From contig NZ_FOZK01000002.1 of assembly GCF_900114435.1 (NCBI RefSeq), forward strand, positions 1 through 64,000: 64,000 bases of DNA, read 5' to 3'. The DNA is from Halomicrobium zhouii (GTDB lineage Archaea > Halobacteriota > Halobacteria > Halobacteriales > Haloarculaceae). This document shows, piece by piece, positions 1-64,000 of this stretch. The notes under the pieces were generated by a model that did not search any database, was not told the DNA's origin, and saw only the letters and a program-made list of their open reading frames with translations. Position 1 is the first letter of the stretch; each line of letters opens with the position of its first letter. A program made the position numbers and the translations under genes.

Positions 1-152
1 AAGACGACGGCACCCTCGCCGTCCACGAGCTCGTGCAGACCAAGCAGTACTCGGTCAGCGACCGCTCCGCTGCGAAGTCGCGGATCGAGCGCGCGGTGCA
101 ACAGCACCTCGCGATGGGTATGTTCCTGCAAACCGCGCTCGACGCGATGTGA
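1..152 (+). CDS. C-terminal end of an unidentified protein (truncated by window start)
   Basis: The reading frame is open from position 3 and stops with TGA at 150-152, giving 49 residues. The fragment looks helical, with basic and acidic residues alternating and the end FLQTALDAM. Base composition and codon use are like the neighbouring genes, so it is most likely the tail of a real gene whose start lies outside the window. I do not recognise the family from this fragment. A tandem repeat array begins 39 nt after the stop codon. Confidence 0.6.
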   Translation, partial: DDGTLAVHELVQTKQYSVSDRSAAKSRIERAVQQHLAMGMFLQTALDAM

Positions 153-191
153 CCTCACACACTGACCAACCCCCCTAGACGCTATCTCCCC

Positions 192-288
192 CTTTCGACC
201 CCCCTTATCGAAAGACCCCCCTTTCGACCCCCCTTATCGAAAGACCCCCCTTTCGACCCCCCTTATCGAAAGACCCCCCTTTCGACCC
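192..288. repeat. 29-bp tandem repeat array (3 perfect copies plus a partial fourth)
   Basis: Identical units occupy 192-220, 221-249 and 250-278, and a partial unit runs from 279 to 288. Each unit holds the inverted arms CTTTCGA and TCGAAAG separated by a C-run plus TTA, then another C-run, so every unit can form a short hairpin and carries G-runs on the minus strand. A further TTTTCGAC occurs at 293-300. Units abut directly with no spacers, so this is not a CRISPR array. Iteron-like protein-binding sites or a replication-type element are possible, but nothing here proves it. Confidence 0.85.
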
Positions 289-420
289 TATCTTTTCGAC
301 TGGCACGGAGTGGCTACTCGACGGTAACTGCCAGCGGCGACGCTGCGCCTCGTTCCGGAGCCGATCACGCGGTCGCGTCGCTATCGACGCGGTATCGAGA
401 AAAGTGACGACGGGCGTCGT

Positions 421-600
421 TCAGTTGCCTGGTGCCCAGCCGCAGACCGAGCATTCGGTGGCCGCCCCTTCGTGGAGACCACCGCAGTCCGGACACTGCT
501 TCTTGTTGTAGCTCTCCTGCCAGCCGACCGACTCGGTTTCGTGCCCGCGCTGTGAGAGGAACTCGTCTATCATGTCGTCAGTGCTCGGGGCGGTCGCCAT
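421..600 (-). CDS. HVO_0416 family zinc finger protein
   Basis: This small protein (59 aa) has a treble-clef-like zinc site made by C36-P-D-C39 and C50-S-V-C53, preceded by the segment DEFLSQRGHETESVGW. That arrangement matches the small haloarchaeal family named after HVO_0416, whose role is unknown. I start it at the internal ATG at 600 and not at an upstream ATG, because a TATA-like element lies 24-34 nt upstream of 600, as expected for leaderless haloarchaeal transcripts. It is monocistronic. Confidence 0.8.
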   Translation of the reverse strand: MATAPSTDDMIDEFLSQRGHETESVGWQESYNKKQCPDCGGLHEGAATECSVCGWAPGN

Positions 601-623
601 ACATGCTATGGTATAGCACACCA

Positions 624-634
624 GCATATAGGTT
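624..634 (-). promoter_or_regulatory. TATA-like promoter of the HVO_0416 zinc finger gene
   Basis: On the minus strand the sequence AAACCTATATG lies about 24-34 nt upstream of the ATG at 600, inside an otherwise GC-rich stretch. This fits an archaeal TATA box serving a leaderless transcript. Confidence 0.45.
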
Positions 635-1083
635 TACTGGTCGTGTCAATTGACACCGGGCAGCAGTCCCGTGAGGGACTGGCGAGTACTGGCACGTACC
701 TGGCGCTACTCGTGATAGAGCCAGATCCAGGCCGGGATCGCGGCGTGGCGACCGCACGCGTCACGGTACGGTGTTCGCACGCCTCTATGGAGTAATCGCC
801 CCTCTCGCGTCGCCGGGGGGCGTCGCCACTATCAGGAGTAGTACCAAAAAGGAATGGTGGGTGGTGGGTGGTGGGAAGGTGGATAATGGCACCGGTGGGG
901 CGCCATTATAGGAGCGAATGCGAGGGACGGTAATAAGAATTGGGGGTCTGAGTATCAGTGCTGATACCAGGGCCGCTGGTCGAGCGCCTGGCACCCGACC
1001 GAGCCGACGCTCGCGATTCCCTGGCGATGCGACTGCCGAGACACCGGACGCCTGTGGCGCGAACGCTGGCGGAGCGACGCCGT
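635..1083. other. noncoding interval with a G-run stretch
   Basis: I see no convincing gene here. The readable frames are shadows of the EVE-like gene or lack haloarchaeal codon bias. At 856-882 the plus strand has GGTGGGTGGTGGGTGGTGGG followed by AAGGTGG, that is three GGG tracts plus GG steps with one- to two-base loops, which could fold as a G-quadruplex. An AT-rich patch (TAATAAGAATT) occurs around 929-940. Confidence 0.5.
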
Positions 1084-1569
1084 CTACGCGTGTTTTTCGG
1101 TGTACTGTTCCAGCGCGAGTTCGATCGCTGCCGGACGCTTGCTGACGCGGCCGTCGGCCACGCGCATCAGGCCGCCCGGGTTGTAACCGTCCGCGTAGTC
1201 GAAGATGCGGTTCACGGCCGCCCGGGGGACGGAGACCGGCGTGAACTCGTCGACGGTGAAGATGCGCGAGGCGGGGGTGTCGTGCCAGACGGTGGTGGCC
1301 GCCCACGACTCGTCGTCGGTGAACGTGGTTCCGATGCGGCCGGTCCCGACGTACGTGTCGTCCTGGTAGAACAGCACGAGGTCGCCGGCGTCCATCTTCT
1401 CGAAGTAAGTCTGGTTGCTGTCGCCGTCCTGGACGCCCCAGAACCGGACCTCGTCTCCCTCCGGGAGGGCGTCGGGGTGGTCGGGGTAGTCGGCGAGCGA
1501 GACAGCGGACCGGACCGTCCGGTCGAAGTCGTCCGGGTCGCAGGGGACAACGAAGACGTTCGAACTCAT
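1084..1569 (-). CDS. EVE/PUA-like domain protein
   Basis: This 161-aa protein begins with VFVVPCDPDDF and contains the run FWGVQDGDSNQTYFEKMDAGDLVLFYQDDTYVG interrupted only by family-typical turns. A tryptophan-containing strand, 'GD.VLFY' and 'YVGTGRIG' are the hallmarks of EVE/PUA-like folds that bind modified bases. In other prokaryotes such domains occur in modification-dependent restriction enzymes or alone. No nuclease or AAA+ partner is adjacent. The start at 1569 (MSSNVFVV) is chosen over an upstream ATG because the upstream extension is arginine/proline-rich and unlike a haloarchaeal protein. Confidence 0.6.
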   Translation of the reverse strand: MSSNVFVVPCDPDDFDRTVRSAVSLADYPDHPDALPEGDEVRFWGVQDGDSNQTYFEKMDAGDLVLFYQDDTYVGTGRIGTTFTDDESWAATTVWHDTPASRIFTVDEFTPVSVPRAAVNRIFDYADGYNPGGLMRVADGRVSKRPAAIELALEQYTEKHA

Positions 1570-1766
1570 ACCGGTGGTTCGGACAGTCTCGTGATAAAAC
1601 ACCGGTTTGCGGCCGTCCGTGGGCGGCCAACCACGTGTGGCACGCGGCCGCACGCGACCGGTCACCCAGATCCCGTTCACACTGGCCCCGGATTACACTG
1701 GGACCACGACGGCGTCACTCGATCCCCTGATCTTCCTCCAACACCTAGAGGGGCATTAGTGGTCAC

Positions 1767-1775
1767 AGTTATACG
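1767..1775 (+). promoter_or_regulatory. TATA-like promoter of the Nudix gene
   Basis: AGTTATACG is centred about 27 nt upstream of the ATG at 1798 and is the only AT-rich hexamer nearby. It fits leaderless transcription of the Nudix gene. Confidence 0.5.
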
Positions 1776-1797
1776 CTGCTCCTCGTAATCAGTTGAT

Positions 1798-2265
1798 ATG
1801 ACCGAACAGGGCGTCACCTACGTCGAGAAGGCCTGCGCCTACGTCACCAGGAACGGGTCGGAGTTGCTGGTGTTCGACGGGCCGGAACACGACGGGCTCC
1901 AGGTACCGAAGGGGACGATCGAACCGGGCGAGGGCCCGCGCGAAGCGCTGTGTCGCGAAGTCATCGAGGAGAGCGGCCTCGCCACTTTCGAGGGGATACA
2001 GCACCTGGTCACCGACGTCTGGAACCGCCGGGCGTTCCCGCCGAAGCGGTACGTCCGCAACTTCTTCCACGTCCCCGTGCTGGGTGCGAAGGACGCGTGG
2101 ACCCACACCGTCACCGGAGCGGGCGCGGAACGCGGGAATCGCTTCGAGTTCTTCTGGGTCGACCTCCCGACGGACGCCGCGTTCGCGCTGGACCTCGACG
2201 ACTACCTCCACGCGCTCGACGCCGGTGACGTCGGGGGTCCGGGCGGCGGCGTCACTGCCGACTGA
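1798..2265 (+). CDS. Nudix hydrolase
   Basis: The 155-aa protein carries a complete Nudix box: G-TIEPG-E-GPREALC-REVIEESGL fits GX5EX7REUXEEXGU, so the metal-binding glutamates are intact. Members hydrolyse nucleoside diphosphates linked to another group, with Mg2+. The substrate cannot be told from the sequence. The opening YVEKACAYVTRNGSELLVF resembles the beta strands that precede the box in this fold. It stands alone, with the next plus-strand gene about 100 bp downstream. The glycine-rich C-terminus is probably disordered. Confidence 0.85.
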   Translation: MTEQGVTYVEKACAYVTRNGSELLVFDGPEHDGLQVPKGTIEPGEGPREALCREVIEESGLATFEGIQHLVTDVWNRRAFPPKRYVRNFFHVPVLGAKDAWTHTVTGAGAERGNRFEFFWVDLPTDAAFALDLDDYLHALDAGDVGGPGGGVTAD

Positions 2266-2371
2266 GCGCCCGCTCGGCGTCGTTTCTGCCCGAATGCGGT
2301 CTCCGTCTTCCGGCTGTGAGTTGCCTGGACGATGCCAGTGTTTTTTGCCGAAGACGACCGACTTCTCGGTA

Positions 2372-3091
2372 ATGACTCCGGACCGGCCACGCTCCGAGGC
2401 GCGCGCGTGGGAGAACTACCTGCTGGTCTTCAGCGTGATGGTCGTGGCGATCTGCCTGGGCCTGCTCCCGTCGACGCCCGGCCCGCGCCACCTCGAAACG
2501 CCCGAGGCCATCGTCCCGATGGCCATCGCCGCCGGACTCGGTGTGTTCGCGATCCGGCTCCGCCGCGGGTCGTACGCGCACGACCAGCGCAGGCGGATCG
2601 CCCGGCACGGCTGGGTCGGGGCGCTGGTCGCCGCGAGTATCAGCGGCTGGTGGGTCGTCCTCCACCTCCACACCGGGGTGCCGGTTACCGGATTGACCGA
2701 CCAGATACTCACCGTCGTGAGCGGCGGCCTCGGCGCCGGCGTGCTCGCGGGTCGGTCGGCTATCGCCGGGCAGACACCGGAGACGACCGCGGGCCGGGAC
2801 CGCGTCCTCGCGGAGACGACGTGGGCCGACCGCTCGGGGCCGACGCCGGTCGTCGACGCGACCATCGCGTTGCTCGCCGAACTGAACGGCGTCGACCGGA
2901 CCGAACTCGACCCGCTCTACACGCACGTCGACCCGGAACTGCTCACCGACCTGCGCCAGCAGGACGACTCCCAGTGGCGATACCTGTTCCGCACGGATTC
3001 CTACGAGATCGGTATCACCAGCTCGGGGACCGTCACCGCGTACGAACCGCTCGGGGACGCGGACGTGTCGACGTCGCTCGCGTCGGGGTGA
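2372..3091 (+). CDS. membrane protein with C-terminal HalOD1 output domain
   Basis: The protein has 239 aa. Roughly four hydrophobic segments fill residues 15-130 (YLLVFSVMVVAICLGLL, AIVPMAIAAGLGVFAI, WVGALVAASISGWWVVL, ILTVVSGGLGAGVL). They are followed by a soluble region where VVDATIALLAELNGVD…LDPLYTHVDPELL matches the HalOD1 output domain. That domain is confined to haloarchaea and is usually attached to sensory proteins, so a signalling role at the membrane is likely, though no input ligand is evident. The ATG at 2372 follows a T-rich stretch and precedes an acidic/basic cytoplasmic segment. Confidence 0.7.
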   Translation: MTPDRPRSEARAWENYLLVFSVMVVAICLGLLPSTPGPRHLETPEAIVPMAIAAGLGVFAIRLRRGSYAHDQRRRIARHGWVGALVAASISGWWVVLHLHTGVPVTGLTDQILTVVSGGLGAGVLAGRSAIAGQTPETTAGRDRVLAETTWADRSGPTPVVDATIALLAELNGVDRTELDPLYTHVDPELLTDLRQQDDSQWRYLFRTDSYEIGITSSGTVTAYEPLGDADVSTSLASG

Positions 3092-3266
3092 GGCGGCCGA
3101 GATGTTTTTCGACGCCTCCCGTCTTCTGGATCCGGCGACACACAGTCGATCGACGGCTCGATGCCGCGACCTGCCGGTCCCGGTACTCGTCGGGCTCGTG
3201 CTTACAGCTGCCCGGTGGTCTCGCCGACGAAGGACGTTCCCGCATCCGCGAGCCACGAGTGGGCCG

Positions 3267-3644
3267 TCAGAAGTGGCGCTCGCAGACCCGGATGAACTCC
3301 TCGACGTCGATGCCCTCGCCGCGGTCGTACGTGACGAAGACGCCTTCGAACCCGTTTTTCACGAAGTGTAGCATCATCGCCTCGTCGAAGCCGTAGACGC
3401 TACACTCCAGTTCGCCGGCGTTGAACAGGTCCTGGAGGCGGTCCCGGCCCCAGCCTTCGAGGCGAAGGTCGTCGAAGATGGCGTCACGCTCCTGGTGCGA
3501 GTAGACGACGTCGACGTTCTCTCGCATGTACAGCATCTCGTAGTCCGTCTCGTAGTAGACCGCGACCGACCGGAGGGCTCCGTCCGCCGCCGTCAGGAGG
3601 TCGTCGACGAGGTCTTGCTCGTCCGGGGAGCTGCTGGTCGTCAT
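3267..3644 (-). CDS. conserved haloarchaeal protein of unknown function
   Basis: This 125-aa acidic protein has no transmembrane segment. Its core YYETDYEMLYMRENVDVVYSHQERDAIFDDLRLEG alternates aromatic and acidic residues, and the C-terminal half holds HFVKNGFEGVFVTYDRG, which reads like a central beta strand and turn. I recall proteins of this type from many haloarchaeal genomes but can name no activity. It is convergent with the HalOD1 gene and divergent from the SRAP gene 105 bp away. Confidence 0.65.
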   Translation of the reverse strand: MTTSSSPDEQDLVDDLLTAADGALRSVAVYYETDYEMLYMRENVDVVYSHQERDAIFDDLRLEGWGRDRLQDLFNAGELECSVYGFDEAMMLHFVKNGFEGVFVTYDRGEGIDVEEFIRVCERHF

Positions 3645-3749
3645 GCCTCGGGGCTTTCGACACGACTCACTTAGTATCGCAGCCTAACTGATTACCGTCC
3701 GTCCGCCGCCGGCGGTACCCTTAGTGTCGCCGACAGCGTACCAGACGAC

Positions 3750-4442
3750 ATGTGCGGACGTACCTCGCTGTTCCTCGAACGGGCGGACCTGGAGGACCGT
3801 TTCGCCGCCGAACTCGTCACCGACGGCGGGGTGGACTACCGGCCGCGGTACAACGTCGCCCCCGGGAGCGACCTCGAGGTCGTCACGAACGAGGCACCGG
3901 CGACCATCGACCAGTTCCAGTGGGGGCTCGTCCCGTCGTGGGCCGAGGAGCCGACCCGTGGGCTGATCAACGCTCGCTCGGAGACGGCCGCGGAGAAGCG
4001 CTCGTTCCGCGAGGCCTGGGAACGCCGGCCGTGTCTCGTGCCCTCGACGGGCTTCTATGAGTGGCAGGACCGCGACGTCGGCGGGAAGCGGCCCTACCGC
4101 ATCTACCGCGACGGCGACGACCCGGCGTTCGCGATGGCCGGGCTCTGGGAGCGCTGGGAGGGCGCGGACGAGACGCTGGCGACGGTGACGATACTCACGA
4201 CCGAACCGAACGACGTCGTCGCGCCCATCCACGACCGGATGCCGGTGATCCTGCCGCCGGAGGCCGAGCGAACCTGGCTCGAGGCCGGGCCCGACGAGCG
4301 GCGGGGGCTGTGCCGCCCGTATCCGGGCGACGACCTCGCCGCCTACCCGGTCTCCACCGCGGTCAACGACCCGGCCAACGACCACCCGGGCGTCGTCGAG
4401 GCGGACCCGTCTGAACAGGCCGGCCTCGGCGACTTCGGCTGA
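3750..4442 (+). CDS. SOS response-associated (SRAP/YedK-HMCES) protein
   Basis: This 230-aa protein has every catalytic feature of the SRAP family: Cys2 directly after the initiator Met (MCGRTSLF), the Asn in YRPRYNVAPG, the Glu of STGFYEWQ and the His in PIHDRMPVIL. These enzymes form a covalent thiazolidine link with abasic sites in single-stranded DNA and so protect them during replication. Exposure of Cys2 fixes the start at 3750. The length matches the family. It stands alone; the downstream convergent gene encodes a response regulator. Confidence 0.92.
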   Translation: MCGRTSLFLERADLEDRFAAELVTDGGVDYRPRYNVAPGSDLEVVTNEAPATIDQFQWGLVPSWAEEPTRGLINARSETAAEKRSFREAWERRPCLVPSTGFYEWQDRDVGGKRPYRIYRDGDDPAFAMAGLWERWEGADETLATVTILTTEPNDVVAPIHDRMPVILPPEAERTWLEAGPDERRGLCRPYPGDDLAAYPVSTAVNDPANDHPGVVEADPSEQAGLGDFG

Positions 4443-4680
4443 CCGCTCGCTCCGACGGCCTCGACCGCCGGTCGCCGGGGAGACGACGTGTTGACGCCGG
4501 CCCTCATCAGTTTGGCTCGTTACTTATTCCGCTCCCCCACCGAGTACAACTGCCGGTTGACCATGCGATACCACCGGCACTTCCACCCACCCCCACACGA
4601 GTCCAGCCGTCGAGCCCCCCGCTCACGGCTGGCACTTCTCTCTTCACGACGACCGATAGCGTCGTCTCCAGTGGCGTCGG

Positions 4681-4780
4681 TGTCAGGAATTGCCGTCGGT
4701 GCCCGGAATGCCGGCGGTGCCCGGAATTGCCGTCGGTGTCAGGAATGCCGGCGGGGCCCGGAATGCCGGCGGAGCCCGGG
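4681..4780. repeat. 18/19-bp tandem repeats between convergent genes
   Basis: Five consecutive units occupy 4681-4699, 4700-4717, 4718-4736, 4737-4754 and 4755-4772, and a partial sixth ends at 4780. Units alternate between a 19-bp form ending AATTGCCGTCGG and an 18-bp form ending AATGCCGGCGG. The array abuts the stop codon of the response regulator gene at 4781. The 238 bp before it (4443-4680) hold no recognisable gene. Confidence 0.85.
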
Positions 4781-5236
4781 CTACTTCGGTGGGAGATGCG
4801 CGACGCCGAGCCAGAAATCCTCGATGGCGCGGGCCATCGTCACGAACGCTTCCGACGACGTCGGCTTCTCGAGATAGGCGTTTGCGTTGAGTTCGTACGA
4901 TCGCGTGACGTCCGCCGCCTCGTCCGAGGCGGTGAGAACGAGCACGGGGATCCGGCGCAACTCGGGCCGACTATCGAGTTCGGCGAGGATCTCGTTTCCG
5001 CTCGTTCCCGGAACGTGGAGGTCGAGCAGGATGATGTCGGGACGCGGGGCGTCCGCGTAGCCGTCGCGCTGGTGGAGGAAATCGAGCGCGTCGGCGCCGT
5101 CCCCGACGACCGAGACGGTCTCCGTGGCGTCGGTCGCCTCGAAGGACTCGACGAACCGCGAGGCCGCTTCTGGATCGCTTTCGACGAGCAGGACGTCGAA
5201 CGGACCGCTGTTTCCGCGTGAATTACTTCGTTCCAC
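4781..5236 (-). CDS. stand-alone response regulator receiver protein
   Basis: A single receiver (CheY-like) domain fills residues 13-150 of this 151-aa protein. The phosphoacceptor is D72 in IILLDLHVPG, the conserved Thr is T102 in VLVLTAS and the conserved Lys is K124 in YLEKP. The acidic pocket reads VLLVESDPEA, where the usual second acidic residue is Ser and the next position is Asp. There is no output domain, so it probably acts by protein contact or as a phosphate shuttle. The GTG start at 5236 gives a 12-residue N-terminal extension. No kinase is adjacent. Confidence 0.85.
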   Translation of the reverse strand: MERSNSRGNSGPFDVLLVESDPEAASRFVESFEATDATETVSVVGDGADALDFLHQRDGYADAPRPDIILLDLHVPGTSGNEILAELDSRPELRRIPVLVLTASDEAADVTRSYELNANAYLEKPTSSEAFVTMARAIEDFWLGVAHLPPK

Positions 5237-5323
5237 GATCGCTGTCTCAGTACGTGAGAGAGGCTATCGACCGAGGTAACTCGTTTCCCAATTATGTTAG
5301 GTCGGTGTCCGGCGGAGGGCGAC

Positions 5324-5926
5324 TCACTCGCCGGCGAATCCGACGAACACCATATCGTCCGTCTTCAGTTCGTAGTCGACGCCGGCGGACAGCCGGGTGT
5401 AGTCGAACGGTTCGGTGACGACGTGGAACCCGTTGGGCGTCTCCCGGCGGAGCAGGACTGTCGTGGAATCGGCGAGCGAGTCGGCGAACGCGTCGGCCGC
5501 CGCCGCCGAGACGTCGTCGAGGTCGAAGAGGAAGTTCGTCTCGTCGGCACAGGCGTCCGACTGGAGCACCGACAGGAACTCGCTGTCGACCCGCTTGAAC
5601 TTCCGGAGGACGTCCGTGTCGCCGTGGAAGCGCATCTCCAGCCAGTCGTCGGTCCGCTCGCGGAGCCGGAAGAGCGCCGACGTGGTGTCCCGCGCGTTGA
5701 CGGTGAGGTAGAGTCGGTAGCGCTCCTCGAATCGCGAGACCGCGTGGTCGAGTCGCGCGACCGTCTCGGGGAGTTCCTCGGCCTCCGCGACGATTTCACG
5801 GATCACCCGCTCCGAACTCGCGGTGAGACCCTCGTTGTCCTTGGCCCGGGCGATGGCCAGCAAGAGGTACACCCGTTCCGGGCCGAACTCGCAGTACTCC
5901 TGGAAGTCGTCGATATCGATGGGCAT
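5324..5926 (-). CDS. uncharacterised protein with a phage-like 'TPNGFHVVTEPFD' motif
   Basis: This is a soluble 200-aa protein. The N-terminal third is helical (YCEFGPERVYLLLAIARAKDNEG). The middle reads YRLYLTVNARDTTSALFRLRERTDDW, and the C-terminal third contains TVLLRRETPNGFHVVTEPFDYTRL. The last motif resembles a conserved block in small bacterial and phage proteins of unknown function, and in a loose way the NGFH segments of primase-like folds. No catalytic triad can be assigned, so I give no function. It is monocistronic and sits between the response regulator and PspA genes, all on the minus strand. Confidence 0.55.
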   Translation of the reverse strand: MPIDIDDFQEYCEFGPERVYLLLAIARAKDNEGLTASSERVIREIVAEAEELPETVARLDHAVSRFEERYRLYLTVNARDTTSALFRLRERTDDWLEMRFHGDTDVLRKFKRVDSEFLSVLQSDACADETNFLFDLDDVSAAAADAFADSLADSTTVLLRRETPNGFHVVTEPFDYTRLSAGVDYELKTDDMVFVGFAGE

Positions 5927-6028
5927 GGCGGGTCGACGAGTAGACGGGATAAAGGACTCACGGGGGCGTGAGAGACGGTTTCACTGACGACCGAGCCACC
6001 GCCGTCGGCCCATCTCTCAGCACGTTTC

Positions 6029-6772
6029 TCACCCCGTCGCCTCCTCGGACTCGAGCGCGCTGGACTGGTCCGGCTCCCGGCCCAGGCGCGTCTTCAGCTC
6101 GGATAGCTCCCGGTCGATCCGCTGTTCGGACGACCGGCGGTTCAGTTCGCGGTCGATGTCGTCGCCCTCGGCGAGGACGTCGTCGAGTGCGCCGCTCTCC
6201 TCCAGTTCTTCCAGGGCGGCCGCGCGGGCCTCCATCTGCTCGGTCCGCTCGGCGGCGCGTTCGACGGCACGGTTCACGTCGGTCATCCGGCCCCCGACGC
6301 CGGAGAACGCCTCCGCGACCCGCGCCGACGCCTGGGCCGCCTCGTGACGGGCTTTCAGCGACTCTTTGTGCGTTCGGAACCCCTCGATCCGACCCCGGAG
6401 CGCGATCTGGCGCTCGACCAGCCGGTCCTGGGTCGCCTGCAGGCGCTCGATCTGGTCGCCGAGGTCGGCGATCTGTTCGCTGGCGGCGTGTTTCTTCTCC
6501 AGTGCGCGCCTGGCCAGGTCGTCACGGTCCTGCCGGACCGCCTCGCGGACCTGCTCGTCGTGTTTCTCGACGGCGCTCTGCAGGCGCTCGCGATGCATCT
6601 CTAGGCGCTTCTTCTGGGTCGTGAGGTCGGCGATGCCGCGGTTGATCCCCTGGAGCTCGTCGCGTAACTGCTCGTAGGAGTAGTCGAGTTCCGCGGCGGG
6701 GTCCGCTGCCCGGTTCAGCAGGGCGTTCAGCCACGACTGGACGGTGAAGGAGAGTCGCTGAAAGAGGGTCAT
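6029..6772 (-). CDS. pspA: PspA/IM30 family protein
   Basis: The 247-aa protein is almost entirely coiled coil. It starts with the membrane-binding helix MTLFQRLSFTVQSWLNALLNRAADPAAELDYS, broken only at family-typical positions, and this is the usual N-terminus of PspA/Vipp1 proteins. Long heptad-rich segments follow (QLRDELQGINRGIADLTTQKKRLEM, EQIADLGDQIERLQATQDRLVERQ). PspA homologues are ESCRT-III-like polymers that protect or remodel the membrane under stress. The acidic C-terminal tail after about residue 215 is probably disordered. Confidence 0.85.
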   Translation of the reverse strand: MTLFQRLSFTVQSWLNALLNRAADPAAELDYSYEQLRDELQGINRGIADLTTQKKRLEMHRERLQSAVEKHDEQVREAVRQDRDDLARRALEKKHAASEQIADLGDQIERLQATQDRLVERQIALRGRIEGFRTHKESLKARHEAAQASARVAEAFSGVGGRMTDVNRAVERAAERTEQMEARAAALEELEESGALDDVLAEGDDIDRELNRRSSEQRIDRELSELKTRLGREPDQSSALESEEATG

Positions 6773-6938
6773 CGCGATCCCTTCCGGTCGTCCGCGTCGT
6801 CTCGCCGGCTGGGGCGGTGTCGGGGCATGCGCACGCTACGGGCGAGACCCGGTTAATTGTGTTGCTGAAACTGAACGTCTGCGTCGGCGCGGGATCCGAC
6901 GTCCGGCGGTCCCTCGCGCCGTGGTACACCCCCGCAAG

Positions 6939-6947
6939 AGTAATACG
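6939..6947 (+). promoter_or_regulatory. TATA-like promoter of the DUF5781 gene
   Basis: AGTAATACG is centred 29 nt upstream of the ATG at 6972. It supports that ATG, and not the in-frame ATG at 6921, as the true leaderless start. Confidence 0.5.
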
Positions 6948-6971
6948 CGCACAGACCCTCCCGTCAACAGA

Positions 6972-7724
6972 ATGGACGTCCACGTGCAGGGTGGGCCGGC
7001 CGAACCCTTTCTCGGTGCCCGCGACGTCTTCGAGACGGAACAGGACCTGGAGCGCCGGGTGACCGTTCGCGTCCGCGAAGACCCCGACGAGCGAACCCGC
7101 GTGAGCCACGACGCGGAGAGCCACCTGCTCACCATCTCCCGACAGGCGGCGACGAGCGCGATGGCCCGGGAACTCGCGCTCCACGAGTTCGCGCACATGG
7201 CTCGCTACGAGCAGGGCCACCCCTCACACACGCAGTCGACGGAGGAGGCCATCTACCTCGCGCTGGCCGGCCGGAGCGTCGAACGCCGGAAGCTCTCGCA
7301 CTGTTACCAGATCGCCAACCACATGAAGGACATCTACGCCGACGACGTCTGGCTGGGCGTCGCGCCGGCGGACAAACTGGTCACCTTCCTGGAGTCACAG
7401 CTGGCGACCGCTATCGCCGACGTGCCCCACGACCCGCCCGCCGGCCAGCGGCTCACGCCGACGTCGGACCCGGACATCACCGCGGTCAACGCCGCCTTCG
7501 CGCTGGCGCTGGTCGAGCGTCACGACCTGGTCGAGGACGACCACCCGATGTACGACCTGGCCCGCGTCGCGGCCGACGACGCGCCCCACGTCGGTCTGTC
7601 CACGTTCAAGCGCCACTTCGCCACGCTGGCCCGCGACACCGACGAGAGCACCTACCGCAAGGCGCTCGTCGACGTGACGCGGGAGTACGCGACGGCCCAG
7701 CGCGGCGAACAGGCGGCGGACTAG
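6972..7724 (+). CDS. DUF5781 family protein with a zinc-protease-like HEFAH motif
   Basis: The 250-aa soluble protein matches the haloarchaeal DUF5781 family. Residues 67-80 read ELALHEFAHMARYE, so H71-E72-x-x-H75 has the HExxH form of zinc metallopeptidases, and a later STEEAIYLAL segment could supply the third ligand of a gluzincin. There is no signal peptide or membrane segment, so any peptidase would be cytoplasmic. Family activity is not established as far as I know; the motif is the only evidence. The gene overlaps the convergent ecfT-type gene by 4 bp. Confidence 0.7.
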   Translation: MDVHVQGGPAEPFLGARDVFETEQDLERRVTVRVREDPDERTRVSHDAESHLLTISRQAATSAMARELALHEFAHMARYEQGHPSHTQSTEEAIYLALAGRSVERRKLSHCYQIANHMKDIYADDVWLGVAPADKLVTFLESQLATAIADVPHDPPAGQRLTPTSDPDITAVNAAFALALVERHDLVEDDHPMYDLARVAADDAPHVGLSTFKRHFATLARDTDESTYRKALVDVTREYATAQRGEQAAD

Positions 7725-8437
7725 AGGAACAGCGGAACGACAGGCGCCAGTCCCAGGGCGATACCAGCCAGCATCACCGGGTAGTCTGCCCGCTCGAATG
7801 CCAACGCGGGCAGTGTCGGGTTCCAGGCGAAACAGCGGGCCTGGAGCGCGACGGCGAGGCGGTCGGCGCGCGCGACGGTCCGGTCGAGTCCCCGGAGGAA
7901 CAGCCGCCGGGCGCGGTCGTGGAACGGTCGCCGCTGTCCGGCGCGTGCGTGCATCGCAGTTCGGACCGTCCGGAGGTCGTCGACGACCAGGGGGAAAAAG
8001 CGGAAGACGAGTCCCACGCCGACGCCCAGTAGTTGCCCCGGCCGGCCGGGAACGACCCGCTGGATGGCTGCGCGCGTGTCTCGCACCGGCGTCGTCCTGA
8101 CGTAAGCGGCGCTGACGGCGAGCACCGGCGGGACCCGGAGCACCGCGAACAGCGAATCACGTGCGGGACCGACGCGGAACCAGGGCGGGCCCAGCGCGAG
8201 GCCGGCAACCACTGGTGCGACGGCGAGTACACCGAGGACGATTCGGTAGTCTCGGGCCACGCGCACGGGCGAGAGCCGGGCGGCGGTCAGGACGACGGCG
8301 GTGAGCAGGTACGTCGCGGCGAGCCACGCGACCGAGTCAGCAGCCAGCGCCGCGACGGCGAACCCGGCCTGGAAGCAGAGCTTCGAGCGCGGGTCGAGTC
8401 GGTGGGCCGGCGTCGACCCGGGGACGAAGCTCAACAT
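7721..8437 (-). CDS. bioN: energy-coupling factor transporter transmembrane protein (EcfT/BioN)
   Basis: This 238-aa integral membrane protein belongs to the CbiQ/EcfT family. It opens with PAHRLDPRSKLCFQAGFAV, the typical segment before the first helix, and has 4-5 hydrophobic helices. The coupling region reads VVDDLRTVRTAMHARAGQRR followed by RADRLAVALQARCF, equivalent to the two Ala-Arg-Gly motifs that contact the ATPases. Its gene overlaps the ATPase gene by 7 bp, and with bioY upstream it forms a complete BioMNY biotin importer. Confidence 0.85.
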   Translation of the reverse strand: MLSFVPGSTPAHRLDPRSKLCFQAGFAVAALAADSVAWLAATYLLTAVVLTAARLSPVRVARDYRIVLGVLAVAPVVAGLALGPPWFRVGPARDSLFAVLRVPPVLAVSAAYVRTTPVRDTRAAIQRVVPGRPGQLLGVGVGLVFRFFPLVVDDLRTVRTAMHARAGQRRPFHDRARRLFLRGLDRTVARADRLAVALQARCFAWNPTLPALAFERADYPVMLAGIALGLAPVVPLFL

Positions 8438-9135
8438 CGCGGGTCACGCACGCCGACGTCGTCGAGGGCGTCCAGCCCATCCGGAGAGTCCACGTCGAAC
8501 GCGACCGACCCGTCGACCATCCCCACCACGCGGTCGGCCAGTCGGTGCAGGTCACGCAGGTCGTGAGTGACCACGACGACGCTCGTCCTGTCGGCGTGGA
8601 GCGCCGCGAGCCGGTCGACGATGGACTCGCGAGCGGCCTGGTCGAGACCGGCCAGCGGTTCGTCGAGGACGAGGTGATCGGGTTCCATCGCGAGCGCGCC
8701 GGCGATGGCGACCCGGGCCTGCTCGCCGCCGGACAGCGACGAGATGGTCGCGTCCTCGCGACCGTCGAGGTTGACGGCGTCGAGCGCCGAGTCGACGCGC
8801 CGGTCTATCTCGCCACGGTCGAGGCCGAGGTTCTCCGGACCGAAGGCGACGTCTGCACCGACGGTCGCGGCGACGAACTGGTCCCGGGGGTGCTGGAACA
8901 CCATCCCGACGCTCGTCCGCGCGGCGACGGGGTTCTCGGCCACGTTGCGGCCGTCGACGAGCACTGATCCTTCGTCGGGTTCGAGCAGCGCGTTGCAGTG
9001 ACGGACGAGCGTGGTCTTGCCGGAACCGTTCGGACCGACCAGGACCAGGAACTCGCCGTCCCCTACCGTCAGGGAGACGCCGTCGACGGCGACGACTCCG
9101 CCGTACCGCGACACCAGCCCGCGTATCTCGATCAT
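8431..9135 (-). CDS. bioM: energy-coupling factor transporter ATP-binding protein (EcfA/BioM)
   Basis: The 234-aa ABC ATPase has Walker A GPNGSGKTT near residue 34, a Q-loop in MVFQHPRDQFVAATV, the signature LSGGEQ, Walker B HLVLDEPLAGLD and the switch His in VVVTHDLRDLHRL. The CbiO-like Q-loop context is typical of ECF ATPases. It powers uptake through the partner EcfT. Only one ATPase gene is present, so a homodimer is likely, as in group I BioMNY systems. It lies 22 bp downstream of bioY. Confidence 0.88.
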   Translation of the reverse strand: MIEIRGLVSRYGGVVAVDGVSLTVGDGEFLVLVGPNGSGKTTLVRHCNALLEPDEGSVLVDGRNVAENPVAARTSVGMVFQHPRDQFVAATVGADVAFGPENLGLDRGEIDRRVDSALDAVNLDGREDATISSLSGGEQARVAIAGALAMEPDHLVLDEPLAGLDQAARESIVDRLAALHADRTSVVVVTHDLRDLHRLADRVVGMVDGSVAFDVDSPDGLDALDDVGVRDPRC

Positions 9136-9157
9136 GTCGGTGTGGTCTCCGCCACGG

Positions 9158-9742
9158 TCACTCTCGCACGAGATAGCCGCCCCGGACGATACCGACGGCG
9201 ATGGCGACCTTCATCACGCCGAGGGGGACGTACGGCGCCATGATCGCTGCCGCTCTCGTCAGCGAGAGGCCGAGCACCGACGCCATCCACGGGATACCGA
9301 CGGCGAAGATGACGAACTGGGCGGCGAGCAGCGCCGCCAGCTGGATCGGGGTCCCTAACTCGTCGACCGGCCTGGGGACGACGCCGCGGTGCGCGATGGC
9401 CCCCGCGACCACGGCACCGACGAGGAAACCGACGATGAAGCCACCGGTCCCCTGCCCGACCAGGACGTACCCCAGCCCCGCGTTGCCGTTCGAGAACACC
9501 GGTGCGCCGGCGACGCCGACCAGTATGTACAACGCGAGTGCGAGGCCGCCCCAGAGGGGCCCGAGCAACAGGCCCGCGAAGAAAGCCCCGAACGGCTGGA
9601 GTGAGAACGGCGGGAGGTTCCCCGGTAGCGGAATCGACACCTGTGCGAGGGCCGCGGTCAGTGCGGCGAGAAGGACGGCCTTCGCGAAGTACTCGACCGT
9701 CTCGTCGCCGACGAGGTCGACGGACTCGTGTTCCTGCGACAT
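9158..9742 (-). CDS. bioY: biotin transporter BioY (substrate-binding S component)
   Basis: The 194-aa membrane protein has about six hydrophobic helices and the BioY signature region: IPLPGNLPPFSLQPFGAFFAGLLLG, then GGLALALYILVGVAGAPVF, and GTGGFIVGFLVGA. S components of this family bind biotin with high affinity. The ATG at 9742 is preferred to one at 9769, because the latter falls inside the perfect operator palindrome and because a TATA-like TTATTTG sits about 27 nt upstream of 9742. It is first in the bioY-bioM-bioN operon and is probably repressed by a BirA-type regulator under biotin sufficiency. Confidence 0.9.
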   Translation of the reverse strand: MSQEHESVDLVGDETVEYFAKAVLLAALTAALAQVSIPLPGNLPPFSLQPFGAFFAGLLLGPLWGGLALALYILVGVAGAPVFSNGNAGLGYVLVGQGTGGFIVGFLVGAVVAGAIAHRGVVPRPVDELGTPIQLAALLAAQFVIFAVGIPWMASVLGLSLTRAAAIMAPYVPLGVMKVAIAVGIVRGGYLVRE

Positions 9743-9754
9743 GGGACTGGCTGG

Positions 9755-9788
9755 GTCGTAAACCGACAAATAACTGCTGGTTTACGAC
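9755..9788 (-). promoter_or_regulatory. BirA-type biotin operator overlapping the bioY promoter
   Basis: The arms GTCGTAAACC (9755-9764) and GGTTTACGAC (9779-9788) form a perfect 10-bp inverted repeat around a 14-bp spacer. The known BirA signal in bacteria and archaea is close to TTGTAAACC-N14/15-GGTTTACAA. The spacer carries the AT-rich TATA-like element (TTATTTG on minus) about 27 nt from the bioY ATG, so a bound repressor would exclude TBP/TFB. Confidence 0.88.
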
Positions 9789-9946
9789 GGGTGACGAACG
9801 GGGGCTCGGCGGCTGGCGAACACGGCTCGTGGCTGGGAACCACGCTTCGAGGGCCGGCAAACCGGATCGAGGGGCGACGACACCGGCTATACGGAGGCGA
9901 AGCTGGTCGCTACGGGTGAGGAAAACGAAGATAGAGAGAACGGCAG

Positions 9947-10567
9947 TTATCGCGCTGCGGCCGCGACGCGTTCCTTCTCTTCTTTCTGGTTGACGGCGTA
10001 GGTCTGGACGTCGCCGTCGGCGGCGCCGATGAGCTGCTGGGCGAGCGCATCCTCGGCGTCGGTGTTCGTCTTGAACGAGTCGCCGTAGACGCCCTCGGCG
10101 AGGAACTTCAGGCCCTGGTCGACGCGGCGCTGGGGCGCGACGTCGACGGCCTTGGGCACACTGATCCCACCGTACTTCAGGCGGACGGTCTCCTCGCGGG
10201 GTGCGCTGTTCTCGACGGCGGTGACGAGCACCTGGACCGGGTTCTCGTCGGTCTGCTCGGCGATGATGTCGAAGGCGTCCTCGACGATGGTGGTCGCGAG
10301 CTGCTTCTTGCCCGTGTTCTCGTCGGTCTGCATCAGGCGGTTGATGAGCCGCTCGACGATGGAGATCTCGGACTTCTGGAACTGCTTGTTGGCGTGCCGG
10401 CCCATGGTGTGGGCGATAGGCGTAACCGTGATGTAGCGCTCGGTCGAGGGGTCCTGGTAGTCGATGTTGGTGACCTCCCACTCGCCGAACAGCTTGGCGA
10501 CGGCGGTCTCCTGCTCTTCGTCGGCGCCGGCCTCGTCCTCGGCCGGCTCGGATTCTGATTCGCTCAT
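9947..10567 (-). CDS. rps7: 30S ribosomal protein S7 (uS7)
   Basis: The 206-aa protein matches archaeal uS7: VTPIAHTMGRHANKQFQKSEISIVERLINRLM-type N-domain, then APQRRVDQGLKFLAEGVYG and the C-terminal block typical of S7, which binds the 3' major domain of 16S rRNA. The first 25 residues are an acidic haloarchaeal extension rich in Glu and Ser. It lies 3 bp downstream of rpsL and is surely cotranscribed. The usual downstream elongation factor 2 gene is not here; the next gene downstream is bioY. Confidence 0.95.
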   Translation of the reverse strand: MSESESEPAEDEAGADEEQETAVAKLFGEWEVTNIDYQDPSTERYITVTPIAHTMGRHANKQFQKSEISIVERLINRLMQTDENTGKKQLATTIVEDAFDIIAEQTDENPVQVLVTAVENSAPREETVRLKYGGISVPKAVDVAPQRRVDQGLKFLAEGVYGDSFKTNTDAEDALAQQLIGAADGDVQTYAVNQKEEKERVAAAAR

Positions 10568-10570
10568 CTG

Positions 10571-10999
10571 TTATCGCACCGGCTTCTCCGCGTTCCCGCG
10601 GACGAGTTCGAGCATGGCGACGCCGTTGACCTTGTCGACCTTGTAGTTGACGCCGGAGAGGTCCCCCATCGCACGACCCTTCGCCCCGCCGATGCCGGCG
10701 ATGGTGACTTCGTCGTGTTCGTCGATGAAGGAGATGGCGCCGTCACCGGGACAGAACGCGGTGACCTGCTTGCCGTTCTTGATCAACTGGACCCGGACGC
10801 ACTTCCGGATCGCGGAGTTGGGCTGTTTCGCTTCGATACCGACCTTCTCGAGCACGATCCCTCGACCCTGGGGGGCGCCCTCGAGCGGGTCCGAGGCCTT
10901 GCCCAGACCGCGCTCGCGGCGCGCGTAGTCAGAGTCGGACCACCGGTGGTTCTGGCGGTCCTTCTTGAGTTTGCGTGCGGCATATTTGCCGTTCGCCAT
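10571..10999 (-). CDS. rps12: 30S ribosomal protein S12 (uS12)
   Basis: This 142-aa protein begins [20 protein letters not shown] and contains [15 protein letters not shown] and [24 protein letters not shown] in family order, the core of archaeal uS12 at the decoding centre. The start at 10999 gives the standard family length; longer in-frame starts would add an unrelated extension. A strong TATA-like CTTAAGTACC sits 25-33 nt upstream, so the rps12-rps7 pair has its own promoter and does not depend on readthrough from the polymerase genes. Confidence 0.96.
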
Positions 11000-11022
11000 A
11001 GTAGGCTTCGGTAACCCGCCGA

Positions 11023-11032
11023 GGTACTTAAG
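11023..11032 (-). promoter_or_regulatory. promoter of rps12-rps7
   Basis: On the minus strand the element reads CTTAAGTACC, 25-33 nt upstream of the rps12 ATG. The same CTTAAGTA core occurs upstream of the tRNA-Asp gene in this window, which suggests a strong TATA/BRE combination for highly expressed genes. Confidence 0.6.
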
Positions 11033-11196
11033 ACTCCTCTTTCGACCCCGCCACGGTGCGGTGACACAGCCCACGTCGCGTCCACCATCGCTCGCGGGAG
11101 TTTCTTTCCTGATAATCGGGGGCGAGGACTTTTGCTGACCGAATCGAGTCGTAGCCCTACTGAACAGGCTGTCGCAGACTGCCTTCACTTTCACGA

Positions 11197-14100
11197 ATGA
11201 GATTACAATCCCATCTCCCGGACGCTATCAGGAAGAGCTACCTGCGGAAGTTCGCCCTCGTCGTACTCGTCGTGCTGGTCGCGGTGTCGAGCCTCGGCGT
11301 GTACACCCAGCAGACCGTCTCGGCCGAACTGACCGACCAGCGCGACGTCCAGCTCGAAACGAGTACGGTGCAGCAGGCCGACTCGATCGCATCCTGGACC
11401 GCACGCCAGGAGGACACCACCCGGATGCTGTCGAACCACGAAGTGGTGCGAACCGGTAAGGAACCCGCCATCGCAGACGTTCTCGACAGGGAAGTGGAAC
11501 GGCTCCCGGCCGACATCATCGACATCCACTACATCGACCCCTCGAAGGGAACTATCGAGCGGAGTACTGGTACCTCGATGATGGGTGCGTCCATCGAGAG
11601 CACCGGCGCCGAGTGGGCGGGCGGCGAACTGACGTTCGACGGCCCGGACGACGTCGCGACGTCGAGCGCGTACCGCCACTTCGCACTGAACCGTCTGGCC
11701 TTCGCGAGCCCGGTCCCCGGCCGTGACACCGCGATCATGCTCGTCGTCGACACGGGCGCGACCGCTGCCGGGTTCCAGAACGCCATCGAGGGTGGGGAGA
11801 CGCGCGTCCTCGACGGCGACGGAACGGTCACCTTCTCTCGGAACGACAGCCAGGTCCACGAGACGGGGCCCTACGGCGACCACGCCGTGACGACGGACGC
11901 CGAGGACGGGAACGCCACCGTCCAGCGGGTCGGTGACTCCCTGGTCGCGGCCGCGGGCGTCCCCGGCACCGACTGGGTCGTCGTCAAGGAGGCGCCGACG
12001 TCGTCGGCCTACGCGCTCCGCCAGCAGATCCAGACCGACCTGATCGCGCTCATCGGGGTCGCGATGGGCGGGTTCGTCGTCCTGGGCGTCATCGTCGGTC
12101 GCGACCTCACGGGCGCCCTGCCGCGACTCGCGACGCAGGCCCGCTCGCTCGCCGAGGGGGACCTGACGGCGTCGATGGACGAGACCGACCGGATCGACGA
12201 GATCGGCGACGTCAACGCCGCCTTCCGGGAGATCCAGCTCTACCTCCAGACGGTCGGCTCCCAGGCGGAGGCGCTGGCCTCCCAGGAGTTCGACGCCCCC
12301 GTCCTGGACCAGGACGTCCCCGGCGCGCTGGGTGACTCGCTGGACCGGATGCGCCGGGACCTGGAGGGGTTCGTCGCCGACATCGAGCAGGCCCGCGCCG
12401 ACTCCGAGGCGGCCCGGAAGGAGGCCGAGCAACTCGCCGCCACACTCGAAACGCAGGCCGAGTCGTTCAGCCGGACGATGGAACGGGCCGCCGACGGCGA
12501 CCTCACCCAGCGCCTCGATTCGGATCTCGACAACGAGGCCATGGCCGCCATCGCGACGGCGTTCAACGACATGCTCTCCGAACTCCAGCACACGGTCGAC
12601 CAGATAGACGACTTCGCCGCGGAGGTCGACGCCTCCAGCGAGACCATCTCGGCCAGCGCCGCAGAGGTCGAGGAGGCCAGTTCACAGGTCAGCGACACGG
12701 TCCAGGAGATCGCCGCCGACGCCGAGCGCCAGGACCGAAACGTCTCCCAGGCCGCCGGGGAGATGACCGACCTGTCGGCGACCATCGAGGAGGTCGCCTC
12801 CTCGGCCACCGAGGTCGCCAACCGGTCCCAGCGGGCCGCCGCCGCCGGCGAAGACGGCAGCGAGGCCGCCACCGCGACCGTCGCGGAGATGAACGCCATC
12901 GAGGAGACCGCAGCGGAGACCGCCGAACAGATGGAACGACTCGACGAGGAGATGGCCGACATCGAGGAGGTCGTCGCCTTCATCGACCAGATCGCCGACC
13001 AGACGAACATGCTCGCGCTCAACGCATCCATCGAGGCCGCCCGCGCGGGCGAGGCCGGCCAGGGATTCGCCGTCGTCGCCGACGAGATCAAGTCCCTGGC
13101 CCAGGAGACCACCGAGGCCACCGACGAGATCGCGGCGATGATCGACGAGGTCCAGGACGCCACGAGCGAGGCCGTCGACGACGTCCGCGAGATGGGCGAC
13201 CGCGTCGAGTCCGGCGTCGACTCCGTCGAGGAGACCGTCGACACGCTTGAGGAGATCGTCGACCAGGTCGAGGACGCCGACGCCGGCGTCCAGTCCATCG
13301 CCGACGCCACGGACGACCAGGCCGCCTCCACCGAGGAGGTCGTCGCCATGGTCGACCAGGTCGGCGACGTCAGCGAACAGACCCTCGCGCGCGCCCAGAA
13401 CGCCGCCGCCGCGACCGAGCAACAGACTGCCTCCATCACCGAGGTGACCCGGAACATCCGGTCGCTCTCCGGCCGGGCGAGCGACCTGCGCGACCTCGTC
13501 GACCAGTTCGAGGTCGAGGGCGAGACCACCGTCGCGTCGGTCGCGGACCCGGAAATCGACGACGACGCGGGACCAGGCCCGGCCGAGGAGGACCAGGCGA
13601 CCGACGGTCAGGCGGACGAGCGCTCGACGGACGAGGACGCCCTGGTCGACGAGAACGACGCGACCGACGGGACCGACGCGACCCGAGGAGGCGACGAGTT
13701 CCCGGAAACCGACGAGGACGAGTGGACGCCCATCGCGGGCGAGGAGGGGCCGCAGTCGGACGACGAGCCGCCTGCAGACGCCGACAGTGACGGCGCCCCG
13801 ACCGCGCAGGCCGATGCCGCCGTCGACGAGGCCGAACGGGGTGGAGCCGACGCGGGCGACACAGCCCACGCGGACGCCGCCGGGCTCGGTCGAGCGACGG
13901 ACGGTGCCGACGGCGTCGTGGACGACGTGACTGAGCGAGTTCGGCTGCCCGACCGGGCCGACGTCTCCGAGCGGTTTTCGGGCGCGTCAGACCGGGTGGA
14001 CGGGCTGAAGCGCCGATTGCGTGGCGCGTCGGACCGCGTGGCCGGGGCGGTCGGCGGACTGACGACCCGGGGGTCCGCCGGCGACGACCCGCTGGACGAC

Positions 14101-14211
14101 GCGCTGGCGACGACGGACGCCGCCCCGGCGACCGAGGACGACGACGTAACCGACGAGGACCCGACCGTTTCTGACTTCGACGACCCCTCGCCCGCCTCGG
14201 ACGACGACTAG
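11197..14211 (+). CDS. haloarchaeal transducer protein (methyl-accepting chemotaxis protein)
   Basis: The 1004-aa protein has a first membrane helix (about 18-38), an extracellular PDC/CACHE-like sensor (about 40-275), a second helix ([19 protein letters not shown], about 280-300) and HAMP domains (about 300-450). A cytoplasmic coiled coil follows, with the hairpin tip [22 protein letters not shown] that binds CheW and CheA. Sensing and adaptation through the Che system are therefore expected. The last 230 or so residues are an unusually long acidic low-complexity tail containing two short basic amphipathic segments. The gene lies on the opposite strand between nusA and rps12, splitting an otherwise continuous minus-strand cluster. 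The ligand is unknown. Confidence 0.9.
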
Positions 14212-14290
14212 CGTCGCTGCGCCCTCTTTTGCGGTTCGCACTGTCGAGTCGTCACTGGGAGTGCCGTCGAACGCCGAAAAGAGCGACCGC

Positions 14291-14716
14291 CTACGTTAGC
14301 TCGATGCCGTCGACGTCGCAGTGGCGCGCGGCCAGGCGACGCGCGGCGTCGATGTTCTTCCCGCCGGTGCCGATGGCGACGCCGCGGTCCTCACTGGCCA
14401 CCTCGACGTAGGCGACGGTGTCCTGGTTCCGCGAGATGGTGACGTTGTTCACCGTGGCGGGCGCCAGCGCGTTGGCGACGAACCCCGCGGGGGAGGGGGC
14501 GTCCTCGACGAGTTTGACGTCCCGGTCGAGTTCGCGCTCGACGCGCTCGACGTTGCGACCGCCGGGGCCGATGGCGTCGGCCATCTCGCCGGCTTCGACG
14601 AGGAAGACGACCAGGTCGTGGTCATCGACGACGACGCAGTCCCGGACGCCGACGCCGGCCTCGTCCTCGAACAGCGCGAGGTGCTGGCGGGCCTCGTCCG
14701 AGCGTTCGGCGACCAT
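14291..14716 (-). CDS. nusA: archaeal NusA-like transcription termination/antitermination factor (KH domains)
   Basis: This 141-aa protein consists of two KH domains without the bacterial NusA N-terminal domain, as is usual in archaea. KH motifs are VEAGEMADAIGPGGRNVERVE and EDRGVAIGTGGKNIDAAR, each with the GxxG loop that contacts RNA. It overlaps the start of rpoA2 by 1 bp and is the last gene of the polymerase operon. A role in transcription elongation or termination is inferred from the family and its position. Confidence 0.92.
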   Translation of the reverse strand: MVAERSDEARQHLALFEDEAGVGVRDCVVVDDHDLVVFLVEAGEMADAIGPGGRNVERVERELDRDVKLVEDAPSPAGFVANALAPATVNNVTISRNQDTVAYVEVASEDRGVAIGTGGKNIDAARRLAARHCDVDGIELT

Positions 14717-15903
14717 CAGTCCTGTTTGGCACCCATCCGCAGGTCGACGTCGCCGGTGCCGAGCTTGATCGGCTTGCCGACGATGACGTTCTCCGTGACG
14801 CCGTCGAGGGCGTCGATCTCGCCGTGGATCGCGGCGTCGAGCAGGTGGTTGACCGTCACCTCGAAGGCCGCCCGCGCGAGGACGGACTGCTTGTTGCCGG
14901 AGATACCGTGACGACCGATGGACTCGATCTCGCCGCGGTTCGTCATGATGTCGGCGACCAGCATCAGGTGGCGGATGTTCACGTCGTCGAGGCCCTGCTC
15001 TTCGAGGGTGTGCATCGTCTCGTTGATCAGGGTCTCGCGGGCCGCCTCGATGCCGAGTTCGCTCTTGATCTCGTGGATGTTGTTACACGTCGTCCGCGAG
15101 GCGTCGACGCCCTCGATGCCGAGGACGTCGCCGAAGGCCGAACCCTCGGTGTAGAGGACGAACTCCTCGCCGTCGTCGGTCTCCTCCTTGCGGATGACGA
15201 CGCGATTGATCTCCTCGATCCCCTTGAAGACGATCTCGCGGAGCTCCTCGACCAGCTGGAGCAGGTCGCGGTAGCTGGGTTCCTCGGGGCCGAACTCGAT
15301 GACCGTCCCCGAGCGCCGCGTCTTCACGCCGAGGTTCGACTCGATGGTCTCGGCGATTTCGTCGGCGACGTCCTCCGTCCGGGAGACCGTCGGCCACCGC
15401 TCCATCAGCGTCTCGTCGTTGAGATCGATCTGGACGAGCATGTCGGCGACGTTCGTCGAGATGTCACCCAGCGCGAGGATGCGTGTCGCCTCGATGTTCC
15501 AGACGACCTCGTGGGCCTTCTCCCGGTCGGTCGCGTACTCGTCTTCCAGGTGGACTGTCATCATCGGGGTGTCCGGAGTCTTCCGGGCGTCCACCAGCTC
15601 GATGAGCCGCGGCAGCCCCTGCGTGACGTCGATCTCGGCGACGCCCGCGTAGTGGAACGTGTTCATCGTCATCTGCGTCCCAGGCTCCCCGATCGACTGG
15701 GCCGAGACGGTTCCCACGGGGTCCAGCGGGTCGACCCGGGTGTCGAGGTAGCGGGACTCGACGGCCCTGGCGACGTCGTCGGCCTCGTCGACGGTGAGGC
15801 CCCGCTGTTCGACCGTGTCGTACACCTCGTCCTTGAGGCGCCGCGGGAGGTCGGTGTCCTCCACGACGGCCTCGACGTCGTCGGATACGTCTGCTCGTGT
15901 CAT
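14716..15903 (-). CDS. rpoA2: DNA-directed RNA polymerase subunit A'' (Rpo1C)
   Basis: The 395-aa protein is the C-terminal part of the archaeal largest subunit. Key blocks are [21 protein letters not shown], which is the trigger-loop region next to the active site, then [20 protein letters not shown], and the C-terminal [22 protein letters not shown]. The family length fits and no intein is present. The ATG overlaps the TGA of rpoA1 by one base. Archaea split this polypeptide from A', and the two assemble in the clamp and core. Confidence 0.96.
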
Positions 15904-18821
15904 CAGTCGTCACCCTCCGCCATCCACCAGTCGTCTGCGTGTTCGGACAGGTTCGTCGGCTCGGCGCGTTCGCCGAGGAACTCCTGTTTCTGTTCGGCCG
16001 ACTGGAACTCCTCGTCGAGGACGCGGTCGGCGATGCCCTCGACGTCGACGCTGTTCTCCTCGTCGGAGGAGACCCGGACCGGCGAGGTGCCGTCCTCGCC
16101 GAACTCGAACTGGACGATGGTGTCCGAGGTGTCCCGGACGGTGCCGTCGTACTGGGTCTCCAGTTCGGAGAGCGCGTTGATGAGTCGGCGCTGCAGGTAG
16201 CCGGACTTCGACGTCCGGACCGCCGTGTCGACCAGGCCCTCGCGGCCACCCATCGCGTGGAAGAAGAACTCCTTGGGGTCGAGGCCGCTGCGGTAGGAGG
16301 CCTCGACGAAGCCGTGGGCGTCCGCGGAGAGGTCGTCCTGCTTGAAGTGGCTCAGCGTGCGGTCCTCGTAGCCGCGGTTGATTCGCTCGCCCCGGACCGC
16401 CTGCTGGCCGACGCAGCCGGCCATCTGGGTGAGGTTCAGCAGCGAGCCACGCGCGCCGGACTCGGCCATGACGACGGCCGGGTTGTCGTCCTCGAAGTGG
16501 TCCTCCGCGATGTCACCGGCGGAGTCCCTGGCCTTGCCGAGCGTCTGCATAATCTTCATCTCCAGGGTCTCGTCGACGGTGCGGCCCGGGAGCGACTCGA
16601 GTTCGCCCCGGTCGTACGTCTCGATGAGTTCCTGGACGCGCTCGTAGGCGTTGTCGATCGCTTCCTGGATGTGCTCTTCTGCCTCCTTCGGGATGGACTC
16701 GTCGTCGATCCCGATCGAGAACCCGAAGTGCATGATCGAGCGCATCGCCAGCGAGGCGACCTCGTTGATGAGGATGCGCGCCCGGGTCTTCGAGTACATC
16801 TTCGCCGTGGTGTCGACGATCTCGCCGCCGAAGCCGCCGACGGCGCTGTCGTCGATGGTACCAGAGACGAGTTGACCGTCCTCGATGACGACGTCGTCGC
16901 CGGCCTCGCTCGTGAACTCCAGGTTCATGTCGTCGGGCAGGAGCTCCGAGAACAGGTCGCGGCCGGTCCAGTAGGGCGTGCCGTCCTCGGTGCCCGAGGG
17001 CGCCGGCAGTTCGTCGATCCGGGTCGCCCGGAGCAGGTCCAGCGCCTGGGTCTCGTTGAACTGCGGGTTCTCGTGGGTCAGCAGGTACGTCCCGCTGATG
17101 TGGTCCTGGATGGCGCCGATGATGTTCTCACCGAAGCGCGGGCTGAGGATCTGCTCCTGGACGCGCATGAGAACGCGGGCCTCCGCCCGGGCCTCCTCGT
17201 TCTGCAGCGCGTGCATGTTCATCTCGTCGCCGTCGAAGTCGGCGTTGTACGGCGGGCAGACGACGGTGTTGAGCCGGAAGGTCTTGTACGGCATCACGAC
17301 CACTTCGTGGGCCATGATCGACATCCGGTGGAGCGACGGCTGCCGGTTGAAGATGATGATGTCGCCGTCGATGAGGTGGCGGCTGACCTCCCAGCCGGGT
17401 TCGACCTTCTCGGCCAGTTCCTCGCAGTTCTTCTCGGTCACCTTCAGCCGGCGGCCGTCGGGCCGCTTGACGTAGTTGGCGCCGGGGTGGGCCTCTGGCC
17501 CGTTGGCGACGTAGCGCTGGGCCTCCTCGAGGTTGCGCTCGTTGACGTTCATCGTCTGGGTCATCTCGCTGGCGACCCGGTCCGGTACGCCCACTTCGTT
17601 CAGCGAGAGCGTCGGGTCCGGCGAGATGACGGTCCGCGCCGAGAAGTTGACGCGCTTCCCGGACAGGGAGCCACGGAAGCGACCCTCCTTGCCCTTCAGG
17701 CGCTGGGAGAGGGTCTTGAGCGGGCGGCCGGAGCGGTGTCGCGCCGGCGGCGTGCCCGAGATCTCGTTGTCCATGAACGTGGTGACGTGGTACTGGAGCA
17801 GTTCCCAGAGGTCCTCGATGATCAGCTGTGGGGCACCGGCCTCGCGGTTCTCCATGAACCGCTGGTTGATGCGGATGATGTCGACCAGCTTGTGGGTCAG
17901 GTCGTCCTCGGAGCGCTGGCCGTTGTCCAGCGTGATGGAGGGACGGGCGGTGACCGGCGGCACCGGCAGCACCGTCAGGATCATCCACTCGGGCCGGGAG
18001 CGCTCGGCGACCATGCCGAGCACCTCGATGTCCTCGTCCGGGATGTCCTCGAACCAGTCCCGGATGTCGCTGGGCATCAGCTTGTTCATGTCCTCCTCGG
18101 TCAGGTCGACGTCGAGGACCTTCTCGATGGCCTTGCGGTCCTCCTCGCGGGGACGGAACTCCCCGGAGATGATCTCCTGGACGCGCGAGGCGGCGATGCC
18201 GGTCTTGTCGGACAGTTCCTGGGGGGAGACCGGCTGGGAGTCCTCCTCTTCCTCGTCGGCCTCCATGGCGGCGACGATGCGCTGGGAGAACTCCGAGGAG
18301 AGCACCTGCTGGACCTCGTAGTACGTCGTCGGCTTCTCGTGTTGAATGTCGTACTGGACCTCGCCGCAGAACGGACAGGTGTCCTTCTTGCGGGCCTGCC
18401 GGATGGCGGCCTTGGTGACGTCGTTGAGGTCCTCCTGCAGTTCGCGCGTGCGAGTGAGGCGGTCGCGGAACTCGTCGCGCTCGTGCTCGTCGAGCACCAG
18501 GCGCGAGCAGTTCCGACATGTACCCCGGAGCAGGCGGCGGATGAGCTTGTTGAAGCCGACGTGGATGACCGGTGCCGCGAGTTCGATGTGGCCGAAGTGG
18601 CCGTTACACGACCCGGAGTGCTTGCCGCAGGTCTTGCACTCCAGTCCCGGGTCGATGACGCCCAGGCGCGGGTCCATCAGCCCCATGTCGATGGGGAAGC
18701 CGTCGTCGTCGTACGTGTCGGCCGTGATGACCTTCGTCGCGCTCATCTCCCGGTACTCCTCGGGGTCCATCAGGCCGAAGTTGAGGGACCCGATCGTCTT
18801 GGGTGTCTGTTGTGAACTCAT
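15903..18821 (-). CDS. rpoA1: DNA-directed RNA polymerase subunit A' (Rpo1N)
   Basis: This 972-aa subunit has the clamp zinc sites ([20 protein letters not shown] near the N-terminus, then CRNCSRL and the CPFCGEV site) and the absolutely conserved [12 protein letters not shown] with the three aspartates that bind catalytic Mg2+. That site is uninterrupted, so no intein is inserted at this favoured location. The rudder/bridge region [16 protein letters not shown] lies in the last third. It is separated from rpoB1 by one base. Together with A'' it corresponds to bacterial beta'. Confidence 0.97.
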
Positions 18822-18822
18822 C

Positions 18823-20649
18823 TTAGACTGCGTCCTCCAGTTCGATGCGCGGGGCGATGCCGAGGGCCTTCATCTCGTCGAGCAGGAGCTTGAACGCGTA
18901 GGACATCTCCACCTCGTGAACGTCCGTCTCCTCGTCACAGTTCGGACAGTAGATGCGGCGTTGCTCGACGTTCTCGACGGCGGACATGCCACACTGGCCA
19001 CAGACGTTGATCCACTCGCGGTCGGACTCGTCCAGGAGCCGTTCCTTGAGCGCCATCGCCGCCCCGTGACCGATGAGCACGTCCCGTTCCATCTCGCCCA
19101 CGCGCAGGCCGCCCTCGCGGGCCCGGCCCTCGGTGGGCTGGCGGGTCAGCACCTGCACCGGCCCGCGCGAGCGGGCGTGCAGCTTGTTCGAGACCATGTG
19201 GTAGAGCTTCTGGTAGAAGATGCTCCCCACGAAGATCTCGGCCTCGATCTTCTCGCCGGTGACGCCGGAGTACATGACCTCTTTCCCGGAGGAGTCGAAG
19301 CCGTGGTCCACGAGCGCACCGCGCAGTTCCTCCTCGTCCTCGCCGGTGAAGGCCGTGCCGTCGACGCGGCGGCCTTCCAGCGAACCGACCTTGCCGCCCA
19401 GCATCTCCAGGACGTGGCCGACCGTCATGCGCGAGGGGAGCGCGTGCGGGTTCAGGACCAGGTCGGGGACGACGCCCTGTTCGGTGAAGGGCATGTCCTC
19501 CTGGGGCGCCAGGTGACCGACGACGCCTTTCTGGCCGTGCCGCGATGCGAACTTGTCGCCGAGTTCGGGGATCCGCTCGTCACGGACGCTCACCTTGGAG
19601 AGCTTCGAGCCGTCCTCGCCCTCCATCAGCGTGACCGTGTCGACGACCCCGGACTCGCCGGAACGCATCGTCACGGACGTCTCCCGGCGCTTCTGGGGCG
19701 AGAGGCCGCCCATGTCGTCGGGCTCTTCGAGGAACCGCGGCGGCGACGTCTTGCCGAGCAGGACGTCGTTCTCGCCGACGCGGGTCTCGGGGTTGACGAG
19801 ACCGTCCTCGTCGAGGTGGGTGTACGCTTCCTCGCCGCGCGCACCGCGGACCTCGTCGTCGGGCTTCTCGAAGCGGTCCTCCTGGCCGCCGGGGTAGCGC
19901 CGTTCCTCGCCCTCGTAGGTCCGGAAGAAGTGCGAGCGGGCGAGCGCGCGCTCGACCGAGCCGCGGTTCATGACGAGCGCGTCCTCGATGTTGAACCCCT
20001 CGTAGCTCATGACCGCGACGACGAAGTTCTGTGCCGCCGGGCGGTCGTCGTAGCCGATCTGCTCGGTGGTCTGGGTCTTGACCATCGAGAGCTGCGGGTA
20101 GTGCAGGAGGTGCTGGCGCGTGTCCGGGCGAATTCGGTAGTTCGCGGAGGGGAGCCCCAGCGACTGCTTGATCATCCCCGACCCCATCGTGATACGGGGC
20201 GAGGCGTTGTGCTCGGGGTAGGGGATCATCCCGGCACCGATGCCGAAGATGAGCTGTGGGTCCACCTCGAGGTGGGTGTGGTCCTCGGTGAGGTCCTCCT
20301 CCTCGACGCCGACGAGGATGTCCTCTTCCTCCTCGGCGTCGATGAACTCGACCTTGCCGCGCTCGACCAGTTCCTCGAACTCCAGGTCGCCGTCCTTCAG
20401 CGCCGTGACCTCCTCCTCGTCGATGAGGGGCTCGCCGTTCTCGACGACCAGGAGCGGTCGGCGGGCGCGGCCGGCGTCGGCGTTGACGATGACCTCGTCG
20501 GTGCGGTCGCGCACGGAGACGTTGACCATCTCCGAGACGTCGCCCCGGCGTCGGGCCTGCCGGATCTGTTCTGCGAGCTGTTCGGGGCTGGGATGGGTCC
20601 CAACCAGACTGCCGTTGACGTACACTTTGGCGTCGCGTCCCTGACTCAT
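18823..20649 (-). CDS. rpoB1: DNA-directed RNA polymerase subunit B' (Rpo2C)
   Basis: The 608-aa protein is the C-terminal half of the second-largest subunit. It carries [41 protein letters not shown] with the active-site lysines, and the zinc ribbon [22 protein letters not shown]. The end [16 protein letters not shown] is the typical anchor to A'. The split from B'' at this position is normal for haloarchaea and some methanogens. The start lies 3 bp after rpoB2. Confidence 0.97.
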
Positions 20650-20652
20650 GAT

Positions 20653-22218
20653 TTAGTCGTCTGCTGGCTGCTGTTCGATGCGGTCGATTCCGGGGATGCC
20701 CGAAACGCCCATCTCGGCGAGTTCCTGCTTCAGTTCCTGGTCGTCCTCGATGTTCTGGGAGAGCTCCATCGCCTGTGCGAAGTTCTTCACCAGCCCGCAG
20801 TTCGGCCCCTCGGGGGTCTCCGACGGACCGATGCGACCCCACTGGGTCGCGTGCAGGTCACGCGCCTCGAAGTGGGGCTGGCTGCGCGACAGCGGCGAGC
20901 GCAGTCGGCGCAGGTGCGAGAGGACGCCCATGTAGTTCGTCCGGTCGACGAGCTGGGAGACGCCTGAGCGCCCGCCGACCCAGTTCCCCGTCGCGATGGG
21001 GTGTTCGAGGCGCTCGGTGAGGACGTCGGAGCGAACGACCGTGCTCACGGAGAGCTGCCGGTTTCGCATGTTCGCGCGTTCGAGCTGGTACTTCACGTCC
21101 CGGGCCAGCTTGTTCAGTGCCGTCCGGAACAGGTCGCGCATCAGGTCGCCGCTGACCTTGAGGCGCTTGTTGGCGTAGTGGTCCTTGTCGTCGGATTCGC
21201 GGCGGTTGAGGGCGAGCTCGAAACACGCCTCGGCCATCCGGCAGAGGTAGAAGGCCTTGTTGATGCGGACGTCCTCCTCGTCGACGCCGTCCTCGTGGAG
21301 GTGCGGGAGGAGGTACCGGTCGATGACGTAGTTCGCTCGTTTGAGCTGGTAGTTCTTGCCCTGACCGGAGGCGACGCGCTTCCCGAGGGTCTCGATGGCC
21401 TCCTCGGTGGTCTGGACGTCGGCGGCCTCCAGATTCTCCAGCATGAACTTCACGATCTCGGGGTCGTCGCTGACGCGGTGGACGATCTCCTCGTCGGATT
21501 CGAGACCGAGCGCGCGGACGAGCGTCACGAAGTTGATCGAACCCGAGACGCTCGGGAACGACACTTCGAGGATGCCGTCGCGGGTCCGCTCACAGAGCAC
21601 GAGGGCGCGGTAGCCACGGCGCTGGGAGAAGGTCTTGGCGACCTGGACCTCGTCGCCGTACTTGGTGTCGTACTCCGCGAGGATCTTGTTGGGTGCCAGG
21701 TCCTCCGAGGTCATCAGGACGCGCTCGGAGCCGTTGACGCAGAAGTAGCCGCCGGGGTCGGCCGGGTCCTCGCCGATGTCGATCAGCTCGTCCTCGGTGA
21801 AGCCGGCGATGTTACACTTGTCCGAGCCGACCATGATCGGCATCCGACCGATCTTGGTCTCGGTCTGGTCGACGACGCGTTCCTCTTCCTCCTCGCCGCC
21901 CTTGATGATCGCCATCTCCATGAAGACGGGCGCGGAGTACGTGATGTTGCGCAGGCGCGCCTCCTGGGGATAGAGCAGTTCTTCGCTCCCGTCGGCTTCT
22001 CGCACGCGCGGGGTGACGACGCGGACGTCGCCGAGTTCGACGTAGACGGGCTCTTGCCCCTCCTTGTCGCCGATGTCCGTGTCGATGGTCTCCTTCTCGT
22101 CGACGACCTCCTGCATGCCGCGGTTGAGGAAGGCGTTGAACGAGCGGAAGTGGTGCTCTGCGAGTCGCTCACGGGAGAAGTACTCGCGCGAGATCGCGCG
22201 GTGGTCGGCGGTGTCCAT
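20653..22218 (-). CDS. rpoB2: DNA-directed RNA polymerase subunit B'' (Rpo2N)
   Basis: This 521-aa protein is the N-terminal half of the second-largest subunit. It begins DHRAISREYFSRERLAEHHFRSFN and contains MPIMVGSDKCNIAG, GGYFCVNGSERVL and the fork/rifampicin-region segment ATGNWVGGRSGVSQLVDRTN, then ETPEGPNCGLVKN near its end. It adjoins rpoH without a gap. Sequence, size and order are exactly those of the archaeal rpoH-B''-B'-A'-A'' operon. Confidence 0.97.
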   Translation of the reverse strand: MDTADHRAISREYFSRERLAEHHFRSFNAFLNRGMQEVVDEKETIDTDIGDKEGQEPVYVELGDVRVVTPRVREADGSEELLYPQEARLRNITYSAPVFMEMAIIKGGEEEEERVVDQTETKIGRMPIMVGSDKCNIAGFTEDELIDIGEDPADPGGYFCVNGSERVLMTSEDLAPNKILAEYDTKYGDEVQVAKTFSQRRGYRALVLCERTRDGILEVSFPSVSGSINFVTLVRALGLESDEEIVHRVSDDPEIVKFMLENLEAADVQTTEEAIETLGKRVASGQGKNYQLKRANYVIDRYLLPHLHEDGVDEEDVRINKAFYLCRMAEACFELALNRRESDDKDHYANKRLKVSGDLMRDLFRTALNKLARDVKYQLERANMRNRQLSVSTVVRSDVLTERLEHPIATGNWVGGRSGVSQLVDRTNYMGVLSHLRRLRSPLSRSQPHFEARDLHATQWGRIGPSETPEGPNCGLVKNFAQAMELSQNIEDDQELKQELAEMGVSGIPGIDRIEQQPADD

Positions 22219-22446
22219 CTATTCCACCACCAGTCGATAGACGACTGCCTGGTCGGTCGTCCGCGAGTCCCGGGTCACTCTGACGACGTCGCCCACGCTG
22301 GCCTCGTCGGGGGCCGCGGGGTCGAGTCGCTGTAGCTTCGGGAGGTCTGTTTTCTTGATGTCGTACTCCTCGAGCACGTCTTCGATCTCCTCGTCGTCGA
22401 CGACGGTGTGGTCTGGGACGAGTTCGTGTTGGCTTACATCTACCAT
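22219..22446 (-). CDS. rpoH: DNA-directed RNA polymerase subunit H (Rpo5)
   Basis: The 75-aa protein starts [16 protein letters not shown] and holds [31 protein letters not shown] and VVYRLVVE, the complete archaeal RpoH corresponding to the C-terminal domain of eukaryotic RPB5. It is the first gene of the polymerase operon, so the operon promoter must lie upstream of 22446. No single TATA element there stands out; the AT-richer stretch around 22515-22535 is the best candidate and would imply a short leader. Confidence 0.95.
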
Positions 22447-22868
22447 GGTTTGTGTGGCCGGTGAGTGGAGAAGGTTGCAGTCACGAGATACTACAGGTCG
22501 CTATTGACCACACCCATGTAACGCTTACGAAGTAAGTCTGCCGTGGCTATCCGACCCCGGTGGTCGGCCGAGCGTCTTACCCAGCCATAGGACTATCTCA
22601 CTCATAGTAGTTTGGGTTACCCGGATTCGTGGAATTTGTGGCTCACGGCGCGTCTCTGGACTGATTTCGGCCGATACCTCCGATCCCACGGGGGTCGCCG
22701 GGGTGCCGACTGGACGACAGGAATCCCGATTCGACCGCGCCAGCGGCCACTGTCGATCCGCCAGGACTCCGAACCCGTCTGTGGTTCCGATTCTGCGACC
22801 GATCGGCCCACCGGGCGTGTTTTCATTCCCCACGACACCGCCCCACAATGGCGCCGTTTTTGAGAAGC
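22447..22868. other. divergent intergenic region between rpoH and tRNA-Asp
   Basis: No gene is convincing here. The region should hold the promoter of the six-gene polymerase operon and ends with the tRNA promoter. I see no repeats. Confidence 0.5.
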
Positions 22869-22880
22869 CTTAAGTATAAC
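22869..22880 (+). promoter_or_regulatory. promoter of tRNA-Asp
   Basis: CTTAAGTATAAC ends 22 nt upstream of the first tRNA base, with the TATA core at 22871-22878. The spacing of 24-31 nt is standard for archaeal tRNA promoters. Confidence 0.65.
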
Positions 22881-22901
22881 ACCGGGATACCTGTGAGTGA
22901 A

Positions 22902-22974
22902 GCCCGGATGGTGTAGTGGCCCATCATACGACCCTGTCACGGTCGTGACGCGGGTTCAAATCCCGCTCCGGGCG
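22902..22974 (+). tRNA. tRNA-Asp (GTC)
   Basis: The 73-nt gene folds as a cloverleaf. The acceptor arm pairs GCCCGGA (22902-22908) with TCCGGGC (22967-22973), followed by the discriminator G. The anticodon stem CGACC/GGTCG encloses the loop CTGTCAC with anticodon GTC at 22936-22938. The T arm is CGGGTTCAAATCCCG. There is no intron and no encoded CCA. The 3' end of the gene is repeated 210 bp downstream, as described separately. Confidence 0.97.
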
Positions 22975-23232
22975 TTTCCTACTGCGAACAATTCCGGCGA
23001 GCACCGCGTAGCGTGTGCTCGCCCTCGTGAGCAGTGAAACGACCTCAGAAGGGATTTGAACCCTGCCAGTCGCGCACAGCGAACGGAGTGAGCGAGCACG
23101 TCTGGCTCCGGTTCAAATTCCGAAGCGGCGCCGCCGCTTCGACCTTCGCGAACCCTCCGGGTTCGCTCAGTCCCGCTCCGGGCGTCCTTTTGCGACGAAC
23201 TAATTCGACGAGCACCGCGTAGCGTGTGCTCG
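22961..23232. repeat. duplicated tRNA-Asp 3' end with paired hairpins (attachment-site-like)
   Basis: TCCCGCTCCGGGCG, the 3' end of the tRNA, recurs exactly at 23171-23184. Each copy is followed by the same hairpin with arms CGAGCAC and GTGCTCG (22998-23021 and 23209-23232). The segment between contains two more T-arm-like pieces, GGATTTGAACCC (23054-23065) and, inverted, GGTTCAAATTCC, with CTGCCAG/CTGGC next to them. This is the pattern left by integration and loss of an element at a tRNA gene. No integrase gene is nearby. Confidence 0.75.
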
Positions 23233-23282
23233 ACGGCCAGTAGCGTTATTTTGCAGGAGACGACTGGCTACGAAGACGACAG

Positions 23283-24023
23283 ATGGCGGGGAATTCCGAC
23301 GAGTACGACGTCCCTGAGACGAGCACGGACCTGCTCCCGAAACGACTGTACCTCGCGGAGGTACTGCTGATCCCGTTCTTCTGGTTCGGGCCGCTGCTGG
23401 CGCTCGTCCTGGGCGGCGTGATGGCTCTGGACGTGAAGCGTCTCCATCGGCGATACGGCGTCGAGTACGGCGACATCCGGTACGCGTTCTACCTCTGTCC
23501 GCTCGCGATCGGGCACGTCGGGTCGCTGGCGTACCGAACGCAGCGCCGCCAGCAGCTACTCGAATCGCGTGGGTTCGAGCCGTCGGTGCTGTCCCGGACG
23601 CTGAAGCGTCGCGGGACGAACCAGAACTACGTCCTCGCCGGCTGGTTCTGCCTGCAACTGGCGACGGTGATCGCGCTCGTCGTCGTCCCTGGAGAGATGG
23701 CGACCGTCGTCGACGTGTTCGCGGTCGCGACCGTGCTGGCGTTCGCCGTGGACCTGGTCGTCGGGCCGGTACTCGTGTGGTGGGACGTCCGTTCGGTGCG
23801 GGAGATCGAGACCGTGTCCTGGGGGTGGACGCGGTACCTCCACGTGCTCGTGAGCGCGTTGCCGTTCGGTATCTTCGTCTATCTCGTCCAGCGACTGGCC
23901 CACGTTCAGTGTGCGGTGATCGTCGAGCTGTGGGACGAGGACCCGGCGGAGTTTCGAGTGCCCGCGTCAGAGAAGGGACGGCTGGAGCGGCTCAACGACC
24001 GCATTCAGGCTATCTTTGCCTGA
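23283..24023 (+). CDS. multi-pass membrane protein of unknown function
   Basis: The 246-aa protein has about five hydrophobic segments: near 26-48 (VLLIPFFWFGPLLALVLGGVMA), 68-82, 115-137, 141-165 (VFAVATVLAFAVDLVVGPVLVWW) and 183-204. Short basic loops lie between them (KRLHRRYG, RTLKRRG). I do not recognise the family. The gene is solitary on the plus strand just after the tRNA-derived repeats, so it could be a leftover of an integrated element, but its codon use is ordinary. A 13-nt string after its stop codon (TGATAGTGGTGGT) recurs after the stop at 26485. Confidence 0.6.
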   Translation: MAGNSDEYDVPETSTDLLPKRLYLAEVLLIPFFWFGPLLALVLGGVMALDVKRLHRRYGVEYGDIRYAFYLCPLAIGHVGSLAYRTQRRQQLLESRGFEPSVLSRTLKRRGTNQNYVLAGWFCLQLATVIALVVVPGEMATVVDVFAVATVLAFAVDLVVGPVLVWWDVRSVREIETVSWGWTRYLHVLVSALPFGIFVYLVQRLAHVQCAVIVELWDEDPAEFRVPASEKGRLERLNDRIQAIFA

Positions 24024-24223
24024 TAGTGGTGGTCCAGCCCTGGGCCCCCGGCCCCGACTCCCCGTACTGCGGCTCTCGGCACCCCGACGCCGTTATCACT
24101 CGATTCGAAGAGTAGTTGGAATTCTAATCTATGGAAAATCGACGGACATCTGTCTAATTCCGGGTGTAATTGGCATGCAACGGACGGCAACCTTTTCAAC
24201 AGTGAATATGCAATCCTGACGTA

Positions 24224-25123
24224 ATGGGCAACCAGGGGTGGGATACGTCGTACGGTGCCGTGAGGATCACGGCCGCGTACGTACTCCTGAGCGGGGCCTG
24301 GATACTCTTCTCTGACTGGGTGATCGGCGTGCTCTTTCAGGACGCAGCGAACCTGCGCATCGGTCAGACGGTGAAGGGGCTGGTGTTCGTCGCGCTGTCG
24401 GGACTCCTCATCTTCTGGCTCGTCCGTCGCGAGCAGCGACGGCTCGCCGCGACGAACGAGAGCCTCGAACGGACGGTGGCGCACGCGACAGTGCTCCATC
24501 GGCTGTTACGGCACAATCTGCGGAACAGCTGTGACGTGATCCAGAACAACGTCGACCTGCTGCAGTCTGGACGGGGAGACCCCGCGGCGAACCACGAACG
24601 CATCCAGCGCCAGGCGGCGAACCTGTCCAACATCGCCGCGAAGTCCCAGCACCTCCGGGACGTGGTGTTCGACGACCGGACCGAATCGATCGAACAGGAC
24701 CTGACGGCGGTCGTCGAGGAGGCGGTCGCGGCGGCGCGCGAGGAATTTCCAGCGGCCACGTTCGAACTCGAGCCGTCGCCGTCCCAGCGAGTCGTCGCCC
24801 ACCCGCGGCTCTCCATCGCCGTCGAGGAGTTGCTCGGCAACGCCGTCGTCCACCAGGCGGACCGTGGCCCGAACGTGACGGTGTCGCTGGATCGCGAGGG
24901 CGACGAAGCGGTCGTCCGCATCACCGACGACGGGCCGGGGATCCCCGACATCGAACGCGCGGTGCTGGAGGACGGCGTCGAGGACGCGCTGACGCACTCC
25001 CGGGGTCTCGGCCTCTGGGTCGTGCGGTTCATCGTCACCGCGAGCGGCGGCTCGCTGTCGGTCCCGTTGACCAACAGCGACGGGACGGTGGTCTCGATCC
25101 GGTTGCCAGTCGCCGGAGCGTGA
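24224..25123 (+). CDS. membrane sensor histidine kinase
   Basis: The 299-aa protein has two membrane helices (about 14-36 and 52-68) with almost no extracellular domain, then a kinase core. The H box is HRLLRHNLRNSCDVI with H97, the N box is EELLGNAVVH, G1 is DDGPGIP and G2 is SRGLGLWVV. This RHNLRN-type H box is typical of haloarchaeal HisKA kinases. The short loop suggests sensing within the membrane or through another protein. No response regulator is adjacent; the stand-alone receiver at 4781-5236 is a possible but unproven partner. Confidence 0.88.
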   Translation: MGNQGWDTSYGAVRITAAYVLLSGAWILFSDWVIGVLFQDAANLRIGQTVKGLVFVALSGLLIFWLVRREQRRLAATNESLERTVAHATVLHRLLRHNLRNSCDVIQNNVDLLQSGRGDPAANHERIQRQAANLSNIAAKSQHLRDVVFDDRTESIEQDLTAVVEEAVAAAREEFPAATFELEPSPSQRVVAHPRLSIAVEELLGNAVVHQADRGPNVTVSLDREGDEAVVRITDDGPGIPDIERAVLEDGVEDALTHSRGLGLWVVRFIVTASGGSLSVPLTNSDGTVVSIRLPVAGA

Positions 25124-25396
25124 CCGCTGGTCGAACACTCCCAGTACCAGTCGAGTACTCGTCGAAGAACGGCACGTGCGGGGAAATCCCCGCGCCCTGT
25201 CAGTGGCGTCCGTCCCACCGCGGGAGGCGGACAGGGAGTACGAGTCGGCTCCGCGGTAAAGGCTTTGTGGGTGCCTGTCACACGGGGCTGGGGGGTGCCA
25301 TCGCGGCGACTCCGGTCTCCGATGGCGAGACGGTGACCGGACAGCGACAGCCTGCCCCCCGAAAACAGTTAACTTCGCCGGCACGCATTCGGTGCT

Positions 25397-26050
25397 ATGG
25401 ACGACGTGGACGGCGATTCGATGCCGCGGACCATCGTCGAGGCGTTTCTGGAGCGCGAACGCGGGACGCGCGCGCTCCTCGACGAACTGGAGAAGCTCTC
25501 CATCGAGGGCCGCCACGACGAGGTCCACGAGCGAGTTCGCAACCTGGCCGAACACGACGAAGCGGTGTTCTACACCGTCGCGTTCAGTCTCTCTGGCTCG
25601 AAGCAGTTCTTCGGCGACGTCGAGGCACAGCTCGACGTGACGGCCGCGGACCGACTGCGCGACCTCTCGGAGACGTACGGCTCGTTGACGGACGCCTTCG
25701 CCATCGTGCGCACCGAGGTGTCCGAGGACCGCCGGAACCCCGTGACGGACCTGAGCTACACGGTATCCTACCACCGCGGTGTCGAGTCGCCCATCGTCGG
25801 CTACCAGCCACGCTCCGGCGAACGGGAGCTGTTCGAGTCCCGCGGGACGCCCTCGGAGGTGCTACACCTCTCGACGGACCTGGTGGAGGCGACGACGGAC
25901 GCACTCGACGTCGCGCTGGAGGAGGGATACTCGGTCAACACCGAGGAGCTGAGCGCGCTCATCGACCGGCGGGAGGAACTCGAGTCGGCGCTGTCGCGAC
26001 TCCGCGACGACCTCGACGAACTCCGCCGCAAGCCGCTCGGCGACGAGTGA
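25397..26050 (+). CDS. conserved haloarchaeal protein of unknown function
   Basis: This is a soluble acidic protein of 217 aa. The N-terminal part (IVEAFLERERGTRALLDELEKLSIEGRHDEVHERVRNLA) and the C-terminal part (LIDRREELESALSRLRDDLDELRRKPLG) are predicted coiled coils flanking a mixed region with YTVSYHRGVESPIVGYQPRSG. I know no function. CAGTTAACT centred about 27 nt upstream of the ATG gives a plausible TATA box. The preceding 270 bp are noncoding and hold nothing else recognisable. Confidence 0.6.
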   Translation: MDDVDGDSMPRTIVEAFLERERGTRALLDELEKLSIEGRHDEVHERVRNLAEHDEAVFYTVAFSLSGSKQFFGDVEAQLDVTAADRLRDLSETYGSLTDAFAIVRTEVSEDRRNPVTDLSYTVSYHRGVESPIVGYQPRSGERELFESRGTPSEVLHLSTDLVEATTDALDVALEEGYSVNTEELSALIDRREELESALSRLRDDLDELRRKPLGDE

Positions 26051-26176
26051 GCGTGGGGTGAACGCCCCACTTCCGCTCTCGCCGTCGACCTGCCGTCACC
26101 GGGTCGCGTCTCGCCCGTCCGCGACTCAACTGGGACGTTTAAGGTGCGTCGGCCGATATCCACGGTAGAGACGCAC

Positions 26177-26485
26177 ATGGGGATGGATCGACTGGCCGAC
26201 CAGGTCGAGAAGGAACGCCGGGACGTGGCGATCTTCCGGGCCGTCATCGAACACGGGCCCATCGACATCGCCAGCCTCGCAGCCGAGACCGACCTCCCGG
26301 AGCACAAAGTGCGCCAGTCGGTGCGGATGCTGGAGAACGACGGGGTGGTGGAGCCGAGCCAGCAGGGCACCGTCCCGCCGGCCGACGTCGAGGACCAGGT
26401 CGCGGCGATCAACGAGGGGGTCGACCACCTCGTCGACCGCGTCGAGGAACTGCGCTCGGTCTTTTCCGAGGACGTCCAGGACTGA
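26177..26485 (+). CDS. small winged-helix DNA-binding protein
   Basis: The 102-aa protein has a winged helix-turn-helix in residues 15-62: DVAIFRAVIEHGPIDIASLAAETDLPEHKVRQSVRMLENDGVV, interrupted in the usual way by the turn before the recognition helix. A C-terminal helix (VEDQVAAINEGVDHLVDRVEELRSVF) probably dimerises. This fits small haloarchaeal MarR/ArsR-like regulators. The ATG at 26177 is chosen over 26144 because the domain needs nothing upstream. The stop codon overlaps the first base of a perfect 15-bp inverted repeat. Confidence 0.7.
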   Translation: MGMDRLADQVEKERRDVAIFRAVIEHGPIDIASLAAETDLPEHKVRQSVRMLENDGVVEPSQQGTVPPADVEDQVAAINEGVDHLVDRVEELRSVFSEDVQD

Positions 26486-26566
26486 TAGTGGTGGTTGTAC
26501 CTTTGTACTGGCGTTCGACGTGGCCGGTGCCGTCGAACGTCGGTAAGGCCTTACAACCACCACTAT
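26485..26566. repeat. 82-bp hairpin element with 15-bp perfect inverted ends
   Basis: ATAGTGGTGGTTGTA (26485-26499) and TACAACCACCACTAT (26552-26566) are perfect inverted copies. Inside, GTTCGACG and CGTCGAAC form a second inverted pair. It begins on the last base of the upstream stop codon. It may be a strong transcription terminator or a miniature transposable element; the shared 13-mer at 24021-24033 favours a repeated unit. Confidence 0.7.
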
Positions 26567-26654
26567 GAGACGGCCTGGTCGGTGTGTGATCGTGTATACT
26601 GTGTGAGTGGTTCTTCTGAATTGGTGTTGGAAGAAACGAGACCGCCAACACCCA

Positions 26655-27273
26655 GAAAGCCCTCGGCGGGCTCCGGTCCCGCGGCCCACCTGCGCTCCTC
26701 GCTGTGCTCCGGTGCTTGGTGGACCGGGGTTCCCGGAGCCCGCCTCGCCCTTTCAGTCCACCGTCAGAGCAAGTCGTTCGAAAGGCGCGGAGCGCCTTTC
26801 GTGATGACGAGAGAGCTTCGGTCTCTCGAACCACTCTGACGAGCCCTCGTTCGCTTCGCTCACGAGGACTCCGAGGCCCGCACCGCAGCCCTGCCCTTCC
26901 CCTTCCACGCGAGCGAAGCGAGTGTGGGCTCGAAAGACGAGGTGTGCCGAGTCTTTCGGTGGGTCGGCCGACGAGACGGCCTCCCGGCCGACCGCTGGGC
27001 GGGTGCGGAGCAGTCAGGAAGCGTGATTCGGCGCGGACGCGCCGAATCCGGGGAGGGTTGGTGGACTCAATCGCGAGCGCGTTTTATCGCGCGAGCGATG
27101 CTGTTCCTGGAGGACTGAAAGGGCGAGGTGCGGTCGACGAAGCACGGCGCAGCAAGTACCGGAGCGAAGTCGTTCGAAAGGCGCGAAGCGCCTTTCGTGA
27201 TGACGAGAGAGCTTCGCTCTCTCGAACCACGAGGAACGCAGCAAGCCGCGCGAGTCGAGCGTACCGAGGGCTT
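26655..27273. repeat. structured noncoding repeat element, copy A
   Basis: The element is bounded by GAAAGCCCTCGG (26655-26666) and CCGAGGGCTTTC (27262-27273). It consists of an inverted module (26655-26759), a 64-bp hairpin block (26771-26834), an 86-bp block shared with copy D (26881-26966), a conserved hairpin with GGAC loop (27011-27056) and a forward module (27112-27273) that itself contains a second copy of the 64-bp block (27167-27230, 62 of 64 identical). Frames inside are arginine-rich shadows, so I regard it as noncoding. It separates two convergent genes. Confidence 0.8.
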
Positions 27274-27419
27274 TCGAGGTGGTTTTGGCCTTAGTCACGT
27301 CGGCAATTCGAACCCCACCGATCGCTAACTCCTTGATCTGTACGTTCCGAACCAGAATCGATGGGCGGCGGACGGCACTGGTCGACGACGCGCTCACGGC
27401 GGCCGCAAGGGGGCACGGC

Positions 27420-27845
27420 TTACCAGACCGCTGCGACAGCGGCGCCACCAGCTGTGACCGCGAGGAGCGCCGCCACGAGGGTCCCGACGGCGTTGACGAT
27501 GGCCCGGCGGGGCCGCCCCGTCTCGGCGAGTCGGACGGTCTCGACCGCGAACGAGGAGAACGTCGTGAACGCGCCGCAGAAGCCGACGCCGACGGCGAGC
27601 GACGTCGGACCGACAGGGTCGAGCGACGGCACCGCGACGAGCACGCCGAGGACGAAACTCCCCGCGACGTTCACCGCGAGTGTGTCGACGGTGGTCCGCT
27701 CGACGTACGTGCCGACGAGGTAGCGAGCGACAGCGCCCCCGGCGCCGCCCAGCCCCACGAATACGAACGGGCTACGGAAGTACGCACCGAGCACTACCGG
27801 GTCGAGGACAGACGGATCGAGCGCGAGCGCGCTCACGACAGCCAC
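27420..27845 (-). CDS. crcB: fluoride efflux channel CrcB/Fluc, subunit 1
   Basis: The 141-aa four-helix protein has the Fluc motifs in order: GGAGGAVARYLVG in helix 1, VNVAGSFVLGVLV in helix 2 (pore Asn) and GFCGAFTTFSSFAVET in helix 3 with the phenylalanine box and Na+-site region. Fluc channels export fluoride as dual-topology dimers. Two adjacent genes, as here, usually make a heterodimer with opposite insertion. It overlaps the second copy by 13 bp. I looked for a fluoride riboswitch upstream of the pair and found none. Confidence 0.93.
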   Translation of the reverse strand: MAVVSALALDPSVLDPVVLGAYFRSPFVFVGLGGAGGAVARYLVGTYVERTTVDTLAVNVAGSFVLGVLVAVPSLDPVGPTSLAVGVGFCGAFTTFSSFAVETVRLAETGRPRRAIVNAVGTLVAALLAVTAGGAAVAAVW

Positions 27846-28231
27846 CTCGCGACGACCTGTCCGAGCACGACCGCGAGGAAGCCGAGTGCGTAGTTGCCAG
27901 CCACGTTGGCGACGGCCAGTCGCGGCGACAGCGAGGCGGTCTCGACGGCGAACGTACTGTAAGTCGTGAAGGAAGCGAGGAAGCCGGTCCCGACGACGAG
28001 GCGCGTCTCGGCAGAGAGCGCCGTCGTGAGGCGAGCATCTGATAGCAACGCCCCGAGCGCGAAACTGCCGACGACGTTCACCACGAGCGTGCCGAGGACG
28101 ACACTCGGCACCGAGATGGTGGGAGACGGAAGCGAGACGGTGACGGCGTGGCGGGCGACGGCACCCAGAACGCCGCCGACGGCGACGAGCGCGACCGGCC
28201 GGACCTGCGCTCGGACCTGCGCCTCGTTCAT
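27833..28231 (-). CDS. crcB: fluoride efflux channel CrcB/Fluc, subunit 2
   Basis: This 132-aa partner has GGVLGAVARHAVT, VNVVGSFALGALL and GFLASFTTYSTFAVETASL, the same motifs as its neighbour but with His replacing Tyr after the conserved Arg. The start at 28231 gives the normal family length; an in-frame ATG farther upstream would add a low-quality 82-residue extension. It is the first gene of the pair. Confidence 0.92.
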   Translation of the reverse strand: MNEAQVRAQVRPVALVAVGGVLGAVARHAVTVSLPSPTISVPSVVLGTLVVNVVGSFALGALLSDARLTTALSAETRLVVGTGFLASFTTYSTFAVETASLSPRLAVANVAGNYALGFLAVVLGQVVARWLS

Positions 28232-28372
28232 CGTCCCCAGCGATGGGACGCCCCTACTCGGGGGTTTCGATACCCTGTCGGGTGTCACGCTCCGCGCGGG
28301 GCGGCCGTCCGCGTGCACCCACAGACCTATCCCGAACTGGAGAGTAGCCCGGGCCGACTGGAGGACGATTTC

Positions 28373-29053
28373 GTGACGCGACGACCACGTGCCGACGAGG
28401 CAGTCAAGAAGGTCGTTCGACAGCACTGGAACGGCCGCGCGGAGACGTTCGACGACGCCAGCCACCACGGCGTCCACACCGCCGACCAGCGGGACCGCTG
28501 GCTCGACGTGCTCCGCGAGTGGGCCGGCGAAGACTCACGACGCGCCCTCGACGTGGGCTGTGGCACTGGCGTGATTTCCCTGCTGCTCGCGGAACTCGGC
28601 CACGACGTCGCGGGCGTCGACGTCGCCCCCGCCATGCTCGCGCGGGCTCGCCGGAAAGCCCGGGACGCTGGCCACGCCATCGACTTCTTCCGCGGCGACG
28701 CAGAGCGCCTCCCGTTCCCGGACGACAGCTTCGAACTGGTCACCGCCCGCCACCTCGTCTGGACGCTCCCCGACCCGGAATCGGCACTTCGGGAGTGGCA
28801 ACGCGTCGTCGAACCCGGTGGCCGCGTCGTCCTCTTCGAGGGGTACTGGGACCACGAGGAGCCGTGGGACGAGTACGAGGAAATCCACGGCGACCTGCCG
28901 CTGTACGACGGCCGGCCGCCCGTGACGCTGCGGGAACTCCTGGGCGACGAAGGACTTCGCGACCTCGCGCACGAACCGCTGCAGGATCCGACGCTCTGGG
29001 GACGGGAACCGCACCACGACTATTACGTCGTGGGCGGGACCGTCCCGCGCTGA
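28373..29053 (+). CDS. class I SAM-dependent methyltransferase
   Basis: The 226-aa protein has motif I LDVGCGTGVISLLLAELGHDVAGVD (residues about 58-82), motif II FFRGDAERLPFPDDSFELVTARHLVW and motif III RVVEPGGRVVLFEG, that is a UbiE/type-11 methyltransferase. The N-terminal WNGRAETFDDASHHG is also typical of this group. The substrate is unknown. The GTG at 28373 is preceded by a good Shine-Dalgarno GGAGG (28360-28364) at 8 nt, which decides the start and is notable because most genes here look leaderless. Confidence 0.85.
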   Translation: MTRRPRADEAVKKVVRQHWNGRAETFDDASHHGVHTADQRDRWLDVLREWAGEDSRRALDVGCGTGVISLLLAELGHDVAGVDVAPAMLARARRKARDAGHAIDFFRGDAERLPFPDDSFELVTARHLVWTLPDPESALREWQRVVEPGGRVVLFEGYWDHEEPWDEYEEIHGDLPLYDGRPPVTLRELLGDEGLRDLAHEPLQDPTLWGREPHHDYYVVGGTVPR

Positions 29054-29058
29054 CGACC

Positions 29059-30288
29059 TCACCAGGCGTCGTCGAGCACGCGCTCGATCTCCTCGGCCGT
29101 CGGGTCGAGATCGGCCGGGCCGTTGGCCACGAACGAGTCAGCAAGAATATCCTCGGCGACGGCCGGGAACTCCTCCCGGTCGGGGCCATCGACGTCCCGC
29201 AGACGCGTCGGCAGGTCCAGCGCGCCCCGGACGGCCGTGACCCGCTCGACGACCGCCGCGGCCGGGTCGTCGGCGTCGCCCGCGCCCAGCGCGTCGGCGA
29301 GCAGATCACGCCGGCCCTCGACCTGCTCGAAGAGGTAGCGAAGAACGTGGGGCGCGACGACGGCGTGGGCGTGGCCTTGCTGGACAGCGTACGTGCGCGT
29401 GAGCCCGTGGCCGAAGGCGTGGATCAGCGACAGCGTCCCGTCGCCCGGTCGGGAGATGCCGTACTGGACGAGCAGGAGCCCCTTCAGGACGGGTTTCAGA
29501 ACATCGGTGTTCACACCCTCCTCGCCGAGGCGGAGCAGTCCCGCCTGCATTAGCCCCAGTCCCCGGGCCGCCGTCGCGTCGGTAATTGGTGTCGCCTTCC
29601 CGGCGTACAGCGTCTCGATCCCCTTGTCGAAGCCGTTCATCGCCGACCCCGCGAGGACGTTCCGGGGCGTGGTCGCGACGAGCGCGGGGTCGTAGACGAC
29701 CGCTCGCGGCATCAGCCGAGGGTCACCGATCCCGCCGCTGACCTGTCGGTCGACGAGCCCCCGCTCCTCGTCCGGCGAGGCCGTCACGCCGGCGACCATC
29801 GACAGGTCCGCACCGGCCAGCGTCGTCGGGACGGCGACGATGGGCGCCAGCGACCCGTCGGGGATCGAGACGGTCCCCGTCTCGGCGAGTTCCCGGCCGA
29901 CGGCCTGTGGCTCGCGGTCGTCGACGGCGAGGACGCTCGTCACCTTGGCGACGTCCAGGCTGCTCCCGCCGCCGAGGCTGACGAGGACGTCGGCGTCCGC
30001 CGCTTCCATCGCTTCCATCGCGTCGTAGGCCGTCGAGAGCGTCTTCGCCGGCGTCGTCTCGGCGAAGACCCCGCCCAGTCGGTCGCCCAGTCCGTCTCTC
30101 ACTGGGTCGATGACAGCGGGCGTGTTCCCAACCGTCGACCCGCAGACGACCAGCGCGCGCTCGACGTCGTGGGCGTCGAGTTCGTCACTCAGGTCGGCGA
30201 CCGCGTCGACGCCGTACCGCAGGACTGCGGGGTCGTACTCGAACCGAAACGGATCGTCGCCGTCGCGATGGCTCCCGACTGGGGACAT
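29059..30288 (-). CDS. iron-containing alcohol dehydrogenase
   Basis: The 409-aa protein belongs to the Fe-ADH superfamily. The N-terminal nucleotide-binding part contains DVLVSLGGGSSLDVAK, and the metal-binding part contains NGFDKGIE, HAFGHGLTRTY and QQGHAHAVV, providing the Asp and three His ligands. These enzymes interconvert alcohols and aldehydes with NAD(P)H. It is longer than average and is not the glycerol-1-phosphate dehydrogenase subfamily as far as I can tell, so the substrate is open. It is convergent with the methyltransferase, with a 5-bp gap. Confidence 0.85.
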   Translation of the reverse strand: MSPVGSHRDGDDPFRFEYDPAVLRYGVDAVADLSDELDAHDVERALVVCGSTVGNTPAVIDPVRDGLGDRLGGVFAETTPAKTLSTAYDAMEAMEAADADVLVSLGGGSSLDVAKVTSVLAVDDREPQAVGRELAETGTVSIPDGSLAPIVAVPTTLAGADLSMVAGVTASPDEERGLVDRQVSGGIGDPRLMPRAVVYDPALVATTPRNVLAGSAMNGFDKGIETLYAGKATPITDATAARGLGLMQAGLLRLGEEGVNTDVLKPVLKGLLLVQYGISRPGDGTLSLIHAFGHGLTRTYAVQQGHAHAVVAPHVLRYLFEQVEGRRDLLADALGAGDADDPAAAVVERVTAVRGALDLPTRLRDVDGPDREEFPAVAEDILADSFVANGPADLDPTAEEIERVLDDAW

Positions 30289-30416
30289 TCTTGGCCAGTA
30301 CTACGCGCCCCAGACTGGTATGTCTACGCGGACGCGCACGCCACCAGGTTACCGCTCGTAACCTGCTGTCGGCGACGCCGCCGAATCGTTAACCCACGTC
30401 CCCGCGAACGGTCCCC

Positions 30417-30680
30417 ATGACCTGTCCGTTCCTGGACTACCGCGACTCCGCGGGCGACCGGGCGTTCGACACTGCCCGGGCGTACTGCACCGCCGTAGAT
30501 AGGTTCGTCCAGCCGATGCGGGCCGACGTCTGCAACGACCGGTACGACCTCGACCACGCGAGCGACTGCGAGATATTCCTCGCCCACGAGGACGAACTCG
30601 ACGAAGCCGAACTCGAGGAGGCCGAACTCGACGAAGACGAAACCGGCGGCGAGGAACCCACGGAGGGGTCCGACGCGTGA
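30417..30680 (+). CDS. small four-cysteine acidic protein
   Basis: The 87-aa protein has four cysteines in the first 51 residues (C3, then CTAV, DVCNDRYD and DCEIF) and a C-terminal tail that is nearly all Asp and Glu with a repeated EAELDE pattern. The cysteines could bind zinc or an iron-sulfur cluster. I recall similar short haloarchaeal proteins but no assigned function. A TATA-like GTTAAC lies 26 nt upstream. Its stop overlaps the GTG start of the BKACE gene by 4 bp, so the two are translationally coupled. Confidence 0.65.
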   Translation: MTCPFLDYRDSAGDRAFDTARAYCTAVDRFVQPMRADVCNDRYDLDHASDCEIFLAHEDELDEAELEEAELDEDETGGEEPTEGSDA

Positions 30681-31519
30681 CCTACGACGACTTCCTCGCG
30701 GGCGACCCGCTGATCGTCACTGCGGCGCTGACCGGCGGCGTCCACGGGAAGGAGGCCAACCCCGACCTCCCCGAGACGCCAGAAGAGATCGGGCGGGCAG
30801 CGGCCGCCGCGGAAGACGCGGGCGCCGCCGTCGTCCACCTCCACGCTCGCCGACCGAACGGCGAGCGCTCGTTCGCCACCGAGCGATTCCAGGAGATAGA
30901 CGACGCCGTCCGCCGGCACGCCGAGGACGTGATCATCCAGCACTCGACTGGTGGGACGGGCGCCCCCGCCGAGGACCGCCACCTCCCCCTCCGGACGGAC
31001 CCCGCACCCGAGATGGCCTCCCTCGACATGGGGCCGCTCAACCGCTACGACCACCTGACCAGCGAGAACACCCGCGGGATGGTCGACGCGCTCCACGCGG
31101 AGATGGTCGAACGGGGGATCAAGCCCGAACTGGAGGTGTTCAACGACGGCCACCTCAACGAGGTCCACGGGCTGCTGGAGCGACGCGAGCTCGCCGACCC
31201 GGTGTACGCGACGCTCATCTTCGGCGGCGGCACGCTGACGCCACCCCGGCCCCGGAACCTGCGCAACGCCGTGGACAACCTCCCCGAGGGAGCGCTGTTC
31301 AACACCCTCGGTTTCGGGCGCCACCAGCTCCCCTTCGCGACGATGGGCATCCTCTTCGGCGGGCACGTCCGCGTCGGCCTGGAGGACAACGTCTACTACA
31401 GGAAGGGGGAACTCGCCGAGAGCAACGCGCAACTCGTCGAGCGCGTCGTCCGGGTGGCCGAGGAACTCGGACGCGACGTCGCCAGCCCCTCACAGGCCCG
31501 CGACATTCTGGGACTGTAG
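30677..31519 (+). CDS. BKACE family beta-keto acid cleavage enzyme (DUF849)
   Basis: The 280-aa TIM-barrel protein shows the family marks: VTAALTGGVHGKEANPDLPETPEEI, AGAAVVHLHARRPNGE with the His-x-His zinc ligands, VIIQHSTGG and LEVFNDGHL. BKACE enzymes cleave beta-keto acids with acetyl-CoA to acetoacetate and a CoA ester; 3-keto-5-aminohexanoate cleavage is the founding reaction. The particular substrate is unknown. Translation starts at GTG 30677, overlapping the upstream small gene. Confidence 0.85.
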   Translation: MTYDDFLAGDPLIVTAALTGGVHGKEANPDLPETPEEIGRAAAAAEDAGAAVVHLHARRPNGERSFATERFQEIDDAVRRHAEDVIIQHSTGGTGAPAEDRHLPLRTDPAPEMASLDMGPLNRYDHLTSENTRGMVDALHAEMVERGIKPELEVFNDGHLNEVHGLLERRELADPVYATLIFGGGTLTPPRPRNLRNAVDNLPEGALFNTLGFGRHQLPFATMGILFGGHVRVGLEDNVYYRKGELAESNAQLVERVVRVAEELGRDVASPSQARDILGL

Positions 31520-31540
31520 GTCACCGGCGACGGGGTCGGG

Positions 31541-32485
31541 TCAGTCCCGGTCCACGACTATCTCGGGCAGCTGCGATTCGAGCATCTCGCGGTCTCCCTC
31601 GTACTGGGGCGGCAACTGGAGCGACGAGCCCAGTTCGTCCAGGTCCTCGTCGACGGTGAATCCCGGTTCCGTCGTCGCCACCTCGAAGAGGATGCCGCCG
31701 GGGTCGCGCGCGTACACGGACTCGAAGTAGCGCCGGTCCGTGATCCGTGTCGGTTCGAGTCCGGCGTCGAACAGGCGGTCGCGCCACTCGCTCAGCGGGA
31801 CGTCGCCCGCGCCGAACGCGACGTGGTGGATGGTGCCGATCCCCTCCTTGCCGTACTCGGATTCGCTGTCGAGGATATCGACGACGGCCGGGTCCGCCTC
31901 GCTCTCGCCCGACACCTCGTAACGTACCCGGTCACCCTCCTGGTCGGCCAGGTCGAACCCGAACACCTCCAGCGTCGCCGCGGTGTGGTAGACGCTGGTC
32001 GAGCGCAGCGTCACGCTGTCGAGGCCGCGGACGGCGTACTCGGCGGGAATCGCGTCGGTGGCCGGCGGCCGCGACGAGTCGCTCTCCACGAGTTCGACCC
32101 GGACGCCGTCGTGGTCGCGGAACCGGACGACGGCGTCGCCGAAGCGTTCTACGGGTTCGTCGACGACCACCTCGAACTCGTCGGAGGCCGCGAGTCGGTC
32201 GTACCAGTACTCTGAACTCCCCTCGGGGACGGCCAGCGCCACGGCGCTGGGCTGGGGCTGGCCGACGCGGCCCACCTCGCCCCGCTGGTAGGGGAAGAAG
32301 GTGAGTAGCGTCCCTGGGTCGGCGCTCTCCGACCCGTAGTAGAGGTGGTACATGAACTCGTAGTCGAAGTTCACCGTCCGCTTGACGAACCGCAGGCCCA
32401 GCACGTCGGTGTAGCAGTCGACGTTCGCCTGGGGGTCGCCCGCGATAGCCGAGACGTGGTGGAGACCAGAGACGGGATCCCTCAT
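31541..32485 (-). CDS. ring-cleaving dioxygenase of the VOC superfamily (MhqO-like)
   Basis: The 314-aa protein is a duplicated glyoxalase/bleomycin-resistance fold. The first half starts SGLHHVSAIAGDPQANVDCYTDVLGLRFVKRTVNFD and the second half has GTIHHVAFGAGD and DPGGILFEVATTEPGF, giving paired His and Glu metal ligands. Homologues such as MhqO open hydroquinone or catechol rings during quinone stress. The next gene upstream encodes an MhqD-like hydrolase, which strengthens that reading. The two genes are 2 bp apart. Confidence 0.82.
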   Translation of the reverse strand: MRDPVSGLHHVSAIAGDPQANVDCYTDVLGLRFVKRTVNFDYEFMYHLYYGSESADPGTLLTFFPYQRGEVGRVGQPQPSAVALAVPEGSSEYWYDRLAASDEFEVVVDEPVERFGDAVVRFRDHDGVRVELVESDSSRPPATDAIPAEYAVRGLDSVTLRSTSVYHTAATLEVFGFDLADQEGDRVRYEVSGESEADPAVVDILDSESEYGKEGIGTIHHVAFGAGDVPLSEWRDRLFDAGLEPTRITDRRYFESVYARDPGGILFEVATTEPGFTVDEDLDELGSSLQLPPQYEGDREMLESQLPEIVVDRD

Positions 32486-32487
32486 CG

Positions 32488-33171
32488 TTACGGCGACCCC
32501 CGTTCCGGCGCTCTCCGTTCTGGTTCCCCTTCGAGGAGACTGGTGAGCCTCTCGCCGGCGGCCGCGAGGTCCGCGTCGCTCACGCCGTGGCCGTCCCCCT
32601 CGTCGATGCGTTCGGTGACGTCGCCGCCGAGCCGCTCGAAGACGGTGGCCGTCTCGCGGAGTCGTTTGGCGGGGACGTGCGGGTCCTCTGCGGTCCCGCT
32701 GACGAGAACCGGCGTGCCGTCGAGGGACCGCTCGCCCCGATACTGGTCGGTGTCGATATCGGGGCCGACCAGGCCGCCGCTGGCCGCGACGAGGCCGCCG
32801 TACCGCGTCGGATCGCGGGCGGCGAACTCGCTGACGAGGCAGGCGCCCTGGGAGACGCCGAACAGCAGTATTCGGTCGGTGGAAATTCCCGCGCCGTTCG
32901 CCTCTGCGACGGCGTCGTCGATGGCCTGCAGCCCCGACGACAGCCAGGGCTCGTTCGACTCGACGGGCGCGAGAAACGAGTTCGGGTACCAGCGGTTTCG
33001 CTCGGCCTGCGGCGCGAGGAGCGCCAGGCCGTGCCGGTAGAACTCGTCGGCGAGACGAACGACGCTGTCGGCTGTCGCCCCGCGGCCGTGAACGAGCACC
33101 GCGGCGGCGTCGGCCGCACGGAGCGGCGCACCGGCCGTCACGAGGGATTGATTCTGGTGCGGCCCGCTCAC
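32488..33171 (-). CDS. alpha/beta hydrolase (phospholipase/carboxylesterase type, MhqD-like)
   Basis: The 227-aa protein has the oxyanion segment VLVHGRGATADS, the nucleophile elbow FGVSQGA with S107, an Asp in SGTAEDPHVP and the catalytic His in GDGHGVSD, so the triad is complete. This is the carboxylesterase family that includes MhqD, encoded with MhqO-type dioxygenases in bacteria. It starts at GTG 33171 with a Shine-Dalgarno GGAGGTG about 8 nt upstream. It is first of the two-gene operon. Confidence 0.82.
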   Translation of the reverse strand: MSGPHQNQSLVTAGAPLRAADAAAVLVHGRGATADSVVRLADEFYRHGLALLAPQAERNRWYPNSFLAPVESNEPWLSSGLQAIDDAVAEANGAGISTDRILLFGVSQGACLVSEFAARDPTRYGGLVAASGGLVGPDIDTDQYRGERSLDGTPVLVSGTAEDPHVPAKRLRETATVFERLGGDVTERIDEGDGHGVSDADLAAAGERLTSLLEGEPERRAPERGSP

Positions 33172-33247
33172 GCGCGCTCACCTCCCTGGAACCTGGGTGG
33201 TGTCTGTGAAATCATGGTTGATGACGTCTCTATGGTCGCCACTGCCT

Positions 33248-34342
33248 TCAGTCACCGCCTCCGTCGGTGATGCACTCGGGCTCTCCCGCGCGTTCGTCTC
33301 CACCGTGCCTGTTCAGCTCCGACGCCCGCGGACTCTCACCGCCGTGGGGCGTCTCGCGCTCGTGGACCGCCAGCGCGTGGACGGACTCCGTCGCGTCGTC
33401 GACGACCAGGGCCTCCCCGGGTTCGCTCGGCGTCCGTTCGGCGAAGGTCCCGTCCATGTAGGCGGGGCGAGCCGCCGCCAGCGCCTCCCAGTCGGCCCGG
33501 TTCGTCAGGCGGTGGGCGACCAGCAGGTCGGCCTGCGAGTGAGCCACGTCGGGGAGCGCGCTCGGTCGCTGGGTCGCGGCGACGAGGCTGACGCCGGGCT
33601 GTCGGCCCCGGGTGAGGAGCTGTCTGAGCGAGGGCGCCGCCACCCCGTCGAACAGGACGTGGGCCTCGTCGACCAGCAACCAGGGGAGAACGTCCAGCGC
33701 GCCCGCGACGCGCGCTCTGTAGAGGGACTCGGCGACCGCGGCGACGACGGTGTTCGTCGGTGCGCGGCCCAGCCCTGCGCAGTCGAGGACGGTCGGGCGC
33801 TCCGTCAGGTGCCGTGGCGCGAGCGCGTCGCCGCCGAAAACCCGCCACTGGGCGGCCGTGCGGAGGTGGTTCGCGGCCGCGCGGCAGGTCGCAGTCGCCG
33901 CGTCCGCGTCGTCGACGTACTCCTGCATTCCGGCGAGCGTCTCCTGCTCCGCCGCGGCCCGCCAGACGAGCGATCCGGGCCCGCTCTTCGGATCCAGTCC
34001 CACCAGGCGACACCACTCCCGGGGTGCGAGCGCGTCCGCGGCGACGCGCGGTTCGACGACGCGGGCCGAGACGGGCGGCCGCTCCAGCGTCCGGAACGCA
34101 CCCATCGGGTCGACCACGACCGGCGCGACGCCGTCGGCGCCCGTCAGCGCCTCCGCGAGCACCCCGAGCGTGTAGGACTTCCCCGACCCGCGCTTGCCGA
34201 CGACCAGGCCGACGTGGGGCCGGTCGAGGTCCAGTTCGACGCGCGCGCCGTGGCTCCCGTCGCGGGCCCGGTAGTGACCGAGCAACCCGGCCGGTCTGTT
34301 TTCCCCGTCCCCGGTTTCCCCGCCGCGTCCGATGACGACCAT
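33248..34342 (-). CDS. HerA/FtsK-like ATP-binding protein
   Basis: The 364-aa P-loop ATPase has Walker A GKRGSGKS (residues 49-56), Walker B LPWLLVDEAHVLF and the sensor SLVAATQRPSALP, the pattern of HerA-type translocases. The leading LDRPHVGLVVG segment is also typical. HerA proteins translocate DNA, usually with the nuclease NurA, but no NurA is adjacent. The last 40 residues are low complexity. It is divergent from a membrane-anchored Ig-like protein. Confidence 0.8.
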   Translation of the reverse strand: MVVIGRGGETGDGENRPAGLLGHYRARDGSHGARVELDLDRPHVGLVVGKRGSGKSYTLGVLAEALTGADGVAPVVVDPMGAFRTLERPPVSARVVEPRVAADALAPREWCRLVGLDPKSGPGSLVWRAAAEQETLAGMQEYVDDADAATATCRAAANHLRTAAQWRVFGGDALAPRHLTERPTVLDCAGLGRAPTNTVVAAVAESLYRARVAGALDVLPWLLVDEAHVLFDGVAAPSLRQLLTRGRQPGVSLVAATQRPSALPDVAHSQADLLVAHRLTNRADWEALAAARPAYMDGTFAERTPSEPGEALVVDDATESVHALAVHERETPHGGESPRASELNRHGGDERAGEPECITDGGGD

Positions 34343-34417
34343 ACCGGGGCTGGCCCCGGCTTCCCACTTGAACCCTCGTCCGGGCCTTTATCAGTCGGGA
34401 CGGGGCCAGACCGGGCC

Positions 34418-34864
34418 ATGTTCGCAGAACTGTGGCGCGACGACCGCGCCATCGAGGGGCTCCCGATCCGGCTCGTGATCGCACTCGTCGTCGGCGTCGC
34501 CAGCCTGAGCGTGATGATGAACACCATCGGCGGGCTGGACGCGATGACCGTCACCGAACTCGACGTCGCGCCCGAGCCGGAGGTGATCGAGGCCGAGGAG
34601 ACCGAGCTCACCCTGACCGTCGTCGAACCGGACGGCGAGCCGGTCGCAGACGCCACCGTCGTCGTCTCCGGCGGCACGGCCACGCTGGACGGGGTGGTGA
34701 CCGACAGAACCGGCGACGACGGGTCGGTGGACGTGGACGTCGACCCGTCGCTCGGTCCCAATCAGGACGAGGGGACCGTCGAGATAGCCGTCAAACCGCC
34801 CGCGAGTGGCGGGTACACCGATCGCCGGGCCAACACCGACATCCTCGTCGTAGCGGACGACTGA
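34418..34864 (+). CDS. membrane-anchored protein with an Ig/CNA-B-like domain
   Basis: The 148-aa protein has a short cytoplasmic start (MFAELWRDDRAIEGLPIR), one hydrophobic helix (LVIALVVGVASLSVMMNTIGG, about 19-39) and an extracellular beta domain with LTLTVVEPDGEPVADATVVVSGGTATLDGVVTDRTGDDG, the pattern of carboxypeptidase-regulatory-like repeats. The N-terminus weakly recalls archaeal pilin-type signals, but no clear prepilin cleavage site is present. Function is unknown; a cell-surface role is inferred. Confidence 0.65.
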   Translation: MFAELWRDDRAIEGLPIRLVIALVVGVASLSVMMNTIGGLDAMTVTELDVAPEPEVIEAEETELTLTVVEPDGEPVADATVVVSGGTATLDGVVTDRTGDDGSVDVDVDPSLGPNQDEGTVEIAVKPPASGGYTDRRANTDILVVADD

Positions 34865-35070
34865 TCGGACCGTGGCCCGGATTTCGCCGCCCAGATTCCG
34901 GGTAAGGGTTCCCTGCGGATCGTCTGGGCACGGAATAGCCACCAGTGGCCCGCTCCGACCGATTCCGGCCGGCACCGTTCGGGACTGTCGATGGCGGGTA
35001 TCGACGGATCCGGACGGGCTAAGCTCTCGATAACGGCCGCGACAGCCTCCGTCGAAGTCGGTAAGTAGCC

Positions 35071-35080
35071 TATAATTAAT
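35071..35080 (+). promoter_or_regulatory. TATA box of the cetZ gene
   Basis: TATAATTAAT lies 25-34 nt upstream of the ATG at 35105 in a GC-rich context. The upstream 34865-35070 interval holds no gene. Confidence 0.65.
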
Positions 35081-35104
35081 CGGCCCCCTGCCGGAGTCGC
35101 CTGC

Positions 35105-36292
35105 ATGAATCTCGCAGTGATCGGCTTCGGCAACGCGGGCGGCAAGATCGCCGACAGGCTGCTGGCCTTCGAGCGTGAGACCGGACGCTCGCTCAGCGCC
35201 TTCGCCATGGCGGTCAACGCGGCTGCCATCGACCTGGAGAAACTGGAGGAGATTCCGGAGGCAAAGCGCCTGCTCATCGGCCAGACCCACGAGCAGGTCA
35301 AGGGCCGGGGCGCCGGCGCGGACCCCGAACTCGGCGCCGAGGTCACCCGCCAGGACTTGAACGAGATCGAACGCGCGCTCGATGGCGTCCCCCTCCACGC
35401 CGTCGACGGCTTCCTCGTCGTCGCGGGGCTCGGCGGCGGTACAGGCAGCGGCGGCGCGCCTGTCCTGGCCGAGCGCCTCCGCGAGACCTACGAGGAGCCA
35501 GTCTACGGCCTCGGCGTGATGCCTGGCTCGGCCGAGGGCGGCCGCGCGTCGCTCAACGCCGCCCGCTCGCTCCAGTCCTTTACCAACGCGACGGACAACC
35601 TCATGCTGTTCGACAACGACGCCTGGCGCTCGACCGACGACTCCATCGAGGGCGGCTACCAGCGCACCAACCAGGAACTCGCCCGCCGGTTCGTCACGCT
35701 GCTGGCCGCCGGGGAAATCGACGGCTCGCAGGTCTCCGAGAGCGCGATGGACTCCAGCGACATCCGCCGGACGCTGTCGACGGGCGGCGTCAGCACCATC
35801 GCCTATAGCGAGGCCACCGTCGAGCGCGAGACGCGCAAGAGCCAGGGGCTGCTCGGCCGGCTCTCGACCAACGGCCACGACGAGCAAGAGAGCGAGAACA
35901 GCGACCTCCCGATGAAGATCCACGGCCTCGTCCGCAAGGCCGTCCAGTCGCGACTCACCTGCCCGGCCGACGTCTCCTCGGCCGAGCGCGCCCTGATCGT
36001 CATCTCCGGGCCGCCCCGCGAGTTCTCCCAGAAGGGGATCCAGCGCGCCCGCCAGTGGCTCGAACAGGAGACCCAGTCCGTCGAGGTCCTGGCCGGCGAC
36101 GACCCCCGGCAGGACGCCGACCACCTCTCTGCGTGCGTGCTCCTGTCCAACGTCACCGACGTCCCCCGCGTCGACCAGCTCCAAGAGCAGGCGGTCGGTG
36201 CCCAGGACTCCATCGACGACCAGGCGGCGACCCGCGAAGACGAAATCGACGAGCTGATCACCGACGACCAGAACCGCCTCGACCCTGTGTAG
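35105..36292 (+). CDS. cetZ: CetZ tubulin-like protein
   Basis: The 395-aa protein has the GTP-binding tubulin signature GLGGGTGSGG at about residues 108-117, the N-terminal loop MNLAVIGFGNAGGKIADR and the N-rich segment FTNATDNLMLFDNDAW. CetZ proteins are haloarchaeal tubulin/FtsZ relatives that control cell shape and motility. The tail ends in an acidic flexible segment (DDQAATREDEIDELITDDQNRLDPV). It lacks the SepF/FtsA-binding style C-terminus of FtsZ. It has its own promoter and is followed by structured repeat B. Confidence 0.92.
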   Translation: MNLAVIGFGNAGGKIADRLLAFERETGRSLSAFAMAVNAAAIDLEKLEEIPEAKRLLIGQTHEQVKGRGAGADPELGAEVTRQDLNEIERALDGVPLHAVDGFLVVAGLGGGTGSGGAPVLAERLRETYEEPVYGLGVMPGSAEGGRASLNAARSLQSFTNATDNLMLFDNDAWRSTDDSIEGGYQRTNQELARRFVTLLAAGEIDGSQVSESAMDSSDIRRTLSTGGVSTIAYSEATVERETRKSQGLLGRLSTNGHDEQESENSDLPMKIHGLVRKAVQSRLTCPADVSSAERALIVISGPPREFSQKGIQRARQWLEQETQSVEVLAGDDPRQDADHLSACVLLSNVTDVPRVDQLQEQAVGAQDSIDDQAATREDEIDELITDDQNRLDPV

Positions 36293-36415
36293 GAGATTCT
36301 GGTTTTGGGGTGACTGGGCTGAGAGCTGTTTCTACGTGCTTGGCACTTGCCATACCGCAAATAAAGGGTTGCCCTCGGTCCGCTCGCTAGCAGACAAAGC
36401 AACTGCCAACACGAA

Positions 36416-36822
36416 GAAAGCCCTCTGCGTGCTCGGGTCGCGGGGGCCACCCTGCGCTCCTCACTCCGTTGCGGTGCTTAGGGGTCCCGGCTTCCCCGAG
36501 CCCGCCTCGCCCTTTCATTCCTCCGAGGACCGCACAGCACCGCAGCCCTGCCCTTCCCCGGGTCGCGAGGGCCTCGCTGTTGCTCGGCCACTCGCTCCCG
36601 GCCAGGCGGTGCGGTCAGGAAGCGTGACCCGGAGCGGACGCGACGGGTCCGGGGAGGTTTGGTGGTTCCAATCGCGAGCGCGGGCCGGAGGCCGCGCGAG
36701 CTATGCGGATCCCTGGTGGACTGAAAGGGCGAGGTACGGTCGACGAAGTCCGACGAAGTAAGCACCGCAGCGCCAGCGAGGAGCGCAGCGAGTCGCACAA
36801 GTCGAGCGGGCCGAGGGCTTTC
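36416..36822. repeat. structured noncoding repeat element, copy B
   Basis: This copy has the same order as copy A. An inverted module (36416-36521) starts GAAAGCCCTCTG, followed by a short shared segment ending near 36558. The GGAC-loop hairpin block lies at about 36611-36657, a GC-rich stem next, and a forward module (36718-36822) ends CCGAGGGCTTTC. It lacks the 64-bp hairpin blocks of copy A. It fills the gap between cetZ and the convergent PCMT-like gene. No frame inside looks coding. Confidence 0.8.
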
Positions 36823-36879
36823 CTTAATTATCGCTGTCGAGGTCGCAACGAGGAACCAAAGCAGAATTAGAGAGAACTC

Positions 36880-37620
36880 CTAGTAGCTGTCCCAGTCGAT
36901 CCACTCCTGCTCCCAGCCGGTGCGAGACTCCGCCGAGCGACGAGCGCGCTCTCTATCCTCCCGGCGGGTTCGGTTGCGCTCGGGCGTGTCGGCCTGTTCG
37001 CCCTCCAGGAGCATGGGCTGGAAGGCGACGCCGCCGAGGCGGTCGTCGACGTCGCCAGAGGGCTCCACGGTCACGAGCGACTGCTCGCCGGCGCCAAGCG
37101 GCATCACCATACGGCCGTCGTCGGCCAGTTGCCGGACGAGCGCCCGGGGCGGTTCGATGGCGGCCGCCTCCAGCAGGATGCGGTCGAAGGGAGCGTACTC
37201 GGGGAGGCCGTCGGCGCCGTCGCGGCGGTCGACGAGGACGCCGCCGTAGCCCGCCTTCGAGAGGTTCGACCGGGCGTCCAGCACGAGGCGGCGGGCGATG
37301 TCGATGGCGTGGACGTTGGCCTCGCCGACGAGTTCGGCGACGACGGCGGCCGTGTAGCCGACGCCGACGCCGACGACGAGGACGTCGTCGCCCTCCGTCG
37401 GGTCCAGCGCCTCGACCATGCGCGCGGCCGTACTCGGCGAGAGGACGCGCGTCCCGAAGCGTTCGAACGGGCGGTCGGCGTAGGCGCCGCGCTCGTCGTC
37501 GACGAACACCTCCCGCGGCACCGTCCGCATGGCCTGGGAGACGTTCGGTGAGTGGACGCAGCCCTTGCTCTCGTGTTCCAGGCTGTCGACCATGTCGTCC
37601 CGCACGACCGCGAGGTCCAT
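36880..37620 (-). CDS. divergent protein-L-isoaspartate O-methyltransferase-like protein
   Basis: The 246-aa protein is a PCMT relative: MRTVPREVFVDDERGAYADRPFERFG, then VLVVGVGVGYTAAVVAELVGEANVHAIDI as SAM motif I. Compared with its neighbour at 38931 it has lost canonical residues: GTRVLSPSTAARM stands where GQTISAPHM is expected, and GVGVGY replaces GTGCGY. It also has a charged C-terminal extension ending in WEQEWIDWDSY. It may have a different substrate or a non-repair role. Confidence 0.75.
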   Translation of the reverse strand: MDLAVVRDDMVDSLEHESKGCVHSPNVSQAMRTVPREVFVDDERGAYADRPFERFGTRVLSPSTAARMVEALDPTEGDDVLVVGVGVGYTAAVVAELVGEANVHAIDIARRLVLDARSNLSKAGYGGVLVDRRDGADGLPEYAPFDRILLEAAAIEPPRALVRQLADDGRMVMPLGAGEQSLVTVEPSGDVDDRLGGVAFQPMLLEGEQADTPERNRTRREDRERARRSAESRTGWEQEWIDWDSY

Positions 37621-37810
37621 ACGCCGCAGTGAGAGCCCGATGCTATTCAATGAACTGGTCGGGGCGAACCCGTCGCCGTCTTTCGATCACCACCGGTAAA
37701 ACCGCCGTAGAATGACCGTCGGTGTCGTCGCGATCCGGTCCCTCGTTCGAGCGGTCACGAACGACCATCGTTGCGGAAGATTGACAGCTGGTTGTCCTGC
37801 ATGCGCGTCT

Positions 37811-38326
37811 ATGCAGATGACGCCGGATCCGCTGCTCGGAAGCCTGTCGGCGAATCTGGTCGGTGCGCTCGGGCTGGCCCTGGTCCTCGTCGTCGGGCCA
37901 CTCGTCGCCCGGCGGAAAGCCGAACCCACACGCCTCGCAGCGGCGAGCGGCGTCCTCGCGATGGCGGTCGGACTCGCCGTCTGGCTGGCCCCGCGGGTCG
38001 CTGCGGGAACGTTCCAGCGGTACGCCTGGTCCGGCCCAGGAATCGTACTCGGCGTCGCCCTCTCCGCCCTCGGCGCGGGCGTGCTCGCGCTCCAGGTCGC
38101 CGGACCGGTCTACGGGTTCCTGCGATACGGCTTCGTCCTGCCACTGGGGGCGGCCGTCGCCGCGACCGCGCTGTCGACGTTTCTCTTCTTTCAGGTCGGT
38201 GGCGAAATCGGCTCGTTCGTCCTCTACGTCGTTCTCAGTCCGATGGCCGTCGGCTCGATATGCGGGGCTTTCACGCTGGAATTCGTCACGCGGCGACTGA
38301 ACGGATCGCGGCCGCTGTCCGCCTAG
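37811..38326 (+). CDS. small membrane protein, tandem paralogue 1
   Basis: The 171-aa protein has about five hydrophobic helices and starts MQMTPDPLLGSLSANLVGALGLALVLV. It shares the N-terminal PDPL.GS..AN motif, the middle ALQVAGPVYGFLRYGFVLPL and the turn STFLFFQVGGEIGSF with the next gene. The two are clearly duplicates. I do not recognise the family. They are flanked on both sides by minus-strand PCMT genes. Confidence 0.65.
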   Translation: MQMTPDPLLGSLSANLVGALGLALVLVVGPLVARRKAEPTRLAAASGVLAMAVGLAVWLAPRVAAGTFQRYAWSGPGIVLGVALSALGAGVLALQVAGPVYGFLRYGFVLPLGAAVAATALSTFLFFQVGGEIGSFVLYVVLSPMAVGSICGAFTLEFVTRRLNGSRPLSA

Positions 38327-38415
38327 AGCGGCGGGACTGACGGCCCGACGTCTCACCTTCCGGACGGTCTCTCCCGGGCGGAACGTTGACGGGAGCAGCC
38401 CGCGAACGCGACGGT

Positions 38416-38928
38416 ATGCAGGGCTTGCCGGACCCGCTCTTCGGGAGCATCCCCGCGAACTGGGGGATCGCCGTCGCGGTGGCGCTCGTCCTCGTTGCCC
38501 TCCCACTCCGGTATCGGCGATCCGATACGCCCCTTCGGATCGCTGCGGCGAGCGGCGTCCTCGCCGCCGGCGTCGGACTCGCGCTCTGGGCAGTCCCGCG
38601 ACTCTGGCTCGGTACGTTCCGGCAGTTCTCGTTCCCCGACCTGCCGGTCGCGATAGCCGTCTACGGGATCGGAACCCTCCTCCTCGCCGTCCAGGTCGCC
38701 GGACCGGTGTACGGGTACCTGGAGTACGGGCTCGTCTCGCCGCTGGCGGTGGCGCTCACGTCGACGACGCTGTCGACGTTCCTCCACTTCCAGCTCGGCG
38801 GCGAGACGGAGTCGTTCGCCCTCTACGCGGTGTTCGCGCCGTGGGTACTCGGTACGATCGTCGGCCTGGCGCTGCTGGAGTCGGGTGCGCGCCGGTACGT
38901 GATTCCCCGCGTCGGCAGCCCCGAATAG
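38416..38928 (+). CDS. small membrane protein, tandem paralogue 2
   Basis: This 170-aa duplicate of the preceding gene begins MQGLPDPLFGSIPANWGIAVAVALVLV and retains AVQVAGPVYGYLEYGLVSPL and STFLHFQLGGETESFALYAV. The helix number and spacing are the same. The intergenic gap is 89 bp. The ATG at 38416 is chosen to match the paralogue. Function is unknown. It ends 2 bp before the convergent PCMT gene. Confidence 0.65.
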   Translation: MQGLPDPLFGSIPANWGIAVAVALVLVALPLRYRRSDTPLRIAAASGVLAAGVGLALWAVPRLWLGTFRQFSFPDLPVAIAVYGIGTLLLAVQVAGPVYGYLEYGLVSPLAVALTSTTLSTFLHFQLGGETESFALYAVFAPWVLGTIVGLALLESGARRYVIPRVGSPE

Positions 38929-38930
38929 CC

Positions 38931-39560
38931 TCACTGCAACGTCACGAACCTGACCCCGCCGTGGCGCTCCTGCTCCAGTTCGCCGTCGGCGCGCTTGCGC
39001 GCACGGACCAGCATCTGGCGCCCCTTCCCGATGGGTGCCAGCAGCAGTCCCTCGGGACGGACCTGCTCGACGACCGCGTCGGGAAACTCCGGCGCTGCGC
39101 AGGTCAGGTACGCGCGGTCGTAGGGGGCGTGCTCGGCCCACCCTCCCTTCCCGTCGCCGGCGCGGACCGAGACGCCATCGTACCCCACGTTAGCCAGTCT
39201 GTCCCGGGCTTCCTCGGCAAGATTCTCGTGGTACTCGACGCTGTAGACGTTCTCGGCGCCGACGATGTCGGCGGTCACGGCAGCGTGGTAGCCACAGCCC
39301 GTCCCGATTTCGAGGACCCGGTCCCCGGGGCGAAGATCCAGCAGGTCGGCCATGATGGCGACCATGTGGGGCGCGCTGATGGTCTGGCCCTCGCCGATGG
39401 GGAGCGGGCGGTCGGCGTAGGCGTCGGCGCGCTCGTGGTCGGGGACGAACGCGTGGCGCGGGACGGACGCCATCGCGTCGAGCACGCGCTCGTCGTCGAC
39501 CGCCTCGCGCCCCGCGAGCCGCTCGACCAGGCGCTGCCGGCGCTCGTCCAGGTCGGTCAT
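38931..39560 (-). CDS. pcm: protein-L-isoaspartate O-methyltransferase
   Basis: The 209-aa protein has all the PCMT motifs: RHAFVPDHERADAYADRPLPIGEGQTISAPHMVAIM, then DRVLEIGTGCGYHAAVTADIVG for SAM binding and APYDRAYLTCAAPEFP. The enzyme repairs isoaspartyl residues using SAM in the cytoplasm. The start at 39560 (MTDLDERRQRLVERL) gives normal family length. A divergent paralogue lies 1.3 kb downstream, and two tandem membrane protein genes have been placed between them on the other strand. Confidence 0.93.
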   Translation of the reverse strand: MTDLDERRQRLVERLAGREAVDDERVLDAMASVPRHAFVPDHERADAYADRPLPIGEGQTISAPHMVAIMADLLDLRPGDRVLEIGTGCGYHAAVTADIVGAENVYSVEYHENLAEEARDRLANVGYDGVSVRAGDGKGGWAEHAPYDRAYLTCAAPEFPDAVVEQVRPEGLLLAPIGKGRQMLVRARKRADGELEQERHGGVRFVTLQ

Positions 39561-39657
39561 GGGTGCCAGTAGCACGGCCGGCGACAAGAGCGCATCGGCG
39601 AGTAAGCGACCGAGGGCGGTCGATCTCCTCGACCGCGCCGTTACGCAGTCCGCCGCG

Positions 39658-40314
39658 TCACCAGGCCGACCACGCGGTCGTGGACTCGTCGCGGACGTAG
39701 AGTCGCTTGACGTCCTTGGCCACCACGGAGTCGCCGCCCTGGTCGTAGCGGTCGCGGTCGTAGCCGTGGGCGTCGTCGCGGACGTGGAACCCCTCGACAG
39801 TGAACTCGTTGTCGCCGTACTCGGAGCTCCGGCCGACGATGAACTCCTCGTCGCCGGGGATGTGGAGCTTGAAGCTCTCCGTCTCGTCGTGGCGGCCGTC
39901 CTTCGGGTGCATCGTCACGTTGACGGAGACGTTGCCGACCGCCCGGGTCCAGATGGTCCGGACGTCCTCGGCGGTGGCCTCGTCGACGCGCTGCTCGCCG
40001 TCGAGTTCGAGGCTGGTGATCCGCACCGTCATGATCGCCTCTTCGGTCTCCAGCAGGAACTCCTCGCCCGTGGCCAGTTCCTCCTCGGCGGGGACGTCGA
40101 CCTGCGTGGAGAAGGACTCGCCCTCCTGGGAGACGACGACCTTGCGCTGAATCTCGCTGGCTTCGGGAAGCTGTGTCTTGTGGACGTGGTCGCACTCGGT
40201 ACAGCGAACTGTCACCTGCCCGCCCGGCTTGAGCACCTCGTGGACCGTCTCCAGGTCCGGCGAACAGGCCGGACACGGCAGGGCGACGCGTTCGCCCGGT
40301 GTAGCGTCTGTCAT
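39658..40314 (-). CDS. HVO_0476 family zinc finger protein
   Basis: The 218-aa protein begins MTDATPGERVALPCPACSPDLETVHEVLKPGG and has a zinc ribbon formed by CPAC and CTEC. Beta-rich sequence follows (KVVVSQEGESFSTQVDVPAEEE) and HDETESFKLHIPGDEEFIVGRSSEYGDNEFTVEGFHVRDD. This is the haloarchaeal family named after HVO_0476; its role is not known, though a ribbon plus beta domain suggests nucleic-acid binding. The ATG at 40314 is preferred since the upstream extension is unlike the family. Confidence 0.8.
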   Translation of the reverse strand: MTDATPGERVALPCPACSPDLETVHEVLKPGGQVTVRCTECDHVHKTQLPEASEIQRKVVVSQEGESFSTQVDVPAEEELATGEEFLLETEEAIMTVRITSLELDGEQRVDEATAEDVRTIWTRAVGNVSVNVTMHPKDGRHDETESFKLHIPGDEEFIVGRSSEYGDNEFTVEGFHVRDDAHGYDRDRYDQGGDSVVAKDVKRLYVRDESTTAWSAW

Positions 40315-40562
40315 ACGGTGGGCTATTCGGCGCGTGCGTAAATGCGCGTCGTACTCGGTGGCACGATTGCAGTGTGCTATCTCGACCTGTGATCGCCGAC
40401 GCGTCATCCCGGTCAGTGCTAGGGAACATTGTATCGCGCGAATCGTCGCTCTATGCAGTACCTTTCACAAGCATCGCGCAAGATAGAGAGCGAATAGGTA
40501 GCAACTTACGCTCGAAAGCACTGGGCTCTTCAGGCCAACTGTGGGCAGTCTCTTGGTCCAGT
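40315..40562. other. intergenic region before the beta-propeller gene
   Basis: I see no gene or repeat here. Composition is clearly lower in GC than the flanking housekeeping genes and continues so through the propeller gene, consistent with imported DNA. Confidence 0.45.
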
Positions 40563-40570
40563 AAATATTA
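40563..40570 (+). promoter_or_regulatory. TATA box of the beta-propeller gene
   Basis: AAATATTA is 25-32 nt upstream of the ATG at 40595 and fits a leaderless transcript. Confidence 0.5.
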
Positions 40571-40594
40571 GTTGAACTCTTTGAAAATATCCGC

Positions 40595-41926
40595 ATGGTC
40601 GACTCGCCCTCTATCTCTCGACGCCAAGTACTTGCGGCCGTGGGTGGTTCCGCAATCGGGGTCGGTGGCTATGTTGCGGGTGTTCGCTCTGCCTCTAGCG
40701 TTCCCGACTGGCTTGCTGGCCGCGACTGTGCTCCATCCCCACTCGCCACGAGTCTAACGGATTGGCCATTCGACCGACACGACCGGGCAAATACAGGCCG
40801 TGCTCCAGCTCGCGCTGGCCCGGACTGGCCACTCGGCCAGACATGGGAACGGGAATGGCCTGTCAGTGATATACACGGGCTGAGGCCACTCGTCGTCGCT
40901 GACGGCGTCGTGGTCGCATTCGTGGTGGCTCCCCCACAGAGCATCCTTCTCGGAATCTCGAACGACGACGGTCGAGTGATATGGCGTCGCACAGTTGAGG
41001 ACGCCGAGTACGGGCAGGTCTTCGCTGCGAGTGGAATGGCGTTCGTTGAGGGAGAGGTCCCGAATTCGTCCGTCCGGTTCGCTGTTCGTTCGCTCGGTGA
41101 TGGTGCGATGATATGGACTGACTCCTTCTCCTCACATGTCCCGCAAACGCTTGCTGACGGCCGGTTACTCACCGTCGACCGTTCCCCGGATCGGGCACGT
41201 GACGACGATCACTTCGCTATCACTGGGCTCGACGCTCGTACTGGTGTCGAATGCTGGCGCGCCGTCCATGGAGGTTGGCCCCGTGATATCGCGGTTGCCG
41301 ACGGCCGAGTTATCGTTCCGACACGCGACCACGGCGTCCTCGCACTCGACCCCGCCTCGGGTGACCGACAGTGGCGCTCGGATGTCGGTGGAGGCACGGC
41401 CGCCCTCGTCGACGATTTGATCATTTCGAATCGATTCCCGGGCGAGCTCAGGGCGTTGTCGCTCGCAGATGGGTCGCTCAAATGGAGTGTCCAGAGCGAA
41501 CACTTCCTTGAAGGAGGAGAAGGCGACGACGGGACACGGTATGCTCGCCCTGGATTCGAAGTTGGCGCCGTTACGTCGGAGGCAGTCATCTATCTCCTGG
41601 AGGTGTACAGCGACTATCCCCGGCGGTTGCAGGCCCGCGATCTCGAAACCGGCGAATTACTGTGGGATGTCGGACCAGAACCTACTCCAGTCGAGTTCCA
41701 CGGCTACTCTCGGCCGGTCGTGGTTGGTGACGATGTCTTGGCGATCAGGTACGCCCGGCGCGAAGGGAGTGAGGATCCACCGGACGCACTCCTGCGGCTC
41801 AACGTCGCCAGCGGGGCGGAGCGGGACCGGATTTCCTTCCCGGCTGACGAGCGCGTCTATCCCCCAGTAGCTGCTGACAACACCCTGTTCGTTCCGACTG
41901 AGGAGCGATTGGTCGCCTACACGTGA
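40595..41926 (+). CDS. Tat-exported PQQ-like beta-propeller repeat protein
   Basis: The 443-aa protein starts with a twin-arginine signal (SRRQVLAAVGGSAIGVGGYVAG) and continues as a BamB-type seven- or eight-blade propeller with repeated blades such as GISNDDGRVIWRRTV, LDARTGVECWRAVHG, LDPASGDRQWRSDVGG and RDLETGELLWDVG. Such proteins act outside the membrane; here no cofactor-binding residues can be assigned. Codon use is distinctly less GC-rich than the neighbours, so recent horizontal acquisition is likely. Confidence 0.8.
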   Translation: MVDSPSISRRQVLAAVGGSAIGVGGYVAGVRSASSVPDWLAGRDCAPSPLATSLTDWPFDRHDRANTGRAPARAGPDWPLGQTWEREWPVSDIHGLRPLVVADGVVVAFVVAPPQSILLGISNDDGRVIWRRTVEDAEYGQVFAASGMAFVEGEVPNSSVRFAVRSLGDGAMIWTDSFSSHVPQTLADGRLLTVDRSPDRARDDDHFAITGLDARTGVECWRAVHGGWPRDIAVADGRVIVPTRDHGVLALDPASGDRQWRSDVGGGTAALVDDLIISNRFPGELRALSLADGSLKWSVQSEHFLEGGEGDDGTRYARPGFEVGAVTSEAVIYLLEVYSDYPRRLQARDLETGELLWDVGPEPTPVEFHGYSRPVVVGDDVLAIRYARREGSEDPPDALLRLNVASGAERDRISFPADERVYPPVAADNTLFVPTEERLVAYT

Positions 41927-42205
41927 CTCTGAGGATTGATCACGTATCGTTTTCGTTGAGTGATCTGGCAGAGCTTCGCACTATTTTCCGCTCCGATCGT
42001 TCACATTGGCGGTCACAACTAGCGCCGTGTATCCTGATGCGACTCAACACTTCATTGTTGTTTGGTAAACCGACTAGTGACCAGTACACACTAGCCACCG
42101 AACGATCGTATCGAGACCAAAGCTATGGGGCCGATAGAATTTCAACAGAGCTGGGAAGTTCGCTTCCTTCTCCGTCCCCATGCTCACGTTTCACTCCCAC
42201 TCCGC
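41927..42205. other. noncoding AT-richer interval
   Basis: This stretch lies between the convergent propeller and aminopeptidase genes. It contains ACTAGTGACCAGT and CACACTAG-like strings around 42070-42095 and no readable gene. It looks like the trailing edge of the imported segment. Confidence 0.4.
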
Positions 42206-43156
42206 TCACTCCCGCCGCGGAAGATCGATCTCTTCCCCGTCTGCAAACACTGTCGGCTCCGTCAGGATGCCGTCGAGGTGGATGGGCGCGTCGGTGTCGC
42301 CGCCGATGGCGTGGTCGTCGCCGATGGCGATGTGGACGGTACCGCCGGCTTTCTCGTCCAGCAGGACCGACCCGACCAGTTCCTCGACGGCGACGTTAGT
42401 GCCGATGCCGAGTTCGGCGAGGTTGTACGCGGCGTCGCCGACCTCCTCCGCGGCGTCCTCGATCTCCTCGCGAACCCGGTCGTCCGAGATATCAGTGACG
42501 TAGCCGTCCTCGACGTCGAAGCGGAGTTCCCTGCCCTCCAGTGCGCCGTAGGGCATCATCGTCCCGTCGACGACGAACGTCCCGTTGGCGTTGTCGGGCG
42601 AGAGGAACACCTCGCCGGCGGGGAGGTTGGACATCGACCCGGCCTCATGGACGATGCCGGTGTCGAGGCGCCACTCGCGGGCGCCCGGTTCGAAGGTGAT
42701 GTCGGTGCCCTGCGGAGACGTCACCCGGATCTCGTCGGCGTCCTCGACCTGTGCGAGGACGTCCCGGCAGTGCCCGGCAATGGCCTCGTAGTCGGCGTCC
42801 AGGCCCATCAGGAAGACGGCGTCCGTGATTCCGGGCAGCGTCGCGACGCGGGCCCCGGCGTCCGTCGCGTCGCTCCGGGCGCGCGTGTGGGTCACGCTCT
42901 TCGTCGTCGGCGCCAGCACCACGTCGGCGCTGGCCATCGCGGCGGCGACGGGTTCGGGCGGTTCCTCGCCGTGCTGGTCGCCCGGGGGGTAGCGAAGCAG
43001 GATGGCGTCGTCGGTTATGTCGCTGGCGACGGCGTACAGCGCCTCGCCGATGGCCTGGCGCTTGTCGTCGGTGACGACGGCGCAGGACTCACCGGGCTGG
43101 AGGTCCATGCATTGCTCGACGGCGGTCTCTGCGGGCTTCCGGAGCGAGGAGTTCAT
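42206..43156 (-). CDS. aminopeptidase (M29-like)
   Basis: The 316-aa protein has the C-terminal metal-binding pattern of the M29/leucyl aminopeptidase group: LAELGIGTNVAVEELVGSVLLDEKAGGTVHIAIGDD followed by APIHLDGIL. The N-terminal half holds SADVVLAPTTKSVTHTRARSDATDAGARVATLPGI. These enzymes remove N-terminal residues from peptides using two metals, or in related families act as non-haem dioxygenases (NicX type), so peptidase activity is likely and not certain. It is divergent from gapII across a 185-bp promoter region. Confidence 0.75.
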   Translation of the reverse strand: MNSSLRKPAETAVEQCMDLQPGESCAVVTDDKRQAIGEALYAVASDITDDAILLRYPPGDQHGEEPPEPVAAAMASADVVLAPTTKSVTHTRARSDATDAGARVATLPGITDAVFLMGLDADYEAIAGHCRDVLAQVEDADEIRVTSPQGTDITFEPGAREWRLDTGIVHEAGSMSNLPAGEVFLSPDNANGTFVVDGTMMPYGALEGRELRFDVEDGYVTDISDDRVREEIEDAAEEVGDAAYNLAELGIGTNVAVEELVGSVLLDEKAGGTVHIAIGDDHAIGGDTDAPIHLDGILTEPTVFADGEEIDLPRRE

Positions 43157-43269
43157 GCCGACGACTGGGTCCGGCGGGGGATTAGGTCTTGCGTCCGCGG
43201 GGCGCGAGGCCGACCCGCGGCGCCGTACTCACCGCCCGCCGTCGCGCGGTGACGGGGTTGATTGCGATA

Positions 43270-43285
43270 TACTCCGAAGCGAGTT
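43270..43285. promoter_or_regulatory. TrmB-like operator upstream of gapII
   Basis: The sequence TACT-CCGAAGC-GAGTT matches the haloarchaeal TrmB motif TACT-N7/8-GAGTA except for the last base. It ends about 27 bp upstream of the gapII TATA box, the position from which TrmB is known to activate gluconeogenic genes when glucose is scarce. Confidence 0.65.
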
Positions 43286-43310
43286 AAATTGTTGCATCGG
43301 AGACGACAAG

Positions 43311-43318
43311 AAATATAC
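43311..43318 (+). promoter_or_regulatory. TATA box of gapII
   Basis: AAATATAC lies 24-31 nt upstream of the gapII ATG at 43342. Confidence 0.65.
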
Positions 43319-43341
43319 CCGCTGGCCGAGAATCACGGGAC

Positions 43342-44415
43342 ATGCTCCGCGTGGGCATCAATGGATTCGGTACTATCGGGAAGCGCGTCGCCGACGCCGT
43401 CCGGGCCCAGCCGGACATGCGGGTCGCCGGCGTCGCCAAGCGGTCCCCGAACTACGAAGCCGAGGTCGCCCTGGACCGCGGCTACGCACTATACAGCGCC
43501 GCCGACGACGGCGCCACGCCGTTCGAGGACGCGGGCCTGCCCGTCGAGGGCGGCGTCCACGACCTCGTCGTCGAGAGCGACATCGTCGTCGACGCGACGC
43601 CCTCCGGCGTCGGCGCCCAGAACAAGGGCATCTACGAGGCCCACGACACACCCGCCATCTTCCAGGGCGGCGAGGACGCCGACGTCGCCGAGGTGAGTTT
43701 CAACGCCCGCGCGAACTACGACGACGCTATCGGCGCGGACTTCGTGCGCGTCGTCTCCTGTAACACCACGGGTCTCTCCCGCCTGCTCGCGCCCCTGAAA
43801 GAGAACTACGGCGTCGAGAACGTCCGCGTCACCCTGGTCCGCCGCGGCGGCGACCCCTCCGACACCGGTCGCGGCCCGATCAACGACACGCTGCCGGACC
43901 CGATCGCGATCCCCTCCCACCACGGCCCGGACGTCCAGACGGTGTTCCCCGACGTCCGCATCACGACGATGGGGCTGAAGGTTCCCTCGACGCTGATGCA
44001 CACGCACTCGCTCAACGTCACCCTCGAGTCAGAGCCCGACGTCGACGAGGTGCGCGACCTCTTTGCCGACGAGTCGCGCCTCTTCCTCCTCCCCGAGCGC
44101 CTCGGCATCGACGGCGCCGGGAAACTCAAGGAGTACACCAGCGACGCCGGCCGCCCGCGCGGCGACGTCTGGGAGAACTGCATCTGGGACGAGTCGCTGA
44201 CGATGGACGGCGCCGACCTCTACCTCTTCCAGGCCATCCACCAGGAGGCCGACGTCGTGCCCGAGAACGTCGACGCCGTCCGGGCCATCGCCGACGCCGC
44301 GACCAAGGAGGAGAGCGTCGAGCGGACGAACGAAGCCCTCGGCGTGGGCTCCGGCCTCACCGACCACGCCGTCGACCACGCCGACCCCATCTCCGACGCC
44401 GCCAGCGACGACTGA
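43342..44415 (+). CDS. gapB: type II glyceraldehyde-3-phosphate dehydrogenase (archaeal)
   Basis: The 357-aa enzyme is the archaeal type: [38 protein letters not shown], catalytic C140 in [16 protein letters not shown], and [17 protein letters not shown]. Type II enzymes use NAD(P)+ and in haloarchaea serve gluconeogenesis, while a type I enzyme serves glycolysis. Both occur in this window, with PGK between. The promoter carries a TrmB-like site, consistent with induction when sugar is low. The C-terminal 25 residues are an acidic extension. Confidence 0.95.
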
Positions 44416-44458
44416 CGGCGCTCTCGCTGTTTCTCCGTTTTTCGTCTTTCTCCACGAC

Positions 44459-44950
44459 CTACGCCAGTTCTTCGAACTCGACCTCGCCCGTCTCGGTGTC
44501 CAGCACCGCGACCGAGAACGGTTCGGGCGCCCCCTCGAATGCGATGCCGCCGGGATTGATCTGGACGGTGCCCTCGAACACCTCGTGAGTCCGCTCGTGG
44601 GTGTGGCCGTGGAGGACGTAGTCGTAGTTCGCCGAGGCGACCAGCGCCTCGACGATGGCCTCGCTCGTGCCGTGATAGACGCCGAGATCGGTGCCGTCGA
44701 GTGTCAGTTCGGCCATCTCGCCGTGATAGGTGCCGAACTCGTTGATGGTCGCGGCCAGCGCCCACTCCCCGTCGTTGTTGCCGCGGACGGCGTGGAACGC
44801 GAACTCCGAATCGAACGGCGCGGCCGAGAACGGCGCGACGATATCCCCGCAGTGGATCACCGTCTCGACGCCGCGTTCCTCGAACGTTTCGACCGCCGCC
44901 TCGACCAGGGCCAGGTTGTCGTGTGTGTCCGCGACGATGCCGACGAGCAT
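44459..44950 (-). CDS. YfcE/MJ0936-type metallophosphoesterase
   Basis: The 163-aa protein has the calcineurin-like motifs in order: GIVADTHDN, IHCGDIV, VRGNNDG, and VLHGHTHE, followed by INPGG, so the di-metal site is complete. These small phosphodiesterases act on model cyclic nucleotides and phosphodiesters; the natural substrate is unknown. The start at 44950 gives exact family length. It is convergent with gapII and divergent from the ABC exporter genes. Confidence 0.9.
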   Translation of the reverse strand: MLVGIVADTHDNLALVEAAVETFEERGVETVIHCGDIVAPFSAAPFDSEFAFHAVRGNNDGEWALAATINEFGTYHGEMAELTLDGTDLGVYHGTSEAIVEALVASANYDYVLHGHTHERTHEVFEGTVQINPGGIAFEGAPEPFSVAVLDTETGEVEFEELA

Positions 44951-45022
44951 GCGCGTCGTTCGGCCGGCCGGGGCAAGAAGGCTGGCGTCGCTGGCGAATG
45001 GGAACGAGTCACACGTCACCGA

Positions 45023-45033
45023 ATGATATTTAC
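45023..45033 (+). promoter_or_regulatory. TATA-like promoter of the ABC exporter operon
   Basis: ATGATATTTAC lies 27-37 nt upstream of the ATG at 45060. Confidence 0.45.
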
Positions 45034-45059
45034 CGGGGTCGTCGGTACGACGAAAAGAC

Positions 45060-46958
45060 ATGTCGTCGTCGGAAATCGTCGGGGATGGGGCGACCGAACG
45101 GGGAAATCCCCTCTGGTGGCTGTTCCGCCGCCACGGGCGGTCGCGCTGGCGGCAGTTCGCCGTCGGGATGACGCTGTCCGCCCTCGGGCGTTTCCCACAG
45201 CAGGCGCCGGCGTTCCTGATCGGGATGGCGATAAACGCCATTCTCGCCGGGACGGAGGAGTTCCGCCTGCCGTTCGTCCCCGGCGAGTGGCTCCAGGCGA
45301 TGACCCAGTGGGAGCAGCTACTCCTCACCGGCGGTCTGCTCGTGGCGGCCTACGGCCTGGAGACGCTGTTCGACTTCCTCGCGCGCCACCAGATGGGCCG
45401 GTTCGGCACGTACTTCCAGCACGACGTCCGCATGGACGTCTTCGACACCGTCCAGCGGCTGGAACTGGGCTTTTTCGACGACCGCGACACCGGCGACGTG
45501 ATGAGCGTGCTCAACGACGACGTGGACGAGCTGAACGCGTTCGTCTACGGCACGGTCAGCCGGGGCGCGGCGATGGTGTCGCTGGCCGTCGCGGCGTTCG
45601 TCTACATGCTGTGGCTCCAGTGGCAACTCGCGGTCGTCCTGCTCGTCGTGCCGGCGGTCCTGTTCGCGCTGAGCTACTGGTTCTCGGCCCACATCGAGCC
45701 CAAGCACGAGGCCATCCGCGAGCGCGTCGGTGAACTCAACGGCCGGCTGAACAACAACGTCGAGGGCGTCTCCGTCATCAAGGCCTTCGGCACCGAACGC
45801 GCCGAGCGCGAGCGGGTCGCGGACGCCTCGCGGAACCACCTCGACGCCCAGTGGGACGCCCACCGGTCACAGGCCGCGGTCGACCCGGTGATGCGCGTCG
45901 TCTCCGACACCGCCCGCGTGCTCACGCTCGTTATCGGCGGGTACTGGGTAATCTCCGGGCAGCCCCCGCTCTTTTTCACCGGCGAACTGGCCGCCGGGAC
46001 GCTCGTCTCCTTCCTCATGTACGCCGGCGCGCTCGTCACGCCGATGCAAGGGATCACGGACGTCATCGACTCCTACCAGAACAGCAAGTCGGCGGCGACG
46101 CGGCTCCGCGAGGCCGTCGAGAACGACGCCGTCGCCGAACGCGAGGGCGCCCACGACCTGGCCGACCCCGACGGCGCGGTCAGCTACGAGGGCGTCACCT
46201 TCCGCTACCCCGGCCGCGACGAGCCGACCATCGACGACGTGAGCTTCGCCGTCGACCCGGGCGAGACCGTCGGCGTCGTCGGCCCGACGGGGGCCGGCAA
46301 GTCGACGTTGCTCTCCTTCCTGTTGCGCTTCTACGACCCCGACGATGGAACGATTCGCGTCGACGACCACGACGTGCGGGACCTCACCGTCGAGAGCCTC
46401 CGGGAGTCGGTCGGGTACGTCTCCCAGGACCCGTTCCTGTTCGACGGCAGCGTGCGGGAGAACGTCGCCTACGCCGAGTCGGGGCGCTCCCACGAAACTG
46501 TCGTCGAGGCCGCGAAACTCGCGGGCGCCCACGAGTTCGTCGCCGACCTGCCGGAGGGGTACGACACCGAGGTGGGCGAACGCGGCGTCAAACTCTCGGG
46601 GGGCCAGCGCCAGCGCATCGCCATCGCGCGGGCCATCGTCCGCGATCCGGCCTTCCTGATCTTCGACGAGGCGACCAGCCACGTCGACAACGAGACGGAG
46701 GTGCTGATCCAGCGGACGCTCGATAGCCTGGCTGCCGACCGGACGACGTTCCTCGTCGCCCACCGGCTCTCGACGGTGCGCGACGCCGACCGGATCCTCG
46801 TGCTGGACGACGGGCGGCTGGTCGAATCCGGGACGCACGACGACCTGCTCGCCGACGACGGCCTCTACGCCGACCTCTGGCGCGTCCAGGTCGGCGACGT
46901 CGCGGCGCTGCCCGACTCGTTCCTCGAACGCGTGCGCCGGGAGGAGGACGTGGCATGA
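45060..46958 (+). CDS. ABC exporter, fused membrane and ATPase domains (subunit 1)
   Basis: The 632-aa half-transporter has a six-helix type IV exporter domain (about 35-340, with [24 protein letters not shown] as coupling helix) and an ATPase domain with GPTGAGKST, the Q-loop [33 protein letters not shown] and VAHRLST. The catalytic Glu is present. Its gene overlaps the next, a paralogue, by 4 bp (ATGA), so a heterodimer is expected. Substrate is unknown; lipids, peptides or drugs are all possible. Confidence 0.88.
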
Positions 46959-48955
46959 GCGACGAGTCCGGGGAAGCAGGCGAGAGGGACGAAGCCGACG
47001 ACACCGACGGGCCCGACGACACCGACGAAGCGGACGAGACCACGGAGTCGAGCTACCGGGCCGACACGGACTGGCCGGTGCTCGCACTCATGCGCGACCA
47101 CGGGCGCCCGTACCTCCACCTCGCGGTGGCCGGTCTGCTGATCCGGCTGGTGTGGATCGTCCCCGGCCAGGCCAGCACGGCTATCCTTGGATACGCCTAC
47201 GACACGCTGTTCAGCAACGAGCGGACGTTCGCGCCGCCGCTCGTTCCGCAGGCCTGGATACAGGAACCGATCGACCAGCTGTGGCTCGTCGCCGGTGCCA
47301 TGCTCGGACTGACCGTCCTCGGGAAGATCTTCCAGGTGCTCCGGACGCTCTCCTGGGGCGCGTTCGCGTTCAATCTCCAGCACGACGTGCGAACCGGGAC
47401 CTACGACACCGTCCAGCGCCTGGAGATGGGCTTCTTCGACGACCACCAGACGGGCGAGGTGATGTCCATCCTCAACAACGACGTCAACGAGATGGAGGCG
47501 TTCTTCACGGAGACTATCGACGACGCGATGACCGCCGCCTCCTTCCTCCTCGGCGTCGGCTTCTTCATGGCCCTGCTGAACTGGCAGTTCACGCTCGTGG
47601 CGCTGGCGGTCGTACCCGTCATCGTCGCGGCCAACTACTGGTTCTCGGGCCGGATCGGCGCCGCGTACGGGGCGATCCGCGAGACGACCGGCAAGCTGAA
47701 CGCCCAGCTCCAGAACAGCGTCAGCGGGATCTCCGTCGTCAAGGCCTACACCGCGGAACCCTTCGAGTACGACCGCGTCGAGGCGGCCTCGGAGCGGGTC
47801 GTCGACGCCGGCCTCGAGCTGGTCGACATCAGAGCGCGACACTACCCCTCGATGCGCGCGCTCACGGGCGTCGGCGTCGTCCTGACCTTCGGCGTCGGTG
47901 CCTACTGGGTCGTCGACGGCCCACCGGGCCCGTTCACGCTCACGCTGACGGCCGGGACCCTGCTCACGTTCCTCCTCTACACCCAGCGCATCTCCTGGCC
48001 GATGATAGAGGTCGCCGGTGTCATCGACAGCTACCAGAGCGCGACGGCATCGGCCGACCGGATCCTCGGCGTCCAGCGGGCGGCGGAGTCGGTCACCGAG
48101 CGACCGGACGCGACCGAACTCGACGCGGTCGACGGCGGCGTCAGCTACGACGACGTCACGTTCGCCTACCCCGAGAGCGACCAGAGCGAGTCCGACGAGC
48201 GAGAGAGCCCACCGGTCCTCACAGACGTCTCCTTCGACGTCGACCCGGGCGAGACGGTCGGTATCGTCGGGCCGACCGGCGCGGGGAAGTCGACGCTGCT
48301 CAAACTACTCATGCGGTTCTACGACGTGGACGAGGGGAGCGTCAGCGTCGATGGCCACGACGTGCGGGACCTGACCGTCGACAGCGTCCGGGACGCCGTC
48401 GGTTACATCAGCCAGGACCCGTTCCTCTTCTCCGGGACGGTCCGGGCGAACGTCACGTACGGCACCCCGCAGACCGACGAAGCGGCGGTCTGGACTGCCC
48501 TGGAGCGAGCGGAGGCCGACGCCTTCGTCGCGGACCTGCCCGACGGCCTCGACACGACCATCGGCGAGCGCGGCGTGAAGCTCTCCGGCGGCCAGCGCCA
48601 GCGCCTCTGTCTCGCCCGGACGATGCTCCACGACCCTGGCATTCTGGTACTCGACGAGGCCACGAGCCACGTCGACAACGAGACGGAGGCGCTCATCCAG
48701 CGCAGCATCGCCTCGCTCGTCGCCGAGCGCACCACCATCGTCGTGGCCCACCGGCTCTCGACGGTCCGCGACGCCGACCGCATCGTCGTGATGGACGACG
48801 GCGAAGTCGCAGAAGTCGGAACCCACGACGAGTTGCTCGACGCCGACGGCCTCTACGCGTCGCTCTGGCACGTCCAGGTCGGTGACGTCCAGTCCCTCCC
48901 CGCCGAGTTCGTCGACCGGGTCGAGCGGCGCGCGGACGCCATCACTACTGACTGA
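46955..48955 (+). CDS. ABC exporter, fused membrane and ATPase domains (subunit 2)
   Basis: The 666-aa paralogue of the preceding protein has an acidic N-terminal tail of about 45 residues ([23 protein letters not shown]), then a six-helix domain with [24 protein letters not shown], and an ATPase with [42 protein letters not shown] and VAHRLST. Both ATP sites therefore look competent, unlike many asymmetric heterodimeric exporters. A charged insert ([16 protein letters not shown]) lies just before the Walker A region. Confidence 0.88.
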
Positions 48956-49050
48956 GCGGTGCCGCGACCGTTGGATGGGCTATCGTCGCGAGCGTTCCTC
49001 ACCCGCCCAGCGGCCCCACGAGTCAAGGCAGTCAGCCCCGAACAGTCCCC

Positions 49051-49893
49051 ATGAACGTGCTCCTGACCGGTGGTGCCGGCACCGTCGGCACCGCCATCAC
49101 CGATCACCTCGCCGACCGCGAGGAGTACCAGCTGACGAGCGTCGACCCGGAGCCCCACCCCGACCCGAACGTCGAGTCGGTCGAGGCCGACGTCGGCGAT
49201 TACGACGCGATCCGGCCCCACTTCGAGGACCAGGACGCCGTCGTCCACCTGGCCCACGCGCCCATCGAGGGGGGCGGCCCGTCGGACCGCTCGATCCACG
49301 CCTTCGACGGGCACCTCGCCAACCTGGAGATTCACGCCAACGCCTACGAGGCGGCCGTCGACGCCGGCGTCGACACGTTCGTCTACGCCTCCTCGAACCA
49401 CGCCGTGGGCATGTACGAGGTCGAACACGCCCCCGACGTCTACTATCCGGACTACGGCCTCACCGTGGACCACACCGTCCAGCCCCGGCCGGACTCGATG
49501 TACGGCGTCGAGAAGGTGTACGCCGAGGGACTGGGTCGGCTGGCCGCCGAGGCCCACGACATGCAGGTGTACGCCCTGCGGATCTGTGCGGTCCGCGACC
49601 CCGAGTACGACCACCCCTACGGTGACGCCGAGGCCGGCGTCGACCGCGGCGAGTTCGAGCGCGACAGCGACGCCTACGCGACCCAGGTCGCCCGGATGAA
49701 GGGGATGTGGCAGTCCCGCCGCGACCACGCCCAGATGGTCGAGCGCTGTTTCACCGACGACTCCGTCGAATTCGACGTGTTCTACGGCGTCAGCGACAAC
49801 GACCGTCGCTGGTTCGACGTCGACCACGCCAGGGAGGTGCTGGGGTACGAGCCGGAAGATAACGGTGAACAGTGGGATACGCCGCCAGAATAA
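49051..49893 (+). CDS. NAD-dependent SDR, Azf/glucose-6-phosphate dehydrogenase-like
   Basis: The 280-aa extended SDR has the N-terminal TGGAGTVG nucleotide motif, an active-site region with VYASSNHAVGMYE and YGVEKVYAE (Tyr-x-x-x-Lys), and the C-terminal VFYGVSDNDRRWFDVDHAREVLGYEPEDNGE. The last two motifs closely resemble those of the haloarchaeal glucose-6-phosphate dehydrogenase Azf and of uronate and sugar dehydrogenases. Oxidation of a sugar or sugar phosphate with NAD+ is likely; the precise substrate is not. Confidence 0.75.
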   Translation: MNVLLTGGAGTVGTAITDHLADREEYQLTSVDPEPHPDPNVESVEADVGDYDAIRPHFEDQDAVVHLAHAPIEGGGPSDRSIHAFDGHLANLEIHANAYEAAVDAGVDTFVYASSNHAVGMYEVEHAPDVYYPDYGLTVDHTVQPRPDSMYGVEKVYAEGLGRLAAEAHDMQVYALRICAVRDPEYDHPYGDAEAGVDRGEFERDSDAYATQVARMKGMWQSRRDHAQMVERCFTDDSVEFDVFYGVSDNDRRWFDVDHAREVLGYEPEDNGEQWDTPPE

Positions 49894-49972
49894 CATCGAC
49901 GTCTGGTCGGAGTTGGACGCCACCGTCCCGGGACCGACGAAATAAGGTGGAAGCGACGAGAGACGGCACACA

Positions 49973-51298
49973 GTGAACGCCAACGACCGCGCGATTACGG
50001 CGCTCGTCATGCTCGCCCACGCGGCGGTCCACACCTACGAGATGGCCGTCCCGCTGTTCGTCGTCGTCTGGCTCACCGAGTTCGACGTCATCTCGCTCGG
50101 CATCGCCCAGTTCGAGGTGACGACGGCGACGCTGGGCGTCGTCGTGACGCTCGGCTACGGCCTGTTCGGCCTGGGCGCGCTGCCGGGCGGCATCCTCGTC
50201 GACCGCATCGGGTCCCGGCGGCTCATCAGCGCCTGCCTGCTCGGGATGGGGCTGTCCTACGTCCTGCTCGGCCTGGCGCCGAGCATGCTCGTCGTCGCGC
50301 TCGCCCTGGTCCTCTGGGGTGTGGCGGCCAGCGTCTACCACCCTGCGGGCCTCTCGCTGATCAGCAAGGGCGTCGAGGAACGGGGGACCGGGCTTGCCTA
50401 CCACGGCATCGCCGGCAACCTCGGCATCGGCCTCGGGCCGCTCCTGACCGCCGTCCTGCTTCTGTTCGTGGAGTGGCGGACGGTGGCGCTGATCCTGGGG
50501 GTGCCCGCGCTGCTCGCGGCGGTGTACGCCGCCCGGGCGAACTTCGACGAGACGGCCGCCGTCGAAGACGTCGCGGAGGGAGCGGCGGCCGACGGCGGCA
50601 GTTCGAAGGCCGACGCCGGCGTCGACTCGCTGGGTGAGTTCGTCACCGAGTCGCGACGGCTCCTGGCCGGCGGGTTCCTCCTCGTGTTCGTCGTCGTGAT
50701 GTGCTCGGGGCTGTACTACCGCGGCATCCTCACCTTCCTGCCGGAGCTGCTCCGCGGGCTGCCCGGGTTCGAACCGATCCCAGTCACCGAACTGCTGCCG
50801 GCGAGCGTCGGATCCGCGCTGGGCGTCGAAGCGGGCGACGCCCAGACCATCTCACCGCAGGACTACTTCTACGCCGGCCTGCTGCTCGTCGGCGTCGTCG
50901 GCCAGTACGCCGGCGGGAAGCTGACCGACCGGTTCCCCGTCGAGTACGGCATCGCCGGCGCCTTCGCCGTCCTCGCGGTCCTGGCGCTGGCGTTCGTCCC
51001 GGTCGCCGGGATGGGCATCGGCCCGCTGATGGCGCTCGGTGCCGTCCTGGGTATCTTCCTCTTCGTCGTCCAGCCGCTGTACCAGGCGACCGTCGCCGAG
51101 TACACGCCCGCCGGCACGCGCGGGCTCTCCTACGGCTTCACGTACCTCGGCGTGTTCGGCGTCGGCGCGCTGGGGGGGACCATCGCCGGCGCCATCCTCG
51201 CGTTCGCGGGCGTGGCGGAGCTATTCCTGACGCTGGCGGTTATCGCCACCGCGGCGTCCGGCGTGGGACTGTACCTGGGTCGGGCGGCGGGGAGGTAA
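49973..51298 (+). CDS. major facilitator superfamily transporter
   Basis: The 441-aa protein has about 12 hydrophobic helices and the MFS loop 2-3 signature GGILVDRIGSRRLIS, with a second GGKLTDRFPVEYG after the central loop. The cytoplasmic middle loop is acidic and low complexity (AAVEDVAEGAAADGGSSKADAGVDSL). The initiator is GTG at 49973, with AATAAG about 30 nt upstream as a TATA candidate. Substrate is unknown. It lies 80 bp after the SDR gene and may serve the same sugar or acid pathway. Confidence 0.82.
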   Translation: MNANDRAITALVMLAHAAVHTYEMAVPLFVVVWLTEFDVISLGIAQFEVTTATLGVVVTLGYGLFGLGALPGGILVDRIGSRRLISACLLGMGLSYVLLGLAPSMLVVALALVLWGVAASVYHPAGLSLISKGVEERGTGLAYHGIAGNLGIGLGPLLTAVLLLFVEWRTVALILGVPALLAAVYAARANFDETAAVEDVAEGAAADGGSSKADAGVDSLGEFVTESRRLLAGGFLLVFVVVMCSGLYYRGILTFLPELLRGLPGFEPIPVTELLPASVGSALGVEAGDAQTISPQDYFYAGLLLVGVVGQYAGGKLTDRFPVEYGIAGAFAVLAVLALAFVPVAGMGIGPLMALGAVLGIFLFVVQPLYQATVAEYTPAGTRGLSYGFTYLGVFGVGALGGTIAGAILAFAGVAELFLTLAVIATAASGVGLYLGRAAGR

Positions 51299-51319
51299 CC
51301 GCCACACGACCGAAATCGT

Positions 51320-52531
51320 CTACTCCCGCGCCAGCACCTCGATACCGACCAGTTCCTGCCCGGTCAGCGCGCTGATGTACGCGCCGCCGGCGATGGAGAC
51401 GTGAGAGAACTCCTCTTCCGTCATCCCGTACATACGAATAGCCCGGGAGGTGTCGCCGCCGCCGACGACGGAGAAACAGTCCGTCGCGGCGATGGCTTCG
51501 AGCGCGCCGACGGTCCCAACGGAGAAGCGCTCGTCCTCGAACAGGCCCAGCGCGCCCTTGACGAAGACGGCCTCGGACTCGCGGATGATCGGCGAGTAGG
51601 TCATCACGGTCTCCGAGCCGACGTCGAGGAACCCCTGGGTCTTCTCCTCGATCTCGTCGACGGCTATCTCGGCCCGGTTTTCGTCGTCATCTTCGTAGGC
51701 GAGGTCCACGGCCAGCGAGATCTGGTCGCGGTGCTCGGCGAGCATCGACTCGATCTTTGCCTGGTTTGCCTCCCACTGCTCGTCGAACAGGTCCATGTCA
51801 CCGACGTCGTGGCCGACGGGGTAGCCGTCCGCGCGGAGGAACAGTTCGCCGGCGATGCCGCCCAGCAGGAAGTCGTCGACTTTCTCGTCGAGCGCGCTCA
51901 TCACGTCGATGACGTCGGTGGCCTTGGTGCCGCCGACGACCATCGTGACGTTGCCGTCGAACTCCTTCTCGGCGATGGCGGTGTTGGCCTCGTACTCCGT
52001 CTCCATGACGCGACCGGCGTAGGCGGGCAGCACGAGCGGGAACCCCACGAGGGAGGCGTGCGAGCGGTGGGCCGCCGAGTACGCGTCGTTGACGTAGGCG
52101 TCGAACTCCGCACTCAGGGTCTGGACGAACTCCGTCTCGGCCTTGACTTCGGGGTCCTCCTCGGGGAGTTCCTCGTCGCACATTCGGGTGTTTTCGAGCA
52201 GGAGGACCTCCCCCGAATCGACGTCGTCGATGGCCGCGATGGCGTCGTCGCCGAACGTGTCCGCGACGAAGCCGACGTCCTGGTCGATGTGGTCGGCGAG
52301 GATGTCGGCGTGTTGCTCCAGCGAGACGAAGGTGTCCCGGCCGGGTCGGCCCTGGTGGGCCATGAGCACGGTCTGGAACTCGCGGTCGGCGAGTTCCGCG
52401 ACTGTCTCGGCGTGGCGGTCGAACCGGCGGTTGTCCTGGACTTCGCCGTCCTCCACGGGGCTGTTGAGGTCGAGGCGGACGAGGACGCGCTGGCCGTCGT
52501 CGAGGTCGTCGAGCGTCTTGAACGAGGGCAT
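51320..52531 (-). CDS. pgk: phosphoglycerate kinase
   Basis: The 403-aa protein starts MPSFKTLDDLDDGQRVLVRLDLNSPV, contains VLMAHQGRPGRDTFVSLEQHADIL (substrate His/Arg), NDAYSAAHRSHASLVGFP and the C-terminal GGGDTSRAIRMYG and SIAGGAYISALTG, all archaeal PGK landmarks. It makes or uses 1,3-bisphosphoglycerate in the cytoplasm, next to the two GAPDH enzymes encoded on either side within 8 kb. It is monocistronic and divergent from the STAS-like gene. Confidence 0.95.
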   Translation of the reverse strand: MPSFKTLDDLDDGQRVLVRLDLNSPVEDGEVQDNRRFDRHAETVAELADREFQTVLMAHQGRPGRDTFVSLEQHADILADHIDQDVGFVADTFGDDAIAAIDDVDSGEVLLLENTRMCDEELPEEDPEVKAETEFVQTLSAEFDAYVNDAYSAAHRSHASLVGFPLVLPAYAGRVMETEYEANTAIAEKEFDGNVTMVVGGTKATDVIDVMSALDEKVDDFLLGGIAGELFLRADGYPVGHDVGDMDLFDEQWEANQAKIESMLAEHRDQISLAVDLAYEDDDENRAEIAVDEIEEKTQGFLDVGSETVMTYSPIIRESEAVFVKGALGLFEDERFSVGTVGALEAIAATDCFSVVGGGDTSRAIRMYGMTEEEFSHVSIAGGAYISALTGQELVGIEVLARE

Positions 52532-52692
52532 CTGTTGTCAGTTCGAACGGTCGCGCGTCGGCGAGAAAAAACCGGCTGATCGGGACGGTGCGTCGTCGGG
52601 GCGTCGTCGGGGCGTGCGCGCCCCGCCACGCTGGCTCACCGCTCCGACCCGCCCGCCGTCCCGGAGTACCAGCCGTGATAACTGCGGGGCAG

Positions 52693-52701
52693 CGTTTATG
52701 C
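52693..52701 (+). promoter_or_regulatory. TATA-like promoter of the STAS/SpoIIAA-like gene
   Basis: CGTTTATGC is centred 27 nt upstream of the ATG at 52724. Confidence 0.45.
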
Positions 52702-52723
52702 GAAATCGTCTGAGAGTCCGAGT

Positions 52724-53134
52724 ATGGCACCGGAAGTACACACAGAAGGGGAGAAGTACACGATAGAATGGGACGACGACATCGGCACACTGATCCACAC
52801 GTGGACCGCGTTCGCCTCGGGGGAGGCGTTCCGCGAGGGGTGCAACGACCTGCTCGCGGCCGTCGAGGAGCGAAACGCCACGAAGATGATAGTCGACACG
52901 AGCAACGTGAAGGCCCACGACGAGGCGGACAAGCAGTGGCTCCAGACGGAGTGGACGCCGAAGACCGTCGAGGCTGGCGTCCAGGCCACGGCGATGGTCC
53001 GGTCGGACAGCGTCATCTCCGAGATGGAGATGAAGGAGATGAGCGAGAACATGCCAGACGACGCAGACGGCGGTCCCGAGGCGTTGATCACCGACGACAT
53101 GGCCGAAGCGCGCGACTGGATGGCGGACCAGTAA
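52724..53134 (+). CDS. STAS/SpoIIAA-like domain protein
   Basis: The 136-aa protein reads TIEWDDDIGTLIHTWTAFASGEAFREGCNDLLAAVEERNATKMIVDTSNV with later TPKTVEAGVQATAMVRSDSVISEMEMKEM and a closing ITDDMAEARDWMADQ. The alternating strand/helix order and the final helix resemble STAS/SEC14-like (SpoIIAA-like) proteins also common in Bacteroidetes. Such domains act in protein-protein signalling or lipid binding. The match is by general pattern only. Confidence 0.55.
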   Translation: MAPEVHTEGEKYTIEWDDDIGTLIHTWTAFASGEAFREGCNDLLAAVEERNATKMIVDTSNVKAHDEADKQWLQTEWTPKTVEAGVQATAMVRSDSVISEMEMKEMSENMPDDADGGPEALITDDMAEARDWMADQ

Positions 53135-53212
53135 CGCCGCGACCCTTTTCTGCCGTGCTTGCGGGCACTTGCGTGGCCGAACCTTCTTGTCCCCCGACGG
53201 CGATCGCCGTCC

Positions 53213-54463
53213 ATGGCAAGCGCGGCGCTCTCGGAACCGCAGGTCCTGGCCCACGCGAAGGCTCGCCTGTTTCCCGACCCCGGCGAGGACGAGGCCTACG
53301 CCGTCGTCGACACCCAGTTCGCGATGGACGAGTGGCTCGCCGACCAGCGGGTCCCCGAGGCCGTCCGCGACCGTCTTGCGCCGTTCAACCACGTCCGCGT
53401 CGGCTCGGGCTACCCGGACCTCGTCGGCGTCCGCAAACTCGAAGACGACCTCCTGGCCGTCGACCGCGTGGGGGACCAGCCGCCGCTCGTCGCTATCGAG
53501 GCGAAGGGATATCGCGGAAACGACGCCGTCGACGTCGAGCGCGGCGTCGTCCAGGCCTACGACCGGCTGAACGAGGCCAACGCCGCCTACGTCGCCGCGC
53601 CGAAGGCGGCCATCTCCCAGTCCGCTCGCACCCTCGCCCGCGAACTGAACGTCGGTGTGCTGGGGGTCGAGGACGGTGGGGAGGTCGTCCCCGTCGAAGT
53701 CCCGCGCGTCGTCGGCAACCACACCTCCGACGACGCGACGGCCATCCGGTTCCAGGCCACGGCCCAGGGCGTCGCCGACAAATCGTTCGGGCTGAACCAC
53801 CCGAAGAACTACCTCGCCTACCCGCTGGCGGTGTACCACCCCGGGGCGACGGACGCGATTCTCGGCGAGCGCGTCGTCAACGCAGTCGACGGCGCCCGAA
53901 CGGGCGCGGCGTTCCTCGGCCTCATCGAGGAGAAACCCCACCGCGTCGACCTGACGCCCCTCGGCGAGGAAGTCGTCCGGTTCGCGCTGGACCGGTACGG
54001 CTCCGTCGACGCGGCGCTGGCCGAGTTCGAGAACTGGCAGCGCTCGCGGAAGCGGTTCTGTGACATTGCTCCGGAGTGGGGCCTGCTGACGAGACGGGTC
54101 CTCTGGGAGTACCCAGCGACCAAACTGATCGTTGAGGAACTCCAGACGATGCACGAGGACGGCGAGCCAGAACCCTCGCTCGTCGAGTTCGTGACCCGGC
54201 TGCACCGCCTGCATCCCACCTTCACCGTCGAACTCTTTCTTCGGGGGACCGACGACGTCCGCTCCCGGGTGCTCGACGCCGACGGAGACCTACAGGTCGA
54301 CGAACTCCGGGATGGGAACGTGTATCACTCCCCGACGGTGTTCCAGCTGAAGGCGATGCTCTACCACGCCGGCGTCCTGACCGAGCGCGGCTCGGAGCCG
54401 AACAGACTGGATCCTGAAACCGATACGTGGGCGCTCCGCGAACCGCTGGATTACTCTTTCTGA
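53213..54463 (+). CDS. PD-(D/E)xK nuclease-like protein with C-terminal helical domain
   Basis: In this 416-aa protein residues about 63-105 read HVRVGSGYPDLVGVRKLEDDLLAVD…PPLVAIEAKGYRG, giving the YPD…E-x-K arrangement of PD-(D/E)xK nucleases, followed by VQAYDRLNEANAAYVAAPK, a typical continuation. The C-terminal half contains winged-helix-like HRVDLTPLGEEVVRFALDRYG and FHSPTVFQLKAML-like segments. It may be a repair or defence nuclease without a methyltransferase partner. The ATG at 53213 is chosen because it directly precedes the conserved region and suits leaderless initiation. Confidence 0.6.
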   Translation: MASAALSEPQVLAHAKARLFPDPGEDEAYAVVDTQFAMDEWLADQRVPEAVRDRLAPFNHVRVGSGYPDLVGVRKLEDDLLAVDRVGDQPPLVAIEAKGYRGNDAVDVERGVVQAYDRLNEANAAYVAAPKAAISQSARTLARELNVGVLGVEDGGEVVPVEVPRVVGNHTSDDATAIRFQATAQGVADKSFGLNHPKNYLAYPLAVYHPGATDAILGERVVNAVDGARTGAAFLGLIEEKPHRVDLTPLGEEVVRFALDRYGSVDAALAEFENWQRSRKRFCDIAPEWGLLTRRVLWEYPATKLIVEELQTMHEDGEPEPSLVEFVTRLHRLHPTFTVELFLRGTDDVRSRVLDADGDLQVDELRDGNVYHSPTVFQLKAMLYHAGVLTERGSEPNRLDPETDTWALREPLDYSF

Positions 54464-54483
54464 TAAAGTTTTTACACAAGTCA

Positions 54484-54942
54484 GGCGCGCGCTGTCGCGG
54501 CCTTCGTGCCGCGACAAACCTGCGCGAGGGACGAGTGAGGGAGCGTGCGACCGAACGAGTCGGTTGGGGAGGGTGTGGCTGTGCGGTCCGGGCGGGGATG
54601 AAAGGGGCCGGTCGCTGGAGGAAGACCGGTGAAGTAAGCACCGCAGGCGAAGCCGAGGAGCGCAGCGAACCGCTCGACTCCAGCAACCGGGGGCTTTCTA
54701 CTTCTTGTCGGGAGAAACAACTCGAAAGCCCCGAGTCGTTCGACGGCTGCGACTCGCTGCGGTCCTCACTTCGTTGCGGTCCTTGCGTCGTCTCGCTCGT
54801 CGAACGTCTCGCCCCTTTCAGTCCCGCCCAGCACGAAAACCACAGCCACACGCCTCCCCAGCCGATTGCGGTGCTCGCTCCGCTGCGCTCCTCATCCCTC
54901 GCACACTTTCGTCGCGGCACGAAGGCCGCGACAGCGCGCGCC
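54484..54942. repeat. structured noncoding palindromic element, copy C
   Basis: Perfect 32-bp terminal inverted repeats occupy 54484-54515 and 54911-54942; each can itself fold as GTCGCGGC-loop-GCCGCGAC. Inside are a forward module (54594-54698) and an inverted module (54724-54824) whose CCG(A/G)GGGCTTTC-type tips face each other in the centre, the reverse of copies A and B. The whole element is a 459-bp imperfect palindrome. It lies between the nuclease-like gene and convergent gapI. The terminal repeats suggest a mobile origin; no transposase frame is present. Confidence 0.85.
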
Positions 54943-55013
54943 ACCTGCTGTTACTCAGGTCGAAAAGCCATCGCGAAACGGAGCGAATCAGGAAACAGGA
55001 GAGCCAGCGAACC

Positions 55014-56024
55014 CTAGTACTCGTGGACGTGCTGGGCGACGTCGAGCATGCGGTTCGAGAAGCCGTACTCGTTGTCGTACCAGGTGAGCACCTTCGTCAT
55101 GTCGCCGACGACGTTCGTGTTCTGGAGGTCGACGAGCGTCGAGTAGGGCTGCTGGAGGACGTCGGAGGAGACGATCTCGTCGTTCGTCACGCCGAGGACG
55201 CCTTCCAGCTCACCCGCCGCCGCGGCCTCGAAGGCGGCGTTGACGTCGCCCGCCGTCACGTTCGCTTCGAGATTGACGGTGAACTCCGTGATGGAGCCGT
55301 TGGGGACGGGGACGCGCATGGCCATGCCGTCGAGTTTCCCCTCCAGTTCGGGGAGGACTTCGGTGGCGGCCTGGGCGGCGCCGGTGGTGGTGGGGATGAT
55401 GTTCTCGGCGGCGGCGCGGCGGCGGCGGGGCTTGCTGTTGGGGCCGTCGACGAGGTTCTGGGTGCCGGTGTAGGCGTGGACCGTCGTCAGCTGGCCTTCC
55501 TCGATGCCGAACTCCTCGTGGAGCACCTTGGCGACGGGGGTGATGGAGTTCGTCGTACAGGAGGCGTTGGAGACGACGTCCTCGCCCTCGTACTCGTCCT
55601 GATTGACGCCGTAGACGAGCTGTTTGACGGGTTTGTCGCCCTTCGGCGGGGCGGAGATGACGACCTTGTCCGCGCCGGCTTCGAGGTGCTGGCTGGCGTC
55701 CTCGTGCGACCGGAAGATACCCGTGGCCTCGAAGGCGACGTCGACGTCGAGTTCGCCCCAGGGGAGCTTGCTGGGGTCAGTCTCGTGGAAGACGCCCGCC
55801 TCGAAGTCGGTGCCATCGACGGTCAGGGTGCCGTCCTCGAGCGAGGCGCCGTCACACCGGCCCAGCACGGTGTCGTACTTCGCGAGGTACTCGAACTCCT
55901 CGTCCTCCATCACGTCGTTGATCCCGACGATCTCGACGGCGTCGCTCTCCATGGACGCCCGGAAGACGTTCCGACCGATGCGCCCGAAGCCGTTCAGGCC
56001 GACGCGGACAGGCTCGTTGTTCAT
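55014..56024 (-). CDS. gapA: type I glyceraldehyde-3-phosphate dehydrogenase
   Basis: The 336-aa enzyme is the bacterial/eukaryal type: VRVGLNGFGRIGRNVFRA, the catalytic SNASCTTNS with C156, LTTVHAYTGTQNLVDGP with the active-site His, and WYDNEYGFSNRMLDV at the end. In haloarchaea this form is glycolytic, complementing the type II enzyme at 43342. It is unrelated in sequence to that enzyme apart from the fold. Two TACTCG direct repeats 22 bp apart lie in the promoter. Confidence 0.95.
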   Translation of the reverse strand: MNNEPVRVGLNGFGRIGRNVFRASMESDAVEIVGINDVMEDEEFEYLAKYDTVLGRCDGASLEDGTLTVDGTDFEAGVFHETDPSKLPWGELDVDVAFEATGIFRSHEDASQHLEAGADKVVISAPPKGDKPVKQLVYGVNQDEYEGEDVVSNASCTTNSITPVAKVLHEEFGIEEGQLTTVHAYTGTQNLVDGPNSKPRRRRAAAENIIPTTTGAAQAATEVLPELEGKLDGMAMRVPVPNGSITEFTVNLEANVTAGDVNAAFEAAAAGELEGVLGVTNDEIVSSDVLQQPYSTLVDLQNTNVVGDMTKVLTWYDNEYGFSNRMLDVAQHVHEY

Positions 56025-56026
56025 GA

Positions 56027-56054
56027 CGAGTATAAATTGGGTTCAGAGCGAGTA
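56027..56054 (-). promoter_or_regulatory. paired TACTCG repeats in the gapI promoter
   Basis: On the minus strand TACTCG occurs at 56049-56054 and again at 56027-56032, exactly 22 bp apart, that is two helical turns. They lie within 30 nt of the ATG, the upstream one overlapping the probable TATA box, a repressor-type position. TACT is also the half-site of TrmB, but the complete dyad is absent. Confidence 0.45.
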
Positions 56055-56280
56055 AAGGGTTTTCGAAGTCGGGGACGAATCGCTCGTTCATCAACGTGGA
56101 ACGGTCGCAACTGAACGATCGTGGGAAAGTCGTCGGGCTGGCTGCCTCTCTCGAACGAGTCAAATGTCCTATGGGTGCCGTGAAAGATCCCGTCAGTCCG
56201 CCCGCCATGTGGTGGTCGAACAGTTCGCCGAACTGTAGTGTCTCCAACAGGAGAGGGTCCAGCGCTGTGGACGGCCGAAG

Positions 56281-56287
56281 CTTTATT
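56281..56287 (+). promoter_or_regulatory. TATA-like promoter of hsp20
   Basis: CTTTATT is 28-34 nt upstream of the ATG at 56315. Confidence 0.45.
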
Positions 56288-56314
56288 CCGTGGGTCGTCA
56301 TAAGCGTTCACAGG

Positions 56315-56704
56315 ATGAGACGCGACGACCGTGACGACCCCTTCGACGAGTTCTTCCGCGAGCTAGAGCGGATGATGAACGACGTGATGGGTGCCGGTGG
56401 GGACGTCCACATCGAACAGAGTGGTGCCGACTACGGGGCGGACCTCCACCTCGACGTTCACGAGACAGACGAGGCTGTCCGGGTCGTGGCCGACGTGCCC
56501 GGCGTCGACAAGGACGCCATCGACCTCAAGTGCGACGGCGAGGTCCTCACGATCAAGGCCGCGGCCGACCAGCGCGACTACGGCGAACGGGTGCGACTCC
56601 CGGCCCACGTCGACGAGCACTCCGCCAACGCGACGTACAACAACGGTATTCTCGAAGTAAGCTTCACGCGGAGCGAAGACGCCAGCGACATCAGCCTCGA
56701 CTAG
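56315..56704 (+). CDS. Hsp20/alpha-crystallin family small heat-shock protein
   Basis: The 129-aa protein has a short N-terminal arm (MRRDDRDDPFDEFFRELERMMNDV), the alpha-crystallin domain from about residue 42 (YGADLHLDVHETDEAVRVVADVPGVDKDAIDLKCDGEVLTIKAAAD) and the conserved NNGILEVSFTR near the end. Small heat-shock proteins form oligomers that hold unfolded proteins. The terminal I-x-I motif is degenerate (SDISLD). It is monocistronic with its own promoter. Confidence 0.93.
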   Translation: MRRDDRDDPFDEFFRELERMMNDVMGAGGDVHIEQSGADYGADLHLDVHETDEAVRVVADVPGVDKDAIDLKCDGEVLTIKAAADQRDYGERVRLPAHVDEHSANATYNNGILEVSFTRSEDASDISLD

Positions 56705-56943
56705 CGGTCCCGTCGTCGCGCTGGCTCTCCGCCGGTTTTCGTCTCTCGTCGAGAGTTCTCAGTTCCACCGCCAGCCTGCCAGCCCCTCGTGGCTCGCGTA
56801 TGCACCTGAACACGACGAATACGCTCTCGTGGCGCTGCTCGGTCTGTACGTTCGCCCCGACGGAGCCGAACGGCTTCGTGGCGTCCGTCGGCTCCTCGTC
56901 TGGCGATTCAGTCGATACGGCGGGCCAATCCGCCAGACACCAT

Positions 56944-56951
56944 GGTTTAAT
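56944..56951 (+). promoter_or_regulatory. TATA-like promoter of the CNNM/CorC gene
   Basis: GGTTTAAT lies 24-31 nt upstream of the ATG at 56975. The preceding 240 bp after hsp20 hold no gene that I can support. Confidence 0.5.
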
Positions 56952-56974
56952 GATGCGCTGCCGTACGGACTGGC

Positions 56975-58357
56975 ATGGTAGATGTCGCACTCTCGCTCGG
57001 CCGGCTGCTGGCCGCGTTCTTCCTCGTCTTCCTGAACGGCTTCTTCGTCGCGGCGGAGTTCGCGTACGTGCGCATCCGCTCGACGGCGGTGGACCAGATG
57101 GTCGAGGAAGGGAAACCCGGAGCGGAGACCCTGCAGGGGACGCTCCAGCACCTCGACGACTATCTCGCAGTCACGCAACTGGGGATCACCATCGCCTCCC
57201 TCGGCCTGGGGTGGATCGGCGAACCGGCCGTCGCCGAGCTCATTCATCCCGTACTGGAGTCAGTTCTCCCCGAAAGCGCCGTTTCCCTCGTCGCCTTCGC
57301 CATCGGTTTCGGCTTCATCACGTTCCTCCACGTCGTCTTCGGGGAACTCGCCCCCAAGACCATCGCCATCGCGCAGGCCGAACGGATCGCGCTGTTCGTC
57401 GCGCCGCCGATGAAGTTCTTCTACTACGTCTTCTACCCCGGCCTCGTCGTCTTCAACGGGACGGCGAACGCCTTCACGAGCCTGATCGGCATCCCGCCGG
57501 CCTCCGAGACCGAGGAGACCCTCTCCGAGGAGGAGATCCTGATGATACTGACCCGCTCGGGCACCGAGGGTCACGTCGACAAGCGGGAGGTCGAGATGAT
57601 CGAGCAGGTGTTCGACCTCGACGACGTCAGCGTCCGGGAGGTCATGGTCCCCCGCCCCGACGTCGTGAGCGCGTCCGCCGACGCCACCGTCGCCGACCTC
57701 CGTGCACTCGTCGTCGAGGAGGGCCACACGCGCTACCCGGTCCTCGACGCAGACGACGGCGACCAGGTCGTCGGGTTCGTCGACGTCAAGGACCTCATCC
57801 GCGTCACCGAGTCAAGCGACGGCGAGCCCACCGCCACCGCGGGAGACCTGGTGCGTGACCTGCCCGTCATCCCCGAGACTGGCCAGGTCGACCAGCTCCT
57901 CCGCCAGTTCCAGGACGAGCAGAGCCAGATGGCCGCCGTCATCGACGAGTGGGGCTCCTTCGAGGGGATCGTCACCGTCGAGGACCTCGTCGAGGTCGTC
58001 GTCGGCGACATCAGGGACCAGTTCGACGTGGACGCGCGCGAACCGTCGATCGAGGGGAACGGCGATGGCACGTACACCGTCGACGGTGCCGTCCCCATCG
58101 GGAAGGTCAACAACGAACTGGAGACGGCCTTCGAGACCGACGAGTTCGGCACCATCGGCGGCCTCGTCCTCGACCGCCTCGGCCGCGCCCCCGAGGTCGG
58201 CGACCGCGTCACCGCCGACGGCCACCACCTCGACGTCGATGCGGTCGACGGCGCACGGGTCGCCCGCGTGCGGATTTTACCGGACGAGTCGACGGCCGAC
58301 GAGAGCGAGGATCGACCGGAAGACGGCTCCGGGACTCTGGACGACTCCGAGGAGTGA
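56975..58357 (+). CDS. CNNM/CorC family membrane protein with CBS domains
   Basis: The 460-aa protein has the DUF21/CNNM membrane region (residues about 1-190, with FLNGFFVAAEFAYVRIRS and VVFGELAPKTIAIAQAERIAL), a CBS pair (REVMVPRPDVVSASADATVADLRAL, then AGDLVRDLPVIPETGQ) and the C-terminal CorC_HlyC domain (GTIGGLVLDRLGRAPEVGD). Members export Mg2+ or Na+. All parts are intact. The acidic tail of about 25 residues is a haloarchaeal addition. Repeat element D starts about 30 bp downstream. Confidence 0.9.
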   Translation: MVDVALSLGRLLAAFFLVFLNGFFVAAEFAYVRIRSTAVDQMVEEGKPGAETLQGTLQHLDDYLAVTQLGITIASLGLGWIGEPAVAELIHPVLESVLPESAVSLVAFAIGFGFITFLHVVFGELAPKTIAIAQAERIALFVAPPMKFFYYVFYPGLVVFNGTANAFTSLIGIPPASETEETLSEEEILMILTRSGTEGHVDKREVEMIEQVFDLDDVSVREVMVPRPDVVSASADATVADLRALVVEEGHTRYPVLDADDGDQVVGFVDVKDLIRVTESSDGEPTATAGDLVRDLPVIPETGQVDQLLRQFQDEQSQMAAVIDEWGSFEGIVTVEDLVEVVVGDIRDQFDVDAREPSIEGNGDGTYTVDGAVPIGKVNNELETAFETDEFGTIGGLVLDRLGRAPEVGDRVTADGHHLDVDAVDGARVARVRILPDESTADESEDRPEDGSGTLDDSEE

Positions 58358-58389
58358 TGAGGAGCGTGGGGCCACGTGAGTAACTCTCC

Positions 58390-58846
58390 ACTCCCTCCTG
58401 GGTGTAGCGCGTCCGCGCCACGACACGCTTCCCGACTGTACCCCCGCCAGAACGAAGTTCTGACGAGCATCGCCTCGCAGTGCTTGGCTCAACGCAACCG
58501 GTCGGGAGTGCGTTTCATCGCGCGACCCACCGAAAGACTTGGCACACCTCGTCTTTCGAGCCCACACTCGCTTCGCTCGCGTGGAAGGGGAAGGGCAGGG
58601 CTGCGGTGCTGTGCGGTCCTCGGAGGACTGAAAGGGCGAGGCGGGGTCCGGGAACCTCGGCCCCGTAAGCGACCGCGAGAGCGTAGCTCTCGCGTAGTCC
58701 TCAGCTTTCGCTGAGGGCACCGGAACGAAGTGAGGAGCGAAGCGGGGCCGCGGGACTGGAGCGCGCCGAGGGCTTTCTGGGTGTTGGCGGTCTCAGTTCC
58801 GATTCTTGAGAGCGCGCCGATGGCTTTCTGGGCGTTCGCTGTCACC
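58390..58846. repeat. structured noncoding repeat element, copy D (truncated, reverse orientation)
   Basis: Read on the minus strand the order is the same as copies A and B: tip and module (58777-58625), the 86-bp shared block (58608-58523) and the GGAC-loop hairpin (about 58426-58402). The other terminal module is missing. Perfect hairpins inside include CGCGAGAGC-GTA-GCTCTCGCG (58674-58694), CCTCAGC/GCTGAGG (58699-58716) and CAGAAC-GAA-GTTCTG (58448-58462). The tip with its flank GAGCGCGCCGA is repeated directly at 58810-58840. It lies between the CNNM gene and the convergent permease gene. Confidence 0.8.
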
Positions 58847-58929
58847 GTTTCACCAATAACTAATCCCCCAAAACCATCCACGCAGAACTCAATCAGTTCA
58901 ACGAGAAAACGGCAGAAAGCGGCGGCAGA

Positions 58930-60012
58930 TCAGCCTTCCATCCCGGAGAAGGAGAGCCCACCCTCGATGTAGCGCTGGGCGAACAGATACACCAGCATGA
59001 TGGGCGTCGCGAAGGTGAGCGCGAACGCGGAGAAGCGCGCCCACGGGATGGAGTACTCCGAGACGAGTCCGAACAGCCCGACCGGCAGCGTGTAGTTCTC
59101 GGTGCCCAGCAGCGTCTGGGCGACGACGAACTCCGTCCAGCCGGTGAGGAAGGTGAAGATGAACACCGTCGCCAGCCCGGCGGCCGACAGCGGCAGGATG
59201 ACCTCGGTGACGACCCGCCACGGCGGCGCGCCGTCGACGACGGCGGCCTCCTCGTAGGAGACGGGGATGCCGTCCATGTACGTCTTGAGCAGCCACGTGT
59301 TGAACGGCACTGCAGTCGCGGCGTAGTACACCGCCAGCGCCAGCTTGTTGTCGTTGAAGCCGAACTGGACGTAGACGGCGTAGAGGCCGATCAGCAGGGC
59401 GATGCCGAGGCCGCCGCCGACCTGCGTCATCAGCACGTAGACGAACAGGATCTTCCGGCGGAAGATGAACTCCCGGCGCGAGAGTGCGTAGGATGCCGGG
59501 ACGATCAGGCACATCGAGATGATCACCGTCGGGATGGCGACGGTGAGGCTGTTCCACAGGAACTGCTTGAAGTCCGAGGGATTGTCGACGCCGTGTGCGG
59601 AGGCGTCGAGCACGGTAAGCTGGGGCGTGTCGAACACCACGGCCAGATCCGTCAGCGGCACGTTGACCGTGACGCTGTAGGCCGGCAGTATCAGGTCGCC
59701 GACGACCCAGACGAACGGCTGGAGCGTCGGGTCTTCGGGGAACAGTGAGATGCCGCCGGAGGTGTACAGCGACGCGCCAGACCCGGAGAGCGCGGCCTGG
59801 AGGATCCAGTAGATGGGGAACATGAGCGCCATAACGAGCAGGAGCGCGCCCAGTGTGGCCCCGACGGTCTTCAGTGGTTCGGTGGCCGGGACATCCCCGT
59901 CACGGACCTGCCGTGCGGTGTAGACGGCGGCCCGGCCGCTCTCGACGGGCGCGTACGCGACGCGTTTCGCGTCCTCGGCGACCTTGCGGGCGATAGCACC
60001 GACGAAGCTCAT
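58930..60012 (-). CDS. carbohydrate ABC transporter permease (MalG-type)
   Basis: The 360-aa permease has a cytoplasmic N-terminus of about 48 residues, a first helix (TLGALLLVMALMFPIYWIL), an unusually long extracytoplasmic loop of about 80 residues, and five further helices. The EAA loop reads SYEEAAVVDGAPPWRVVTEVILPL. The C-terminal RYIEGGLSFSGMEG is the usual MalG/CUT1 ending. Its start overlaps the other permease gene by 4 bp. Substrate is probably a sugar or sugar polymer breakdown product. Confidence 0.88.
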   Translation of the reverse strand: MSFVGAIARKVAEDAKRVAYAPVESGRAAVYTARQVRDGDVPATEPLKTVGATLGALLLVMALMFPIYWILQAALSGSGASLYTSGGISLFPEDPTLQPFVWVVGDLILPAYSVTVNVPLTDLAVVFDTPQLTVLDASAHGVDNPSDFKQFLWNSLTVAIPTVIISMCLIVPASYALSRREFIFRRKILFVYVLMTQVGGGLGIALLIGLYAVYVQFGFNDNKLALAVYYAATAVPFNTWLLKTYMDGIPVSYEEAAVVDGAPPWRVVTEVILPLSAAGLATVFIFTFLTGWTEFVVAQTLLGTENYTLPVGLFGLVSEYSIPWARFSAFALTFATPIMLVYLFAQRYIEGGLSFSGMEG

Positions 60013-60974
60013 GCGTCGTCCACCCCGTCGGCGAGCCTGCCGCGTTTGACGTTCAGCCACATGAACGCGCCGATGAACGCAACCGCGACGATGCTGATGG
60101 CGGCGCCGCGGCCGTACTCGGAGAACTGGAACGCCTCGCGGTAGCCGTAGACGATCAGCAGTTCGTTGGCCCGCGCCGGGCCGCCCTGGTTGAACACGAA
60201 GGGGATCAGGAACTGCTGGAACGAGGCGGCCGAGGTGAGGATGGTGGCGAACAGCACGGGCCGCTTGATCGACGGCAGCGTCACGTGGATAAGCCGGGCG
60301 AACCACCCGGCACCGTCGACGACGGCGGCCTCGTGGAGTTCCTCAGGGACGTCCTGGAGCGCGCTCACGGTGATGATGACCATGAACGGGTACGCGAGCC
60401 ACATCTCGGTGACGTTGTACGCCACGAAGGCGGTCCAGCGACCCGAGAGCCAGGCGACGGAACTGGCGCCGACCGTCGACAGCAACTGGTTCACCAGGCC
60501 GAAGTCGGCCGAACTGAAGATACCGCGCCACACCGTGATGGTGAAGATGGCGGGCAGGCCCATCGGGAGGATGATGAACGAGCGCATCAGGCGCTTGCCC
60601 CTGACGCGGTCGTTGGTGACGACGAGCGCGACGCCGATGCTCAGGAACAGCTTCAGCGTCACGCTCGTGGCGACGAACAGCCAGGTGACGCCGAAGGAGT
60701 TCCAGAACTGCGGGTCGGTGACGACGTCGACGTAGTTCGCCAGGCCGACGAACGTCGCCTCACCGAACGTCAGCACCGAGAACGCGCCCTCGCCGGCGTA
60801 GAGGTTCGCCGGTGCCGCGTCGGTAAACGAGATTCCGAGCAGGTACAGCACCGGGAACAGCATGAACGCCGAGAAGATGAACAGTCCCGGCAGGACGAAC
60901 AGGAGTCCCAGGTCACGCTTGTCGAGGAACGGCACTGCCTCGACGCGGCGGGCGACGCGTGATGCCGTGCTCAT
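60009..60974 (-). CDS. carbohydrate ABC transporter permease (MalF-type)
   Basis: The 321-aa protein has six helices, beginning LLFVLPGLFIFSAFMLFPVLYLLGISF, and the EAA loop PEELHEAAVVDGAGWFARLIHVTLPSI, typical of CUT1 permease F subunits. It lies 10 bp after the binding-protein gene and overlaps the MalG-type gene, so all three form one operon. It would pair with the MalG-type protein to make the channel. Confidence 0.9.
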   Translation of the reverse strand: MSTASRVARRVEAVPFLDKRDLGLLFVLPGLFIFSAFMLFPVLYLLGISFTDAAPANLYAGEGAFSVLTFGEATFVGLANYVDVVTDPQFWNSFGVTWLFVATSVTLKLFLSIGVALVVTNDRVRGKRLMRSFIILPMGLPAIFTITVWRGIFSSADFGLVNQLLSTVGASSVAWLSGRWTAFVAYNVTEMWLAYPFMVIITVSALQDVPEELHEAAVVDGAGWFARLIHVTLPSIKRPVLFATILTSAASFQQFLIPFVFNQGGPARANELLIVYGYREAFQFSEYGRGAAISIVAVAFIGAFMWLNVKRGRLADGVDDA

Positions 60975-60984
60975 TGGTGTGTCC

Positions 60985-62268
60985 TTACTCCCAGTTCTCG
61001 CGGATATCGGTTGCGGCCGTGGTCAGCGCCTCCTCGGCCGTGGCGTCGCCGTTGAACGCGTCGATGAGCGCCGTCTCCATCGGGCCCCACACCTTGTTCA
61101 TCTTGGGGTCGGTGGGCATCGGGATGCCCTGCCCGACCGTCTCGGAGTACGCCTGGACGTTCGCCGGCAGGTCGTCGCTGCCGACGAGGCTGTCGAGGAC
61201 GGGGATGGCGCCGTGTTCTTCGGCGTTCTGGAGGTGTATCTCCTCGTTGGTGGCGTACCACTCGACGAACTCGCGGCCGGCGGTGGCGTCGGCGCCGCCC
61301 GATTCCATCGCCTTCGCGAAGTACCACATGGAGATGCCGGTGTACGGGCGGAGTTCGCCGCCGTCGACGGCCGGCAGCGACGTCACCTCGTAGTTGACGC
61401 CCTTGTCGTTGAGCGTCGCGAGGTACCAGGGGCCGTTGATCGCGAAGGCGGCGTTGCCCTCCGCGAACGCTGCGGCCTGGGGCTCGTAGGTCGGGTCGTT
61501 CGGCATGTACGGCGTGAGGTTCTCCAGGGCGAACTCCAGGCCCTGGATGGTCTCGTCGCGGTCGACGCCCAGCTGTGGGTCGGCCGCAGGGTCGAAGTAG
61601 TAGCCGCCGAAGCCCTGGAGGAACGCGCTCGTGAAGTACGGGTCGAACGGGTAGCTCAGGCCGTACTGGCCGGCGTCGGGGTCGTGGTACTCGTCCATGA
61701 CCGCGACCATATCCGAGACCGACTCGGGGGCCTCGTCGACGACGTCCGTGTTGTAGACGAGCGTCACCGTCTCGGCCGAGTACGGGAGGCCGACGACGTT
61801 GCCCTCGTACTGGACGGCGTCGGCCGCCGCGTCGGTGAAGACGTCCAGGTCGACGGTCAGGTCGTCGCTCTGGTCGGTGAGGAAGCCGCGCTGGTAGTAG
61901 TCGCCGACCCAGTCGTGGGCCCAGTCGAACACCTGCGGCCCCTGGCCGGCCGGGACGGCACTGGTCGTCTTCTGTTCGAGGTCGGAGATGTCCGACCCCT
62001 CGACGGTGTGGCGGGTCTCGCTGGTGAACGTCTCGATGGCCTTCTCGCGGCCGGGGAGTTCCGGCTCCGGGAGCGAGTACCACGCCGTGGCCTCGCCCGC
62101 GGGACCGGCCGTCTCGGTGTCCTGGTCCGCGCTACCGTCGTCGCTGCCGTCACCGCCGTCGTCGTTCGTAGCGGTCTCCGTGTCCTGTTCCTGTACGCCG
62201 ACGCAACCCGCGAGCGAGCCGAACGCCGTCGCGGCGCCGAGCTGCTTGAGGACGGTTCTGCGGTCCAT
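60985..62268 (-). CDS. Tat-exported substrate-binding lipoprotein of a carbohydrate ABC transporter
   Basis: The 427-aa protein starts with MDRRTVLKQLGAATAFGSLAGC, a twin-arginine signal joined to a lipobox with Cys23, then an acidic threonine-rich linker and a MalE-type solute-binding domain (EATAWYSLPEPELPGREKAIETF, PYSAETVTLVYNTDVV, AAFAEGNAAFAINGPWYLATL). The start at 62268 puts the signal at the exact N-terminus; an ATG 30 bp upstream is possible but less suitable. It heads the three-gene minus-strand operon. Confidence 0.9.
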   Translation of the reverse strand: MDRRTVLKQLGAATAFGSLAGCVGVQEQDTETATNDDGGDGSDDGSADQDTETAGPAGEATAWYSLPEPELPGREKAIETFTSETRHTVEGSDISDLEQKTTSAVPAGQGPQVFDWAHDWVGDYYQRGFLTDQSDDLTVDLDVFTDAAADAVQYEGNVVGLPYSAETVTLVYNTDVVDEAPESVSDMVAVMDEYHDPDAGQYGLSYPFDPYFTSAFLQGFGGYYFDPAADPQLGVDRDETIQGLEFALENLTPYMPNDPTYEPQAAAFAEGNAAFAINGPWYLATLNDKGVNYEVTSLPAVDGGELRPYTGISMWYFAKAMESGGADATAGREFVEWYATNEEIHLQNAEEHGAIPVLDSLVGSDDLPANVQAYSETVGQGIPMPTDPKMNKVWGPMETALIDAFNGDATAEEALTTAATDIRENWE

Positions 62269-62440
62269 GTGTGGATATTGGATGAAATAGTCGTTCACGA
62301 CTTAAATCATTCGGAAAACTCACGAACGTTCATCACATTTCCCGCGCGCAGCGGCGCTCTCCGACCGAAAAGTGACGGGGTGGACCTGGCAGCGCATCCG
62401 GACCGCCACTCGGTACCACACGCCCCGGTGTAAAAAGTGC

Positions 62441-62473
62441 TACGAAATTGTACATCACAAATTACGAAATTTG
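62441..62473. promoter_or_regulatory. candidate operator between the importer's two transcription units
   Basis: TACGAAATT occurs at 62441-62449 and 62463-62471, 22 bp apart. The second copy is part of the inverted repeat CAAATT-ACGA-AATTTG (62458-62473). This is the most AT-rich stretch of the divergent region 62269-62511 and is placed to control the ATPase gene and possibly the divergent operon. Confidence 0.5.
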
Positions 62474-62511
62474 AGAAAGACCTATGGTGGGCTAGACCGA
62501 CACTCGACCAC

Positions 62512-63660
62512 ATGGCAACAGTCACGCTCGACCACCTCACGAAGGAGTTCGACAGCGGGCGGATCCTCGCCGTCGACGACGTCTCGCTGGACGTGGCCGA
62601 CGGCGAGTTCGTCACCGTCGTCGGCCCCTCGGGCTGTGGGAAGTCGACGACGCTGCGGATGCTCGCCGGCCTCGAACAACCCACCTCCGGTCGCATCGTC
62701 ATCGACGGCGAGGACGTGACGGACGTCCACGCGCGCAAGCGCGACGTCGCGATGGTGTTCCAGAACTACGCGCTGTACCCCCACAAGACCGTCCGCCAGA
62801 ACATGGCCTTCGGCCTCCGGATGAGCACGGACCTCTCGAAGGACGAGCGCCAGGCGAAGGTCGAAGAGACGGCCGAGATGATGGGCATCGCGGACTTACT
62901 CGAGGACAAGCCCAGCGAACTCTCCGGCGGGCAGAAACAGCGCGTCGCCCTCGGGCGCGCCATCGTCCGCGAACCCGACGTCTTCCTCTTCGACGAACCA
63001 CTCAGCAACCTCGACGCGAAGCTCCGGACGTCGATGCGGACCGAAATCCAGCGCCTGCAGGAGGAACTGGACATCACCGCCATCTACGTCACCCACGACC
63101 AGGAGGAGGCGATGACGATGGGCGACCGGCTGGCCATCCTCGACGGCGGTGAACTCCAGCAGACCGGCCGGCCGAAAGACGTCTACGAGAACCCCCGCAA
63201 CGAGTTCGTCGGCGGCTTCGTCGGCTCCCCCTCGATGAACTTCATGGACCTCGACGTCTCCATCGCGAGTGACGGCGACGCGGTGACGCTCACCGGCGAG
63301 GACTTCTCCTACACGCTCCGCGGCGAGCGCGCCCGACGGATCGCCGACAGCGGCGCCCAGTCGGTCCGCCTCGGCGTCCGCCCCGAGAACGTCACCGTCG
63401 GAACGGGCGAGGCCCGCGAGAACGGGAACGAGGCCGTCGTCGAGGTCGTCGAACCCATCGGCAGCGACAACTACCTCTACCTGGACCTGGGCAGCGAGGA
63501 GTTCGTCGCCCGCGTCGCGTCGGACGTCGAGCCCTCCTGGGGCGACACCGTGACGGTCGCGTTCGACGAGGCGGCAGTCCACGTCTTCGACGCCAGGACC
63601 GGCGATTCACTGCTGTTCGAGGAAGGGGAAGACGAGCGCGACGCCGTCGCCGCGGCCTGA
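62512..63660 (+). CDS. carbohydrate ABC transporter ATP-binding protein (MalK/UgpC-type)
   Basis: The 382-aa ATPase has Walker A GPSGCGKST (residues 38-46), the Q-loop MVFQNYALYPH, LSGGQKQRVALGRA, Walker B VFLFDEPLSNLDAKLR and the switch VTHDQEEAMTMGDRL, then the C-terminal TOBE/OB regulatory domain (RLGVRPENVTVG, VVEVVEPIGSDNYLYLDLG). This is the CUT1 ATPase that energises the permeases encoded divergently. The start at 62512 (MATVTLDHLTKEF) is fixed by homology; an upstream ATG would add non-family residues. Confidence 0.92.
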   Translation: MATVTLDHLTKEFDSGRILAVDDVSLDVADGEFVTVVGPSGCGKSTTLRMLAGLEQPTSGRIVIDGEDVTDVHARKRDVAMVFQNYALYPHKTVRQNMAFGLRMSTDLSKDERQAKVEETAEMMGIADLLEDKPSELSGGQKQRVALGRAIVREPDVFLFDEPLSNLDAKLRTSMRTEIQRLQEELDITAIYVTHDQEEAMTMGDRLAILDGGELQQTGRPKDVYENPRNEFVGGFVGSPSMNFMDLDVSIASDGDAVTLTGEDFSYTLRGERARRIADSGAQSVRLGVRPENVTVGTGEARENGNEAVVEVVEPIGSDNYLYLDLGSEEFVARVASDVEPSWGDTVTVAFDEAAVHVFDARTGDSLLFEEGEDERDAVAAA

Positions 63661-63705
63661 CAACCGCTGCGTTTCGGCTCGCGAGGGATGGAAAACTGTG
63701 CGGCG

Positions 63706-64000
63706 TTACTCCGAGACGATTCGGGTCTCGAGGGGCACTTCGTTCGTTATCGCGTCCACGAGCGGCGAGGTTTTCTCGACGCGCTCGCGCAAGGCCGCGA
63801 GGTCCTCTTCGGAGGCGTCCGACGCCACGTGCGCCGTACAGGTCATCGACTCGTAACCCGGACGGACGTCCTCGGAGATGCCGAGGAACCCCCGCAGGTC
63901 GAGGTCGCCCTCCATCTCGAAGCTGAGGTCGTCGAGTTCGATGCCCATCGCCGCGGCGTTGGCCGCGTACCCGACGCTCAGACAGGATCCGAGCGCGCCG
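63706..64000 (-). CDS. OsmC family protein (5' end beyond window)
   Basis: The frame stays open to the window end, giving at least 97 residues: …GALGSCLSVGYAANAAAMGIELDDLSFEMEG, then YESMTCTAHVASDASEEDL. The two cysteines in SCLS and MTCTAHV are the reactive pair of the OsmC/Ohr fold, which reduces organic hydroperoxides or serves related roles. The ATG at 63948 is internal and not the start, because conserved sequence, including the first Cys, lies before it. Confidence 0.8.
   Translation of the reverse strand, partial: GALGSCLSVGYAANAAAMGIELDDLSFEMEGDLDLRGFLGISEDVRPGYESMTCTAHVASDASEEDLAALRERVEKTSPLVDAITNEVPLETRIVSE

Follow-up and report, generated by a model that had tools for sequence, protein, structure and literature searches.

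The GGAC-loop hairpin that recurs in the window (the 64-kb stretch of DNA analysed here) forms one helix (P5) of a larger element, ~400-500 bases long and unannotated, which is probably a mosaic intergenic repeat of haloarchaea that is mobile but non-autonomous. We favor this reading because the distribution of the element is patchy, orthologous sites can be occupied or empty, and no gene partner accompanies it. The element occurs in high copy number in some genomes, is present or absent at orthologous sites, and has stems that vary from copy to copy and nevertheless remain paired; its hairpin alleles combine freely, and the mismatches tolerated in its stems show a single-strand bias.

Within the window, GGAC-loop hairpins are present in copies A and B as the preliminary description had claimed (GATTCGGCGC-GGAC-GCGCCGAATC and GACCCGGAGC-GGAC-GCGACGGGTC, respectively; Table 1), with stems that differ by whole base pairs: two T-A pairs of copy A are replaced by C-G pairs in copy B, where the stem is also broken by a tandem 5'-GA/5'-GA mismatch. 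In copy A, the hairpin follows the leader AGTCAGGAAGCGTG and is itself followed by a C and the motif GGGGAGG (27049-27056), and in copy B it is followed by CGGGGAGG; the motif after the hairpin is indeed common to the two copies. The leader is kept in copies A, B and D, with the small correction that the copy B leader, GGTCAGGAAGCGTG, starts with G and not, as had been written, with A. Copy D, on the minus strand, retains GCGC-GGAC-GCGC at 58418-58407, after a leader at 58437-58424, again as described, and its lower stem is mostly decayed; a covariance model built from 32 aligned copies recovered copies A and B and missed copy D at E<=1e-6.

The complete element consists of two inverted hairpin units (U) around a core of four helices, P3-P6, and this layout was constant across the repeat places read in the genome from which the window comes. 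Each U unit starts with GAAAGCCCTCGG and ends with CCTCGCCCTTTCAGTCC, and every U folds alone into a hairpin of ~105 nt. The core runs from CCTTCCC (P3) through the P4 hairpin, AGGAAGCGTG and the P5 hairpin to GGGGAGG, the partner strand of P3, and ends in the P6 hairpin. Read on the plus strand, copies A and B have the full order outer flank, inverted U, P2, the 5' strand of P3 (CCUUCCC), P4, the leader AGGAAGCGUG, P5, the 3' strand of P3 (GGGGAGG), P6, CCUGG, forward U and outer flank, the flanks being ~70 nt long with sequence partly common to copies. At one locus, L236 of genome G401, the core is followed by a single U, on the 3' side only. We also observed that the outer element end is at times tandemly duplicated, with a unit of ~51 nt (GAAAGCCCTCGGCGCGCTCTCTGGAGTCGGAATCGAGACCGCCAACACCCA; loci L033, L038, L047 and L049), and that two palindromic insertions of 64 bp are nested in copy A, the second of them close to the apex of its right U. 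The inserted piece also matches plasmids from many haloarchaeal genera.

Table 1. Positions in the window of the parts of copies A, B and D of the element
Feature	Position	Strand	Remarks
Copy A, left U hairpin unit	26655..26759	-	G-rich sense strand is the minus strand; GAAAGCCCTCGG...CCTCGCCCTTTCAGTCC on the plus strand
Copy A, first nested 64-bp palindromic insertion (GTCGTTCGAAAGGCGC...CTCTCGAACCAC)	26771..26834	.	Direct repeat D1, 97% identical to 27167-27230
Copy A, P3 5' strand CCTTCCC	26895..26901	+	Sequence and helix model
Copy A, P4 hairpin GGTCGGCCGACGAGACGGCCTCCCGGCC	26962..26989	+	Sequence and P4 covariation
Copy A, leader AGTCAGGAAGCGTG, conserved	27012..27025	+	Motif search
Copy A, P5 GGAC-loop hairpin	27025..27048	+	Sequence, covariation and anchored pairing test
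Copy A, P3 3' strand GGGGAGG	27050..27056	+	Sequence and helix model
Copy A, P6 hairpin AATCGCGAGCGCGTTTTATCGCGCGAGCGATG, tandem GA/GA internal loop	27069..27100	+	Outer P6 poorly supported
Copy A, right U unit GGACTGAAAGGGCGAGG...CGAGGGCTTTC, holding the second insertion (27167-27230)	27112..27275	+	
Copy A, whole composite element with outer flanks	26582..27348	+	Ends approximate
Copy B, left U hairpin unit	36416..36521	-	
Copy B, P3 5' strand CCTTCCC	36552..36558	+	
Copy B, P4, longer allele with inner hairpin	36561..36603	+	
Copy B, P5 GGAC-loop hairpin, tandem GA/GA	36626..36649	+	
Copy B, P3 3' strand GGGGAGG	36651..36657	+	
Copy B, P6 hairpin	36670..36704	+	
Copy B, right U hairpin unit	36718..36822	+	
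Copy D, leader and P5 remains (GCGC-GGAC-GCGC) of a truncated, decayed element with one U	58407..58437	-	Not recovered by the model

Searching the window for the leader alone, with 2 mismatches allowed, gave 4 matches against 1.56 expected, which is not significant; what goes beyond chance is the whole repeat. When 661 bases around copy A were compared by BLAST with the genome that contains it (G000, haloarchaeal and GC-rich, with 4.25 Mb in 6 contigs), 202 matches at ~41 places were obtained, and the covariance model identified 71 core copies in this genome, 84 in G006 (HArc-gm2, from the same genus), 24 in G029, from another genus, and 7 in G004. HArc-gm2 has been placed near Halomicrobium and Halosiccatus (PMC9726719). 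More broadly, the U 16-mer GGACTGAAAGGGCGAG was found in 59 of 391 Halobacteria genomes, representing 26 of 86 genera, at 1-102 copies per genome, with zero matches for its reversed control; it was missing from three species of the genus to which the window belongs. We considered and rejected a virus origin, given that all 13 matches to the hairpin pattern in viral contigs lacked the flanking motifs and thus represent chance; most of the matches listed in the scan of genomes for this pattern were likewise chance matches, outside Haloarchaea. The element accounts for many unannotated intergenic palindromes in this haloarchaeal group.

Comparison of orthologous sites revealed differences in occupancy. 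At L034 the site is occupied in G000, with compact sites in G006 and G004; at L037 it is occupied in G000 and G006, with a compact site in G004. At two loci compared with empty sites, the intergenic sequence was too diverged for clean junctions or target-site duplications to be read, and therefore we infer insertion as such. Several elements occupy orthologous positions in both G000 and G006, so these have not moved recently. No recurrent linked protein family was found beside the element, the clusters of neighboring ORFs reflecting orthologous contexts only. The genes around 85 copies were convergent in 27 cases, divergent in 18 and tandem in 40, and this mixed orientation, with only a mild convergent excess, led us to reject a cis-regulator or terminator. 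Coding sequence was rejected too, on account of indels of many sizes between copies and the long palindromes that fill the element. The only Rfam matches at the gathering score were to tRNA and RNase P and lay away from the element, and further comparison of the element with Rfam yielded chance-level matches only. In the open-licence papers searched, the repeat is undescribed, and a search for its sequence as text in papers gave no match in an archaeal context.

The proposal that pairing is kept while sequence changes held up. In the 32 aligned copies, P3-P6 were 94.5% paired, with a covariation of 0.250 versus 0.088 for shuffled data. A lack of covariation in a larger alignment would, by the preliminary description, have counted against this proposal, and that outcome did not occur: in 101 copies aligned to the model, from four genomes and a few more, 94.6% of the cells were paired and covariation was about three times that of shuffled data (0.331 versus 0.108), falling to <=0.050 when the partner was slid by 1-3 columns. 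Because this alignment leans towards the model, P5 was retested in an alignment-free manner, with bases paired by their distance from two conserved anchors: among 29 distinct hairpins, the outer 7 pairs were 94.6% Watson-Crick, compared to a mean of 61.7% (maximum 75.4%) for arm-swapped hairpins. For the U units, with 171 distinct outer arm pairs, the outer 11 pairs were 81% Watson-Crick versus 56% (maximum 59%) after arm swapping. Per-copy counts of compensatory changes are inflated by shared alleles, and the distinct-allele test is the one we trust, although the alleles may themselves share ancestry; the outer part of P6 is weakly supported and is not relied on here. Otherwise identical P5 hairpins carry either a GGAC loop or the reverse complement, GTCC, which looks like an inversion of the hairpin (L037, L120 and others).

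Covariation between copies can mislead in this system, however, in that pairs change together when whole hairpins are exchanged between repeats. A search covering eight loci for orthologous positions with well-conserved flanks in G000 and G006 showed the element in both genomes with different hairpins, the P5 alleles differing in all 5 scorable loci. Moreover, P4 and P5 types were combined at random, with 57 combinations among 80 copies compared to 56.1 expected under free shuffling. Taken with the different alleles at orthologous loci, this indicates that copies exchange entire hairpins, most likely through gene conversion. The difference between copies A and B, which had been taken for two compensatory mutations in place, is therefore best read as a swap of ready-made hairpin alleles.

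A palindrome that existed only as a duplex would show G.T and A.C mismatches equally frequently on a given strand, so we compared the two. P3, P4, P5 and P6b, read on the plus strand of A and B, contained 43 G.U and 18 A.C mismatches, a count that leaves out two nearly fixed U.G pairs pointing in the same direction. For U, the 11 outermost pairs, scored on the GGACTGAAAGGG strand, had 108 G.U versus 21 A.C mismatches across the 171 distinct arm pairs, or 43 versus 16 once the two positions with the most wobble pairs were removed. Counting less strictly along entire U stems gave the opposite result (79 G.U versus 124 A.C), apparently owing to an A.C site found repeatedly in the inner part of the stem; the restriction to an ungapped count of the 11 outermost pairs was made after the whole-stem result was known, and the dependence of the asymmetry on region is a weakness of this analysis. 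With each U read in its own outward sense, the left units had 34 G.U versus 3 A.C and the right units 47 versus 8, much of the bias in these subsets coming from two positions. The left and right biases thus fall on opposite strands, and one transcript through the element does not explain both. These observations fit a single strand of each U, RNA or DNA, as the folded form. Folding energy does not pick the strand, given that both strands of copy B fold far better than shuffles (z of -6.2 and -8.7). The earlier conclusion that the hairpin is a folded RNA and not just DNA accordingly stands in one part: G.U is tolerated and A.C is not, so that one strand, and not only a duplex palindrome, seems to be what folds, but a preference for RNA over DNA is unsupported. 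The step from covariation to RNA lacks support: REP, attC and IS200-type single-stranded DNA hairpins can leave the same signature, the U bias lies on opposite strands, and the A-to-B difference looks like an allele swap.

Under the mobile-repeat reading, an enzyme provided in trans would recognize the two U hairpins in their single-stranded, folded form and move the element, and ectopic gene conversion would swap whole hairpins and keep the copies mosaic. Recognition of fold and motif together could account for the conserved pairing and the conserved short unpaired motifs, while leaving the stem sequence free. It is unlikely, in our estimation, that the element is a mobile structured RNA with a transcribed multi-helix core (P3-P6) and U, mobilized by a haloarchaeal protein that reads the fold and not the stem sequence, with stems diversifying and shuffling between copies. 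If such a fold-reading protein did exist, each genome would offer dozens of natural alleles for testing structure-only recognition, and the mobilizing enzyme would be new.

Two further explanations address the folded strand itself. The element could belong to a structured noncoding RNA family in which core P3-P6 and the 3' U are transcribed (plus strand of A and B), fold, bind a protein and act in trans, the copy number being a secondary amplification. The G.U excess in the core helices, the conservation of single-stranded motifs such as the leader, the long-range P3, the locus with a core and only a 3' U, and the covariation that keeps the helices are all consistent with this possibility, which we nonetheless hold to be doubtful given the left U bias on the opposite strand, as strong as that of the right U, the occurrence of copies in every gene orientation, the lack of the element in most related species and the lack of an Rfam family. 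Alternatively, a DNA mechanism alone might keep the palindromes perfect, with hairpin-templated repair or replication copying one arm from the other and the folded strand having no function. In favor of such copying are the near-perfect arms, the flipping of whole stems (GGAC and GTCC loops, and the CGCC/GGCG and GCGC/GCGC alleles at an orthologous locus) and the exchange of whole hairpins between copies; however, the mechanism predicts equal numbers of G.T and A.C mismatches, contrary to the bias in the outer U stem, which persists without the two wobble-rich positions, and the unpaired motifs are conserved, making this explanation quite improbable.

Among known systems, the closest in kind are the PATEs and SMRs of Haloquadratum and the REP/BIME elements, and our element resembles them in style but departs from each in defining features. 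PATEs (palindrome-associated transposable elements) of Haloquadratum walsbyi are derived from IS605-type transposons and have no inverted terminal repeats (PMC3119063). Like them, the present element is haloarchaeal and transposase-free, comprises many heterogeneous copies with palindromes near the ends, and is hit by small nested repeats (PMC3119063), and it could be envisaged as a core-deleted derivative of an IS605-type transposon, with the U units as the near-terminal palindromes. We deem this derivation very unlikely: in contrast to PATEs, the element ends are inverted copies of each other, and neither U nor the core was found at the ends of IS605-type genes in G000 (8 TnpB loci and Y1 transposase matches at 3 loci). 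SMRs (small mobile repeats) of H. walsbyi resemble a single U of ~105 nt in being ~110 bp long, with prominent inverted repeats, no transposase and no target duplication seen, and their copies are reported as highly alike, commonly with >95% identity (PMC3119063). In contrast, the U stems are almost wholly different between copies, as the number of distinct outer arm pairs attests, yet paired. REP/BIME elements of bacteria, like ours, have intergenic hairpins that flank a linker as inverted pairs, occur in many copies and are arranged as mosaics. REPs, however, are short hairpins whose sequence is conserved and which are associated with RAYT transposases, whereas the stems here are variable, the units are ~105 nt long, and no RAYT link was apparent, the Y1 loci of G000 being without a full U. 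MITEs are likewise short, non-autonomous and numerous, with inverted ends, but no parent transposon with the same ends was found near the element in a check covering part of the transposases of the genome, and no target duplication was read at two loci. The multi-helix core with its long-range P3 is more elaborate than a typical REP or MITE.

Elsewhere in the window, ARAGORN identified a tRNA-Ala (ggc) at 49022-49111 on the minus strand, without an Rfam report at the gathering score, and a tRNA-Asp (gtc) at 22902-22974 on the plus strand was also matched by Rfam. In genomes without the full element, the P4 hairpin with the leader CCTGCCCTTCCCCGGGTCG occurs alone, usually at 1-3 copies per genome (loci L241, L242, L244-L247, L249, L250 and L424-L430), and a 19-mer of this module was present in 26 of 145 genomes. 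Lone P4 modules are adjoined by a variable-stem hairpin family of the form AACCG-stem-CGG(A/T)TGCT at L241, L245, L252, L424 and L427. At L242 and L247, the lone P4 is immediately 3' of an apparent citrate synthase gene, and at L246 it is ~200 bases away from the gene for RNase P RNA.
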